From assembly GCF_900113605.1 (NCBI RefSeq), contig NZ_FOPY01000019.1:1-52670 (forward strand): a stretch of DNA of 52,670 bases, in the 5' to 3' direction. This DNA is from Modicisalibacter xianhensis (GTDB taxonomy: Bacteria > Pseudomonadota > Gammaproteobacteria > Pseudomonadales > Halomonadaceae). The notes under the pieces were generated by a model. That model was not told where the DNA came from. It made no database searches and saw only the letters and a list, made by a program, of their open reading frames with translations. The position numbers and the translations under genes were made by a program. Below, in pieces: positions 1-52,670 of the stretch; positions within the stretch are counted from its first letter, which is position 1; every line of letters begins with the position of its first letter.

Positions 1-426
1 CTGTTCCTGGGGCGCGGTGCGCATTACCCGATCGCGCTGGAAGGGGCGCTCAAGCTCAAGGAGATTTCCTACATCCATGCCGAGGCCTATCCCGCCGGGG
101 AGCTCAAGCATGGGCCGCTGGCCCTGGTCGACAGCGAGATGCCGGTGATTTCCGTGGCGCCCAACGACGAACTGCTCGAAAAGCTCAAGTCCAATCTGCA
201 GGAGGTGCGGGCCCGTGGCGGCGAGCTGTTCGTGTTCGCCGACGAGCGTGTCCACCTGACGGAGTCCGAGGGCATCCGCGTGCTGCGCCTGCCGCACGTC
301 GACGAGGCGCTGGCACCGATTCTCTACACGTTGCCGCTGCAGTTGCTGTCCTATCACGTCGCCGTGCTCAAGGGCACCGACGTCGACCAGCCGCGCAACC
401 TGGCCAAGTCGGTCACCGTCGAGTAG
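1..426 (+). CDS. glmS: Glucosamine--fructose-6-phosphate aminotransferase, C-terminal part (cut by window edge)
   Basis: This is the last 141 codons of GlmS, which makes glucosamine-6-phosphate from fructose-6-phosphate and glutamine, the first step toward UDP-GlcNAc for peptidoglycan and LPS. The frame is open from base 1. It begins in the second SIS (isomerase) domain with [19 protein letters not shown] and continues with the sugar-phosphate signature [16 protein letters not shown]. It ends with the family-typical [15 protein letters not shown]. The N-terminal glutaminase domain and first SIS domain lie outside the window. The next gene starts 3 bases after the stop, so the two are probably co-transcribed. 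Confidence 0.97.
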
Positions 427-429
427 CCA

Positions 430-1287
430 TTGCGCCCGCTCCATCTGGGATTGCCGATGTGGGCCAATGCCGAGTGGCGTGGCGGATTGTATGCCCGCCA
501 CGCCCCGGCAGAGGCTTTCCTCGAGGACTATGCCCAAGTCTTCTCCAGTGTCGAGGGCAATACCACGTTCTATAGCGGTGCCCCGCGACAGGCAACAGTC
601 GATGCCTGGGCGCGCCAGGCACCTGCCGATTTTCGTTTCTGCTTCAAGCTGCCCTCCGAGTTGACGCATGAGAGACGTCTGGTCGGCATCAAGGATGATC
701 TCGAGATATTTCTGGAGCGCCTGGCACCGCTGCAAGATCGGCTCGGCCCGGTGATGATCCAGTTGCCACGGGATTTCGGCGCTGAAGAATTGCCGCAGCT
801 CGAGGCATTATTGTGCGACTGGCCCCAGTCCATTCCCTGTGCCGTCGAAGTGCGTGCCAGTGAATTTTTCCACAAGGGGATGGCCGAGCAGCAGCTCAAC
901 CGCCTGTTGATAACTCATGGTGTGGATCGTGTGATGCTCGACGTCAGGCCACTGTTTTCCACCACGGCAGAGAACGATACGCGTCTCTATCGAGCCCAGC
1001 AGGAAAAGCCGAAACGTCCATTACACGTACTTTCCACGGCATCGAGCCCCATCATCCGCTTTATTGGCCACTTCGATTGGTCGATCAATGAGCGCTATTT
1101 TGAACCTTGGATTAACTGCCTTTCCCTGTGGATAAATCAGGGGAAAACCCCTTTTCTTTTTGTGCATACTCCCGACAACCGCCAGGCGCCACAGTTGGCC
1201 AGGCATCTTTATTCACGCCTGGCAGCGGCTTCGAGTCTACCGGATTTGAACGAATTCCCCGGCGAACGGCAGAACACACTTTTCTAA
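430..1287 (+). CDS. DUF72 (YecE-like) family protein
   Basis: A 285-residue protein of the DUF72/YecE family, TIM-barrel-like proteins of unknown function. The opening LHLGLPMWANAEWRGGLY, the NTTFYSGAP stretch and the FVHTPDNRQAPQLARHLY end are family hallmarks, and the length is normal. The chosen start is TTG at 430, three bases after the glmS stop. No in-frame ATG occurs before the conserved LGLPMW block, and translational coupling to glmS would explain the weak start. A hairpin with T-rich tail follows the gene. Function is not known; the family call is firm. Confidence 0.9.
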   Translation: MRPLHLGLPMWANAEWRGGLYARHAPAEAFLEDYAQVFSSVEGNTTFYSGAPRQATVDAWARQAPADFRFCFKLPSELTHERRLVGIKDDLEIFLERLAPLQDRLGPVMIQLPRDFGAEELPQLEALLCDWPQSIPCAVEVRASEFFHKGMAEQQLNRLLITHGVDRVMLDVRPLFSTTAENDTRLYRAQQEKPKRPLHVLSTASSPIIRFIGHFDWSINERYFEPWINCLSLWINQGKTPFLFVHTPDNRQAPQLARHLYSRLAAASSLPDLNEFPGERQNTLF

Positions 1288-1296
1288 TCTATTGTC

Positions 1297-1343
1297 ACTA
1301 TCGGCGTCGAGGCTGGCCATTAACGCAACATTCCGATAGTTTT
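1297..1343 (+). terminator. Possible terminator after the glmS-DUF72 unit
   Basis: ACTATCGG at 1297-1304 pairs perfectly with CCGATAGT at 1333-1340, and TTTG follows. The 28-base loop is long for an intrinsic terminator, but the position just after the DUF72 stop fits one. Confidence 0.45.
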
Positions 1344-1723
1344 GTCGGCTTCTTGCGTTTACTTGGCAATTCTTGCTGGAAGGAAAGGGCATTCCTTGTA
1401 TTTTCCAGTGGCCGGTAGACGTGGTGCATCGTCACAGGCTGTGGTCCCCACCCGGACCAGCGTGAGACGGTGCGACGCGGCGGTGATCCTGCCTGCGGCA
1501 GGCAGCCCGACGGGCAATTCGGGGCAAGCCAACCCGCTTTCGTTGACTGAATGCGACCTCTGCCTTGCCTTCGCCCGCGATTTACCGATGACCTCGGGCT
1601 GCAGGATCCTGTCATGCCTTGTCCGTATCGCGCGATCCGCGACACGGAAGACGTGACCCAACAAAGACAAGCCGTCATTGCATCCGATCGATCGATGACG
1701 TCACGTACTCTCAGGGTGAACTC
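1344..1723 (+). other. Non-coding leader with GC-rich hairpins upstream of the sodium symporter
   Basis: Together with the hairpin before it, this makes a 436-base gap with no convincing gene. It contains TGGTCC-N6-GGACCA around 1441-1461 and CCTGCC-TGC-GGCAGG around 1489-1503, then GC-rich sequence up to the next gene. This could be a structured 5' leader, but it matches no riboswitch class I can recognise. Short reading frames here lack ribosome binding sites and protein-like composition. Confidence 0.3.
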
Positions 1724-3064
1724 ATGTCGAAACAGCTTCACGCGCACTGGTCCTCACGGCTGGCCTTCATTCTTGCGGTAACGGGGTCGGCGGTTGGCCT
1801 GGGCAACATCTGGAAATTCCCATACATGGTGGGGGAGAGTGGCGGGGCCGCCTTCGTGCTCATCTACCTGATCTGTATCGCCTTCATCGGCCTGCCGATT
1901 CTGGTCGCCGAATGGCTGATCGGTCGGCGCGGCCAGAAGAACCCGATAAATACCATGGCCGAGCAGGCCCGGCTCAACGGCCGCAGCGGGCTGTGGACCG
2001 TCGTCGGTATCAGTGGCGTGCTGGGCGCGTTCCTGATCCTGTCGTTCTACAGCGTGATCGGTGGCTGGTCGCTGTCCTACACGCTGGGCTCGGTAACCGG
2101 CAACTTCAGCGGCCAGGACGCCGATGGCATCGGTGCACTGTTCGAAGGCATGCTGGGCAACCCGGGCATGATGCTGGGGTGGCATTCCGTGTTCATGCTA
2201 CTGGTCATCGGTATCGTCGCCCGCGGTGTCACCAAGGGCCTGGAAGGTGCAGTACGCACCATGATGCCGGCTCTGGCGGTGTTACTGCTGATCCTGGTCG
2301 GTTACGGCATGACCACCGGACATTTCGGCGAGGCGCTGGCCTACCTGTTCAATCCCGACTGGAGCAAGCTGACCGGCAGTACCGTCCTGGCCGCCCTGGG
2401 GCATGCCTTCTTCACCCTGTCGCTGGGTATGGGCATCATGATGGCCTACGGTTCCTACCTCGGTGAGGATGTCAGCCTGCTCAGGACGGCACGGACCGTG
2501 GTGATCATGGATACCGTCATCGCCCTAGGGGCCGGGTTGGCGATCTTCCCCATCGTGTTCGCCAACGGCCTGGACCTGGCCTCCGGCCCGGGGCTGATCT
2601 TCGTCACGTTGCCCCTGGCGTTCGGCAGCATGGCCGGCGGCACCATTCTGGGACTGATGTTCTTCCTACTGCTGACCTTTGCAGCACTGACCTCGGCCAT
2701 TTCGTTGCTCGAGCCAGTGGTCGAGTTCGTCGAGGAGCGGTCTCCGCTGGGCCGTGTCGGATCCGCGCTGGTTGCGGGAGCGGGCGCCTGGGCGCTGGGG
2801 ATTGCCGCGCTGCTGTCGTTCAACGTATGGAGCGATCCGCTGCTCTTCGGCCTCAACACCTTCGACCTGCTCGATACGCTGACCAGCAAGTTCATGCTGC
2901 CGCTGACCGGTCTCGGGGCGATTGTCTTCGCCGCCTGGTGTCTTGATCGCGACAGTGTCCACCGCGAACTGGGCCTCTCCGGGGCCGGTTCGACGATGTG
3001 GTCTCTCGCTGCCCGTTACATTGCGCCGCTCGGCGTGATCGTGGTTTTCGTCGGCAGTCTCTAG
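1724..3064 (+). CDS. Sodium-dependent transporter, NSS (SNF) family
   Basis: A 446-residue inner-membrane protein of the neurotransmitter:sodium symporter family, which co-transports Na+ with amino acids or related amines. TM1 carries the diagnostic unwound segment AVGLGNIWKFPYMVGESGG at about residues 20-38, where sodium and substrate bind. ALTSAISLLEPVVEF near residue 340 matches the TM8 sodium-site region. About 11 hydrophobic segments can be traced, typical of bacterial MhsT/TnaT-like members. ATG 1724 is chosen because AGGGTG lies just upstream and family alignment begins there; an in-frame start 105 bases earlier adds an unlikely tail. The substrate cannot be read from sequence. A salt-driven carrier suits a halophile. 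Confidence 0.9.
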   Translation: MSKQLHAHWSSRLAFILAVTGSAVGLGNIWKFPYMVGESGGAAFVLIYLICIAFIGLPILVAEWLIGRRGQKNPINTMAEQARLNGRSGLWTVVGISGVLGAFLILSFYSVIGGWSLSYTLGSVTGNFSGQDADGIGALFEGMLGNPGMMLGWHSVFMLLVIGIVARGVTKGLEGAVRTMMPALAVLLLILVGYGMTTGHFGEALAYLFNPDWSKLTGSTVLAALGHAFFTLSLGMGIMMAYGSYLGEDVSLLRTARTVVIMDTVIALGAGLAIFPIVFANGLDLASGPGLIFVTLPLAFGSMAGGTILGLMFFLLLTFAALTSAISLLEPVVEFVEERSPLGRVGSALVAGAGAWALGIAALLSFNVWSDPLLFGLNTFDLLDTLTSKFMLPLTGLGAIVFAAWCLDRDSVHRELGLSGAGSTMWSLAARYIAPLGVIVVFVGSL

Positions 3065-3073
3065 GGCGATGGC

Positions 3074-3301
3074 TCAGTGACGCCCCTTGTCTCGGGGCGT
3101 CTCGCCCGGGACATCGTCGCTCAGGTCGGCGATGTCCTTTTCCAGCCGCTTGATCTCGTTGTGACGTTCGATGCCTCGTCGGGCCCGCAGGTGGCGCACG
3201 GCGGCGTTTTTCTTGCGCGCTTCGTGCTCGGCCACTTGCAGTGACATGAAGATGTCGAGGAGTTCGTGTTTCACGGAGGCCAGGGGTTCGGCGTTACGCA
3301 T
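3074..3301 (-). CDS. Small charged hypothetical protein
   Basis: A 75-residue acidic/basic protein with no signal peptide or membrane segment. Residues 20-65 look helical, with ARKKNAAVRHLRARRGIERH and EIKRLEKDIADL repeating charged faces, so a coiled coil is possible. It is vaguely reminiscent of the small PA3496-type proteins of Pseudomonas, but I would not assign it. ATG 3301 is preferred because AGGAGAG lies 8 bases upstream. Its end is convergent with the sodium symporter, leaving 9 bases between the stops. A stem-loop (GACGCCCC/GGGGCGTC, 3079-3101) sits inside its last codons and probably ends the symporter transcript. Confidence 0.6.
   Translation of the reverse strand: MRNAEPLASVKHELLDIFMSLQVAEHEARKKNAAVRHLRARRGIERHNEIKRLEKDIADLSDDVPGETPRDKGRH
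3079..3101 (+). terminator. Stem-loop at the end of the symporter gene, inside the convergent ORF
   Basis: GACGCCCC (3079-3086) and GGGGCGTC (3094-3101) form an 8-bp stem with a 7-base loop. There is no clear T tract on the plus side. It lies in the 3' coding end of the small minus-strand gene. Confidence 0.4.
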
Positions 3302-3327
3302 GATCAACTCTCCTGTTCGGCGAAGAG

Positions 3328-3391
3328 GTGTCGTTGACGACACGTCATTACTTACTATAAACCAGTTGACAAAATCATTACGTTGACGACA
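3328..3391. promoter_or_regulatory. Repeated operator-like motif between the small gene and the HexR-type gene
   Basis: GTGTCGT-TG-ACGACAC at 3328-3343 is a perfect inverted repeat. Its core CGTTGACGACA occurs a second time at 3381-3391, with TCATTAC next to each copy (3345-3351 and 3375-3381). The two copies flank an AT-rich stretch holding ACTATA (a minus-strand TATAGT -10 candidate) and TTGACA at 3366-3371. The layout suits binding by a dimeric regulator, perhaps the adjacent RpiR/HexR protein. That assignment is inference. Confidence 0.45.
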
Positions 3392-3474
3392 AGACGTGCA
3401 AAATCTCCCCCTGCCCCCTCATTTTGGGCATACTGCAGTTGCGCCATGCCATTCTAAAGCTTCGGGAGCGAACC

Positions 3475-4329
3475 GTGAGCCGTGCCCTGTTCGATGAAAT
3501 GAGACGCCGCATGGAGCACTTTCGTCGCTCCGAGCAGAAAGTGGCGCGCTTCGTACTGCGAAACCCTGAAGAAGTTATCCACATGCGGATCGTCGACCTG
3601 GCCACCGAAGCCAAGGTCAGCGAACCTACCGTGGTGCGCTTCTGCCGCGCCCTGGGCTGTAGCGGATTTCAGGATTTCAAGCTGCGCCTGGCCCAGATGC
3701 TGGCCACCGGTAGCCAGTTCGCCCAGTTCTCGATGAACGACAGCGACAGCGTGGCCGAGTTTTCCCATAACATCTTCGATTCCACCGTCGGCACGCTGCT
3801 GTCGGTGCGTGACCGGCTGGACATCGAGTCGCTGAGCAAGGCGATCAATGCCTTGGCCATGGCCAACCGCGTCGAGTTCTACGGCTTTGGCGCGTCCGGG
3901 GCCGTGGCCTTCGATGCGCAGCACAAGTTCTTCCGCCTGCAGATCTCGACCTCGGCCTATGCCGACCCGCACATGCAGAACATGTCCGCGGCGACATTGA
4001 AGGAAGGCGACGTGGTGGTGGCTATCTCGCAGACCGGACGCACCCGGGCGCTGGTCGACAGCGTGCGCATGGCGCGCGATGCCGAGGCGACCGTGATCGG
4101 CCTGTGCCCGAGTGGTTCGCCACTGGCCGCCGAGGTGACGTTGCCGCTGTATATTGACGTGCACGAGGACACCGAAATCTACACGCCGATGAGTTCACGC
4201 ATTGCCCATCTGGTCCTCATCGATGTGCTGGCGGTGGGTGTGGCCAAGACCCGCGGGCCGCGGCTGGCCGAACAACTGAAGGCGGTGAAGCGAAGCTTGA
4301 ACCCGTTGCGTTTCCCTGAGCCCGAGTAA
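3475..4329 (+). CDS. hexR: RpiR-family transcriptional regulator, HexR-like
   Basis: A 284-residue regulator with an N-terminal RpiR helix-turn-helix (about residues 36-65, VDLATEAKVSEPTVVRFCRALG) and a C-terminal SIS sugar-phosphate domain (about 125-260, VEFYGFGASGAVAFDAQHKF and VAISQTGRTRALVDS). The order, length and the EPTVVRFCRALGC motif match HexR. In other gammaproteobacteria HexR senses 2-keto-3-deoxy-6-phosphogluconate and represses zwf, edd and eda. GTG 3475 is chosen because GGGAG lies 6-10 bases upstream; the in-frame TTG at 3424 has no such site. The usual zwf neighbour is absent; uvrD follows instead. Regulator class is certain, HexR orthology likely. Confidence 0.85.
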   Translation: MSRALFDEMRRRMEHFRRSEQKVARFVLRNPEEVIHMRIVDLATEAKVSEPTVVRFCRALGCSGFQDFKLRLAQMLATGSQFAQFSMNDSDSVAEFSHNIFDSTVGTLLSVRDRLDIESLSKAINALAMANRVEFYGFGASGAVAFDAQHKFFRLQISTSAYADPHMQNMSAATLKEGDVVVAISQTGRTRALVDSVRMARDAEATVIGLCPSGSPLAAEVTLPLYIDVHEDTEIYTPMSSRIAHLVLIDVLAVGVAKTRGPRLAEQLKAVKRSLNPLRFPEPE

Positions 4330-4437
4330 AGCGTGCTGCACTTGCGCTCGGCCCGTCGGGCAATGAAACGGCGTCAGCGTCGAAGAGATGGGTTATGGTA
4401 AGCTGAGCGTCCATTTCGACACGCCGACAGCCGTTGC

Positions 4438-6660
4438 ATGAACGACGTATCTCCTGGCGACGTTTCGTCGCTGCTCGACGATCTCAATCCTGCCCAGCGC
4501 GAGGCCGTCAGTGCACCGCTGGGCAACATGCTGGTACTGGCCGGCGCCGGTTCGGGCAAGACCCGGGTGCTGGTGCATCGTATCGCCTGGTTGATGCAGG
4601 TCGAGCGTCTCTCGCCCTATGCCATCCTCGCCGTGACCTTCACCAACAAGGCGGCCCGCGAGATGCGCACGCGTCTCGAGGCGCTGCTTGGCCTGTCGCT
4701 GCGCAATATCTGGGTCGGCACCTTCCACTCCATTGCCCATCGCCTGCTGCGTACCCACTGGCAGGATGCACGGTTGCCCCAGCACTTCCAGATCATCGAT
4801 GGCGATGACCAGTTGCGACTGATCAAGCGCCTGCTCAAGGACCACAACATCGATGACGAGCGCTACCCGCCGCGCCAGGTGATGTACTTCATCTCCAGTT
4901 GCAAGGAGGAAGGATTGCGTCCGCATCAGGTCCAGACTCACGGCGACGCCTACATGGGCCAGATGGTCGAACTCTACGAGCGCTACCAGTTGACCTGCGA
5001 ACGCGGCGGGCTGGTCGACTTCGGCGAGCTGCTGTTGCGCAGCCTCGAACTGCTGCGCGACAACCCGCGCCTGCTGGCGCACTATCGCGAGCGCTTCGCC
5101 CACCTGCTGGTCGATGAGTTCCAGGACACCAACACGCTGCAGTACGCCTGGCTCAAGCTGTTGGCCGGCGACAGTGCCGGGCTAACCGTGGTCGGCGACG
5201 ACGACCAGTCAATCTACGGCTGGCGCGGGGCGCGGGTCGAGAACATCCGCCGCTTCGAGCAGGAATTCCCCAACACGCGCACGGTACGCCTGGAGCAGAA
5301 CTATCGCTCGACCAGCGCCATTCTCGACGCCGCCAATACGCTGATAAGCCACAACGCGGGGCGCATGGGCAAGGAACTGTGGACGGCCGGCGCCAAGGGC
5401 GAGCCGATCTCGGTGTATGCCGGCTTCAACGACCTGGATGAGGCACGCTTCATCGTCGACACCATCAAGGAAAAGGTCGACGAGGGCTTCAACCGTCGCG
5501 AGATCGCCATCCTCTACCGCTCCAACGCCCAGTCACGGGTCATCGAGGAAACCCTGATCCGCCAGGGCATGCCGTACCGTATCTACGGCGGGCAGCGCTT
5601 CTACGAGCGCCTCGAGATCAAGAACGCACTGGCCTACCTGCGGCTGTTGCTCAACCGCGAGGACGATGCCTCGCTGGAGCGCGTGATCAACGTGCCGGCC
5701 CGCGGCATCGGCACGCGTACCGTGGAGATCCTGCGCGAGCGCGCCCGCGACCGGGGCATCTCGCTGTGGCAGGCGTTGCACGACAGCGTCAGCGACGGCA
5801 CCTGCAAGGGCCGCGCGGGCAATGCCCTGACCGCCTTCGCCAACCTCATCGAACGGCTCGACAACGACACGGCCGGCATGTCGCTTCACGAGATCATCGA
5901 TCACATCAACGAGATGTCGGGGCTGGTCGAGCATCACCGCAGCGAGAAGGGCGAAAAGGGCCAGGCACGGGTCGAGAACCTCGAGGAACTGGTCACGGCC
6001 GCGCGCGCCTTCACTCAGGGCGATGTCTTCGAATTGCCGGAAGCCGGCGAGGGCATGGCGGCCCTGGAGGCCTTCCTGGCCGAGGCGGCACTCAACGCCG
6101 GCGACCACGAGGCCGACGAATTCGAGGATGGCGTGCAACTGATGACGCTGCACTCCGCCAAGGGCCTGGAGTTCCCCGTGGTGTTCATCGCCGGCGTCGA
6201 GGAAGGCCTGTTTCCGCACAAGATGTCGATGGAGGAGCCCGGCCGTCTCGAGGAAGAGCGTCGGCTATGCTATGTCGGTGTGACCCGTGCCATGCACAAG
6301 CTCTACCTGACCTACGCCGAACTGCGCCGCCTGCATGGCAAGGAAACCTTTCAACGTGCGTCGCGCTTTCTGCGCGAGCTGCCCGAGGAACTGCTGGAGG
6401 AAGTCCGCCTGCGTGGCCAGGTCTCGCGACCGGTCACCGCGACGCGTCCCGGGCATGGCCTGTCACAGCAGAGTTCGGTCTCGGCGGGCGACGACCTGCC
6501 ATCATTGTCGCTGGGCCAGCGGGTCAGCCATCCGCTGTTCGGTGAGGGTGTCATCCTCAATGCCGAAGGGCAGGGGGAACGCGCCCGGGTCCAGGTCAGC
6601 TTCGAGGGCGAGGGCGACAAGTGGTTGGTGCTGGGCTTCGCCAAGCTAACTCCACTCTGA
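4438..6660 (+). CDS. uvrD: DNA helicase II
   Basis: A 740-residue superfamily 1A helicase that unwinds 3'-5' in nucleotide excision and mismatch repair. The Walker A motif is AGAGSGKTR (about 35-43), the Walker B region LLVDEFQDTN, followed by GDDDQSIYGWRGA, LEQNYRST and the late motif MTLHSAKGLEFPVVF with VGVTRA. It differs from Rep in its C-terminal domain after residue 690 (GQRVSHPLFGEGVIL...KWLVLGFAKLTPL), the Tudor-like tail found in UvrD. Length is close to the 720 residues of E. coli UvrD. ATG 4438 precedes MNDVSPGD, and the conserved LNPAQREAV block begins at residue 16. psiE follows after 10 bases and may be co-transcribed. A second paralogue, rep, lies near 45 kb. Confidence 0.97.
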   Translation: MNDVSPGDVSSLLDDLNPAQREAVSAPLGNMLVLAGAGSGKTRVLVHRIAWLMQVERLSPYAILAVTFTNKAAREMRTRLEALLGLSLRNIWVGTFHSIAHRLLRTHWQDARLPQHFQIIDGDDQLRLIKRLLKDHNIDDERYPPRQVMYFISSCKEEGLRPHQVQTHGDAYMGQMVELYERYQLTCERGGLVDFGELLLRSLELLRDNPRLLAHYRERFAHLLVDEFQDTNTLQYAWLKLLAGDSAGLTVVGDDDQSIYGWRGARVENIRRFEQEFPNTRTVRLEQNYRSTSAILDAANTLISHNAGRMGKELWTAGAKGEPISVYAGFNDLDEARFIVDTIKEKVDEGFNRREIAILYRSNAQSRVIEETLIRQGMPYRIYGGQRFYERLEIKNALAYLRLLLNREDDASLERVINVPARGIGTRTVEILRERARDRGISLWQALHDSVSDGTCKGRAGNALTAFANLIERLDNDTAGMSLHEIIDHINEMSGLVEHHRSEKGEKGQARVENLEELVTAARAFTQGDVFELPEAGEGMAALEAFLAEAALNAGDHEADEFEDGVQLMTLHSAKGLEFPVVFIAGVEEGLFPHKMSMEEPGRLEEERRLCYVGVTRAMHKLYLTYAELRRLHGKETFQRASRFLRELPEELLEEVRLRGQVSRPVTATRPGHGLSQQSSVSAGDDLPSLSLGQRVSHPLFGEGVILNAEGQGERARVQVSFEGEGDKWLVLGFAKLTPL

Positions 6661-6670
6661 GGCGACTGCC

Positions 6671-7144
6671 ATGAGAAAATGGTTTCCCGAACTGCTCGAT
6701 AGCTGGTCGCAGCTTTCCGGTTATCAACGATTCGAGCGTCTGGTGTCGCTTGTCCTGACCGTGGCCATCAGCGGCGTGGTGCTGGTGGCAATTTATTATC
6801 TGGTCCTGCACGTCTTCGACCTGCTGTTCGTCCAGACTCGCGATCCCTTCGATTACCGCGTGTTCCAAGCGGTCTTCGACATGATACTGACCGTGCTGAT
6901 CGCCATGGAATTCAACAATTCCATCGTGCGAACCATGAGCGAGCGTGGCGGCTTCATCCATGTCGAGATCGTGGTGCTGATCGCGATCATGGCCGTAGTG
7001 CGCAAGTTCATGGTCATGGACCTCGATGCCATCGAGCCCATGAAGATATTCGGCCTTGCTGCGGGCGTGCTCGGCCTGGGAGTCTGCTACTGGCTGGTAC
7101 GCCATGGCAACCGCCTGCGCGACGGCGATAAAAAATCGTCTTGA
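6671..7144 (+). CDS. psiE: PsiE-like phosphate-starvation-inducible membrane protein
   Basis: A 157-residue inner-membrane protein with four hydrophobic segments (about 28-50, 66-82, 98-112, 122-140). FQAVFDMILTVLIAMEFNNSI and the charged loop before HVEIVVLIAIMAVVRKFMVMD match the PsiE family. In E. coli psiE is under PhoB and CRP control; its molecular role is unknown. Here it follows uvrD by 10 bases, without room for its own Pho box, so phosphate control cannot be inferred. ATG 6671 sits behind a GAGGCGACTGCC context. Confidence 0.8.
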   Translation: MRKWFPELLDSWSQLSGYQRFERLVSLVLTVAISGVVLVAIYYLVLHVFDLLFVQTRDPFDYRVFQAVFDMILTVLIAMEFNNSIVRTMSERGGFIHVEIVVLIAIMAVVRKFMVMDLDAIEPMKIFGLAAGVLGLGVCYWLVRHGNRLRDGDKKSS

Positions 7145-7290
7145 GCCGATTGCGGCGCCTTGCCGGTCAATTCAGCCTTCACGCATACTGTTCGGCTTGA
7201 TTGCAGGTTCGGCGAGGCTGTCGCCGGGCGCTTTGGACACATGCTTTCCGTTTCGGAACATAATAAACGCTTGTCAGGAGTCACGTTCGC

Positions 7291-8376
7291 ATGCAACGCC
7301 GCAAGTTTCTTTCCGTTCTCGGTGCCGGCGCGGTCGGTGCCGTCGCCGCTCCCTTCGTTTCCACGGCCCGTGCCCAAGACACCATTCGCTGGAAGATGGT
7401 CACCTCCTGGCCAAAGAACTTCCCTGGCCTGGGAACCGGCGCCAACGATTTCGCCAAGCGTATCGGTGAGCTGTCCGGCGGACGCATGCAGGTCGACGTG
7501 TATGGCGCCGGGGAACTGGTACCGGCGCTCGAGGTCTTCGATGCCGTTTCCAGCGGCACGGCGCAGATGGGCCATTCCGCATCCTACTACTGGCGCGGCA
7601 AGGTCCCGGCGGCGCAGTTCTTCACCGCCGTGCCGTTCGGCATGAACACCACCGAGACCAACTCCTGGCTGTACCAGGGCGACGGCATGAAGCTGTGGGA
7701 CGAACTCTACGCCGAACATAACCTCAAGCCGCTCGCGGTGGGCAACACCGGGACGCAGATGGCCGGCTGGTTCAAGAAGGAAATCAACTCGCTGGAGGAC
7801 ATGCAGGGGCTCAAGATTCGCTTGCCGGGTCTGGCGGGCGAGGTCATGAACCGCATCGGCGCCACGGCGGTGAACATGCCGGGCTCGGAGATCTTCACCT
7901 CGATGCAGACCGGTGTGCTCGATGCCGCGGACTGGGTCGGCCCCTACAATGATCTGGCCTTCGGCCTGCATCAGGTCGCCGATTATTACTACACCACGGC
8001 GTGGAACGAGCCCAGTGCGATTCTCGAAGGCACCGTCAATCTGGATGCCTGGAACTCGCTGCCCGACGACCTCAAGGCGGTGGTGGCCGAGGCGGCACGT
8101 TCGGCGAACCTGGCGATGATCGATGAATTTACCTACCGCAACGCCGAAGCGCTCAAGGCACTGGTCGATGAGCACGGCGTCCAGCTCAAGCAGTTGCCGG
8201 ACGATGTCGTCAAGGCACTGGCGGAGGCCTCACAGGCGGTTCTCGAGGAGCAGACCGGCAACGACCCCGCCTCGAAGAAGATCTACGATTCCTATCGCCA
8301 GTTCCAGCAGTTCGTGAAGGCCTATACCGATGTCGGTGAGTTCGCGTATCTGAAGAACCGCGAAATGGTGAGGTAA
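7291..8376 (+). CDS. TRAP transporter solute receptor (DctP family), Tat-exported
   Basis: A 361-residue periplasmic binding protein of the TRAP transporter family. The N-terminus MQRRKFLSVLGAGAVG has a twin-arginine signal (RRKFL), with likely cleavage after STARA at about residue 28. KMVTSWPKNFPG, GKVPAAQFFTAVPFGM, MQGLKIRLPGLAGEVM, MQTGVLDAADWVGPYND and YYYTTAWNEPSAI recall TakP-like receptors for 2-oxo acids. The conserved Arg of LKIRLPG normally grips the ligand carboxylate. The membrane subunits (DctQ, DctM) are not adjacent, so this receptor is an orphan here. SD CAGGAG lies upstream of ATG 7291. Ligand assignment is only by resemblance. Confidence 0.9.
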   Translation: MQRRKFLSVLGAGAVGAVAAPFVSTARAQDTIRWKMVTSWPKNFPGLGTGANDFAKRIGELSGGRMQVDVYGAGELVPALEVFDAVSSGTAQMGHSASYYWRGKVPAAQFFTAVPFGMNTTETNSWLYQGDGMKLWDELYAEHNLKPLAVGNTGTQMAGWFKKEINSLEDMQGLKIRLPGLAGEVMNRIGATAVNMPGSEIFTSMQTGVLDAADWVGPYNDLAFGLHQVADYYYTTAWNEPSAILEGTVNLDAWNSLPDDLKAVVAEAARSANLAMIDEFTYRNAEALKALVDEHGVQLKQLPDDVVKALAEASQAVLEEQTGNDPASKKIYDSYRQFQQFVKAYTDVGEFAYLKNREMVR

Positions 8377-8387
8377 GGCAAGCGACG

Positions 8388-8413
8388 AGCGCCATGCCGG
8401 ATGGCGGGGCGCT
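8388..8413. terminator. Bidirectional hairpin between TRAP receptor and thioesterase
   Basis: GCCAT (8391-8395) pairs with ATGGC (8401-8405), flanked by the outer pair AGC/GCT. It lies between two convergent stop codons and probably serves both genes. Confidence 0.45.
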
Positions 8414-8817
8414 TATCGTGCCGGGACGGCGCGGATGCGCCCGTTGTCGTCCAGCGCCACCATCACGAAGCGTGCCTCGGTGACCTTGTAGAGTTCGTCG
8501 GGGCTGCGCTCGTGGGGCGGACGTATCCACACCTCGACATCGATCTTGATCGAGCTGCGGCCGATGTCGCGCACCGCCGTGAAGACATTGACCACGGACC
8601 CAACCCGTACCGGGCACAGGAAATCCATGGCCTCGATGGCGACCGTGGCGGTGCGCCCGTGCGCCAGCCGCCCGGCACAGAGTTCGGCCGCCTGGTCCAT
8701 CTGGTTGACCAGCCATCCACCGGCAATGTCGCCATAGACATTGGTGTCCTGGCCGGTGGCCAGCAGCTTGAGCGTCAGGTCGCCCTGCGGGGCGGGTACG
8801 TCATCGAGGTCGGTCAT
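8413..8817 (-). CDS. Acyl-CoA thioesterase, hotdog fold (YciA-like)
   Basis: A 134-residue single-hotdog protein. The segment NVYGDIAGGWLVNQMDQAAELCA corresponds to the YciA/BACH active-site region, with the catalytic Asp in the GDI turn, and FLCPVRVGSVVNVFTAV is the following strand-turn typical of acyl-CoA thioesterases. It should hydrolyse acyl-CoA to free acid and CoA in the cytoplasm. ATG 8817 is preferred over the in-frame TTG at 8835; GGGAAG is present upstream. It is divergent from pstS. Substrate chain length cannot be told from the sequence. Confidence 0.85.
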   Translation of the reverse strand: MTDLDDVPAPQGDLTLKLLATGQDTNVYGDIAGGWLVNQMDQAAELCAGRLAHGRTATVAIEAMDFLCPVRVGSVVNVFTAVRDIGRSSIKIDVEVWIRPPHERSPDELYKVTEARFVMVALDDNGRIRAVPAR

Positions 8818-8929
8818 GATCGGCTCGCTTCCCAACGGTTGTTATTGTCACACTGAAATGCGGCCATCTTAACCCTCGCCATGGTCATCGGCCATAGGTC
8901 GTCGTGGCGAACCATCTACGGAGGCAATC

Positions 8930-9907
8930 ATGGTCGATCGTCGCTTGCCGGGCTTGTGGGTGCTGCTGGCTTGGCTGGTCGTGTCACTCCCGGCCCAGGC
9001 ACAGCCCGAGCGCCTGGCGATCGTTGCTGGCAACCTGGACATTACCGGTTCGGATACCCTGGCCGAGCTGATGATAGCCTGGGGGGAACGCTTCGAGCGG
9101 CAGCATCCCGGGGTGCGTGTGCAATTGCAGGCCACCGGGTCGGCGACGGCGCCGCCGGCGCTGGTGGAGGGCACCAGCCGGGTTGGCGCGATGTCACGTC
9201 CCATGACGTCGAGCGAACGGGATGCCTTCATCGAACGCTATGGCTACGCGCCGTTGGTGGTGCCCGTCGCCATCGATGCCCTGGCCGTCTTCGTGCACCG
9301 CACGAATCCACTGGAGGCCATCAGCCTGGCACAACTGGATGCGTTGTTCTCGGACACGCATCGTTGCGGTGCGTCCCGGGCGCTGACGCGCTGGGGAGAC
9401 CTGGGGTTGACGGGGCGCTGGCGGGATCGACGCTTCGATCTGCATGGCCGAACTGCAGCCTCGGGTACCTACGCCATCTTCAAGCGCGACGTGCTGTGCC
9501 ATGGTGACTTTCGACCCCAGGTCAACAAGTACACGGGTTCCTCGGCCGTCGTGGCGGCCGTGGCGGAAAGCCCGGCCGGCATCGGCTATGCGGGCATGGG
9601 CTACGTGACCGGCGCCGTGAAGCCGCTGGCGCTGATCGATGCCCGGGGCGAACGTGTCTCGCCGACCATGGCGGCGGCCATCAGTGGCCGCTATCCACTG
9701 GCGCGTCCCCTCTATCTGTATGTCAACCTGCCGCCCGGCGAACGGCTACCGCCCCTGGAGCGGGCCTTCTTCGACCTGGTGCTGTCGGGCGAAGGACAAG
9801 CGCTGGTGCGCGAGGCGGGCTTCGTGCCACTGGCCGAGGAGACACGTGTCCAGGCCCGACATGCGCTGGGCCTGGACACATCACCGGAACCCATGTCATC
9901 CGACTGA
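8930..9907 (+). CDS. pstS: Phosphate ABC transporter substrate-binding protein
   Basis: A 325-residue periplasmic protein with a Sec signal peptide (hydrophobic LWVLLAWLVVSLPAQAQ, cleavage near residue 24). The phosphate-binding elements ITGSDTLAEL, TGSATAPPALVEGTSRVGAMSRPM and TAASGTYAIFKRDV follow the PstS pattern of TGS, SR and SGT loops. It delivers phosphate to the PstCAB permease encoded directly downstream. GGAGG sits 5 bases before ATG 8930. I see no good Pho box in the 112 bases upstream. The gap to pstC is 53 bases and itself contains a Pho-box-like repeat. Confidence 0.92.
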   Translation: MVDRRLPGLWVLLAWLVVSLPAQAQPERLAIVAGNLDITGSDTLAELMIAWGERFERQHPGVRVQLQATGSATAPPALVEGTSRVGAMSRPMTSSERDAFIERYGYAPLVVPVAIDALAVFVHRTNPLEAISLAQLDALFSDTHRCGASRALTRWGDLGLTGRWRDRRFDLHGRTAASGTYAIFKRDVLCHGDFRPQVNKYTGSSAVVAAVAESPAGIGYAGMGYVTGAVKPLALIDARGERVSPTMAAAISGRYPLARPLYLYVNLPPGERLPPLERAFFDLVLSGEGQALVREAGFVPLAEETRVQARHALGLDTSPEPMSSD

Positions 9908-9921
9908 CATGAAATTGTCGT
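9904..9921 (+). promoter_or_regulatory. Pho-box-like repeat upstream of pstC
   Basis: CTGACAT (9904-9910) and TTGTCGT (9915-9921) are two copies of the CTGTCAT half-site, 11 bases apart with the AT-rich spacer GAAA, which is PhoB box architecture. It begins just before the pstS stop. The -10 is not clear. One mismatch in the first half-site and two in the second keep this moderate. Confidence 0.5.
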
Positions 9922-9960
9922 AAAGTGCTGCTCCATGCTTGAGTGACGGACCGCTGAGCC

Positions 9961-12111
9961 ATGATCGATCATTCCACGCCTGCCCTGGGCCTGCGCCGTC
10001 GGCTGCGCCAGTCGCGCGACCGCCTGGCGACGCTGTTGATCAGCGCCGGCGGCATCGGCGTCATTGCCGCCGTGCTGGCGATCGGTGTGTTTCTGGCGCT
10101 GGAAGTGGCGCCATTGTTCACGTCGGCAAGCGTCGATGCCGAGACGTCACCGCTTGCCTTGAACCGCGAACAGGATGAGGTGGCCTGGATGCAGGTTGAT
10201 GGCCCGGCGCAGATCACCTTGCTGGATTCGCACGGGACAGTCTGGCAAGGCTCCCCGTCGCAGACACTCGCGCCCGTGGCGAGGCTGGGGCAGGAACAGG
10301 CCATTGTCAGTACGGCACACACATCGCGGTGGCTGGCCCTGGGCCTGAGCCAAGGCGAGGTCATCCTGGTGCCGCGTGGCGACGATGCGCGCCCGAGATG
10401 GTCGCAGGCGAGCCGCTACGCCCTGTTTGCCGGACAGCCGGTCGACGAGCTGGTCATGCAGGGCAACGACGACGAACGCTGGCTGTTGGCCGGCCGCAGC
10501 GACACAGACGACGTCGCCATCATCATGAAGCGCGGTGCGACCGATACGGCACGACGCCATGCGCTGGCGGAACGCGCCTCGCACCTGGCGCTGGGGGGGG
10601 ATCGTCTGGTGCTCGCCGACGATTCACAATTGTCGGTCTGGTCGTTGGCCGCATCCGAGCCACGGTCGTTGGGGCAACTGACCGCGGTGAGCGCGGATCG
10701 ACAAATCACTGCGATGACCTACCTGGTCGGTGGCGAGACCCTGCTGGTCGGCGACAGCGGCGGGGGGATACGTCGCTGGCTGAATACGCATGGCGAGGCG
10801 GCACCGCTGGTTGCTGCCGAACCTTACCGCGGCATGGACAATGCGCCGGTCATCGGGTTGCTGGCGTTTCCCGAGCGTCGCCTGGCCCTGGCCATCGGTG
10901 CCGATGGCGGACTGGCGCTCTATCAGGCCTTGGCCGGTCAGCGCTGGCGAGGCAAGACGCCGGACGGCCTTCCGCGAGCGGTGGATTTTACCGCCGATGG
11001 TCGCGCGCTGTGGTGGCTCGGCGACATGGGCCTGACCCGGTTAGCCATCACCGCCGAACATGCCGAGGTGAGCTGGGAAACGCTCTGGACGCCGGTGCTC
11101 TACGAAGGCCATGACGAAGCGCTGCATCGTTGGCAGGTCGCGACCGGCGGCGTCGAGAGCGAAACCCGCTTCGGACTGGCGCCATTGGCCTGGGGCACGC
11201 TCAAGGCAGCGGCCTGGGCGCTCGTCTTCGCGATTCCGCTGGCCCTGGGCGCCGCCGTGCACAGTGCCGTCTACATGTCGGCGCACTTGCGCACACGCAT
11301 CAAGCCGACGCTCGAGTTGATGGAGGCGTTGCCCGGCGTGGTCATCGGGTTCGTGGCCGGGTTGGTGTTGGCCCCCTACGTCGAGCGGCACCTGGCCGGG
11401 GCCTTGGCTCTGGCCGTGATCCTGCCGCTGGGCATGCTGCTGGCGGGAGCGCTCTGGGCACGTCTGCCGCATGGCCTGCGTGCTCGATTGCCGCTGGGTT
11501 GGGCGGGGATCTGGCTGATGCCCTGGCTGGCGCTGCTGGTGTGGCTGGCCATGTACAGCGCACCGAGCCTGGAGGCGCTGGTGTTCGGTGGCGACCTGCG
11601 AGCCTGGCTGGAAACCCGGCTGGGGCTCGATTACGCCAGTCGCAACGCCATGATCGTGGGCCTGGCGATGGGCTTCGCGGTGGTGCCCACGATCTATGCC
11701 CTGGCCGAGGATGCCTTGGCCGGGGTGCCGCGCAGCCTGGGCGAAGGTGCCCAGGCATTGGGCGCGACCCGCTGGCAGGCGCTGTGGCGCGTGCTGCTGC
11801 CGGCGGCGAGCCCGGGCATCTTCTCGGCAGTGATGATCGGTGCCGGGCGTGCCGTCGGTGAAACCATGATCGTGCTGATGGCGACGGGCAACACGGCACT
11901 GATGTCATGGAATCCCTTCGAGGGCCTGCGTTCGGCGGCAGCCAACCTGGCCATCGAACTGCCCGAGGCAGCGGTGGGCAGTACCCATTATCGGCTGTTG
12001 TTCCTGAGTGCCCTGCTGCTGTTCGTGTTCACTTTCTGCGTCAATACGCTGGCCGAGGTGGTGCGCCTGCGTCTCAAGCGTCGTTACCGTCATCTGGGGA
12101 GTGGGACATGA
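9961..12111 (+). CDS. pstC: Phosphate ABC transporter permease PstC, long form with extra soluble domain
   Basis: A 716-residue protein, about twice the length of E. coli PstC (319). TM1 spans about residues 24-50. Residues 52-400 form a soluble insert rich in short beta-repeat units (e.g. MTYLVGGETLLVGDSGGGIRRWL), suggesting a beta-propeller in the periplasm. The canonical permease core follows from residue 405, with at least five TM segments and the EAA loop EGAQALGATRWQALWRVLLP that contacts the ATPase. From memory, Pseudomonas PstC is also long, so this is a clade form, not an error. Its stop overlaps the pstA start (ATGA, 12108-12111), so translation is coupled. Confidence 0.9.
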   Translation: MIDHSTPALGLRRRLRQSRDRLATLLISAGGIGVIAAVLAIGVFLALEVAPLFTSASVDAETSPLALNREQDEVAWMQVDGPAQITLLDSHGTVWQGSPSQTLAPVARLGQEQAIVSTAHTSRWLALGLSQGEVILVPRGDDARPRWSQASRYALFAGQPVDELVMQGNDDERWLLAGRSDTDDVAIIMKRGATDTARRHALAERASHLALGGDRLVLADDSQLSVWSLAASEPRSLGQLTAVSADRQITAMTYLVGGETLLVGDSGGGIRRWLNTHGEAAPLVAAEPYRGMDNAPVIGLLAFPERRLALAIGADGGLALYQALAGQRWRGKTPDGLPRAVDFTADGRALWWLGDMGLTRLAITAEHAEVSWETLWTPVLYEGHDEALHRWQVATGGVESETRFGLAPLAWGTLKAAAWALVFAIPLALGAAVHSAVYMSAHLRTRIKPTLELMEALPGVVIGFVAGLVLAPYVERHLAGALALAVILPLGMLLAGALWARLPHGLRARLPLGWAGIWLMPWLALLVWLAMYSAPSLEALVFGGDLRAWLETRLGLDYASRNAMIVGLAMGFAVVPTIYALAEDALAGVPRSLGEGAQALGATRWQALWRVLLPAASPGIFSAVMIGAGRAVGETMIVLMATGNTALMSWNPFEGLRSAAANLAIELPEAAVGSTHYRLLFLSALLLFVFTFCVNTLAEVVRLRLKRRYRHLGSGT

Positions 12112-13676
12112 CGTCATGGCGCCGGCAGGGTGAAGGAGGCTGGCCATGGCTGGCGGCGGGCAGCGTGGCGTTGTCGCTGCTGGCGCTGCTGGCACTGCTG
12201 GTGTTGCTTGGCAGTCGGGGGCTGGCGCATTTCTGGCCGGCGCCGGTCGAGGTCGTCACGCTGGAATCCGGGGAGCGCTTTGCCGGGCAACGGGTGCGCC
12301 AGGAACGTATCGCCGGCGATCCCCAGGTTGACGTGCTCTACCGCACCGGCAACCGCGACCTCGACGGCAGCTACTGGCGCTGGGTGGGTGCCGGTGCCAT
12401 CGACACTCGCCGGTATCCCGACGACCTGCTGGTACTGGAGCGCGAGCACTGGGGAGAATTTCTGGGACGGCTGGTGGCGCTCCGTGCGGCAGGCGACGCG
12501 GTGCCGTTGCCTGCGGCAAGCGATGAGGCCTGGCATGTCCTGCGCGAAAGACTGACGCGGGTGGAGGCGCTACGCGAACAACGCCGACAGTTGAGCGAAG
12601 ACGTGATCGCCCCCTTGGCGAGGCGTCTGGCGGCGCTGCGTAGTTCAGAAGCGCTGGACCCGGCACGGCAGCAGACACTGACCGAGCAGTGGGAGGCGGC
12701 CCGCCAACGGCTGGATGCGCTCGATACCGCCCTGGCACGGGATGCGTTGATTCTCGAGAGCGTCGATGGCCAGCGGCTGGAACAGCCATTGGCCGGGGTG
12801 CTGGCGGCCTGGCGGCCCAATGCCATGTCCTGGGTCGACAGACTGCTGCACTGGGGGCGCGGCGTGGGTCGGTTTCTCAGCGAGGGACCGCGCGCCGGCA
12901 GTCTCGAAGGCGGCGTATGGCCGGCCATCTTCGGCACGGTGATGATGGTGCTGCTGATGTCGCTGATCGTCACGCCCTTTGGGGTGCTGGCCGCCGTCTA
13001 CCTCAACGAGGTGGCCCGCCAGGGGCCGCTGATCCGCCTGGTGCGCATCGCCGTGCGCAATCTGGCCGGCGTGCCGTCGATCGTCTACGGCGTGTTCGGC
13101 CTCGGGGTGTTCGTCTATGGCATCGGTGGCCAGCTCGACAGCTGGTTCTTCAGCGAGCGGCTGCCGTCGCCGACCTTCGGCACCGGCGGCCTGCTGTGGG
13201 CATCGCTGACCCTGGCCCTGCTGACCCTGCCGGTGGTCATCGTCGCCACCGAGGAGGGCCTGGCACGGATTCCCGACCAGCAGCGTGAAGGCGCGCTGGC
13301 GCTGGGTGCCACCCGCTACGAGATGCTGCGCCGGGTCGTGCTGCCCATGGCCGTACCGGCCATGCTCACCGGTGTGATCCTGGCGGTGGCGCGTGCCGCC
13401 GGCGAGGTGGCGCCGCTGATGCTGGTAGGCGTGGCACGGCTGGCGCCCCAGCTACCGCTGGACGGTGAGTTCCCCTTCCTGCATCTTGATAGCAAGTTCA
13501 TGCACCTTGGCTACCATATCTACAACATCGGCTTTCAGGGCGGCGATGTCGAGCGGGCCCTGCCGCTGGTGTATGCCAGTGCGCTGCTGCTGGTCGTGGT
13601 CATCGTGGTGCTTAACCTAACTGCAATATTTCTGCGTCATCATCTGCGGGCACGTCATCGTGCTCCGGAGCGTTAA
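12108..13676 (+). CDS. pstA: Phosphate ABC transporter permease PstA, long form
   Basis: A 522-residue permease partner, against 296 in E. coli. TM1 is at about residues 15-38. A soluble insert runs from 40 to 255, its second half a predicted coiled coil ([20 protein letters not shown] onward). The permease core then starts at [20 protein letters not shown] and carries the EAA loop [20 protein letters not shown]. With PstC it forms the phosphate channel in the inner membrane. Start ATG 12108 overlaps the pstC stop by 4 bases; an upstream in-frame extension (from 11907) lies inside pstC and is rejected. Both permeases carry enlarged inserts after TM1, so these may face each other in the periplasm. 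Confidence 0.9.
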
Positions 13677-13690
13677 GAGGTTATTCGACG

Positions 13691-14509
13691 TTGTCAGCCA
13701 CCTTGCCATCCCGAGTGACATCGGCATCAGCGGCAGTGACGGACTTTGCCAGCACGGCCAGCTGCTTCGAGATCGAGGGGCTGTGCCTGGCCTACGATGG
13801 CAAACAGGCATTGCGCAATCTGACGCTGCGCATCCCGCGCCAGCGGGTAACGGCGTTCATCGGCCCCTCAGGCTGCGGCAAGTCGACCCTGCTGCGTGTG
13901 CTCAACCGTCTGCACGATCTCAACGAGGACGTCAGTCGGCAGGGGCGGGTGAGCCTGGAAGGCCAGGATATCCATGCCCCGCAGGTCGACGTGGCGGAAT
14001 TGCGTCGGCGGGTGGGCATGGTGTTCCAGACGCCCAACCCCTTTCCGATGTCGATCTACGACAACGTGGCCTTCGGTGTCCGTCTGCAGGGCATCAAGCG
14101 CAAGCGCGTGCTCGACGAAATCGTCGAGTGGGCACTCGACTCGGCGGCATTGTGGGACGAGGTCAAGGATCGCCTGCACGGGTCGGCCTGGGCCTTGTCC
14201 GGCGGCCAGCAGCAGCGTCTGGTGATCGCCCGGACCCTGGCGGTACAGCCCGACGTGCTGCTGCTCGACGAGCCGGCATCGGCGCTCGATCCGATATCGA
14301 CCCTCAAGATCGAGGAATTGATTCGTTCGCTCAAGTCGCGGCTGACCCTGGTCCTGGTCACGCACAACATGCAGCAGGCGGCGCGGGTCTCGGACTACAC
14401 GGCCTTCCTGCAGGATGGCGAACTCGTCGAATATGCCGCCACCGACAACCTGTTCACCAACCCCCGGCTACGGCGTACCGAAAACTACATCACGGGCCGC
14501 ATGAGCTAA
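13691..14509 (+). CDS. pstB: Phosphate ABC transporter ATP-binding protein
   Basis: A 272-residue ABC ATPase that powers PstCA. Walker A is GPSGCGKST, the Q-loop [22 protein letters not shown] is the PstB hallmark, the signature is LSGGQQQRL, Walker [13 protein letters not shown], and the H-loop [13 protein letters not shown] 13691 is taken as start because AGAGG lies about 10 bases upstream and the gap to pstA is then only 14 bases. A downstream GTG at 13715 is an alternative. The first 20 residues are a Ser/Ala-rich extension before the conserved core. Confidence 0.93.
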
Positions 14510-14531
14510 TCCTGCGGTCGAGGAGTCAGAC

Positions 14532-15260
14532 ATGGACATCACCAGCGATACTCACAGCCAGCACATTTCCAAGCAGTTCAACCATGAACTCGAGGAACTC
14601 AAGACCCACCTGATGGCCATGGGCGGCCTGGTCGAGAAGCAGGTCCAGGATGCCATCGAGGCCCTGCTCGAAGGCGACAGCCGGCTGGCCGAGCGCGTGC
14701 GCGACAACGACCAGGCCGTCAACGACATGCAGCTCAAGATCGACGAGGAAGCGACTCGCGTGCTGGCCCGTCGCCAGCCGGCGGCGTCCGACCTGCGTCT
14801 GGTGCTGGCGGTAATCCGCGCCACCTCGGATCTCGAGCGCATCGGTGACGAGGCCAGCAAGATCGCCCGCAACGCCCTGGCCCTGGTGGAAGCCGGACGC
14901 AATGCGCGCGGCTTCGTCGAGGTTCGCCACATCAGCGAGCACGTCCGGCGCATGGTGCGCGACGCACTGACTGCCTTCGCGCGTTTCGATATCGAGCTGG
15001 CCGTCAAGGTGGCGCAAGAGGACGACACCGTCGACAGCGAATACACTACCGCCATGCGCTCGCTGATGACCTTCATGATGGAAGACCCGCGCTCGATCAG
15101 TTCGATCCTCAGCGTGATGTGGATCCTGCGGGCGCTGGAACGCATCGGTGACCACGCCGACAACCTGGCCGAATATGTCATTTACCTGGTCAAGGGGCTC
15201 GATGTGCGCCATACGGCGAGCGACAAGCTTGACGATCAGGTCGGCAAGCATAAGAGTTAG
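14532..15260 (+). CDS. phoU: Phosphate signalling regulator PhoU
   Basis: A 242-residue all-alpha protein made of two PhoU repeats, each with the metal-binding motif: DLERIGDEASKIA (about residues 97-109) and ALERIGDHADNLAEYV (about 198-213). PhoU links the Pst permease to the PhoR kinase and keeps the Pho response off when phosphate is ample. GAGGAG-type SD lies upstream of ATG 14532, 22 bases after pstB. It closes the pst operon; the next gene, cysZ, starts 26 bases later behind its own GGAAAAGG site. Confidence 0.96.
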   Translation: MDITSDTHSQHISKQFNHELEELKTHLMAMGGLVEKQVQDAIEALLEGDSRLAERVRDNDQAVNDMQLKIDEEATRVLARRQPAASDLRLVLAVIRATSDLERIGDEASKIARNALALVEAGRNARGFVEVRHISEHVRRMVRDALTAFARFDIELAVKVAQEDDTVDSEYTTAMRSLMTFMMEDPRSISSILSVMWILRALERIGDHADNLAEYVIYLVKGLDVRHTASDKLDDQVGKHKS

Positions 15261-15286
15261 GCCTTTTCGCAACGGAAAAGGCTCAT

Positions 15287-16012
15287 ATGCTCAACGCGTT
15301 TGGCGCCCTGGCGCAGGGAACCCGGCTGGTATTGTCGAAGGGCCTGCGCCGCTACGTCTTCATGCCGGTGCTCGTCAACCTGATCCTGTACGCAGGTACC
15401 ATCGTCTATCTGCTCAACAATTTCGGTGGCTGGATCGACTACTGGATGCTCAAGGTGCCGGGCTGGCTGGAATGGCTGGAATGGTTGATCTGGCCATTGC
15501 TTGTACTGAGCCTGGTCGTGGTGGTGTTCTTCACCTTCACCCTGGTCTCCAACCTGATCGCGGCGCCGTTCTACGGTTTCCTTGCCGAGAAGGTCGAGTT
15601 GCGTGTCACCGGGCAGCCGCCCAGCGATGACCGCGGCTTCACGCGCACGGCCATCGACTCGCTGGGCCGAGAGCTGGTCAAGCTGGGGTACATCCTGCCG
15701 CGCATGGCGCTGCTGTTCGCGCTCGGTTTCGTGCCCGGCCTCAACCTGATCATGCCGTTTCTGTGGGCGGCGTTCTCCGCCTGGATGATGGCGATCACCT
15801 ATCTCGATTATCCGATGGACAACAACCGGGTCAGTTTCAAGGACATGCGCCGGCGTCTTCGCGCCCGCTGGTGGCCGACACTGACCTTTGGCGGCTGGGT
15901 GCTGGCGGCAACCTGGATACCGCTGGCCAACCTCATCTTCCTGCCCGGGGCGGTCGCCGGCTCGGTGCTGATGTGGCAGCAACATTACCGGCAACTGCCG
16001 GTCGTCCGGTAA
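15287..16012 (+). CDS. cysZ: Sulfate transporter CysZ
   Basis: A 241-residue inner-membrane protein of the CysZ/EI24 family, which imports sulfate for cysteine synthesis. Typical stretches are LRRYVFMPVLVNLILY, SNLIAAPFYGFLAEKVE and the closing AFSAWMMAITYLDYPMDNN. Hydrophobic segments lie at about 25-45, 65-90, 140-165 and 200-225. Length is near that of E. coli CysZ (253). Its position just downstream of phoU, with only 26 bases between, may place it on the end of the pst transcript. No cys regulon gene is nearby. Confidence 0.9.
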   Translation: MLNAFGALAQGTRLVLSKGLRRYVFMPVLVNLILYAGTIVYLLNNFGGWIDYWMLKVPGWLEWLEWLIWPLLVLSLVVVVFFTFTLVSNLIAAPFYGFLAEKVELRVTGQPPSDDRGFTRTAIDSLGRELVKLGYILPRMALLFALGFVPGLNLIMPFLWAAFSAWMMAITYLDYPMDNNRVSFKDMRRRLRARWWPTLTFGGWVLAATWIPLANLIFLPGAVAGSVLMWQQHYRQLPVVR

Positions 16013-16082
16013 CGTGCGGGCGTTTGTATCGAGAATGGTTTTCATCTAGCATGCATGGGCATTCGCCGATCGGGCCGTGCCC

Positions 16083-16844
16083 ATGCTGCCTTCACTCTCG
16101 GCCCTGTTTCAGGGGCCCCTTGCCGTCTTCCATGACCGGGTCCTGCTGACACCACAGGCCCAGGGCGATGTCGTGCCGGTGCAGCAGCTGTTTACCCCCC
16201 GCGGACTCGATGGCGTGCTGGACCGCTACGCCGGGGCGTTCACGACGCCGGTCTATCGCCGTCCCGATCGTCGGGCACTGGTGTCACAATGGTCCAAGTA
16301 TTTCCTGGCTCAGGTGGTCTATGTGCCGGTAGCGGCCAATCTGTTGCTCGACCGGCGCCTGCCGGTGGCATTCGACACGCTGGGTGTCCAACTCGATGAA
16401 CTGGGGCTGGTGGAACGTCTGGTGATCCCTCACGAGGGCGAGCACGTCTCGGTGCCCAAGGGGGATGTCGAGGCGCGCCTGCGCCCGCTGATGGAGGGAC
16501 TGCTGTGGCCGGTCATTGCCAGCATGACGGCGCATACCGGGATCGGCAGCAAGGCGCTGTGGAGCAATGTGGGCCATTACTACGCCTACCTGATCGGCCT
16601 GCTCCAGGACCTTCCCGCCCCGCCACCCTCGGTCGATGACGGAGCGCGCCTGATGGGCCTGTCCTGTTTCGCCGATGGCGAGCGCAACCCTCTCTATCGC
16701 CCGGTGCGTCACGTCGAGAACACCGAGGGTCAAGTCGAGTCGTTGCGGCGTGTCTGCTGCATACGTTACAAGCTGCCCGGTCTCGACTACTGCGGTAACT
16801 GCCCGCTGCCGGCGGCCTGTGCCATGCGCCGTGAGCCGGCCTGA
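16083..16844 (+). CDS. FhuF-like siderophore-iron reductase
   Basis: A 253-residue protein of the FhuF family, [2Fe-2S] reductases that release iron from ferric siderophores. The C-terminal cluster motif is intact: CC at RRVCCIRYKLPGLDYCGNC, i.e. C-C-x10-C-x2-C. The central HTGIGSKALWSNVGHYYAYL also fits the family. Start is ATG 16083; GTG 16077 is an alternative, and neither has a strong SD. The last 58 bases overlap the 3' end of phoR on the other strand. No siderophore receptor or biosynthesis gene is near. Confidence 0.83.
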   Translation: MLPSLSALFQGPLAVFHDRVLLTPQAQGDVVPVQQLFTPRGLDGVLDRYAGAFTTPVYRRPDRRALVSQWSKYFLAQVVYVPVAANLLLDRRLPVAFDTLGVQLDELGLVERLVIPHEGEHVSVPKGDVEARLRPLMEGLLWPVIASMTAHTGIGSKALWSNVGHYYAYLIGLLQDLPAPPPSVDDGARLMGLSCFADGERNPLYRPVRHVENTEGQVESLRRVCCIRYKLPGLDYCGNCPLPAACAMRREPA

Positions 16845-18145
16845 GTCGCTTCGTCATCCTGCACGACCAGCCGTTCGGCCGGAAACACGCAGCGGAACAG
16901 CGCGCCTTCGCCGGGGCGGGAGTCGATCTCCAGTTGGGCGTCGTGACGCAGCAGCACGTGCTTGACGATGGCCAGGCCCAGCCCGGTGCCGCCGGTTTCC
17001 GCGCTACGCCCCTTGTCGACGCGGTAGAAGCGCTCGGTGAGGCGTGGGATGTGTATCGGATCGATGCCTTCACCGTCGTCCTCGACTTCCAGCGCCGCGC
17101 CATTGCGGTAGGGGCGCCAGCGTAGCGTGATCGTGCTGTCCGGCGGCGTGTAGCGCACCGCATTGAATACGAGGTTGGAAATAGCGCTGCGAATTTCCTG
17201 GGCGACACCGGACAGGCGGGCGCTTTCCTGAATTTCGACACGCAGCACATGCCGGTCGCCGGACAACGATTCGGCATCCTGGCGTACGCTGTCGAGCAGC
17301 CCGGGAATGTCGATGGGCTCGGCCTGCTCGACCTGATGATCGGTTTCCAGACGCGATAGCAGCAGCAGGTCGGTGACCAGGTTCTGCATACGTGTGGTCT
17401 GCTGCTGCATCTGTCCAATGCCGCGTTGCCAGCGAGGCGGCAACTGGTCCGCGTACTCGCCGTAGGTTTCCAGATAGCCGGCCAGTACGGTCAGCGGGGT
17501 GCGCAACTCATGGGATACGTTGGCGACGAAGTCGCGACGCATCTGCTCCAGGCGGTGCAGGCGTGTGATGTCGCGGGCCATCACCAGCCGTTCGTTGTCA
17601 CCGAACAGCGTGATCTGAAACTGCAGGACCAGGTCGTCGCGAATCGGGGAAGGCAGTGTCAGTGGCTCACGGTAATCGCGGGCGTTGAAGTACGCGATGA
17701 AACGCGGGTCGCGCAGCAGGTTGGTAACGTGCTGGCCACGGTCGTGGCGGGTCTGAAGGCCGAGCATGCGCTCGGCGGCGGAATTCCACCATTCCATGTC
17801 GCCGCGACTGTCGAGCATGACCACGCTGTCGCGCATGGCTTCCGAGGAGTCCTGCACGCGGCGGATGATGTCGCGCAGGCGTTCCTGGGTCTGGCGCTGG
17901 CCCTTCTGGTAGCGATACAGGCGGTCGAACAGATCGCCCCACACCCCCGTTCCTGCCGGCGGTTCCTGCCCCGGGTGCAGGGCCAGCCACACGTAGAGCT
18001 GGCGCAAATGGCGCAGGTGAATGAAGACGAACAGGCCCAGGCCGGCAGCCAGCCCCCAGCCCGGTTCGCCCAGCACCCAGCCCAACAGACCCAGGCCGCC
18101 GACCAGGTAGGCCAGCCGCCAGAGTTCATTGGTCCAGTAGTACAT
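16787..18145 (-). CDS. phoR: Phosphate regulon sensor histidine kinase
   Basis: A 452-residue membrane sensor kinase. The N-terminus has two close hydrophobic segments (about 10-25 and 28-45) without a periplasmic domain, as in E. coli PhoR, so signal comes through PhoU/Pst rather than a ligand. A PAS domain follows (about 95-195). The phosphoacceptor is His212 in FVANVSHELRTPL. The HATPase has N box NLVFNAVRYTPP, and GTGLGLAIVKH. It phosphorylates PhoB, encoded upstream on the same strand. Between them lies a 149-base palindrome, and the SD GAGG before ATG 18145 directly abuts its end. The C-terminal 20 residues are a polar tail that overlaps the fhuF-like gene. Confidence 0.95.
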   Translation of the reverse strand: MYYWTNELWRLAYLVGGLGLLGWVLGEPGWGLAAGLGLFVFIHLRHLRQLYVWLALHPGQEPPAGTGVWGDLFDRLYRYQKGQRQTQERLRDIIRRVQDSSEAMRDSVVMLDSRGDMEWWNSAAERMLGLQTRHDRGQHVTNLLRDPRFIAYFNARDYREPLTLPSPIRDDLVLQFQITLFGDNERLVMARDITRLHRLEQMRRDFVANVSHELRTPLTVLAGYLETYGEYADQLPPRWQRGIGQMQQQTTRMQNLVTDLLLLSRLETDHQVEQAEPIDIPGLLDSVRQDAESLSGDRHVLRVEIQESARLSGVAQEIRSAISNLVFNAVRYTPPDSTITLRWRPYRNGAALEVEDDGEGIDPIHIPRLTERFYRVDKGRSAETGGTGLGLAIVKHVLLRHDAQLEIDSRPGEGALFRCVFPAERLVVQDDEATQAGSRRMAQAAGSGQLPQ

Positions 18146-18152
18146 CGCGAGC

Positions 18153-18301
18153 CTCAGAGGGTGTTTACAAGATGGGCGAACGAAGGCACGGCAAGGCGAA
18201 ATTGAGCGAAAAAGCGCAGTTTACGAGAGGTAAATGAGCATTTTGAGAACAATTTCAACGCAGTATTGCCGAGTGCAGCCATTTTGTAGATACCCTCTCA
18301 G
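18153..18301. repeat. MITE-like imperfect palindrome filling the phoB-phoR gap
   Basis: The element starts CTCAGAGGGTGTTTACAAGA at 18153 and ends with the near reverse complement (ATTTTGTAGATACCCTCTCAG, 18281-18301): 19 of 23 terminal positions match across 18153-18175 and 18279-18301. Inner arms also pair (GGCACGGCAA with TTGCCGAGTGC; GAAATTG with CAATTTC), meeting at TTTAC-GAGAG-GTAAA in the centre. The whole 149 bases can fold as one long hairpin. The right end supplies the TGA stop of phoB, and the left end touches the SD of phoR. No other copy is in the window and no target duplication is obvious. Confidence 0.7.
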
Positions 18302-18987
18302 ACCCTGGCCGAGAAGCGATAGCCAGTACCGCGTACGGTCTGGATCATCTGCTGGTGAGGGTCGCCCAGCGCCTTGCGCAGGCGGCGGATATGCACGTCG
18401 ACGGTGCGTTCCTCGACATAGACGTTGCCGCCCCATACCTGGTCGAGCAACTGCCCCCGGGTATAGGCGCGCTCCTGGTGTGTCATGAAGAACTGCAGCA
18501 GGCGATATTCGGTAGGCCCGATTTCCAGTGCCTGGCCATGGGAGGAAACGCGATGGCTGGCAGGGTCGAGCAGCAGGCCCTCGACTTCCACCGCCTCTTC
18601 CACGCCGCGTGGCGTGGTGCGACGCAGTACCGCCTTGAGTCGTGCCACCAGCTCGCGTGGCGAGAATGGCTTGGTGATGTAATCGTCGGCGCCGGCCTCG
18701 AGCCCCTGAATCTTGTTGTCTTCCTCACCCTTGGCGGTAAGCATGATGATCGGCAACTCGGCGGTGGTTTCCTCGCGCTTGAGGCGCCGGGCGAGTTCGA
18801 TGCCGCTGGTACCGGGCATCATCCAGTCCAGCAACAGCAGATCGGGTTTCTCGTCGACCACCATGGCATGCGCGGTCTGGGCATTGTCCGCCTCGAGCAC
18901 GCGATAGTCGGCCATCTCCAGGGCCACGGCGATCATTTCCCGGATGGAGGCTTCGTCATCGACGATCAGAACGGTCTTCGAAGTCAT
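18298..18987 (-). CDS. phoB: Phosphate regulon response regulator
   Basis: A 229-residue OmpR-class response regulator. The receiver domain has the acidic pair at 10-11, phosphoacceptor Asp54 ([12 protein letters not shown]) and the conserved Lys in [14 protein letters not shown]. The C-terminal winged helix ends with [14 protein letters not shown] and [12 protein letters not shown]. It binds Pho boxes and activates pst and its own operon. A matching box lies 80-100 bases upstream (19066-19084). The stop codon falls within the terminal repeat of the palindrome that separates it from phoR. Confidence 0.97.
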
Positions 18988-19065
18988 TCACCTGGCCTCG
19001 AGCAGTAAACGGATGCTTTCCTTGAGTATCCGCAATGACAGGACAGTGACGATTACACCGCGACG

Positions 19066-19084
19066 ATATGACAACAATATGACA
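19066..19084 (-). promoter_or_regulatory. Pho box upstream of phoB
   Basis: Read on the minus strand, TGTCATAT occurs twice exactly 11 bases apart (19084-19077 and 19073-19066), separated by TGT. This is a textbook PhoB direct repeat, and TGTAAT eight bases further on could be the -10. It lies between the ubiA stop (19088) and phoB, 79 bases before the start codon, so phoB likely has its own autoregulated promoter. Confidence 0.8.
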
Positions 19085-19087
19085 CAG

Positions 19088-19981
19088 CTAGAAGACCGTC
19101 GGCCACAGATCCAGCACCAGACCGGCGCATAGCGTCAGCCCGGCCCAGTGATTGTTGAGGAAGGCGCGGAAACAGCGCTCCCGCGAGCGGTCGCGGATCA
19201 GCCAGTGCTGATAGGCGAAAATCGCCGCCATGCCGGCCAGCCCCACCCAGTAGAAGCCGCCCAGGCGCAGTTCGCCGCCGACGATCATCAGTAGCAGCAC
19301 GGTCACGCCCTGCAGCAGGGCTATCATCAGCCAGTCGAGACGGCCAAACAGCACGGCGGTGGACTTGATGCCGATCTTCAGGTCATCGTCGCGATCGACC
19401 ATGGCGTATTCGGTATCGTAGGCCACCGTCCAGGCCACGTTGGCGAAAAACAACAGCCAGGCCTCCATGGGCACCGACTCGGTCACCGCCCCGAACGCCA
19501 TGGGAATCGCCCAGGAAAACGCCGCGCCCAGGAACAGCTGGGGCAGGTGGGTGTAACGCTTCATGAATGGGTAGATGGCGGCCAGCACCACGCCGCCGAA
19601 GGAGAGCATCACGGTGAACAGGTTGGTGAAGCAGACCAGCACGAAGGCGGCCGCGACCAGCCCGACGAACAGGCCCTTGGCCTCGCGTTCACTGATGCGC
19701 CCGGTGGCCAGCGGACGGTCCTTGGTGCGCTTGACGTGGCCGTCGAAATGGCGGTCGGCGTAATCGTTGATCACGCAGCCCGCAGCACGCATCAGGTAGA
19801 CGCCGACAACGAAGATCAACAGGGTATCGCGTGCCGGCACTCCCCCGGAGGCGATCCACAGCGCCCACAGGGTGGGCCACATCAGCAGCCATGTCCCGAT
19901 CGGCCGGTCGAGGCGGGTCAGGTGCAGGAAGTCGGGCAGCCGCGCGAGTCCGCGGGGTTGCGTGGCTTGGGCTTGGGTCAT
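19088..19981 (-). CDS. ubiA: 4-hydroxybenzoate polyprenyltransferase
   Basis: A 297-residue inner-membrane prenyltransferase of ubiquinone synthesis; it joins the polyprenyl chain to 4-hydroxybenzoate. The two Asp-rich Mg-diphosphate motifs are visible: [20 protein letters not shown] (about residues 72-91) and [17 protein letters not shown] (about 190-206). Some eight hydrophobic segments surround them. It lies 29 bases downstream of ubiC, which makes its substrate, in the usual ubiCA order. GGAGGCCTTC gives the SD before ATG 19981. Confidence 0.96.
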
Positions 19982-20010
19982 GAAGGCCTCCGGAAACGGT
20001 CGCGGCCAGT

Positions 20011-20550
20011 CTAGCGTGAAGGCAGGCCCAATTCATCCGCCATGCGTGCAGTGAAGAACTCCTGGACCAGCACCCGGAAGCGCCCATGGCGAAACTCCGA
20101 GCGTCGTCCCCACAGGCTGGGCAGGGTGCAGGGACTCGCCGCGGTCACGCTGATCGGGCCGCGCTCCAGGTCCGGCTGACGGAACAGCCAGGACCCCAGT
20201 GACCGATCGCCAAGCTGGCCCAGACGCTGGCCGTGGAGAGCATCGAGGGGAGCCACCGAGCGCGCCATGACCCAGGGGCGCTCACCGGCACACAGGGCCA
20301 CTTCACGGCACCAGACGTAGTGCGATGGAGAGACGGCCAGGGCCAGCGCCTCGTCGCGGCGTGGCCGAGTCAGGCACTGTGCCAGCAGGCGAACCCGAAA
20401 GTCACCGTCGGCGGCCTCGATCAGGCGCGCCGTCAAGGAGTCGGTCGAGGCGACCCAGTGCCACCAGTCGGGACTCATGGCAGGCCGCCAGGCGGCGGCA
20501 GGACGCCAGGCAAGCGAAGGCGATGACGTGAAGGCGTGATGCTGCACCAT
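20011..20550 (-). CDS. ubiC: Chorismate pyruvate-lyase
   Basis: A 179-residue cytoplasmic enzyme splitting chorismate into 4-hydroxybenzoate and pyruvate. [40 protein letters not shown] and [18 protein letters not shown] carry the family pattern; the Arg of REV and Glu of VQEFF are expected active-site residues. Start ATG 20550 follows GGGAG and fits UbiC length (165 in E. coli). The reading frame stays open far upstream (to 21414), but that is antisense to the reductase gene. It probably forms an operon with ubiA. Confidence 0.92.
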
Positions 20551-20625
20551 GGGCTCCCGGGCCAAACGACGGGCGGTAGTGTAACATGCCGTTCCAGCAC
20601 CCCATGAGCCACTTCCAGGAGCGTC

Positions 20626-21786
20626 ATGAGCGCACCCTTGACCATCCTCGGTACCGGCATGGCCGGCCTGGGCCTGGCCCGTCAGTTGCGCAGCCGCGAT
20701 CCCGAGCGTCCGATCACCCTGATCACCGCCGACAGCGGTGACGAATATTCCAAGCCACTGCTGTCCACTGGCTTCGCCAAGCGCATGCCGCCCGAGCGGC
20801 TGGCGACCCGCTCGGCCCTGGCGGTCGCCGCCCAGCTCAATGCCGTGGTACGCACCCACACCCGGGTGGATGCGATAGACACTGCGGCACGCGAGCTGGT
20901 GATCGGTGCCGAGCGCCTCGCCTATGGCGAGCTGGTGCTGGCCACCGGCGCCGCTCCCCGGCCGCCGTTCACGATTCCCAAGACACTCGCCTCGCGGGTG
21001 TTCACCATCAATGATCTCGACGATTACCGGCGTTTCCATGCCGCGCTCGCTGCCCTGGAGCGTCCCGCCCGGGTCGCCATCGTCGGCGCTGGCCTGGTGG
21101 GCTGCGAATTCGCCAACGACCTGCGTGCCGGCGGGCATGCAGTGGCGGTGATCGCGCCCGAGAGCACGCCCCTGCAGCGCTTGTTGCCCGAGCCGCTGGG
21201 CAAGGTACTGGGCGACAGCCTGGCCGAGATCGGCATCGAGTGGCAACTCGGGCGCAGCCTGCAGACGCTGGCGGAGGACGGCGGCGACGTTCGGCTGGTA
21301 CTGGACGATGGCCATGGCCTGGATGCCGATCTGGTACTGGTGGCCACCGGCCTGACCCCCCGCACCGCGCTGGCGGCCGCGGCGGGACTCGAGACCAGCA
21401 CCGCAGGCGTCCATGTCGACCGCTACCTGCAGACCTCCGTGGCAGGCGTTCGTGCGTTGGGCGACGTGGCCTGCGTCGATGGCGTCAACGCCATGTATGT
21501 CCAGCCATTGCAGGCCAGTGCCAAGGCACTGGCGGCGACCCTGAGCGGCACGCCGACCCCGGTCAGCTACGGTGCGTGGCCGATCCTGGTCAAGACACCG
21601 GCCTGTCCGGTGGTGTCCCTGCCACCCGGCAAGACACCGGCTCGTTGGCGAATCGAGGGCGAGGGGCAGGCCATGAGTGCCCTTGCCGAGGATGAAGACG
21701 GACGTTTGATTGGTTTTGCGTTGACAGGCGACAGCGTGCGGAGGAAAGTCGAACTGGCGCGAGCCGCGCCGGCATTGCTAGTCTAG
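20626..21786 (+). CDS. Rubredoxin--NAD+ reductase-like FAD enzyme
   Basis: A 386-residue FAD/NAD(P)-binding oxidoreductase. The N-terminal FAD site is ILGTGMAGLGLARQL, the NAD site VAIVGAGLVGCEFANDL (about 150-166), and the second FAD contact ALGDVACVDG. It lacks the redox CxxxxC of disulfide reductases. Sequence, length and position between ubiC and HU match rubredoxin reductase of Pseudomonas, which passes electrons from NADH to rubredoxin. However, no rubredoxin gene is present beside it. CAGGAG lies 7 bases before ATG 20626. It is divergent from ubiC with 75 bases between. Confidence 0.85.
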   Translation: MSAPLTILGTGMAGLGLARQLRSRDPERPITLITADSGDEYSKPLLSTGFAKRMPPERLATRSALAVAAQLNAVVRTHTRVDAIDTAARELVIGAERLAYGELVLATGAAPRPPFTIPKTLASRVFTINDLDDYRRFHAALAALERPARVAIVGAGLVGCEFANDLRAGGHAVAVIAPESTPLQRLLPEPLGKVLGDSLAEIGIEWQLGRSLQTLAEDGGDVRLVLDDGHGLDADLVLVATGLTPRTALAAAAGLETSTAGVHVDRYLQTSVAGVRALGDVACVDGVNAMYVQPLQASAKALAATLSGTPTPVSYGAWPILVKTPACPVVSLPPGKTPARWRIEGEGQAMSALAEDEDGRLIGFALTGDSVRRKVELARAAPALLV

Positions 21787-21909
21787 TGTCGTCTCAACCT
21801 TCGTGAGCGTCCTCATGCTGCGAAGGCTTAGCTTTATCCCTTTTGTCGAAGAACAAGAATGGGCGGGCTATTTCCGCCATTGCTACAGCCAAATCAGGAG
21901 GCTCCTTTT

Positions 21910-22185
21910 ATGCGTAAGCCAGAACTCGCCGCGGCGATTGCCGAGCGTGCCGATCTTTCCAAGGACAAGGCCAGCCAGGTGCTCAACGTCATTCTCGACG
22001 AGATCACCGGTTCCGTGGCCAAGGGCCAGGATGTGTCGTTGATCGGTTTCGGTTCGTTCACCGTACGTGAGCGTGCGGCACGTACCGGCAAGAACCCCCA
22101 GACCGGCGAGTCGCTGACCATTCCCGCCAGCAAGACCGTGGCCTTCAAGGCCGGCAAGGCGCTCAAGGATGCGGTAGCCAAGTAA
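21910..22185 (+). CDS. hupA: HU-family DNA-binding protein
   Basis: A 91-residue histone-like protein that bends DNA. The DNA-binding arm is GFGSFTVRERAARTGKNPQT with GESLTIPASKTVAFKAGKAL following. AGGAGG lies 8 bases before ATG 21910; the longer upstream frame is rejected. The 120-base leader holds a hairpin around 21859-21881 (AATGG-G-CGG with CCGCCATT). Strong SD and neat terminator fit a highly expressed gene. Alpha (hupA) rather than beta is chosen by synteny with Pseudomonas, so the symbol is less sure than the family. Confidence 0.93.
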   Translation: MRKPELAAAIAERADLSKDKASQVLNVILDEITGSVAKGQDVSLIGFGSFTVRERAARTGKNPQTGESLTIPASKTVAFKAGKALKDAVAK

Positions 22186-22196
22186 GGTCGATCGAT

Positions 22197-22260
22197 GGCG
22201 CCGGAGAGTCAGTCGGATGGCCTCGACTCCCGGCGCATGCCGGCACCCCATCGCCGGCTT
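22197..22260 (+). terminator. Double hairpin after HU gene
   Basis: GCGCCGGAGAGTC (22198-22210) pairs with GACTCCCGGCGC (22225-22236), with one bulged base. A second stem GCCGGC-N8-GCCGGC (22239-22258) follows at once, with TTTCCT after it. The pair probably terminates the HU transcript. Confidence 0.6.
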
Positions 22261-22351
22261 TCCTGCCCCTGCCATCCTGCTTACCGATCACGAATCGACC
22301 GCGTGGCATGCCAACTGGCAACGGGGCGATTCCGTCAAGCTTGGAGGCTGC

Positions 22352-22711
22352 ATGAAACTTCGCCTGATGCTGTGGATGCTTGGCCTGATGCTGAAGCGTG
22401 CCCGGCGCGGCAACCGGCGCTTTCGTGACGCGTTGAACGACCTCCAGCGAATGGATTGGGGGATCGCCACCGAGGATCTGAGCATTGCCCGCCACTACCG
22501 CATGACGCCAGCCGCGATCCGCACGGCCCCCGGCCTGCCGGTGGACCTCGATCTGGAACTGCGCTTTCGCGACAGTGAATCGGCCCTGGAAATCCTGCGG
22601 CGCCCGACCCAGCGTGCCTTTCTCGAAGGCCTGATGGATGGCCGGGTACGCCTGGTCGGCGACTCCCGCGACCTGACGCGCCTGCAACGGCTGCTCTCGG
22701 CCATGCGTTGA
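22352..22711 (+). CDS. SCP2-like (sterol carrier fold) small protein
   Basis: A 119-residue protein. The pattern of an N-terminal basic helix (MKLRLMLWMLGLMLKRARRG), then a short beta domain with LDLELRFRDSESALEILRRP and FLEGLMDGRVRLVGDSRDL, resembles small bacterial SCP2-domain proteins that may bind lipids. I recognise the pattern rather than a named member. TTGGAGG lies 6 bases before ATG 22352; the longer in-frame start at 22217 would run through the HU terminator. Function unknown. Confidence 0.6.
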   Translation: MKLRLMLWMLGLMLKRARRGNRRFRDALNDLQRMDWGIATEDLSIARHYRMTPAAIRTAPGLPVDLDLELRFRDSESALEILRRPTQRAFLEGLMDGRVRLVGDSRDLTRLQRLLSAMR

Positions 22712-22827
22712 CGAGTTGCAGCGACGCGGCATTCCAGTCACGCCAAGTGCTGGTTATTATACGAAAGTCGTAGTCGCTCTGACCGGATGTTTGCCTTCGC
22801 TTGCCACAAGGGTCGTATTCTCTACGC

Positions 22828-25062
22828 ATGTTGCCTCGCCTGCTTGACCAGCCGCTGAGACGTCTCTGGACACTCGATACCTTCGCCTACAGCCTGCGGG
22901 TATTCCTTGCCCTGTCAGGTGCCATGCTGGCCAACTGGCATCTGGGTGATGTCACTCTGCTGATCCCGCTGTTTCTGGGCATCATTGCCAGTGCCCTGGC
23001 CGAGACCGACGACAATTGGCAGGGGCGCCTCAAGGCGCTGGTCGTGACCCTGGCCTGCTTCAGCATCGCTTCGCTGTCGGTGGAACTGCTGTTTGGCAAT
23101 CCTTGGGCCTTTGCCGTGGGGCTGGCGGTTTCCGCCTTCGGCATGACCATGCTCGGTGCGGTGGGCCAGCGCTACGGCACCATTGCCTACGCCACGCTGA
23201 TCCTGGCGATCTACACCATGATTGCCATTGAGCGTCACGGTGGCGTGGCCTTCGATGACCTATGGCGCGAACCGCTGCTGCTGGTCACCGGCGCCGCCTG
23301 GTACGGGACGATCTCGGTCATTTGGAGCGCCCTGTTCTCGCGCCAGCCGCTCAAGCTGAGCATGGCGCTGCTGTTTCGCGAGCTGGGCAAGTACCTGCAA
23401 CTCAAGGCGACACTGTTCGAGCCGGTGCGCGGCGTCGATGTCGAGGCCCGTCGGCTGGCGCTGGCCGAACAGAACGGCAAGGTGGTCAATGCCCTCAACC
23501 AAGCCAAGGAAATGATCTTTCGGCGCCTGGAGGGGCAGCGCAGCGCGCACAAGCTCAACCGCTACCTGCGGCTGTACTTCATTGCCCAGGACATTCACGA
23601 GCGGGCCAGTTCCTCGCATTACCCCTATGGCAAGCTGGCCGAAACGTTCTTCCATCACGATGTGCTGTTCCGCTGCCAGCGCCTGCTCGAGCAGCAGGGC
23701 CATGCCTGCCGATCCCTGGCACGGGCGCTGCTGATGCGCCAGGCATTCGATCATGGCCAGAGCGAGCAGGCACTCAACGACCTGCATGCCTCGCTCGAGT
23801 ACCTGCGTGATCAGCGTCGCCCGGAGTGGCAAGGGCTGCTGCACTCCCTTGACGCCTTGGCCGACAACCTGGCGACCCTGGAGCAGCAGCTCTCCCGGGC
23901 CCAGAACCCCGACGTGCGCCCCGAACAGGAAGACAACAGCCTGTATGACCGTTCGCCGCAGGGGCTGCGTGACATTCGCGACCGCCTGCAGTCCCACCTG
24001 ACTCCGTCATCGCCGATCTTCCGTCATGCCGTGCGCCTGGCGGTGACCCTGGTGATCGGTTATGGCGTGCTGCTGCTCGTGCACCCCAAGCAGGGCTACT
24101 GGATCCTGCTGACCAGCCTGTTCGTGTGCCGCCCCAATTTCGGCGCCACACGGCGCTTCCTGTGGCAGCGTGTGCTGGGCACGGTGATCGGCTTGATCGC
24201 CGGCTGGGCGTTGATCACGCTGTTCCCGAGCCAGTTGGTGCAATTGCTGATCGCCGTGGCGGCGGGGGTGGTGTTCTTTGCCAACCGGGCCCGGCACTAC
24301 GTGATCGCCACGGCCGCCATCACACTGCTGGTGCTGTGCTGTTTCAACCAGGTGGGCAACGGCTTCGGCCTGATCTGGCCACGCCTGTTCGATACGCTGG
24401 TGGGCGGGCTGATCGCCGGCCTGACGGTGATGCTGGTCCTGCCCGACTGGCAGGGGCGGCGCCTGCATCGCCAGGGGGCGGCGACACTCGAGGCCAGCGG
24501 TCGCTATCTGCGCGAGATCCTCAGCCAGTATACCGATGGCAAACAGGACGATCTCGACTATCGCCTGGCACGGCGCAATGCCCATAATGCCGATGCCGCC
24601 CTGTCGACCTTGCTGGCCAACGTGCGTCTCGAGCCGGGACATTTCCGCAAGGATGCCGAGGTGGGCTTTCGCTTCCTGGGCAACGCCCATACCCTGCTCA
24701 GCTACCTGTCGGCACTCGGCGCCCATCGCGGCGAAACCCGGGCGCTGGCCGACGATGCCGAGCTGCGGGCCATGGCGGAAGCCATTGTCGTCGACATCGA
24801 GACGATAGCCGAGCGGCTGAGAGCGCGCAGCGTGATGCCGCCACTCGAGGCGGCCGAGGGGCGTGCCACGGCGCTGGAGGCCATGGCAGCCGACGAATCC
24901 AGCGACGAGCGCCGCCTGTTGCAGGCGCAGCTGGCCCTGATCAGCCGGCAGTTGTTGCCGTTGCGCGATACTGCCGCGCGTCTGGCGGCCCAGGAGGTCA
25001 ACATCAGCCCGGTCGCTCTGCTACCGCAAGCGCAATCCAGTCATGCCAAGCCTCAAACCTGA
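22828..25062 (+). CDS. yccS: YccS/YhfK family inner-membrane protein (FUSC type)
   Basis: A 744-residue protein with two hydrophobic bundles (about residues 18-165 and 390-515), each followed by a soluble helical part, the arrangement of the FUSC / aromatic-acid-exporter-like YccS family. Recognisable pieces are GDVTLLIPLFLGIIASALAE, AVGQRYGTIAYATLILAIYT and HPKQGYWILLTSLFVCRPNF. Role is uncertain; efflux is suspected for the family. ATG 22828 is chosen over TTG 22801 since MLPRLLDQPLRRLW starts the homologous block. The stop overlaps the convergent recG stop region by 10 bases. Confidence 0.85.
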   Translation: MLPRLLDQPLRRLWTLDTFAYSLRVFLALSGAMLANWHLGDVTLLIPLFLGIIASALAETDDNWQGRLKALVVTLACFSIASLSVELLFGNPWAFAVGLAVSAFGMTMLGAVGQRYGTIAYATLILAIYTMIAIERHGGVAFDDLWREPLLLVTGAAWYGTISVIWSALFSRQPLKLSMALLFRELGKYLQLKATLFEPVRGVDVEARRLALAEQNGKVVNALNQAKEMIFRRLEGQRSAHKLNRYLRLYFIAQDIHERASSSHYPYGKLAETFFHHDVLFRCQRLLEQQGHACRSLARALLMRQAFDHGQSEQALNDLHASLEYLRDQRRPEWQGLLHSLDALADNLATLEQQLSRAQNPDVRPEQEDNSLYDRSPQGLRDIRDRLQSHLTPSSPIFRHAVRLAVTLVIGYGVLLLVHPKQGYWILLTSLFVCRPNFGATRRFLWQRVLGTVIGLIAGWALITLFPSQLVQLLIAVAAGVVFFANRARHYVIATAAITLLVLCCFNQVGNGFGLIWPRLFDTLVGGLIAGLTVMLVLPDWQGRRLHRQGAATLEASGRYLREILSQYTDGKQDDLDYRLARRNAHNADAALSTLLANVRLEPGHFRKDAEVGFRFLGNAHTLLSYLSALGAHRGETRALADDAELRAMAEAIVVDIETIAERLRARSVMPPLEAAEGRATALEAMAADESSDERRLLQAQLALISRQLLPLRDTAARLAAQEVNISPVALLPQAQSSHAKPQT

Positions 25063-27140
25063 CCGTAACGGCCCGCTTCTTCACCCAGCCAGCGGCGGAT
25101 CAAGCCCTCGCTGGCATCCGGTGCTTCCTCCAGCAACGCCCGTGCCAGCGGACTGACGCGATCGAGCAGGTCACGGTCACGCTCCAGGTCGGCGATCTTC
25201 ATCTGTGCCAGGCCGGTCTGGCGGGTACCCAGCACCTCGCCGGGGCCGCGCAACTCGAGATCCTTCTCGGCGATGCGGAAACCGTCGGTGGTCTCGCGCA
25301 TCACACCCAGGCGCTCGCGGGAATGCGCCGAGAGCGGCGGATGATAGAGCAGCACGCAGAAACTTTCGGTACCGCCGCGTCCGACCCGGCCACGCAACTG
25401 GTGGAGCTGCGACAGGCCCAGGCGCTCGGGATTCTCGATGATCATCAGGCTGGCGTTGGGCACGTCGACACCGACCTCGATCACCGTGGTGGCGACCAGC
25501 AGGTCGAGTTCGCCGCGCTTGAAGGCGTCCATGACCTCGGCCTTCTCGGCCGCCTTCATGCGGCCGTGGACCAGGCCGATGGCGAGTTCCGGCAAGGCCT
25601 CGGTCAGGGCGTCGCGGGTCGCCTCGGCGGCCTGGCACTGCAGCGCCTCGGATTCTTCGATCAACGTGCATACCCAGTAGGCCTGGCGCCCGTCGGCGCA
25701 GGCGTTGCGGATGCGCGAGACCACCTCGGGGCGGCGCTCGTCGGGCACCGCGACGGTTTGCACCGGCGTACGTCCCGGTGGCAACTCGTCGATCACCGAC
25801 AGGTCGAGATCGGCATAGGCGCTCATCGCCAGGGTGCGCGGTATCGGCGTGGCGGTCATGATCAACTGGTGCGGGGTGAGCCCGCCGGCCTCGCCCTTCT
25901 GGCGCAGCGCCAGGCGCTGGTGCACGCCAAAGCGGTGCTGCTCGTCGACGATGGCCAAGCCCAGGCGCTTGAAGTGCACATCGCCCTGGAACAGGGCATG
26001 GGTGCCGACCACCACCTGGGCGCGCCCGTCGGCGATGGCTGCCTTGGTGTCCAGGCGTGCCTTGCCCTTGAGCTTGCCGGCCAGCCAGGCCACGTCGATG
26101 CCCAGGGGGGTAAACCAGTCACGAAAGTTGCGGAAGTGCTGCTCGGCGAGGATCTCGGTGGGTGCCATTATCGCTGCCTGGCAATCGCCGGCGATGGCCT
26201 GCAGTGCCGCCATCGCCGCGACCACGGTCTTGCCCGAGCCGACATCGCCCTGCACCAGGCGCAGCATGGGAACCGGCGTTTCCAGGTCGCGGGCAATCTC
26301 GTCGAGCACACGGCGTTGGGCGCCGGTCAGCGAGAACGGCAACTGGGTGACAAAGCGTGCCTGTAGCCCACGCCCCGAGGGCAGCGCCGGCGCGCCGTCG
26401 GTCTGGATGCGCAGGCGCACCTGGCGCAGGCTCAGCTGATGGGCCAGCAGCTCCTCGAGGGCCAGACGGCGTTGGGCAGGGTGTGATCCGGCCACTAACC
26501 TGTCTATATCGGCGTCCGGCGGCGGCTCGTGCAGGTAGCGCAGGCATTCGTGCAGGCCGGGCAGGCGGAAGCGTTCACGCAGTGGCTCGGGAATACCGTC
26601 CGGCAGCGTTTCCGGGGCGTCGACGAGCGCTTTCAGTGCCTGACGGATCAAGCCGCGCAGGCGTGGCTGGGTCAAGCCTTCGGTGGTTGGATAGATCGGC
26701 GTGAGGTGCTCGTCGACGGGTGCCTCGCCCTGGCCGAGCAGGCGATATTCGGGATGGTAGAGCTCGAGCCCGGTGGCACCTGCGCGGGCCTCGCCGAAGC
26801 AGCGTACATGGACGCCACGCACGAATTGCTTGTGCTGCGCCGGCGAGAAGTGGAAGAAGCGCAGGCTGAGGATGCCCGAGCCATCCTTGAGGCGCACCAG
26901 CAGGCTGCGCCGGCGTCCCTTGACGATGTCGGCGGCGGACACTTCGCCGTCGACCACGGCTTCCTGACCGGCGCGCAGTGTGGCGATCGGCGTGATGCGG
27001 GTACGATCCTGATAGCGTAGAGGCAGATGGAACAGCAGGTCGGCGACCCGCTCGATACGCAAACGGGCCAGCTTGGCGGCCAGCGCCTCGCCGACGCCGG
27101 CAAGGCCGGTGACCGGCTGTGAGAGCAGCGCGTCGGTCAT
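25053..27140 (-). CDS. recG: ATP-dependent DNA helicase RecG
   Basis: A 695-residue superfamily 2 helicase that remodels stalled forks and branched DNA. The N-terminal wedge (OB) domain covers about residues 50-160. Helicase motifs are QGDVGSGKTVVA (Walker A), AIMAPTEILAEQHF, LAIVDEQHRFGVHQR (DEQH box), MTATPIPRTLAMSAY and VATTVIEVGVDVPNA, then QLRGRVGRG. ATG 27140 overlaps the oxyR stop in an ATGA, so the two are translationally coupled. Length matches E. coli RecG (693). oxyR-recG linkage is also known from Pseudomonas. Confidence 0.96.
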   Translation of the reverse strand: MTDALLSQPVTGLAGVGEALAAKLARLRIERVADLLFHLPLRYQDRTRITPIATLRAGQEAVVDGEVSAADIVKGRRRSLLVRLKDGSGILSLRFFHFSPAQHKQFVRGVHVRCFGEARAGATGLELYHPEYRLLGQGEAPVDEHLTPIYPTTEGLTQPRLRGLIRQALKALVDAPETLPDGIPEPLRERFRLPGLHECLRYLHEPPPDADIDRLVAGSHPAQRRLALEELLAHQLSLRQVRLRIQTDGAPALPSGRGLQARFVTQLPFSLTGAQRRVLDEIARDLETPVPMLRLVQGDVGSGKTVVAAMAALQAIAGDCQAAIMAPTEILAEQHFRNFRDWFTPLGIDVAWLAGKLKGKARLDTKAAIADGRAQVVVGTHALFQGDVHFKRLGLAIVDEQHRFGVHQRLALRQKGEAGGLTPHQLIMTATPIPRTLAMSAYADLDLSVIDELPPGRTPVQTVAVPDERRPEVVSRIRNACADGRQAYWVCTLIEESEALQCQAAEATRDALTEALPELAIGLVHGRMKAAEKAEVMDAFKRGELDLLVATTVIEVGVDVPNASLMIIENPERLGLSQLHQLRGRVGRGGTESFCVLLYHPPLSAHSRERLGVMRETTDGFRIAEKDLELRGPGEVLGTRQTGLAQMKIADLERDRDLLDRVSPLARALLEEAPDASEGLIRRWLGEEAGRYGQV

Positions 27141-28063
27141 GCCGGGAGGGGAGATGACTGTTCCTGGCGGCATTGTTCGATGGCGTTGATCAGGGCGTCG
27201 ATGGCCTTGGGGCGCGGGAAGCTGGCCCGCCAGGCGATCGCCACGGCCCGGCTCGGCGCCTGGGGCGTGAACGGGCGGCTCTCGAGCAGGCCGGATTCGT
27301 AGTGGCCGGTACCGATCGCCGAGTGCGGCAGCACGGTGATGCCGAGCTTGGAAGCGACCATGTGGCGGATGGTTTCCAGCGAGCCGCCCTCGGCGGTCAG
27401 CGTATTGGTCGGGCTGTTGAGATGCGCGCTAATGGCCGGACAGGCTTCGAGGATCTGGTCCCGAAAGCAATGACCCTCACCGAGCAGCAGCAGGCGCTCA
27501 TGCAGCAGATCCTCCTTGTCGATGGTGGCCTTGGCCGTCCACGGATGGCCGCTGGGCAGCAGCACCTCGAAAGGTTCCTCGTAGAGCGCTCGAGTGACCA
27601 CATCGGCCTCGGTGAAGGGCAGCGCCACGATGATCGCATCGAGTTCACCACTGCGCAGCTTGCGGCGCAGCTCGGCGGTGAAGTTCTCCTCGATGTATAG
27701 CGGCATGCGCGGTGCCGACTGGGCCAGTTCGGGAATCAGGTGCGGGAACAGGTACGGGCCAATGGTATAGATGGCACCGATACGCAGCGGGCTGGACAAC
27801 TGATCCTTGCCCTCGTTGGCCAGTTCACGGATCACGCTGGCCTGCTCGAGCACGCGCTGGGCCTGTTCGACCACCTTCTCTCCCAGCGGGGTCACCTGGA
27901 CGGTCGACTTGGAACGCTCGAACAACGCGACACCGAGCTCCTCCTCGAGTTTCTTGACCGCCACGGACAGAGTCGGCTGCGAAACGAAGCAACGCTCGGC
28001 GGCTCGTCCGAAATGACGTTCCTGTGCCAAGGTTACGATGTACCTGAGTTCTGTTAGAGTCAT
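27137..28063 (-). CDS. oxyR: Hydrogen peroxide-sensing regulator OxyR
   Basis: A 308-residue LysR-type regulator with a typical N-terminal winged helix (residues 1-60, LRYIVTLAQERHFGRAAERC and QPTLSVAVKKLEEEL). The redox pair is present at exactly the E. coli numbering: Cys199 and Cys208 in GHCFRDQILEAC. Peroxide forms the disulfide and switches on katG/ahp-type genes. It lies upstream of recG with a 4-base overlap and divergent from an SDR-fold gene, leaving a 70-base region for both promoters. Confidence 0.97.
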   Translation of the reverse strand: MTLTELRYIVTLAQERHFGRAAERCFVSQPTLSVAVKKLEEELGVALFERSKSTVQVTPLGEKVVEQAQRVLEQASVIRELANEGKDQLSSPLRIGAIYTIGPYLFPHLIPELAQSAPRMPLYIEENFTAELRRKLRSGELDAIIVALPFTEADVVTRALYEEPFEVLLPSGHPWTAKATIDKEDLLHERLLLLGEGHCFRDQILEACPAISAHLNSPTNTLTAEGGSLETIRHMVASKLGITVLPHSAIGTGHYESGLLESRPFTPQAPSRAVAIAWRASFPRPKAIDALINAIEQCRQEQSSPLPA

Positions 28064-28133
28064 GATTGGGCCCGCAAGGGCTTCCTGTCACAAGTATGGA
28101 TATATGATCGTTTTACCAAGGAGCCAGGTAAAG

Positions 28134-29009
28134 GTGAAGAATACGACATTGATCCTCGGCTGCGGCGACATCGGAACGTCGCTCGGTCGACAGCTCGTCG
28201 ACGCCGGCCATCGCGTAGTGGGCGTACGTCGCAATCCGCAATCCCTCGCCGGTACCGGCATCGAGCCGTTGGCGCTGGATTTTACCGATCCCGCCGGGCT
28301 GGCTGCCTTGCCCGACGCGGATATCGTCGTTTACGTGGCCAGTGCCGATCGCTTCGACGAGCAGGCCTACCAGTCCGCCTATGTCGATGGCCTGAAGGCG
28401 GTGCTCGACGAGTTGAGCGGGCGCAAGCGCAAGCCCACCCGGGTGTTCTTCGTGTCGTCGACCAGTGTCTATGCCCAGAAGGATGGCGAGATCGTCGACG
28501 AGAACGCCGAAACCAAGCCGCGCGGCTTTTCGGGCCTGCTGATGCGCAAGGCCGAGCAGGCGCTGATCAAGCATGCGCTGCCGGGCACCGCCGTGCGCTT
28601 TTCGGGCATCTACGGCCCGGGGCGCGACCGGCTGATTCGCCAGGTCCGCGAGGGTCGCATGGCAGCGTCCACCCCGCCAATGTACTCCAACCGCATCCAT
28701 CGCGACGACTGTGTCGGTATCCTGGCGCACTTCATCGACATGGCGCTGAACGACAAGCCGCTGGACGATCTGTACCTGGCCAGCGACTGCGAACCGGTCC
28801 CGCTGCATGACGTGATGGGCTGGCTGGCCAAGCGTCTCGAGGTCGAGACCATCGAGACCATCCAGTCGCCGCTACGGCGGCGTTCCAGCAAGCGTTGCGA
28901 CAACACCCGCCTGTGCAAGACCGGCTATCGTTTCCGCTACCCCACCTACCGTGAAGGCTACGCCCATGTGCTGGCCTGCGAAACACCGCCGGAGCCGGAA
29001 AAGGCCTGA
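28134..29009 (+). CDS. NAD(P)-binding epimerase-like protein (YeeZ-type SDR)
   Basis: A 291-residue extended-SDR-fold protein. The nucleotide site is LILGCGDIGTSLGRQLVDAG at residues 5-24, followed by VFFVSSTSVYAQKDG (active-site Ser strand) and AVRFSGIYGPGRDRLI (substrate loop); the strict YxxxK is replaced by MRKAEQAL. This is the pattern of E. coli YeeZ. GTG 28134 is preferred, with AAGGAG 10 bases upstream; an in-frame ATG at 28104 would add ten residues. Substrate unknown. Divergent from oxyR, so oxidative-stress control is possible but unproven. Confidence 0.78.
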   Translation: MKNTTLILGCGDIGTSLGRQLVDAGHRVVGVRRNPQSLAGTGIEPLALDFTDPAGLAALPDADIVVYVASADRFDEQAYQSAYVDGLKAVLDELSGRKRKPTRVFFVSSTSVYAQKDGEIVDENAETKPRGFSGLLMRKAEQALIKHALPGTAVRFSGIYGPGRDRLIRQVREGRMAASTPPMYSNRIHRDDCVGILAHFIDMALNDKPLDDLYLASDCEPVPLHDVMGWLAKRLEVETIETIQSPLRRRSSKRCDNTRLCKTGYRFRYPTYREGYAHVLACETPPEPEKA

Positions 29010-29015
29010 TGGCAA

Positions 29016-29043
29016 CGGCAGGTGGATGACACCTGCCGGCTTT
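29016..29043 (+). terminator. Terminator hairpin after the YeeZ-type gene
   Basis: CGGCAGGTG (29016-29024) and CACCTGCCG (29030-29038) form a perfect 9-bp stem with a 5-base loop, then GCTTTA. It sits between convergent genes. Confidence 0.65.
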
Positions 29044-29057
29044 ACCCGAGGCCAGGC

Positions 29058-29576
29058 TTACAGCGGGTGACGATAGCCCAATGTGACCATGTCCAGGCCA
29101 TTGTTGGGTTTCTTGATGTCGGCGTTGGAATAGTGAGTAAAGGCCAGCGCCACTTCGCCCCGGCCTACGTGGAGTCCGGCCGCGATGCGATCCTCGAACT
29201 GGAACGCAGTGGAAAGGTTGCGCCCCTCGTAGCGGGTATCCAGGAACAGGGCGCCCCCCACCCCTGCCTCGACGAAGGGCTGCGTGGCCGTGTCGGCGAA
29301 GGTATAGCGAAAGGCTGGCGTGACGATCAGTGCAGCGTTGTCGTCACTCTCGTCGCCGGGCAGCAACAGCACGCCACCCGCCAGGCGCAGGGATAGCCCC
29401 GGCTGCCATTGGGCGAGACTGTATTCGCGGTCGAGTTCGAGTTTCAGGGAGGTCTGGGACTCGTTGTTCTTGCCTACCGCCACGTAGAGATCCGCTTCGG
29501 CGAGAGCCGGCATGGCCAGCGAGGCACCCAGCAGAAGACTGCCCAGCAGGGCACGAGAACTGACGGGGTTGTGCAT
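29058..29576 (-). CDS. PagL-like lipid A 3-O-deacylase
   Basis: A 172-residue outer-membrane protein with signal peptide (cleavage after PALAEA, about residue 28) and alternating beta-barrel strands. The catalytic block AFTHYSNADIKKPNNGLD matches the PagL/acyloxyacyl hydrolase family: His148 and Ser150 correspond to the His126/Ser128 pair of P. aeruginosa PagL. The third catalytic residue (Glu140 there, 14 after His) is Asp162 here by simple spacing. PagL removes the 3-O-acyl chain of lipid A in the outer leaflet. Length matches. The C-terminus ends YRHPL rather than in a Phe. Confidence 0.75.
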   Translation of the reverse strand: MHNPVSSRALLGSLLLGASLAMPALAEADLYVAVGKNNESQTSLKLELDREYSLAQWQPGLSLRLAGGVLLLPGDESDDNAALIVTPAFRYTFADTATQPFVEAGVGGALFLDTRYEGRNLSTAFQFEDRIAAGLHVGRGEVALAFTHYSNADIKKPNNGLDMVTLGYRHPL

Positions 29577-29652
29577 GATTCCGTTCCTTTCTTCTTGGTA
29601 TTCCTGACGCTACGTTGCCACGATGGCAGGCAGACAGCAGGGCGACAAGCGC

Positions 29653-30186
29653 TCATTGGTCGGGTGCGTGCGTCTGTGCCAGGGTGACGTAGCGCCGCCC
29701 CGTTCCCTCGATGACCGAATGGACCAGGGCGGCACGGCGGTACGGCCAGGCAAGTGGCAGGCTCCCGGTGGCAATGGCCTCGGGGGCACGCCGACGAGCC
29801 TGACGGAGTAGCGTCACGTGGGGGCGAAATTCACGGCGTGGTGGTGTGTAGCCCAGCGTGGCCAGGGACACCCAGAGTTCGGCCTGGAAACGCAGCAGCC
29901 CGTCGGGCATCGCTTCGCTGCCCGCCCACACGATGCCGCCACGCGGAAAGTGACCGAGTCGATCGAGCGTCCAGGTGCCTTCGGGACCGCTCAGCCGCTG
30001 CGTCAGCGCAACAAGCTCGTCGACCCGTGGGGTCGGGACATCACCCAGAAAGGCCAGGGTAAGGTGCAACTTGTCGTCTGTCGTGCGGCGGCCACCACAG
30101 CACTGCCGTGCCCGCTCGCCCAGTTCGGCGAGACGGGCACGTACCCCGGGATCGGGCCACAGGGCGAAGAACAGGCGCTGGTTCAT
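29653..30186 (-). CDS. thpR: RNA 2',3'-cyclic phosphodiesterase (ThpR/LigT family)
   Basis: A 177-residue 2H phosphoesterase. Both catalytic HxTx motifs are present: HLTL at residues 41-44 and HVTL at 123-126, with RLFFALWPDPGVRARL at the start and FPRGGIVWAG between them. Enzymes of the family open 2',3'-cyclic phosphates on RNA ends. It lies 13 bases downstream of ridA in the same direction, so the two are likely co-transcribed. Confidence 0.92.
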   Translation of the reverse strand: MNQRLFFALWPDPGVRARLAELGERARQCCGGRRTTDDKLHLTLAFLGDVPTPRVDELVALTQRLSGPEGTWTLDRLGHFPRGGIVWAGSEAMPDGLLRFQAELWVSLATLGYTPPRREFRPHVTLLRQARRRAPEAIATGSLPLAWPYRRAALVHSVIEGTGRRYVTLAQTHAPDQ

Positions 30187-30199
30187 GGCCTCGGCGAGG

Positions 30200-30589
30200 T
30201 CAGTCGCCCAGCACCATTACTCCCTCGGCCTCGAACTGGCTGCCCTTGGGCAGGGCCTTGACGCCGACCGCAGCACGCGCCGGATACGGCGCCTGGAAGA
30301 ACTCTTCCATGACCTGGTTGACGATGGCGAAGTCGCCGAGGTCGGTCAGGTAGAGGTTGAGCTTGACGATGTCCTGCAGCGAGCCGGAGGCCTCCTCGCA
30401 GACTGCGCTCAGGTTGGTGAAGACCTGGCGGGCCTGGGCGGCGATATCGCCCTCGACGAGTTCCATGGTCTGCGGGTTGAGAGGAATCTGGCCCGACAGG
30501 TAAATGGTATTGCCGGCCTTGATGGCCTGGGAGTAGGGACCGATGGCGGCGGGGGCCTTCTCGGTGTGGATAACGGCCTTGTTGCTCAT
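30200..30589 (-). CDS. ridA: Reactive intermediate/imine deaminase
   Basis: A 129-residue RidA (YjgF/YER057c) protein that hydrolyses toxic 2-aminoacrylate and other imines. Hallmarks are [50 protein letters not shown] and the substrate-binding Arg in [22 protein letters not shown] gives the SD before ATG 30589. It follows the spoT terminator, as in Pseudomonas (spoT-ridA). Confidence 0.96.
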
Positions 30590-30650
30590 GGATGGCTCCT
30601 TGCGTTGTCGTTGTCCCGGCCGGGCCGGGTTGGTGTATCAATGAAAAACA

Positions 30651-30683
30651 CTCGCCCTGCCGTGAGACTCACGGCAGGGCGAG
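30651..30683 (-). terminator. Strong intrinsic terminator after spoT
   Basis: CTCGCCCTGCCGTGA (30651-30665) and its exact complement (30669-30683) form a perfect 15-bp stem with a 3-base loop. On the minus strand it is followed by TGTTTTTC, a U tract, eight bases after the spoT stop. Confidence 0.9.
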
Positions 30684-30691
30684 ACAAGGCT

Positions 30692-32827
30692 TCAGTTGCG
30701 GACGCGGTGGATCTTGCCGACGTGGGGCAGGTTGCGAATCCGCTTGATGATCCGGGCCAGGTGCACGCGATCGCGCACCGCCAGGGTCAGGTTGACGATC
30801 GACAGGCGAACGTCGCGTTCCTCGATGCCGATACGCTCGATGTTGGCATCGGCATCGGTCACCAGGCTCGCCAGTTCGGCGACCAGGCCACGGCGTGTTT
30901 CCATCTCGATGCGTAACCCCACCGGGAAGTCGCCGCTGATCTCGGGCGACCACTCCAAGGAGAAAAGCTTGTCGGGGTCGTCGCGCTTCAGCTCGTCCAG
31001 ATTGCGGCAGTCGAGTCGGTGCACGACGATGCCCTTGCCCACCGACAGATGGCCGATCACCGGATCGCCCGGCAGCGGATGGCAGCAACGGGCGAAACTG
31101 ATCACCATGCCCTCGGTACCGCTGATCACCACCGGGCCTTCCATCGGCCCGCCAATGTCGCTGGACAGCGTATCATCGGCCGGGCTCTCGGTCAGGCGCC
31201 GGGCCACGGCATAGGCCATGCGCGTACCCAGGCCGATGGACTCCAGTAGATCGTCGGCATGCTTGAGTTCGAATTCCTCGAGCACGCGCGGCAGTCGTCC
31301 GTCGGGCAGCTCCTCGAGACTGGTCTCGTAGTCCGCCAGCGCCTTGTTGAGCAGTCGCCGGCCAAGCTGGATCGACTCGGTGCGCTGCTGGTTCTTGAGC
31401 GCGTGCCGGATCGCCGAGCGCGCCTTGGCGGTGACCACGAAGCTCAGCCAGGCCAGGTTGGGGCGTGCCCCGGGTGCGGTGATGATTTCCAGGGTCTGGC
31501 CGCTTTCCAGGCGCGTCGACAGCGGCGCCAGGTGGCGGTCGATACGGCAGGCAATGCAGCCGTTGCCGATGTCGGTATGCACCGTGTAGGCAAAGTCCAC
31601 CGCCGTGGCCCCCTGCGGCAGTTCCATGATGTCGCCCTTGGGCGTGAACACATAGATGTCGTCGGGGAACAGGTCGTTCTTGACGTGCTCGATGAACTCC
31701 AGCGGATTGCCGGCATGGCGCTGCATCTCGAGCAGGCCGCGCACCCATTCGCGGGCGCGGGCGTGGCTGCCGGCAGCAATGGGGCGCTCGGTCTGGCCGG
31801 CCTTGTACAGCCAATGGGCGGCAATCCCGTTGTTGGCCATCGCTTCCATCTCGCGGGTGCGGATCTGCACCTCGATGGGCATGCCGTTGGCACCGAACAG
31901 CGTGGTGTGCAGGCTCTGGTAGCCATTGGCCTTGGGGATGGCGATGTAATCCTTGAAGCGCCCCGGTACCGGCTTGTAGAGATTGTGCACCGCGCCGAGG
32001 ATACGGTAGCAGGTATCGACATCGTCGGTGATGATGCGGAAGCCGAACACGTCCATGATCTCGGCGAACGGCTTGCGCTGGTCGCGCATCTTGCGATAGA
32101 TCGACAGCAGGTGCTTCTGGCGGCCGATCACCGTGCCGGGCAGCCCATCGTCGTCGAGGCAATTCTGCAGGCTGGTCTGCACCTGGCGAATCATCGTGCG
32201 GCGGTTGCCGCGCGCCTTGGAAACGGCACGCTTGATGCGCTCGGCGCGCATCGGGTGGATGGCCTGGAACGACAGGTCCTCTAGCTCGACGCGAATGGTG
32301 TTGATACCCAGGCGACCGGCGATGCGCGCGTAGATCTCCAGTGTCTCGCGGGCGATGCGGCGCTTCTTGTCGGGCCTCAGCGCGCCAAGCGTACGCATGT
32401 TGTGCAGCCGGTCGGCGAGCTTGACGATGATCACGCGGATGTCCTGCGACATCGCCATGACCATCTTCTGAAAGTTCTCGGCCTGGGCGACCGCCTTGTC
32501 CTCGAAGGTGATCTGGGTCAGCTTCGAGACGCCATCGACCAGCTCTGCTACCGGCTCGCCGAACTGCTTGGTCAGGGCGGCCTTGGAGACGCCGGTGTCC
32601 TCGATCACGTCGTGCAGCATGGCGGCCATCAGGCTCTGATGGTCCATGTGCATGTTGGCGAGGATGTTGGAGACGGCGAGCGGGTGGGTGACGTAGGGTT
32701 CGCCGGAGCGACGGCGCTGGCCGTCGTGGGCTTGCTCGGCGTAATAGAAGGCGCGCTTGACCTGCTGGATCTCGTCTTGGGGAAGGTAGCCGGCCAAGCG
32801 GTCGGCAAGGTCATCAATGGTGAACAT
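30692..32827 (-). CDS. spoT: Bifunctional (p)ppGpp synthetase/hydrolase SpoT
   Basis: A 711-residue RSH protein. The hydrolase domain keeps the metal-binding HD pair, His72-Asp73 (MLHDVIEDTG), at E. coli numbering, which separates it from RelA. The synthetase domain has FGFRIITDDVDTCYR and KANGYQSLHTTLFG. The TGS domain (about 395-455, VFTPKGDIMELPQGATAVDFAY) and a C-terminal ACT domain (about 635-711) follow. It degrades and makes the alarmone (p)ppGpp. rpoZ, whose product helps RNA polymerase sense ppGpp, lies directly upstream in the same direction, as in the classic gmk-rpoZ-spoT operon. Confidence 0.97.
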   Translation of the reverse strand: MFTIDDLADRLAGYLPQDEIQQVKRAFYYAEQAHDGQRRRSGEPYVTHPLAVSNILANMHMDHQSLMAAMLHDVIEDTGVSKAALTKQFGEPVAELVDGVSKLTQITFEDKAVAQAENFQKMVMAMSQDIRVIIVKLADRLHNMRTLGALRPDKKRRIARETLEIYARIAGRLGINTIRVELEDLSFQAIHPMRAERIKRAVSKARGNRRTMIRQVQTSLQNCLDDDGLPGTVIGRQKHLLSIYRKMRDQRKPFAEIMDVFGFRIITDDVDTCYRILGAVHNLYKPVPGRFKDYIAIPKANGYQSLHTTLFGANGMPIEVQIRTREMEAMANNGIAAHWLYKAGQTERPIAAGSHARAREWVRGLLEMQRHAGNPLEFIEHVKNDLFPDDIYVFTPKGDIMELPQGATAVDFAYTVHTDIGNGCIACRIDRHLAPLSTRLESGQTLEIITAPGARPNLAWLSFVVTAKARSAIRHALKNQQRTESIQLGRRLLNKALADYETSLEELPDGRLPRVLEEFELKHADDLLESIGLGTRMAYAVARRLTESPADDTLSSDIGGPMEGPVVISGTEGMVISFARCCHPLPGDPVIGHLSVGKGIVVHRLDCRNLDELKRDDPDKLFSLEWSPEISGDFPVGLRIEMETRRGLVAELASLVTDADANIERIGIEERDVRLSIVNLTLAVRDRVHLARIIKRIRNLPHVGKIHRVRN

Positions 32828-32959
32828 TCGGCGCGCCTATCCAGAAACCTCGGACCGTATCATCACGTATCCTGCAACCGACCGGCGCGCGCCGCAACCC
32901 CGACACGCAGCCGGGGACGGCAGGCAACCGTTGTCATGTCGGCTACGCACGCGTGCGGC

Positions 32960-33220
32960 TTACGCCTCGTTGTCCGCCGCGGGAGAGGGTTCCGGGCGTG
33001 AACGCACCGGCGCTTCGATAGGCTCGTCGAGTACGTTCTCGTCGATCTTGCCGGCAGCGATCTCGCGCAGGGCCATGACCGTGGGCTTGTCGTTTTCCCA
33101 CGCCAGCAGCGCATCGCGTGAGCCGCGCGCCAGCTGACGTGCACGCTGGGTCGAAATCATCACCAGCTTGAAGCGGTTTTCGACGTGATCAAGGCAATCT
33201 TCAACGGTAACTCGCGCCAT
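32960..33220 (-). CDS. rpoZ: RNA polymerase omega subunit
   Basis: An 86-residue protein with the omega signature [20 protein letters not shown] and [23 protein letters not shown]. It aids beta' folding and forms part of a ppGpp site on RNA polymerase. The start is ATG 33220; the longer frame to 33385 is noncoding. It lies between gmk (100 bases upstream) and spoT (132 bases downstream), all on the minus strand. The acidic, Pro-rich C-terminus is of normal length. Confidence 0.97.
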
Positions 33221-33320
33221 GGGAATATCCTGATTTGCTGTACAAGCGTAAAACGGCAACGTGATCGGCACCCGTCCGAGAGGACCGGTGTGCATGATCG
33301 CGGGGGTAGGACACGGCAGT

Positions 33321-33953
33321 CTACTCGACGCCTTCGATGCGTGACAAGAGTGCTTGAATGAGCGGACCCTGGCGTTCGCGCACACGCTCGAGCCGCGAAC
33401 GCTCTGCGATCACCAGCCCGGTCAACTGGGCCAGTGCCTCCTCGAAGTCGTCGTTGACGACCACGTAGTCGTACTCGTCGAAGTGCGACATCTCACTGAT
33501 CGCGTCACGCATGCGCCGGTCGATCACCGAGGCGTCATCGGTGCCACGCGACGACAGGCGCTCGCGCAGGGCCTCGCGCGACGGTGGCAGGATGAACACC
33601 GAGACCACGCCGCTCATCTGTTCGCGCACCTGGCGTGCACCCTGCCAGTCGATTTCGAGGATCACGTCGGTACCCGCAGCGAGCAGGGCCTGGACCGCCG
33701 GGCGCGAGGTGCCGTAGTGATTGTCGAAGACCTGGGCATGCTCGAAGAAATCGCCACGTTCGATCATGCGCTTGAAAGTGGCCTCGTCGACGAAGTGGTA
33801 GTTGATACCATCGGCCTCGCCGGAGCGCATGGCACGGGTGGTGTGGGATACCGAGACCTGAATGTCGTCGAGGCGCTCGAGCAGGGCGCGCACCAGGCTG
33901 GTCTTGCCGGCGCCGGAGGGCGCGGAAACGATGTAGAGAGTACCGTGGGACAT
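33321..33953 (-). CDS. gmk: Guanylate kinase
   Basis: A 210-residue kinase phosphorylating GMP to GDP. The P-loop is [12 protein letters not shown] (residues 10-21), the GMP-binding region [22 protein letters not shown], then [14 protein letters not shown] and IFILPPS-type strand ([11 protein letters not shown]). Length equals other Gmk (207). First gene of the gmk-rpoZ-spoT group, linking guanine nucleotide supply and (p)ppGpp. Confidence 0.97.
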
Positions 33954-34065
33954 GAGCGGGTGTCCGATTGAGACGCTGCGAAGTAAACGCGCATTATCGC
34001 ATATTGTCGCGCTCGCCCTACACTGTCGCGACCGACTCTTGTCTACTCATGCACAAGGACGCGCC

Positions 34066-35274
34066 ATGCCATCGTTTACGACGCCACCCAGGGCCCCTGC
34101 GTCAGGGTGGCTCTTCCTGGGGGTCGCCTTCGCTTTCCTGCTCACCATGCTGGGCACCACGTTGCCGACGCCGTTGTACCCGGTCTATCAGCAGCGCTTC
34201 GGCTTTTCCCAGCTGATGATCACGGTGATCTTCGCTGCCTACGCTGTCGGCGTAATAGCAGCGCTGATTACCACCGGGCGCTGGTCGGACCAGGTCGGAC
34301 GCCGACCCCTGCTGCTCGGCGGGCTGCTCGCCTCGGCGATCAGCGACGTGATCTTTCTCAACAGCGATGGCCTGGCCATGCTGCTGGCCGGGCGCGTGAT
34401 CTCGGGCGTCTCGGCGGGCATCTTCACCGGCACCGCCACGGTAGCGGTCATCGAGCTCGCCCCCGATGCCTGGAAGCGCACGGCGACCTTCGTGGCGACG
34501 GCGGCCAACATGGGTGGCCTGGGGCTGGGCCCGGTAGTGGCCGGCCTGCTTGGCGAGTACGCGCCCTGGCCGCTGCACCTGGCCTTCGCCGTGCACCTGG
34601 GCCTGCTGGCGCTCGCCCTGGTCGCAGTGTGGCTGGCCCGCGAGACGGTCGAGCGTCCCGCCCATCCGCGGCTGCGGCTCCAGCGCCTGACCATTCCCCC
34701 GGAGGTGCGTGGCGCTTTCCTGCCGGCGGCCATTGCCGGGTTTGCCGGCTTCGCGGTGCTCGGCTTCTTCACCGCCACGGCGCCGGCGTTCATGAACGAG
34801 GTGCTGGGCCACGATAACCGCGCGCTGGTGGGCTTCGTCGCCGGGGTGGTGTTCTTCGCCTCGACCTTGGGTCAGCTGATGGTGAATCGCTTTCCCCAGC
34901 CGTGGCGACTGCCGATCGGCTGCGCGGTGGTCATCCTCGGCGTTGGCCTGGTCGGGGCCGGTATCGGCCTGGCCTCGTTGGGCGTATTCCTGGGCGGGGC
35001 GGTGATCGTCGGCCTGGGCCAGGGCATCGGCTTTCGTGCCGGGTTGGGCATGGTCACCGCGGCGAGCCCGCCGGACCAGCGCGGCACGGTGACCTCGACG
35101 TTCTTCTTCGTCGCCTACGTGGCGCTCTCGATTCCGGTGGTGGGTATCGGTCTGACCGCCCGTGCCATCGGCCTGGCGGCGACCGGCATGGGATTTGCCG
35201 TGCTGGTGGGGCTACTCTCGGCCCTGGCGCTGGTATTATTGGTGAGACGCCAGGCGCTGGCGCCTTCCGCTTAA
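34066..35274 (+). CDS. MFS transporter (DHA1-like)
   Basis: A 402-residue major facilitator with about 12 TM segments. Motif A is seen in the TM2-TM3 loop (GRWSDQVGRRPLLLG, about 70-84), and TM4 has ISGVSAGIFTGTATVAVIEL. It opens LTMLGTTLPTPLYPVYQQRFG, a drug/metabolite efflux-like TM1. ATG 34066 follows AAGGA; an earlier in-frame start at 33952 would overlap gmk. pyrC follows after 21 bases, perhaps in one transcript. Substrate is not evident. Confidence 0.85.
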   Translation: MPSFTTPPRAPASGWLFLGVAFAFLLTMLGTTLPTPLYPVYQQRFGFSQLMITVIFAAYAVGVIAALITTGRWSDQVGRRPLLLGGLLASAISDVIFLNSDGLAMLLAGRVISGVSAGIFTGTATVAVIELAPDAWKRTATFVATAANMGGLGLGPVVAGLLGEYAPWPLHLAFAVHLGLLALALVAVWLARETVERPAHPRLRLQRLTIPPEVRGAFLPAAIAGFAGFAVLGFFTATAPAFMNEVLGHDNRALVGFVAGVVFFASTLGQLMVNRFPQPWRLPIGCAVVILGVGLVGAGIGLASLGVFLGGAVIVGLGQGIGFRAGLGMVTAASPPDQRGTVTSTFFFVAYVALSIPVVGIGLTARAIGLAATGMGFAVLVGLLSALALVLLVRRQALAPSA

Positions 35275-35295
35275 CCCCAGCCTACGGAGCCCACT

Positions 35296-36342
35296 ATGAC
35301 AGCCCCCGCCACCACGCTACGCATCCGCCGCCCCGACGACTGGCACCTGCACCTGCGCGACGGCGACCTGATGGCGACGGTGCTGCCCTACACCAGTGGG
35401 CTCTACGCCCGGGCCATCGTCATGCCCAACCTGGTGCCACCGGTCACCACGGTGGACGCGGCCCGCGACTACCGGGCACGCATCCTGGCGGCGTTGCCGG
35501 CAGGGCACGACTTCACGCCGCTGATGACCTGCTATCTCAACGAGAGCGTGACCGCCGAAACGCTCGAGACCGGCCATGCCGAGGGCGTGTTCACCGCCGC
35601 CAAGCTCTACCCGGCGAATGCCACCACCAACTCGGCGCATGGCGTACGCGACGTCAAGGCGGTCTATCCACTGTTCGAGACCATGCAGCGCCTGGGGATG
35701 CCGCTGCTGATTCATGGCGAGGTGACCCACGCCGAAGTGGATATCTTCGACCGCGAGAAGGCCTTTATCGACGAGGTCATGGAGCCGATCCGTCGCCAGT
35801 TCCCCGAGCTCAAGGTCGTCTTCGAGCACATCACCACGGCCGAGGCCGCCCAGTACGTGTGCGAGGGCAACGAGACCCTCGCCGCGACCATCACCCCCCA
35901 GCATCTGGCGCACAACCGCAACGACATGCTGGTCGGCGGCATTCGTCCGCACTTCTACTGCCTGCCGATCCTCAAGCGCGGTACCCACCAGCAGGCGCTG
36001 CGCAATGCCATTGCCAGCGGCCACCCACGGCTGTTCCTGGGCACCGACTCGGCGCCCCATGTAATTGCCGCAAAGGAAACGAGCTGTGGCTGTGCGGGGG
36101 TGTTCAACGCACCGTCCGCGCTCGAGGTGTATGCCAGTGTGTTCGAGGAGGAAAACGCCCTCGAGCACTTCGAGGCGTTCTGTTCGCTCAACGGCCCGCG
36201 CTTCTATGGCCTCGAGCCCAACGAGGACACCGTCGAACTGGTTCGCGAACCGCGTCAGGTGCCGGACATCATCGGCGACGAGCATCGCCTGGTCCCGTTC
36301 CGTGCCGGCGAAACGCTGCCCTGGTCGGTCAGGACCGCGTAA
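35296..36342 (+). CDS. pyrC: Dihydroorotase, type II (E. coli-like)
   Basis: A 348-residue amidohydrolase of pyrimidine synthesis that cyclises carbamoyl-aspartate. The zinc ligands are [10 protein letters not shown] (first His pair), the carbamylated Lys in [26 protein letters not shown] and GTDSAPH. Length equals E. coli PyrC (348). GGAG lies before ATG 35296. pyrE, the next enzyme but one, is encoded at 43.3 kb. The 3' end overlaps the convergent phosphatase gene by 14 bases. Confidence 0.96.
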
Positions 36343-36913
36343 GACGCGGCAGGTGAGCGATATCGGCCAGGCCGAGCGGGCGCATTTCCCATTGTGCCCG
36401 CGTGTCGGGAGCGACCCATAACGGCTGGGCATTGGCCGTACGCGGGCCCTCCGGCGAGCCACAGGCCATGAAGCGGACTACCCGGATCAGCCCCGAGTGC
36501 CCCACCACCAGGGGGGGCGCCGCTTCGTGTGCCAGGATGGTGTTGAGGGTATCGACGACGCGTGCCGCAAACGTTTCCCAGGACTCGCCCCCGTCGGGCT
36601 CGAGCAGGTAGGGCATCGGGCGGGGAATGGGCTGGTTTTCGAGGTGGCCCCAATGTCGCTCCTTCAAGCCATCGATCAGCTGATGGGGCATTCGCCCGGT
36701 CGCCAGTTCAGCCGTACGCCGGGCCCGCTCCAGCGGGCTGCTGACGATCAGCGGCCAGTCGATGTCGCCGAGCAGGGCAAAGGCCAGGCGTGCCTCGTCC
36801 TCGCCCTGAGGCGTCAGTGGCACGTCCTGGCTGCCGGCGATGCGCCCTTCGCGGTTCCAGACGCTCTGGCCGTGGCGCAGGAAGACGAAGGGGCGGCGGA
36901 TGAGTTCGGGCAT
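36329..36913 (-). CDS. Histidine phosphatase (phosphoglycerate mutase-like) family protein
   Basis: A 194-residue cytoplasmic phosphatase of the PGM branch. The catalytic RHG is at residues 13-15 ([12 protein letters not shown]), with the second Arg-Glu region [14 protein letters not shown] and a C-terminal [13 protein letters not shown] carrying the second His. The acid Glu is in [15 protein letters not shown] 36913 follows GAGG; the longer frame to 36967 has none. Substrate cannot be told; GpmB/CobC-like enzymes vary widely. Confidence 0.87.
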
Positions 36914-37138
36914 GGGCGCCTCGCGCTTGCAGATGAGTCCTGCCTGTCTTGGCATGAAGTTTTTCAATCACGCGATAGGCAAAAGTTCTTTTATACTTTC
37001 GTCTTATTCTGAGAATATCCTCGCTTTTTCCGGTGCGCAACGGAATTTCTGCCTGACGGGCCGACCGGATCATCGTTTCGTGTCGTCGGCTCATGGGTCG
37101 AGCGCGCCTAAGCATTTCTTTACCTAAAGGGACGTTAC

Positions 37139-38338
37139 ATGAACGCTGTCACTCGTGTCATGCGTGCCGCAGCCGCCCATCCCCGCCTGGCTGAACTGGC
37201 GCTGGCGCTGGGCGCCTTCGGGATCGGCACCGGCGAGTTCGTGATCATGGGACTCATGAACCGGGTGGCCACCGACCTGCAGGTGGCGGTGCCTGACGTC
37301 GGCTATGCGATCAGCAGCTATGCGCTGGGCGTGGTCGTAGGGGCACCGATCATTTCCGCGTTGGCCGCACGCGTGCCCAAGCGGGCGCTGCTGATCGGCC
37401 TGATGCTGATGTTCGCGCTGGGCAACATTGCCAGTGCCTTCGCCCCGGGGTTCTGGTCTTTCGTGGCGCTGCGCTTCATCGCCGGACTACCGCACGGCGC
37501 TTACCTGGGCGTGGCCGCGCTGGTCGCCGCGGCGGCGGTGCCCATCGAGCAGCGTGCCCGGGCCGTCAGTCGGGTCATCCTCGGGCTCACCGTGGCGATC
37601 CTGGCCGGCGCCCCGTTGGCCACCTGGGCCGGCAATCTACTGGGTTGGGAAATCGCCTTTGCCGGCGTGGGTATCATTGCCCTGCTGACGGCGCTGTTGA
37701 TCGTGCTGTGGGTGCCCTCGCAGCCCGCCGACACCCAGGCCAGTCCCAAGCGCGAGCTGACCGCAATGATCAAGCAGCGCGTGCTGTTCACCCTGGGCGT
37801 GGCCTGTATCGGCTTCGGCGGTATGTTCGCGGTGTTCAGCTACGTGGTACCCACACTCACCGAGCAGGCCGGTATGCGCGAATCGCTGGGACCGCTGGTG
37901 CTGGCGATCTTCGGTATCGGCACCATCATCGGCAACCTGGTCGGGGCGCGGGCTGCCGACAGGAACCTGCTGCGTGCCATCCCGGTCATCCTCGTGTGGT
38001 GCGTCATCGTCCAGGGCGGGTTCTATTTCGCCGCCAACTCGGTGTGGCTGGGCACCCTGTTTGTGGGCCTGGTGGGGACCGGCATGGCCCTGGGACCAGC
38101 GCTGCAGACCCGGCTGATGGACGTGGCGGAAGACGCCCAGACCATGGCCGCCTCGCTCAACCACGCAGCGTTCAACTGCGCCAACGCGCTCGGCGCCTGG
38201 CTGGCCGGCGTCACGATCAAGCTCGGCTTCGCCTGGTCGACCACCGGCCTGGTCGGGGCGGTCCTCGCTGTGGGTGGCCTGGTGATCTTCCTGGTAGGGC
38301 TGCGCATCGAGCGTGCCAAGGCGACAGTGGCTGCCTAA
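37139..38338 (+). CDS. MFS transporter, AraJ/YdhP-like
   Basis: A 399-residue DHA1 carrier with 12 TM segments. FGIGTGEFVIMGLMNRVATDL in TM1 and SYALGVVVGAPIISAL in TM2 are characteristic of the AraJ/YdhP branch, proposed efflux proteins for sugars or drugs. AAAGGGA lies 7 bases before ATG 37139. The 225-base upstream region is AT-richer than its surroundings and includes TTTTATACTTTC, a -10 candidate. Ends 1 base from the convergent inositol-phosphatase-like stop. Confidence 0.87.
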   Translation: MNAVTRVMRAAAAHPRLAELALALGAFGIGTGEFVIMGLMNRVATDLQVAVPDVGYAISSYALGVVVGAPIISALAARVPKRALLIGLMLMFALGNIASAFAPGFWSFVALRFIAGLPHGAYLGVAALVAAAAVPIEQRARAVSRVILGLTVAILAGAPLATWAGNLLGWEIAFAGVGIIALLTALLIVLWVPSQPADTQASPKRELTAMIKQRVLFTLGVACIGFGGMFAVFSYVVPTLTEQAGMRESLGPLVLAIFGIGTIIGNLVGARAADRNLLRAIPVILVWCVIVQGGFYFAANSVWLGTLFVGLVGTGMALGPALQTRLMDVAEDAQTMAASLNHAAFNCANALGAWLAGVTIKLGFAWSTTGLVGAVLAVGGLVIFLVGLRIERAKATVAA

Positions 38339-38339
38339 G

Positions 38340-39173
38340 CTACTCTGCCATGAACGCGAAGCGCTCGCGCAATCTCTCCCAAGTCTCGCGGCTGTTGGCC
38401 AGCAGCAGCCGGCCCTGATGGATCGTCGGCTGGTAAGCCCGCCCATCGAGCAGCGCCGAATAGCCGCCGGCCTCCTGATGCACGAGCACCCCCGCCGCAT
38501 GATCCCACGGCATCAGCGCACCGATCAGGCTGAACTCGCCGAAACCGCTGGCCAGGGTGCGATACTCGTGGCAGGCACAGCCGATGCTCATCATGCGGCT
38601 GAAGTCGGGAAAGGTCGTAGCCAGCCGATACTGCAGCTCCTTGGGAAACAGGCGCAGTGACGTGAAGCCGGTCATATCCGCAAGATGCTCACGCGCCGAC
38701 ACCTGTAGCTGCCGCTGGGTACCGTCCGGGCGCACGTAGAATGCCCCCTGGCCGCGATGGGCCATGATCCAGTCGTCCATCACCGGATCGTAGAGCAGAC
38801 CGAACACCGTCTCGCCCCGGCTGGCCACGGCCAGGATCACACCGAACTGCGTCAGGTTCCTGGCAAAGTTCCAGGTGCCATCGATAGGGTCGATGATCAC
38901 CGCCATCTCGGCCTCGGCAATACCTTCGAGCAGCGACGCATCCTCAGACGTCGCCTCCTCGCCGACGATCGTCGCCTCGGGAAAGCGCTCGGCGATTTCG
39001 CGCTGGATGAAGGCCTCGGCGCGCTGATCGGCGACGGTCACCAGATCTTCCTGCGAGGTCTTGGTCTGGATCGTCTCGGGATCGAGATTACGAAAGCGTG
39101 GCAGGATCTCCGCCCTGGCGGCGCGGCGCACGATGTCGATGAGTTCGCTGGCGGTGGCTGAGTCAATGGTCAT
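38340..39173 (-). CDS. Inositol monophosphatase family protein
   Basis: A 277-residue Mg-dependent phosphatase. Metal motifs are EEAT (residues 72-75), DPIDGT at 95-100 (IIDPIDGTWNFARN) and MPWDHAAGVLVHQEAGG near the C-terminus. These suffice for catalysis. SuhB usually has GEESG where this has GEEAT, so it is more likely one of the other family members (histidinol phosphatase or a sugar phosphatase). GGAGGG lies before ATG 39173. Confidence 0.88.
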   Translation of the reverse strand: MTIDSATASELIDIVRRAARAEILPRFRNLDPETIQTKTSQEDLVTVADQRAEAFIQREIAERFPEATIVGEEATSEDASLLEGIAEAEMAVIIDPIDGTWNFARNLTQFGVILAVASRGETVFGLLYDPVMDDWIMAHRGQGAFYVRPDGTQRQLQVSAREHLADMTGFTSLRLFPKELQYRLATTFPDFSRMMSIGCACHEYRTLASGFGEFSLIGALMPWDHAAGVLVHQEAGGYSALLDGRAYQPTIHQGRLLLANSRETWERLRERFAFMAE

Positions 39174-39247
39174 GATGTCCCTCCCTGGCGATGGCAAGCC
39201 TCAACCAGCATAACGGCAATGGGAGCGCTCGGGTAATTTGCGCGAGC

Positions 39248-40450
39248 TCAGGCCGCTTGGTGCAGAGGTGGCGTCACCCGATGCAGCGCCAGCAACAGAC
39301 CCATGCCGGCAATCATTACCACGGTCGTCACCAGCAAGGCACCATGATAGCTGCCGGTAAAGGCGACGCTGTAACCGGTCATGGCCGGCGCCACCACCTG
39401 CGCCGCGCCATAGCTCAGGGTAAGGCGCGACATGGCGCGTGCCGGGTTGGCCGGGTAGCGGCTGCCGATCAACGTCAGCGTCAGGCTGACGATGCCGACG
39501 AAGGTGCCGCCGAAAAGTACGGCGCTGAGCAGGTTGATAAGGGTATCTGCGGTCACCACCGGCAGCACGAACGAGACCGTCTGCAGCCCGTAGGCCACCA
39601 TCAATGCCATGACCGACCCCAGGTTTCTAGCCACTCGGTCCCAGAGGAAGCTCGACGGCACGGCGGCCAGCCCGGTGATCACCCACACCCAACTGCCTTC
39701 GCCCGCCAGCAAGGGCAGTTTTTCCAGGATGGCGACAATGAAGGTGGCACCGACGACGTAGCCGAACCCGCCGCAGAAATAGATCGCAATCATCAAGGCC
39801 AGCCAGCGTCTTGATCGCCCTTGGGGCGCTGCGGGACCATGCTTGGCGGACACGGGCGGCGGCGCAGGCATCCAGCGCCACGCCGGTATGAAGAACACGA
39901 GACCCAGCAGGCCCAGGCCGATCCACTGTTCGGCCCAGTTCGTCCACTCGACCATGCTCGCCAGCGCCAGGCCGGACACCACGATGCCCAACCCCAGGCC
40001 GGTGAAATGCAGCCCCAGTTCCTGCCTATGGTTGTGACGAGTCAGCCAGTTGAGCACCAGGCCCGAAGCTAGCAGCAGCCCGGCGATACTCGAGACACCC
40101 GCAACGAAACGCAGAGCGGCCCAGAGCACGACGTTGTCGGTCAGCCCCATACCCAGCGTGGTGGCCACGCCCAGCACCAGGCACACGCGATACAGCGTGA
40201 ACTTGACCGACAGCCGGCCGATGCAAGAGGCCAGCAGCGCACCGCTCATGTAGCCCAGGTAATTGATCGTCGCCAGCCAACCCCCGGCCACATCAGTCAG
40301 CCCGGCGCCATCGCGCATGATGGGCAGCAGGGGCGTATAGGCAAAACGGGCCAGCCCGACCGTCAGGATCAGTGCACTGATCCCGGCAATGATGACCTTG
40401 TAACGTGCCAGGTTGGATGTGGTAGGGAGGGGCGACTCCGTGACTGCCAT
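39248..40450 (-). CDS. YbfB/YjiJ family MFS transporter
   Basis: A 400-residue carrier with 12 hydrophobic segments. LTVGLARFAYTPLLPIMRDGAGLT and GGWLATINYLGYMSGALLAS are the signature of the YbfB/YjiJ family (PF06779). Its substrate is unknown. On the minus strand, 74 bases before the inositol-phosphatase-like gene and 38 bases after yicC; the three may share a transcript, though nothing links them in function. Confidence 0.85.
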   Translation of the reverse strand: MAVTESPLPTTSNLARYKVIIAGISALILTVGLARFAYTPLLPIMRDGAGLTDVAGGWLATINYLGYMSGALLASCIGRLSVKFTLYRVCLVLGVATTLGMGLTDNVVLWAALRFVAGVSSIAGLLLASGLVLNWLTRHNHRQELGLHFTGLGLGIVVSGLALASMVEWTNWAEQWIGLGLLGLVFFIPAWRWMPAPPPVSAKHGPAAPQGRSRRWLALMIAIYFCGGFGYVVGATFIVAILEKLPLLAGEGSWVWVITGLAAVPSSFLWDRVARNLGSVMALMVAYGLQTVSFVLPVVTADTLINLLSAVLFGGTFVGIVSLTLTLIGSRYPANPARAMSRLTLSYGAAQVVAPAMTGYSVAFTGSYHGALLVTTVVMIAGMGLLLALHRVTPPLHQAA

Positions 40451-40488
40451 GCGGGCCTCGGTGAGCTGGACTGGCTCAAGGGATAGCC

Positions 40489-41352
40489 TTATTCGATATT
40501 CTGGATCTGCTCGCGCATCTGCTCGATCAGCACTTTCAGCTCTACCGCACAGCGGGTGCTTTCGGCGACGACAGACTTGGACGACAGCGTGTTGGCCTCG
40601 CGGTTGAGTTCCTGCATCAGGAAATCGAGGCGGCGGCCGACCGGGCCTTTCTGCTTGAGCTGGCGCTCGACTTCGGTGACATGGGTCTCGAGGCGGTCGA
40701 GTTCTTCGTCGACGTCGGCCTTCTGGGCGAGCAGGGCGATCTCGGCTTCCAGGCGCTGGGGTTCGAGTTCAGCTTTGAGCGCTTCCAGGCGCTCGAGCAG
40801 TTGGCTGCGCTGACGGGTGAGGATATCCGGCAGCAGGGCGCGGACCTCGGCGACCTGGATGCGTACGCCGTCGAGGCGCTGGCGGATCAGCTCGGCCAGG
40901 CGTTCACCCTCGCGGGCACGGCCGGCGATCAGGTCGTCCAGCGCCACGTCGAACAGCGCCATGGCCTCGCGCTGGATGAGTTCCAGGTCGGTACCGTGGC
41001 TTTCCACCACGCCGGGGTGATCGAGCAGCTCCAGGGCGTTGGGCATGGCCGCATCGGGCAGTTCGGCGCGTACCTCGTGCAGGGCGCGGGCCAGCTCGGC
41101 CAGGCGCGTGCGGTTGACGCTCAGCGATTCGCCGCTGGCTGCCGGCTCGAAGCGCAGGTGGCATTCCACCTTGCCGCGTGCCAGGCGGTTGCGCAGTGCC
41201 TCGCGAAAGGCCGGTTCCAGATCGCGCAGGCTGTCGGGCAGGCGAAAGTGCGGTTCCAGGTAGCGCTGGTTCACCGAGCGCAGTTCCAGTTGCAGGCTGC
41301 CCCAGTCGGCGTCGCGGGTTTGCCGGGTAAAGGCGGTCATGCTGTGGGTCAT
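40489..41352 (-). CDS. yicC: YicC family endoribonuclease
   Basis: A 287-residue YicC protein, endoribonucleases first described by their effect in stationary phase and sRNA decay. The start MTHSMTAFTRQTRDADWGSLQLELRSVNQRYLEPHFRLP and end GRRLDFLMQELNREANTLSSKS are nearly invariant in the family; the central part is a long coiled coil. ATG 41352 follows GAGGAA; the frame is open on to 42264, but that is antisense to rph. It is divergent from rph, as in Pseudomonas. Confidence 0.95.
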   Translation of the reverse strand: MTHSMTAFTRQTRDADWGSLQLELRSVNQRYLEPHFRLPDSLRDLEPAFREALRNRLARGKVECHLRFEPAASGESLSVNRTRLAELARALHEVRAELPDAAMPNALELLDHPGVVESHGTDLELIQREAMALFDVALDDLIAGRAREGERLAELIRQRLDGVRIQVAEVRALLPDILTRQRSQLLERLEALKAELEPQRLEAEIALLAQKADVDEELDRLETHVTEVERQLKQKGPVGRRLDFLMQELNREANTLSSKSVVAESTRCAVELKVLIEQMREQIQNIE

Positions 41353-41556
41353 GCAGTGTTCCTCGAACCGGGGCGCTGTCGCTCGCCGATCGTTCAGCCA
41401 ACGCTTACGCTGAGAGAGCGCCCAATGATAAAAACTCCAGTGTAACGGATTTGTCGCCTGACGAGCGCCAGTGGTCGGCATGCCATGTTCGCCCGCGTGA
41501 GGGCGCCGGAGTGTGTAGAATGGCGCTCTTTCAATGAAGCGATTGCGAGAGGTGAT

Positions 41557-42294
41557 ATGCCCACGGACTTCAAGCGCCCCAGTGGCCGGCAGCCCGAACA
41601 ACTGCGCGAGATTACGCTGACCCGCGAGTATACCCGCCATGCGGAAGGCTCTGTGCTGGTGGCGTTCGGCGACACCAAGGTGTTGTGCAATGCCAGTGTC
41701 GAGCCCGGTGTGCCGCGCTGGCTGCGTGGCAAGGGGCAGGGCTGGATCACCGCCGAGTACGGCATGTTGCCGCGTGCGACGCACACCCGTGGCGGTCGCG
41801 AGGCGACCCGCGGCAAGCAGGGCGGCCGTACCCTGGAAATCCAGCGTCTGATCGGCCGTTCGCTGCGCGCGGCGGTGGATCTCAAGAAGCTGGGCGAATT
41901 CACCATCACCGTCGATTGCGACGTGATCCAGGCCGATGGCGGCACGCGGACCGCGTCGATCACCGGCGGCTGCGTGGCGCTGGTCGACGCCATCCGCTAC
42001 CTGCAGCGCAAGAAGCTGATCAAGACCGATCCTTTTCGGGAACTGGTCAGTTCGGTGTCGGTAGGTGTGTTCAAGCAGACGCCGGTGGTCGACCTGGATT
42101 ATCCAGAGGACAGCGGCGCGGACACTGACATGAACGTGGTGATGACCGAGAGCGGCGGGCTGATCGAAGTGCAGGGCACCGCCGAGGCGCTGGCGTTCTC
42201 CCGATCCGAACTCGACGCGATGCTCGACCTGGCCGAGAAGGCCGGCGCGGAACTGTTCGCCCATCAGCGTGAGGCTCTGGGCCTGCGCGATTAA
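41557..42294 (+). CDS. rph: Ribonuclease PH
   Basis: A 245-residue phosphorolytic 3'-5' exoribonuclease maturing tRNA ends. [41 protein letters not shown], the phosphate-site region [31 protein letters not shown] and [19 protein letters not shown] (catalytic Asp) are present throughout, in order. GAGAGG lies 4 bases before ATG 41557. Full length, unlike the truncated allele of E. coli K-12. Confidence 0.97.
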
Positions 42295-42321
42295 GGGCCT
42301 TGGCCTTCAGACACAGAAACG

Positions 42322-42347
42322 ACAACGCCGGCTCGGGCCGGCGTTGT
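42322..42347. terminator. Hairpin between rph and crc
   Basis: ACAACGCCGGC (42322-42332) pairs fully with GCCGGCGTTGT (42337-42347) around a TCGG tetraloop, an 11-bp stem. No T tract; position between convergent genes suggests bidirectional use. Confidence 0.65.
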
Positions 42348-42393
42348 GCGTTGTGCGACGATGAACCTGATTCTTGTCGATCGAGGTTTGTCG

Positions 42394-43161
42394 TTATAGG
42401 TCGAGATCGTATTCGACGATCAGCGGTGCGTACTCGGAGAAGGTCGCTTCACGATCGATCCAGGCGTCGACCACATGGCGACGGAAATTGGGGCCGACGA
42501 TCTGGTAGTCGATGCGCCAGCCTTCCTGGCGGCTGCGCGGCACGTCCTGGTCGAGCTTCGGCCACCAGGTGTACTCCCCGGCGTCGCGATTGATCTCGCG
42601 GAAGGTATCGATGAAGCCGGTCGGGCCGAACATCTGGTCCATCCAGGCACGCTCTTCCGGCTTGAAGCCGGGCGTGGTCTGGTTGTCGGCCCAGTTGGCC
42701 AGGTCCACCGTCTTGTGAGCGATGTGCCAGGTGCCGCAGATGATGTACTCGCGGCGCTTGCGAGCCATCTTGCTCAGGTATTCCTGATACTGCGCCATGA
42801 AGCTCTGCTTGGCGGCGTAGTCGCTGCCGTCGGGCATCAGGAAGCTGGCGATGCTGAAACGGTCATAGTCGGCCTGCAGGAAGCGCGCTTCGTTGTCGCA
42901 CTCCGGGAAGCCCAGGCCGTACATGATGGCCTTGGGAATCTTGCGGCAATACAGGCCGACGCCCGAGAAGTTGTCCTGCTCGGCATCGAGGAAGTAGCCC
43001 TCGTAGCCTTCGGGGTAGAGGATGCTATCGTCGAGGTCGAAGCTCTTGGCCTTCAGGTTCTGCACGCAGACGACGTCGGCATCCTGGTCGGCCAGCCAGT
43101 CGAGAAAGCCCCGCTCGACGGCTTCGCGAATCCCGTTAACATTGATGCTGGCGATTTTCAT
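42394..43161 (-). CDS. crc: Catabolite repression control protein Crc
   Basis: A 255-residue protein with the exonuclease III fold. Asn7 remains (INVNG), but the nuclease residues are gone: the QE of ExoIII is Q34-N35, the GDFN site reads GTWH (143-146), and the terminal SDH reads SEY (242-244). The replaced blocks resemble Pseudomonas Crc (CGTWHIAHK, PGFKPEERAWMDQMFG). Crc joins Hfq to repress translation of catabolic mRNAs. It is divergent from pyrE, the Pseudomonas arrangement. ATG 43161 follows AAGGGACC. Annotation as exonuclease III would be wrong. Confidence 0.9.
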   Translation of the reverse strand: MKIASINVNGIREAVERGFLDWLADQDADVVCVQNLKAKSFDLDDSILYPEGYEGYFLDAEQDNFSGVGLYCRKIPKAIMYGLGFPECDNEARFLQADYDRFSIASFLMPDGSDYAAKQSFMAQYQEYLSKMARKRREYIICGTWHIAHKTVDLANWADNQTTPGFKPEERAWMDQMFGPTGFIDTFREINRDAGEYTWWPKLDQDVPRSRQEGWRIDYQIVGPNFRRHVVDAWIDREATFSEYAPLIVEYDLDL

Positions 43162-43253
43162 ACATGGTCCCTTTTTCGTCGCGCGTGTATCATACCCGAG
43201 CTTTCGACGTTTGGGTAAATGGCCCTGACTAATAAATATGATAGGGAGGCTCT

Positions 43254-43937
43254 GTGGCCGGTCACATGCAAGCATATCAGCGTGAGTTCATCGAATTTGC
43301 CATCGAGCAGGGCGTGCTCAAGTTCGGCGAATTCACCCTGAAATCCGGTCGCGTGAGTCCCTATTTCTTCAATGCCGGCCTGTTCCGCAGTGGTGCTGCC
43401 CTGGCGCGCCTGGGACGCTTCTACGCCCGGGCGATCATCGACAGCGGCATCCAGGCCGACGTGCTGTTCGGTCCAGCCTATAAGGGAATCTCGCTGGCCG
43501 CGAGTACCGCCGTGGCGCTGGCCGATCAGCATGGCCGCGACATGCCCTTTGCCTTCAACCGCAAGGAGGCCAAGACGCACGGTGAAGGCGGCAATATCGT
43601 CGGTGCCGAACTCAAAGGCAAGGTGCTGATCATCGACGACGTGATCACCGCTGGGACCGCCATCGGCGAGGTCATGCAACTGATCGACGCTGCCGGGGCC
43701 CAGGCCGCCGGGGTAGTGATCGCGCTCGACCGCCAGGAGCGCGGCCAGGCTGGCGATGAGATCAAGCCCCAGAGCGCCATTCAGGAAGTCGAGGCCCGCT
43801 ACGGCATGCCGGTGGTCAGTATCGTCACACTCGATCAGGTACTTGAGTACCTCGAGACCCAGGCTGGCGACGAACTCAAGCCCTACGCGCCGGCCATCCG
43901 CGATTATCGCGAACGTTATGGCGTTGCCAAGGCGTAG
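43254..43937 (+). CDS. pyrE: Orotate phosphoribosyltransferase
   Basis: A 227-residue enzyme joining orotate to PRPP to give OMP. It has [14 protein letters not shown], the lid [15 protein letters not shown] and the PRPP loop [21 protein letters not shown] 43254 is taken as start because GGGAGG lies 4 bases before it; ATG 43266 would be 16 bases away. The upstream 92 bases are shared with divergent crc. In some bacteria pyrE is attenuated via rph translation; here rph is separate, so that link is lost. Confidence 0.96.
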
Positions 43938-43961
43938 ACGTACCCCAAGAGAATGTCCGTA

Positions 43962-44513
43962 ATGAATGCAATCACCTTTCTGGCCGGTGTGGCCACCCTG
44001 GCCCTGACGACCTCAATGGCGCAGGCGTCTGGCCTGGACGTGAACATCAACAACGAGGCAGCCCGGTTTGCGGCCAGCGGCGAAGTTTCGCCGGGGATCG
44101 AACTGGGCGGCAGCCTGCTCAGCAGCGACGACAACGGTGGTCTCACGGCTGCCGGTATCCAACTGATGGGTACCGAATCCACCCGTACCTACGAAGTGGG
44201 TGCAGGGCCGCGCCTGAGCCACTATGACAGCGACCATGGCCAGGGCGGTGGCCTGGGGTTGGGCGGCTTCGGTTACGTTTATCTGCCCGCCGTGCCCAAG
44301 CTGTCGGTAGGTGGCTACGGTGTCTATACGCCGGGGGCACTGACCTACCAGGATTTCGATCATGGCTCGGAACTGGGTGCCCGGGCACGCTATCGCGTGG
44401 CGCATAACGTACAGGCCTATGTCGGCTATCGCCGGGTCGGGGCCGAGTTCGATGATGGTGATAACGAGACATTGGATAGCGGGCCGCTGGTCGGGGTGAA
44501 CCTGCTGTTCTGA
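43962..44513 (+). CDS. YfaZ-like outer membrane beta-barrel protein
   Basis: A 183-residue secreted protein. The signal peptide MNAITFLAGVATLALTTSMAQA ends at about residue 22. The rest consists of alternating polar/hydrophobic strands with Gly-rich turns and ends in GVNLLF, the terminal Phe of outer-membrane barrels. It resembles the YfaZ family, of unknown function. ATG 43962 has AAGAGA at 9-base distance; ATG 43953 directly abuts that site and is less likely. A strong terminator follows. Confidence 0.7.
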   Translation: MNAITFLAGVATLALTTSMAQASGLDVNINNEAARFAASGEVSPGIELGGSLLSSDDNGGLTAAGIQLMGTESTRTYEVGAGPRLSHYDSDHGQGGGLGLGGFGYVYLPAVPKLSVGGYGVYTPGALTYQDFDHGSELGARARYRVAHNVQAYVGYRRVGAEFDDGDNETLDSGPLVGVNLLF

Positions 44514-44535
44514 TGCTTGTCCATTAGCCACTTCG

Positions 44536-44559
44536 ATCGGGCCCCTGCCGGGGCCCGAT
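44536..44559 (+). terminator. Intrinsic terminator after the YfaZ-like gene
   Basis: ATCGGGCCCC (44536-44545), loop TGCC, GGGGCCCGAT (44550-44559), then TGCGTTT. The 10-bp stem is perfect. Confidence 0.75.
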
Positions 44560-44579
44560 TGCGTTTGACGGAGTCCGCC

Positions 44580-45113
44580 ATGCTTGATGTCGTGCTGTAC
44601 CAACCCGAAATCCCGCCCAATACCGGCAACCTGATTCGCCTGTGCGCCAACACCGGGTTTCGCCTGCACCTGATCGAGCCACTGGGCTTTACCCTCGACG
44701 ACAAGCGCCTGCGGCGCGCCGGGCTCGACTATCACGAATGGGCACGGGTCACGGTGCATGCCGACTGGGCGAGCTTCGTACGCGATGTCGCGCCCGAGCG
44801 GGTCTTCGCCGTTTCCACCCGCGGACGGACCGGGTACCATGAGCCGGCGTATCGGCCTGGCGATGCGCTGGTGTTCGGTCCGGAAACCCGCGGCCTGCCA
44901 CAGGCCATGCTCGATGCGCTGCCGCCCGAACAACGCCTGCGCATCCCCATGCTACCCGACAGCCGCAGCCTCAATCTTTCCAACGCCTGTGCCATCCTCG
45001 TTTTCGAAGCGTGGCGCCAATTGGGATTTGTTGGGGCCGGCCATCCGGGGGCAAGCCAGCCAGATGCTCAAGACGTGTCCACTCCCCTCGCCCCCAAGCC
45101 GGGCACTGAGTAA
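44580..45113 (+). CDS. trmL: tRNA (cytidine(34)/uridine(34)-2'-O)-methyltransferase
   Basis: A 177-residue SPOUT methyltransferase that modifies the wobble base of tRNA-Leu. [25 protein letters not shown] begins the knot domain. Motif 2 is [11 protein letters not shown] and motif 3 [26 protein letters not shown], with Asn/Ser that bind SAM. GGAG stands 8 bases before ATG 44580. The last 25 residues are a low-complexity extension. rep begins 5 bases after the stop, so the two are probably co-transcribed. Confidence 0.95.
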
Positions 45114-45118
45114 CGCTT

Positions 45119-47149
45119 ATGTCGATCCAGCAACGCCTCGCCAAGCTCAATCCGCGCCAGCAGGAAGCGGTGCGCTACATCGATGGCCCATGCCTGGTAC
45201 TGGCCGGCGCCGGCTCGGGCAAGACCAGCGTGATCACCACCAAGATCGCCTACCTGGTTCAGGAATGCGGCATGAGCGCACGCAGGATTGCCGCGGTGAC
45301 CTTCACCAACAAGGCGGCCCGCGAGATGAAGGAGCGCGTGGGCAGCATGCTCAAGGGCAAGGAAGGCCATGGCCTGACGGTATCGACCTTCCACACGTTG
45401 GGCCTGACCATCATTCGCGGCGAACTCAAGACGTTGGGCTACAAGGCGGGCTTCTCGCTGTTCGACCCCGAGGACGCCAAGGCGCTGCTGCGTGACCTGA
45501 TGCAGAAAGATGCCCAGGTCGATGCCGACCAGATCAACCGCGTGCAGGGGCAGATCTCGACCTGGAAGAACGACTTGGTGCTGCCCGGCCAGGCGCTGTC
45601 GCATGCCGCCGATGAAGACGAGCAGTACGCGGCGCGTCTATATGAAGCCTACAACCGCCATCTCAAGGCCTACAATGCCGTCGACTTCGACGACCTGATC
45701 CTGCTGCCGGTGGTGCTCCTGCAGCGTGACCCCGAGGCGCTGGCGCGCTGGCGGCGCAAGTTCCATTACATGCTGGTCGACGAGTATCAGGACACCAACG
45801 TCAGCCAGTACCTGCTGGTACGCCTGCTGATGGCCGAGCGCGAGACTTTCACCGTGGTCGGCGACGACGACCAGTCGATCTACGCCTGGCGCGGCGCGCG
45901 GCCGGAAAACCTGGTTACCCTGGGCGAGGACTTTCCGCGCCTGCGGGTCATCAAGCTGGAGCAGAATTATCGTTCCACCGGGGTGATCCTGCGTGCCGCC
46001 AACACCCTGATCGCCAACAACCCGCACGTCTACGAGAAGACCCTATGGTCCGACATGGGGCCGGGCGATCCGATTCGCATCGTCGTCAATCGTCACGAGG
46101 AAGCGGAGGCCGAGCGCGTGGCCAGCGAGATCCTTACCCGGCGTATCAAGGAGCGTGCCGAATGGCGTGACTTCGCGGTCCTCTACCGCGGCAACTTCCA
46201 GGCTCGGCTGCTCGAACTCAAGCTGCAGCACTATCAGATTCCCTACAAGCTGTCCGGTGGCACCTCGTTCTTCTCACGTAACGAGATCAAGGACGCGATG
46301 GCCTACCTGCGCCTGTTGATCAACCCGGGCGACGACAATGCCTTTCTGCGCATCGTCAACGTGCCGCGCCGCGAGATCGGTCCGGGCACGCTGGAAAAGC
46401 TCGCCAACTACGCCACCGAGCGCAGCATCTCGATGTTCGCGGCCTGTCATGAGCTGGGCCTGGAACAAGTATTGCCGACCCGCGCCGTGGAACGCCTCTC
46501 GCGCTTCACTCACTTCGTCGACGGAGTGCGCAAGCGCATGGATCAGGGCGATGCCATCGCCGCCATCCGCGAGATGATGCGCGACATGGACTACGAAGCC
46601 TGGCTGCACCAGAACGCCAGTGCCCCGACCGTAGCCGAGCGGCGCATGGCCAATGTCTGGACGCTGATCGATCAACTCGAGAAATCGATGGAGCGGGAGG
46701 AGGGCGAGGAGACCGATGATGTGCAATCGGCCATTTCACGGCTGGTGCTGCGCGATATCCTTGAGCAGCAGGCCGAGGAGGACGATTCCGACCGTGTGCA
46801 ATTGCTGACCATGCATGCCTCCAAGGGCTTGGAGTTCCCGCATGTGTACCTGATGGGGCTGGAAGAGGAGTTGTTGCCGCACCGCAACTCCATCGAAGCT
46901 GGCACGGTGGAGGAGGAGCGCCGCCTGGCTTACGTGGGAATCACCCGCGCCCGCCAGACGCTGACGCTGACCCTGGCGCGCCAGCGCAAGGCTTATGGCG
47001 AGCTGATGGACTGCGTGCCCAGCCGTTTCCTCGACGAACTTCCAGCGGAAGATCTCGAATGGGAAGGGCGTGCCGACAAGGAAGATCCCGACAAGAAACA
47101 GGCGCGCGGCAAGGATGCCATCGCCGGGCTACGTTCGCTGCTCGGTTGA
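45119..47149 (+). CDS. rep: ATP-dependent DNA helicase Rep
   Basis: A 676-residue SF1A helicase aiding fork movement through proteins. Walker A is AGAGSGKTSVI; then VDEYQDTNVSQY, GDDDQSIYAWRGA, LEQNYRST, MTMHASKGLEFPHVYLMG and VGITRARQT. Length equals E. coli Rep (673) and it lacks the C-terminal Tudor-like domain of UvrD, distinguishing it from the paralogue at 4.4 kb. Rep opens with LAKLNPRQQEAVRYIDGPCLVLAG. Ends at a hairpin shared with the cytochrome gene. Confidence 0.96.
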   Translation: MSIQQRLAKLNPRQQEAVRYIDGPCLVLAGAGSGKTSVITTKIAYLVQECGMSARRIAAVTFTNKAAREMKERVGSMLKGKEGHGLTVSTFHTLGLTIIRGELKTLGYKAGFSLFDPEDAKALLRDLMQKDAQVDADQINRVQGQISTWKNDLVLPGQALSHAADEDEQYAARLYEAYNRHLKAYNAVDFDDLILLPVVLLQRDPEALARWRRKFHYMLVDEYQDTNVSQYLLVRLLMAERETFTVVGDDDQSIYAWRGARPENLVTLGEDFPRLRVIKLEQNYRSTGVILRAANTLIANNPHVYEKTLWSDMGPGDPIRIVVNRHEEAEAERVASEILTRRIKERAEWRDFAVLYRGNFQARLLELKLQHYQIPYKLSGGTSFFSRNEIKDAMAYLRLLINPGDDNAFLRIVNVPRREIGPGTLEKLANYATERSISMFAACHELGLEQVLPTRAVERLSRFTHFVDGVRKRMDQGDAIAAIREMMRDMDYEAWLHQNASAPTVAERRMANVWTLIDQLEKSMEREEGEETDDVQSAISRLVLRDILEQQAEEDDSDRVQLLTMHASKGLEFPHVYLMGLEEELLPHRNSIEAGTVEEERRLAYVGITRARQTLTLTLARQRKAYGELMDCVPSRFLDELPAEDLEWEGRADKEDPDKKQARGKDAIAGLRSLLG

Positions 47150-47178
47150 GCCGAGCGAGAGCCCGGCCATGCAATGCA

Positions 47179-47203
47179 AACGGGGCGCCAGAGGCGCCCC
47201 GTT
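47179..47203. terminator. Bidirectional terminator between rep and the cytochrome gene
   Basis: AACGGGGCGCC (47179-47189), loop AGA, GGCGCCCCGTT (47193-47203): perfect 11-bp stem placed between two convergent stops, with a short T-rich flank on the plus side. Confidence 0.75.
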
Positions 47204-47230
47204 GTGCTGAAAGGCTGAACGCGCCGGACG

Positions 47231-48025
47231 TTACTGCACGCTAGAGACCAGGTGATCGACCGCTGCCTGAACTTCAGCGTCGGACAGGCCGGGGTTGCCT
47301 CCCTTGGGCGGCATGGCATTGAAGCCATTGATAGCATGGTCGTAGAGCGTTTCCATGCCCTTCTCCAGGCGCGGCGCCCAGGCTGTATCGTCGCCCAGCT
47401 TGGGTGCGCCGGCAGCGCCTGTGTCGTGGCAGGCCATGCAGATCTGGCCATAGATGGCTGCTCCGTCGATGTCGCTGGCGCCACCGGATGCGGCGGCGAC
47501 CTGCTGTTCGCCTTCGGCCGGGGCCGCGCCTGCCTGCGCAGCGGGTGCAGCTTCGCCTTCACTGTCACCCGTATCGATAGCGACATCCTCACCACGAACC
47601 GGCTCGGTCAGGTAATTGACGGCATCCTTCACTTCACGATCGGTCAGGTTGGGGTTGCCGCCCTTGGCCGGCATGGCATTGAAGCCGTTGATGGCATGGT
47701 CATAGAGGGTATCCATGCCTTTCTCGAGGCGCGAGGTCCAGTCGGCGGCTTCGCCGCGCACCGGTGCACCGGCGGCGCCAGTGGCATGACAGGCGGCACA
47801 TACGCTGGTATAGACATCCTCGCCGGACTGACCACCGCCAGAGGGGCTGGCCTGGGCAACCGCCGCCGCGCCACACTCGTCGCCCTGCAAGCAGAGCTGG
47901 CCGACCGGCTTGAGTCGTTCGGCGATGGCTTCACGGGACATGTCGCCTTCTTGTGCCGAGGCCGTCATACCGGCAACCAGACCCAGGGCGGCCAGAGCCC
48001 CCATGAACAGTTTCTTGTATGTCAC
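47231..48025 (-). CDS. Di-haem cytochrome c5-like protein with duplicated domains
   Basis: A 264-residue periplasmic cytochrome. The signal peptide is hydrophobic GALAALGLVAGMTASAQ (about residues 9-25). Two c-type domains follow, each with CxxCH (CAACH about 86-90; CMACH about 199-203) and an axial Met in AMPAKGG or AMPPKGG. They are joined by an Ala/acid-rich linker. Each resembles cytochrome c5, an electron donor to terminal oxidases. GTG 48025 is chosen because GAGGTGG stands 5-11 bases upstream; the frame further up is not protein-like. LCLQGDEC (residues 45-52) has two extra Cys that could form a disulfide. The gene is next to rep, as cycB is close to rep in Pseudomonas. Confidence 0.88.
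   Translation of the reverse strand: MTYKKLFMGALAALGLVAGMTASAQEGDMSREAIAERLKPVGQLCLQGDECGAAAVAQASPSGGGQSGEDVYTSVCAACHATGAAGAPVRGEAADWTSRLEKGMDTLYDHAINGFNAMPAKGGNPNLTDREVKDAVNYLTEPVRGEDVAIDTGDSEGEAAPAAQAGAAPAEGEQQVAAASGGASDIDGAAIYGQICMACHDTGAAGAPKLGDDTAWAPRLEKGMETLYDHAINGFNAMPPKGGNPGLSDAEVQAAVDHLVSSVQ
47291..47373. repeat. Intragenic direct repeat, copy 1 (cytochrome domain 2)
   Basis: This stretch recurs at 47651-47733, exactly 360 bases (120 codons) away, with few changes. It encodes LEKGM(D/E)TLYDHAINGFNAM in both domains. It records an internal duplication of the haem domain. Confidence 0.8.
47651..47733. repeat. Intragenic direct repeat, copy 2 (cytochrome domain 1)
   Basis: Partner of the repeat at 47291-47373; differences are mainly at third codon positions, so the copies are held by selection or conversion rather than very recent. 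Confidence 0.8.
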
Positions 48026-48262
48026 TCTTACCACCTCGCACGGTCCTGTCATCGATATTCTTCTCTTGGCCCGAAGGCGCCGACAGTATAACGACAACCC
48101 ACAAAGCAAGAAAATGCGACAAACCGCGCCATTCAAGGGCTTGGCCTTGGCGCCAAGACCCTGACTCCGCATGGCGACTGGACAGCGGGAGTGGTTAGCG
48201 AGTACGATAATGCGCGTTGCCTGCGCGGTCATGTCGCAGGCGGGCCGGTTTGCCGGCAGTGT

Positions 48263-48339
48263 CCGCCCTTAGCTCAGCTGGATAGAGCGTTGCCCTCCGG
48301 AGGCAAAGGTCATAGGTTCGAATCCTATAGGGCGGGCCA
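48263..48339 (+). tRNA. tRNA-Arg (anticodon CCG)
   Basis: All arms fold. The acceptor stem is CCGCCCT with AGGGCGG, all seven pairs matched. The D arm is GCTCAGCTGGATAGAGC. The anticodon stem TTGCC/GGCAA holds loop CTCCGGA with CCG at 48297-48299. The T arm is ATAGG-TTCGAAT-CCTAT, the discriminator is G, and CCA is encoded (48337-48339). Anticodon CCG reads CGG arginine codons. A clear terminator follows 8 bases later. Confidence 0.95.
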
Positions 48340-48347
48340 GTCATATC

Positions 48348-48378
48348 AAGGGCTTGCGAGCAATCGCTGGCCCTTTTT
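48348..48378 (+). terminator. Intrinsic terminator of the tRNA-Arg transcript
   Basis: AAGGGC (48348-48353) pairs with GCCCTT (48370-48375) around a loop that can pair in part, and the T run extends to 48378 (CCCTTTTTAA). Confidence 0.8.
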
Positions 48379-48540
48379 AATGCGCGCTCATCTGACTGTA
48401 ACCACATACGCTGTAGATTCAAGCCCGTCGGCAGCCTGGAAAAACAATGGCGCCTAGCCAAACGCTACGGCGTGAAGAAGCAGGTAATAGTTGACCTGCT
48501 AAGCCCGCATCTTGCTGCCTGCCTCGAGCGTCGTTGTTAA
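48379..48540 (+). pseudogene. Possible eroded coding fragment
   Basis: One plus-strand frame stays open to TAA at 48538-48540 and reads GSLEKQWRLAKRYGVKKQVI then VDLLSPHLAACLERRC, which has protein-like composition. It has no usable start, being cut by the tRNA terminator. It may be the tail of a gene brought in beside the tRNA; I recognise no family. Confidence 0.25.
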
Positions 48541-48870
48541 CGGCGCCATCACGAAGTGGCGATCCCACTGGCGCTAATTATCGACGAGTCTTGCCGTGAA
48601 CGACACTGGCCTAGGAGGGGAAAGCATAAATTACGGCTGAGTTCCGCTTTGCTGCCGACTGCCTGGTTGGTGAAGTATGGCTATACAACATGATTATGAT
48701 TTAACTATTTATCGGCGTATGTCTGACTTACTCAGGTTGAATAAACTTTCAATTAAAACGCCTGTTCGTAATGTCAAAAATAAATACTCCCACAAACGTG
48801 TTTTTAACGAACTTGAAATGAACCTTCTGTTATTTTGCGGCTTGATGAATAGAAGGCAGGAGGCCTTTGC
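48541..48870. other. AT-rich gap upstream of the zinc-ribbon gene
   Basis: The base composition falls sharply, especially from about 48650 to 48840, compared with the GC-rich window. One 102-codon frame (48677-48985) overlaps the zinc-ribbon gene out of frame and lacks a good SD; I do not call it. AGGAGGGG at about 48614-48620 is not followed by an open frame. Promoters for the downstream pair probably lie here, but I cannot fix them. Confidence 0.4.
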
Positions 48871-49164
48871 ATGTTCAACCGTTCACGGAAAGTCACTTGT
48901 CCCCATTGCCAAGGCGATAACTTTTGGAAAGGGGATCCTGCTCCAACCGATCAGCTGGTATGCCGGTACTGCCAGTCCGTCGTGACTACCTATGATGATT
49001 ACATTCATGCTTTTATCCGCTTAGAAGCGGCACGCATGCTGGCCCAATTCATGGAAACGGATTCCGAATGTGACTTGGCCATGCTCAAGTACGCGCTTTC
49101 CCAACAGGATTCTATCGGGCCTCGGCATGTGTCGAGGTCTTGCGAGAAAATGCAAGCTAATTAA
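48871..49164 (+). CDS. Small zinc-ribbon protein, unknown function
   Basis: A 97-residue protein with a clean zinc ribbon: Cys10-x2-Cys13 (CPHC) and Cys31-x2-Cys34 (CRYC), 17 residues between. A helical part follows (YDDYIHAFIRLEAARMLAQF), then an acidic segment and a basic tail. AGGAGG lies 7 bases before ATG 48871, an excellent SD. No signal peptide. It is followed after 150 AT-rich bases by an FNR-type regulator. The fold suggests binding to nucleic acid or protein; nothing more can be said. Confidence 0.7.
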   Translation: MFNRSRKVTCPHCQGDNFWKGDPAPTDQLVCRYCQSVVTTYDDYIHAFIRLEAARMLAQFMETDSECDLAMLKYALSQQDSIGPRHVSRSCEKMQAN

Positions 49165-49264
49165 ATAGTTCACTTCACATGTATGACAACCTTGTTTGAT
49201 CGAGTAGTCATTGGCATGAAATGGTTTAATTTAATTAACGCCTATTTTTTGTGAAATCATTTTT

Positions 49265-49280
49265 CAGTTAAGAATAACTG
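49265..49280. promoter_or_regulatory. Perfect palindrome upstream of the FNR-like gene
   Basis: CAGTTA-AGAA-TAACTG: two 6-base arms with a 4-base centre, 35 bases before the start codon. Half-site spacing equals that of FNR-family boxes, but the sequence is not TTGAT-N4-ATCAA. It could be the regulator's own operator. Confidence 0.4.
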
Positions 49281-49314
49281 CTTACGCTACGCTTTCTTGC
49301 AGGAATGTTTGAGA

Positions 49315-50016
49315 ATGAGATTGATACATGCAGGGGCTGCCCCGCAAGCCAATCAGTACTCGATGCCGGAGGAAATCGATTTTCCGGCATCTGATGCACT
49401 CCGTAAGTCTTTTCGGAGGCTCCCCGCCTTCCGAAGAAAGCAGGAGCTTGTCAAACAGGGTGAAGCCTTTCATGGCTTGTATATCGTACGCTGTGGCATG
49501 TTGAAGCAGAGCTTTCGGGACAAGGGTGGTGGGTACCAGATCACCCATGTCTTTCTTCCCGGAGATGTCATTGGGCTAGATGCCATCGAGGACAGGCGGT
49601 ACGTGGGCAAGGTCACGGTGTTGGAGACTGCTGGCCTATTGCATATTCCGTTTGATCGGCTCGAGAAGTTTCCAGGCGTTCAGACAGACCATCTACAGCT
49701 AGTTTGCTACTTGAGCCGAACCATGCAGCGAGAGCTGACTCGCATGTGGAACATGATGAGCCAACCGTCGGATGTGCGTCTGGCACGCTTCTTTCTGGCC
49801 ATGTCTTCCAGTTTTCAAGCGCAGGGGTTTTCTCCTTCTTGCTTCAGGCTGCCGATGACGAGATGTGAGATAGCCAACTATTTGTACATGGCGGATGAAA
49901 CGTTAAGCCGGCTGGTAGGGCGTTTTCAGAGAACCAACATCCTGGCGGCTCAAGGGCGGGAATTCTGTATCAAGGATATGGAGCGTTTGAAATCCATTGC
50001 CGAGGCAGCGGAGTAG
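49315..50016 (+). CDS. Crp/Fnr family transcriptional regulator, without N-terminal Fe-S cysteines
   Basis: A 233-residue regulator. The N-terminal cyclic-nucleotide-like beta-roll covers about 35-125 (ELVKQGEAFHGLYIVRCGML and FLPGDVIGLDAI). A dimer helix (about 126-150) and the helix-turn-helix (183-205, CEIANYLYMADETLSRLVGRFQ) follow. The recognition helix has E195-x2-S198-R199, as in FNR, so an FNR-like box is expected. The FNR cysteine cluster is absent, so it is not an O2-labile Fe-S sensor of that type; the signal is unknown. ATG 49315 has AGGA 10 bases upstream; TTG 49297 is an alternative. Confidence 0.85.
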   Translation: MRLIHAGAAPQANQYSMPEEIDFPASDALRKSFRRLPAFRRKQELVKQGEAFHGLYIVRCGMLKQSFRDKGGGYQITHVFLPGDVIGLDAIEDRRYVGKVTVLETAGLLHIPFDRLEKFPGVQTDHLQLVCYLSRTMQRELTRMWNMMSQPSDVRLARFFLAMSSSFQAQGFSPSCFRLPMTRCEIANYLYMADETLSRLVGRFQRTNILAAQGREFCIKDMERLKSIAEAAE

Positions 50017-50154
50017 CCCCAGGCAGCGTGGAAATCGTGTTTTGCAGGAGCCGCTCAAAACCTTGGTTGCTTGCGCCGATAGGCCGGCATTACAACAGTC
50101 ATGCTCAAGTTACCGTAGTGGCTGTCATCTCGATGCCATTACGTTTCGATCGGC

Positions 50155-50174
50155 GCCTCGCTGCCAAGCGAGGC
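50155..50174 (-). terminator. Hairpin after the deaminase gene
   Basis: GCCTCGC (50155-50161), loop of six, GCGAGGC (50168-50174), just beyond the deaminase stop. It lacks a strong T run on either strand. Confidence 0.45.
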
Positions 50175-50177
50175 CAT

Positions 50178-50657
50178 TCATCGCTGCTCATGCAATTGTT
50201 GGTGCAGCGCTTTTACCGTTTCGTCCAGTCCTGCTACCGGCCCTTCGACAGTCACGTTGGGAGCAATAGCCTGAATAGGCAGGGGATGTACCGGGGGTGG
50301 AGCGACTCCCCATCCTTGGAGCCAGGACACCAACTGTTCGGCGGAACTGACGTAGACAATGCGACCGAGCCCCACCCAGCCATGAGCAGCAGCGCACATG
50401 GGGCAGTGTTCACCGGAGGTATAAACGGTTGCCGCAGCACGCGCTTCTGGCGTCATGTTACTGGCTGCCCAGCGAGCCAGGGCCAGTTCGGGGTGCCGGG
50501 TCGGGTCGCCGCCAGCAATACGATTGCGATCTTCGGCCAGTATCGTGCCCTTTTCATCGACGAGGACGCTGCCGAACGGTTCGTCACCGGCCTCCAGCGC
50601 TTCCGTTGCCAACGCGATACAGCGTTTCAGATAGTGCATTTCGTCCTTAGTAATCAT
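50178..50657 (-). CDS. Nucleoside/nucleobase deaminase (CDA fold)
   Basis: A 159-residue zinc deaminase. The first zinc motif is HPE (residues 55-57) in place of the common HAE, and the second is PMC: SGEHCPMCAAAHGW with Cys85 and Cys88. Glu57 is the proton shuttle. FGSVLVDEKGTILAEDRNRI gives the substrate pocket. It resembles guanine/cytosine deaminase-type proteins rather than the tRNA deaminase TadA. ATG 50657 follows GGGAAGG. It is convergent with the FNR-like gene and divergent from aspA. Substrate unresolved. Confidence 0.85.
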   Translation of the reverse strand: MITKDEMHYLKRCIALATEALEAGDEPFGSVLVDEKGTILAEDRNRIAGGDPTRHPELALARWAASNMTPEARAAATVYTSGEHCPMCAAAHGWVGLGRIVYVSSAEQLVSWLQGWGVAPPPVHPLPIQAIAPNVTVEGPVAGLDETVKALHQQLHEQR

Positions 50658-50872
50658 TTCGACGCCTTCCCTTCATTTGCTGCCAAGCGTGTTTCAGGCC
50701 GGCAATGTGTTCCGATACCAGTCATGTACCAAGTCAATCTTAGCGCCTCATACCGACCCTGCATGACTGAGTAAGTACTGGCATTAGTCACGTCGCCATG
50801 GGCAGGGTAGGGTTGCCGCGTTTTTGCTTATCTCTGTTTTTCTCTTTTGCCGTGTTGAGGCTGGATACCCGT

Positions 50873-52333
<1,461 letters not shown>

Positions 52334-52366
52334 CAAGATAGGTATAACGGCGTTTAGCGAAGTGTG

Positions 52367-52384
52367 ACCGCACCTCGCGGTGCG
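52367..52384. repeat. Short hairpin downstream of aspA
   Basis: Inverted repeat CGCACC-TCG-CGGTGCG lies 30-50 bases after the aspA stop. It lacks a T run, so it may only stabilise the 3' end; the real terminator follows. Confidence 0.35.
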
Positions 52385-52425
52385 CTCCCTTGTGGTAGTA
52401 GTGGTAGCGAGAGGTACATATGTGA

Positions 52426-52455
52426 AGCAGCCCAACAACTCGACGGGCTGCTTTT
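52426..52455 (+). terminator. Intrinsic terminator downstream of aspA
   Basis: AGCAGCCC (52426-52433) pairs with GGGCTGCT (52445-52452) around an 11-base loop; the run TTTTG follows. No gene lies between aspA and this site. Confidence 0.8.
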
Positions 52456-52670
52456 GTTCTACAGTGGCCAAGCTGCCCTGTGGCTTAGTCGCAGGTTTCA
52501 CCCCAAGCCTAAAGAAGCGCAATGAACCCGTTGCTTGATACTTTTCCAAAAAACTTCAAAGAAGGCTTGTCAGGCCCGATCGGGACGCGTAGAGTACGCA
52601 TCCGCTGCTGACGACGGGCACACGTCGCTGGCGGTAAAGGTAGCGCAAGGCGCTGTTTTCGTTGGGGTTT
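52456..52670 (+). other. Non-coding leader region to the right edge
   Basis: No reading frame here is protein-like. It contains the strong promoter described separately, then GC-rich sequence ending in GCTGTTTTCGTTGGGGTTT, which looks like the untranslated leader of a stable RNA operon that continues past the window. Confidence 0.5.
52543..52602 (+). promoter_or_regulatory. Strong rRNA/tRNA-type sigma70 promoter at the right edge
   Basis: A -35 TTGTCA (52567-52572) and a -10 TAGAGT (52590-52595) stand exactly 17 bases apart. An A/T-rich stretch with TTTTCCAAAAAACTTCAAAG precedes the -35, like an UP element. GTAGAGTACGCATCCGC resembles the -10 and GC-rich discriminator of gammaproteobacterial rrn P1 promoters, which are stringently controlled. 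Confidence 0.7.

What the first reader, a model, noticed from the sequence alone, without database searches (positions are those of the whole stretch)
18153..18301. A 149-bp MITE-like palindrome lies between phoB and phoR and supplies the phoB stop codon
The phoB-phoR spacer is almost wholly one imperfect palindrome with 23-base terminal arms (19 matches), inner pairing segments and a TTTAC/GTAAA centre. Its right end contributes the TGA that ends PhoB, and its left end abuts the GAGG site of phoR. On the mRNA it would form a long hairpin between the two reading frames and could set the PhoB:PhoR ratio by termination or mRNA stability. Only one copy is in the window, so family membership is inference.
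Basis: partly seen in the sequence, partly recalled or inferred. Interest (0 to 1): 0.72.

Follow-up and report, generated by a model that had tools for sequence, protein, structure and literature searches.

The report
Mobile hairpin in phoB stop codon
A 141-base hairpin-shaped jumping element without genes of its own has landed in the stop codon of the phosphate regulator gene phoB, duplicating it, and its central hairpin recurs in similar elements with different ends in other bacteria.

Summary
The palindrome is real and is a MITE. Its extent is 18157-18297 (141 bp), flanked by a 3-bp duplication TCA (18154-18156, 18298-18300). The 13 other genomes searched in the genus lack it between phoB and phoR. 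In the 12 readable base by base, phoB stops at the same codon: the TGA is ancestral and was duplicated, not supplied by the element.

Relatives occur in 14 of 14 genus genomes and 109 of 151 family genomes. IS5-family insertion sequences with the same ends and TNA duplications exist in related genera; none was found in this genome.

Two family-level findings go further. (1) A ~70-nt asymmetric hairpin core, with compensatory changes in 25 of 32 pairs, recurs in MITEs with at least six kinds of ends, in Gamma- and Betaproteobacteria, a Desulfobacterales bin and Bacteroidota bins; Rfam searches found no match there. (2) A striking stop-codon preference in one orientation did not replicate for this subfamily (7 of 28 hold-out copies at stops; null 42 of 164), though a stop excess did for the CTAG-duplicating subfamily. 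Any effect on PhoB:PhoR is untested inference.

The parts
18157..18297 (+). MITE, 141 bp, ends GAGGGTGTTTACAAGA and (reverse complement) GAGGGTATCTACAAAA; + is the strand on which the core reads GTAAATGAGCATTTTGAG
   Evidence: alignment with relatives and end/duplication analysis; empty sites
18154..18156 (.). left copy of the 3-bp target duplication TCA
18298..18300 (.). right copy of the duplication TCA; read on the - strand it is the TGA stop of phoB
18192..18261 (+). conserved asymmetric hairpin core (CAAGGC ... AGTTTAC-loop-GTAAATGAGCATTTTGAG ... CAACGC)
   Evidence: alignment and covariation; wide occurrence
18298..18987 (-). phoB, 229 aa
16787..18145 (-). phoR, 452 aa; its ATG is 152 nt downstream of the phoB stop

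Best explanation
It is a non-autonomous DNA transposon (MITE). An IS5-family transposase acting in trans recognised the GAGGGTGTTTACAAAA-type ends and inserted the 141-bp element into a C-TCA-G site that was the TGA stop codon of phoB. Repair of the staggered cut left TCA on both sides, so PhoB is unchanged and phoR keeps its start and a GAGG site, while the phoB-phoR gap grew from about 10 nt (as in L091) to 152 nt. Shown: ends, duplication, empty sites, unchanged stop, dispersed family, autonomous partner in related genera. Inferred: which transposase moved it (none with these ends was found in this genome), loss of phoB-phoR translational coupling, and any effect of the transcribed hairpin on PhoR. 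Stop codons are natural landing places because every TNA triplet is a stop codon on one strand and the duplication restores it.
For: 13 of 13 other genus genomes searched have phoB and phoR 10-21 bases apart in the alignment without the element; 12 of 12 readable have the same stop codon. 72 of 105 full-length copies have a perfect 3-bp direct repeat, 68 of those TNA; hold-out 17 of 28, 15 of those TNA. IS L291 has perfect 16-bp ends, a TTA duplication and a 370-aa transposase at 192 bits (cut-off 110) for transpos_IS5_3; L288 and L290 have TAA and TCA duplications. ISPsy19 of P. syringae has similar ends and a 3-nt duplication (PMC3189936, passages).
Against: No IS with these ends was found in the window's own genome: one end match at up to 1 mismatch, the element itself, and 0 of 10 IS5_3 loci with a pair of such ends (L305 has a lone end-like site at 3 mismatches). 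33 of 105 copies lack a perfect 3-bp repeat. Mobility was not observed.
Confidence: 0.9

Rival explanations
1. The hairpin has been adopted as a regulatory element of this operon and is kept because it sets the PhoB:PhoR ratio (attenuation, RNase III cleavage or 3'-end stabilisation).
For: It lies in the transcribed spacer of a two-gene operon and folds well; it separates genes that are about 10 nt apart in relatives such as L091.
Against: 13 of 13 other genus genomes do without it; the same family sits beside unrelated genes; no intrinsic-terminator-like site in 18000-18450.
Confidence: 0.1
2. For the shared core: the complementary changes come from template switching between the two arms of a palindrome during replication (quasi-palindrome correction, recalled), and not from selection for a folded RNA or single-stranded DNA.
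For: The outer arms, including the ends, stay complementary while their sequences differ between subfamilies. Among changes seen in three copies or fewer, G-U and A-C mismatches are nearly even, 34 to 25.
Against: Arm copying should erase mismatches, yet 5 of the 13 invariant columns are unpaired in the consensus structure (hand comparison). Over all cells G-U exceeds A-C, 191 to 96, but these cells are not independent.
Confidence: 0.35
3. The element is targeted to stop codons in a fixed orientation by the transposition machinery.
For: First set: 49 of 93 sites with a right-hand stop at the element edge against 3 left. CTAG subfamily: 15 of 23 and, in a hold-out, 11 of 25 sites at stops against 25 of 131 non-coding CTAG sites; orientation 13:1 and 7:2.
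Against: For the window's subfamily a hold-out of 28 sites gave 4 right, 3 left, 21 elsewhere, equal to the null; the first set was ranked by similarity to a query carrying TCA. Orientation is reversed in another subfamily (5 left, 0 right of 10 rows) and even in the exact-pattern set (about 7 right, 6 left, 1 both at offsets up to 3). The CTAG hold-out orientation alone has p 0.18.
Confidence: 0.12

Closest known systems
ISPsy19, IS5 family (P. syringae pv. phaseolicola; PMC3189936, passages read)
   Same: Ends GAGGGTGTAGACAAAAT, 3-nt duplication, 1178 bp with one transposase gene: very close to the ends and duplication of this element and of its partner IS (L291, 1194 bp).
   Different: Autonomous; no hairpin core is mentioned in the passages seen; target given as CHHD, here C-TNA-G.
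MITEPsy1 (PMC3189936, passages)
   Same: Short IS5-like MITE (100 nt) with GGAAGGTCTGAAAAAGCC-type ends, duplicating CTAG or YTAA, and caught transposing; resembles the CTAG subfamily found here.
   Different: Shorter, other ends than the window copy; its sequence was not printed in the passages, so presence of the core was not checked.
MITEAba12 (PMC6382973, passages)
   Same: Small non-autonomous element with ends matching a co-resident IS, spread over a bacterial family.
   Different: 113 bp, 9-bp duplications, identity to its IS confined to the ends; no core shared between elements with different ends in the passages seen.
Correia, RUP, ERIC, YPAL and CIR repeats (reviews PMC2229807 and PMC10969869, passages)
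   Same: Small dispersed repeats able to form RNA stem-loops.
   Different: Other ends and duplications (TA, or 3-26 bp for YPAL); in the passages seen they are described singly, not as one core with many kinds of ends.

Membership tests
Bacterial MITE | Terminal inverted repeats | tested here: met
Bacterial MITE | Target-site duplication | tested here: met
   TCA at both sides in the window; perfect 3-bp repeat in 72 of 105 copies and 17 of 28 hold-out copies
Bacterial MITE | Dispersed copies and an empty site in relatives | tested here: met
Bacterial MITE | Autonomous IS with the same ends | tested here: met
   In related genera: L291, L288, L290. Not met within the window's own genome
Bacterial MITE | Observed mobility | not testable with these tools
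   needs a transposition assay
IS5 family (partner IS) | Transposase over the curated cut-off of an IS5 model | tested here: met
   L291 ORF 192 bits, cut-off 110, transpos_IS5_3
IS5 family (partner IS) | IS1031-like subgroup with TNA duplications (recalled) | not tested
   TNA duplications seen, but no subgroup comparison was made
Intrinsic terminator | G+C-rich stem followed by a T run | tested here: not met
   0 sites in 18000-18450
Any Rfam family | Match over the core | tested here: not met
   no match, even at E up to 10 and 1, lies on the core; the matches listed are below gathering scores and elsewhere

The most novel reading that the evidence does not exclude
The core is one mobile structured module: a ~70-nt asymmetric hairpin with invariant internal-loop bases and covarying stems that rides in MITEs with at least six kinds of ends in Gamma- and Betaproteobacteria, Desulfobacterales and Bacteroidota. 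It does something general as folded RNA or single-stranded DNA, such as being read by a host factor or helping different DDE transposases copy the element, so that end specificities come and go around it.
Probability: 0.4. Interest if true: 0.85.

Novelty: new variant of a known kind. Interest (0 to 1): 0.58.

Why it matters
MITE families are usually defined by the ends of one parent IS. Here the inside is conserved across phyla while the ends differ, and the inside looks like a selected fold. That makes a question testable: what does a transposase-independent hairpin do for a gene-less transposon? For the locus, phoB-phoR in this strain is a natural experiment: a compact two-component operon opened by 141 bp without change to either protein.

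Tried and rejected
Rejected: that the element supplies the phoB stop codon.

Rejected for this subfamily: oriented stop-codon targeting. The first 93 sites looked overwhelming (49 right to 3 left, p about 1e-11), but they were ranked by similarity to a query that carried TCA at both ends. A hold-out of 28 independent sites from other genera gave 4 right, 3 left, 21 elsewhere. Also rejected: one orientation rule for all subfamilies (about 9 right to 1 left at offsets -6 to +3 by open frame alone; about 7 right, 6 left, 1 both; one subfamily 5 left, 0 right of 10 rows; hand counts from the printed rows).

Weak or inconclusive: G+C higher on the right flank (p 0.001 to 0.006 at 50 stop sites, 0.09 to 0.69 at 43 others); G-U against A-C asymmetry as a sign of the folded strand; IS copies at stop codons (1 of 8 copies examined, one of them fetched twice). 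Without result: Rfam over the core, terminator scan, phage records. Paper searches (open-access library only). In one search (three core strings, at least one required) 45 papers held a string and the 20 listed looked unrelated by title; none held the longest string. I recognised no listed paper on a shared core or on stop-codon insertion, but lists were capped (32: 25 of 38; 61: 15 of 196). Passages of six papers were read; none was read whole.

Rows dropped before counts: 12 of 105 copies as same-site duplicates; 12 of 40 hold-out copies (8 merged duplicates, 4 sites seen before); 3 duplicates in the CTAG set, leaving 23 (hand count); the 25 were not checked for duplicates and include a few with other ends. 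In one search, of 82 pattern matches, those near an end or without clear ends were set aside. Gene calls rest on my codon score trained on the window, not on a published gene finder.

Full report
What is there. The phoB-phoR spacer holds an imperfect palindrome as described: 19 of 23 terminal positions pair and the phoB-strand RNA folds to -54.8 kcal/mol, z -3.40. phoB and phoR are confirmed. Comparison with full-length relatives fixes the element at 18157-18297, 141 bp, ends of the type GAGGGTGTTTACAAAA, flanked by TCA on both sides.

Insertion, shown by relatives. In 13 of 13 other genomes searched in the genus the aligned phoB and phoR pieces lie 10 to 21 bases apart, without the element. 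In the 12 readable base by base, phoB ends at the same codon, 11 with TGA and 1 with TAA (read by eye; the 13th locus was cut by its contig end). The insertion therefore duplicated the stop codon. At three further stop-codon sites the orthologues fetched also stop at the same codon (3 of 3, 5 of 5, 10 of 10); at a fourth (an engB-like gene) 0 of 7 do, its C-terminus being variable; at a fifth no orthologue was fetched. Gene names at these sites are my reading of the translations, not family searches.

Family. The window's genome has 15 matching places. All 14 genus genomes, own included, have 4 to 40, and 109 of 151 family genomes, in 17 of 24 genera, have at least one. Of 105 full-length copies found in fetched loci, 72 have a perfect 3-bp direct repeat, 68 of these TNA (46 TCA, 8 TAA, 8 TTA, 6 TGA), usually in C-TNA-G. 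The TCA share is inflated because the query carried TCA; in the hold-out it is 3 of 17.

Partner. A search with the transposase piece of a broken IS in a congener (L070) matched 9 of 151 family genomes. L291 is 1194 bp with perfect 16-bp ends, a TTA duplication and a 370-aa transposase scoring 192 bits against a cut-off of 110 for transpos_IS5_3. L288 and L290 have TAA and TCA duplications. In the window's own genome no such IS was found: the partner is lost, missed in a draft assembly, or has diverged ends. Assignment to the IS1031-like subgroup is recalled, not tested.

The core. The other 14 places in the window's genome match only the inner part of the query. Searching with such a core copy and its arms gave matches in 72 of 369 sampled genomes of the class, 61 of 272 genera, own included. 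These keep the same centre, and 19 of 29 with assigned ends measure 137 to 142 bp, but ends and duplications differ: CAGGCTGTTGAAAAA with CTAG or TTAA, GAGRCCTTTGCACGA with 5 bp in two of three, and in the genus GCACTGTCTGAAAA/GGTTTGTCCGAAAA with CTAG and GAACCTGATCATGATC with TCA or TTA. The 80 listed include Pseudomonas, Marinobacter, halomonads, Thiotrichales, Methylococcaceae, Nitrosomonadales, one Desulfobacterales bin and several Alistipes and Bacteroidaceae bins. The Bacteroidota copies have ends of their own (GAGGTTGAATAAAAAG and similar) around the same centre, which speaks against contamination, but they are metagenome bins and finished genomes are needed. In plasmids 14 of 72,556 records match (13 Pseudomonas, 1 Halomonas); in the phage collection none.

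Structure. On 53 sequences that I selected for diversity, the predicted hairpin has 32 pairs, 25 with compensatory changes; 96.8% of cells pair, against 80.5% in shuffles (0 of 500 reach any of the five measures) and 37-42% in slid controls. The structure was derived from the same alignment, which flatters the slid control, and shuffles ignore relatedness. Of 13 invariant columns 5 are unpaired, which simple arm copying would not preserve. Loop length varies, which suits a folded single strand better than a protein dimer on duplex DNA (inference). Whether RNA or single-stranded DNA matters, and which strand, is open: in 79 copies of the window's subfamily G-U cells outnumber A-C cells 191 to 96, but only 34 to 25 among changes seen in three copies or fewer.

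Stop codons. In the first set 46 of 93 distinct sites had the stop of a right-hand gene exactly at the element and 3 a left-hand one; allowing ends assigned 1 or 2 bases off, 49 and 3. The null is 42 of 164 non-coding C-TNA-G sites in 452,670 bases of genus DNA (p about 2e-6). I distrusted this because the copies were ranked by similarity to a query carrying TCA. A hold-out of 28 independent copies from other genera gave 7 at stops, 4 right and 3 left: no excess and no orientation. For the CTAG subfamily, whose target is palindromic and lay outside the aligned query, 15 of 23 sites (hand count) and 11 of 25 hold-out sites overlap a stop, against 25 of 131 non-coding CTAG sites (p 2e-5 and 0.017). 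Orientation was 13:1 and 7:2 (together p 0.0005, hold-out alone p 0.18). Another subfamily shows the reverse, 5 left to 0 right of 10 rows. Cautious reading: landing on a stop codon is what a TNA or CTAG rule plus avoidance of coding DNA gives; an extra bias in some subfamilies is possible and unexplained.

How it probably works here. The cut at the phoB stop left both proteins intact. The phoB stop and phoR start, 10 nt apart in L091, are now 152 nt apart, so any translational coupling should be lost and phoR translation should depend on its own GAGG site behind a large hairpin. That predicts lower or unchanged PhoR; it is inference.

Verdict. The individual copy is an ordinary MITE insertion with a neat consequence, a duplicated stop codon. 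The hairpin core that is independent of the ends and crosses phyla is the part worth pursuing.

Noticed in passing
L291:838-1950: The partner IS5 transposase carries an N-terminal stretch (residues about 2-64) matching IS630- and Tc3-type helix-turn-helix models weakly, ahead of the IS5 catalytic domain.
   Followed up: no
L294:773-1966 and 1970-3163: Two copies of the same 1194-bp IS lie side by side with only TTA between them.
   Followed up: no
L077:867-913; L083:1516-1563: Palindromes of about 47 bp made of two facing ends only, without the core.
   Followed up: no
L033, L044, L046: Longer forms (about 158 bp) carry a 16-base insert near the centre resembling GGGCTCGC...CGAG, on the left in L033 and on the right in L044 and L046.
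   Followed up: no
G010 contigs C1, C8, C9 (L071-L073): Contigs begin about 60 bases from a copy of the element end, which suggests that a repeat with these ends breaks the assembly there.
   Followed up: no
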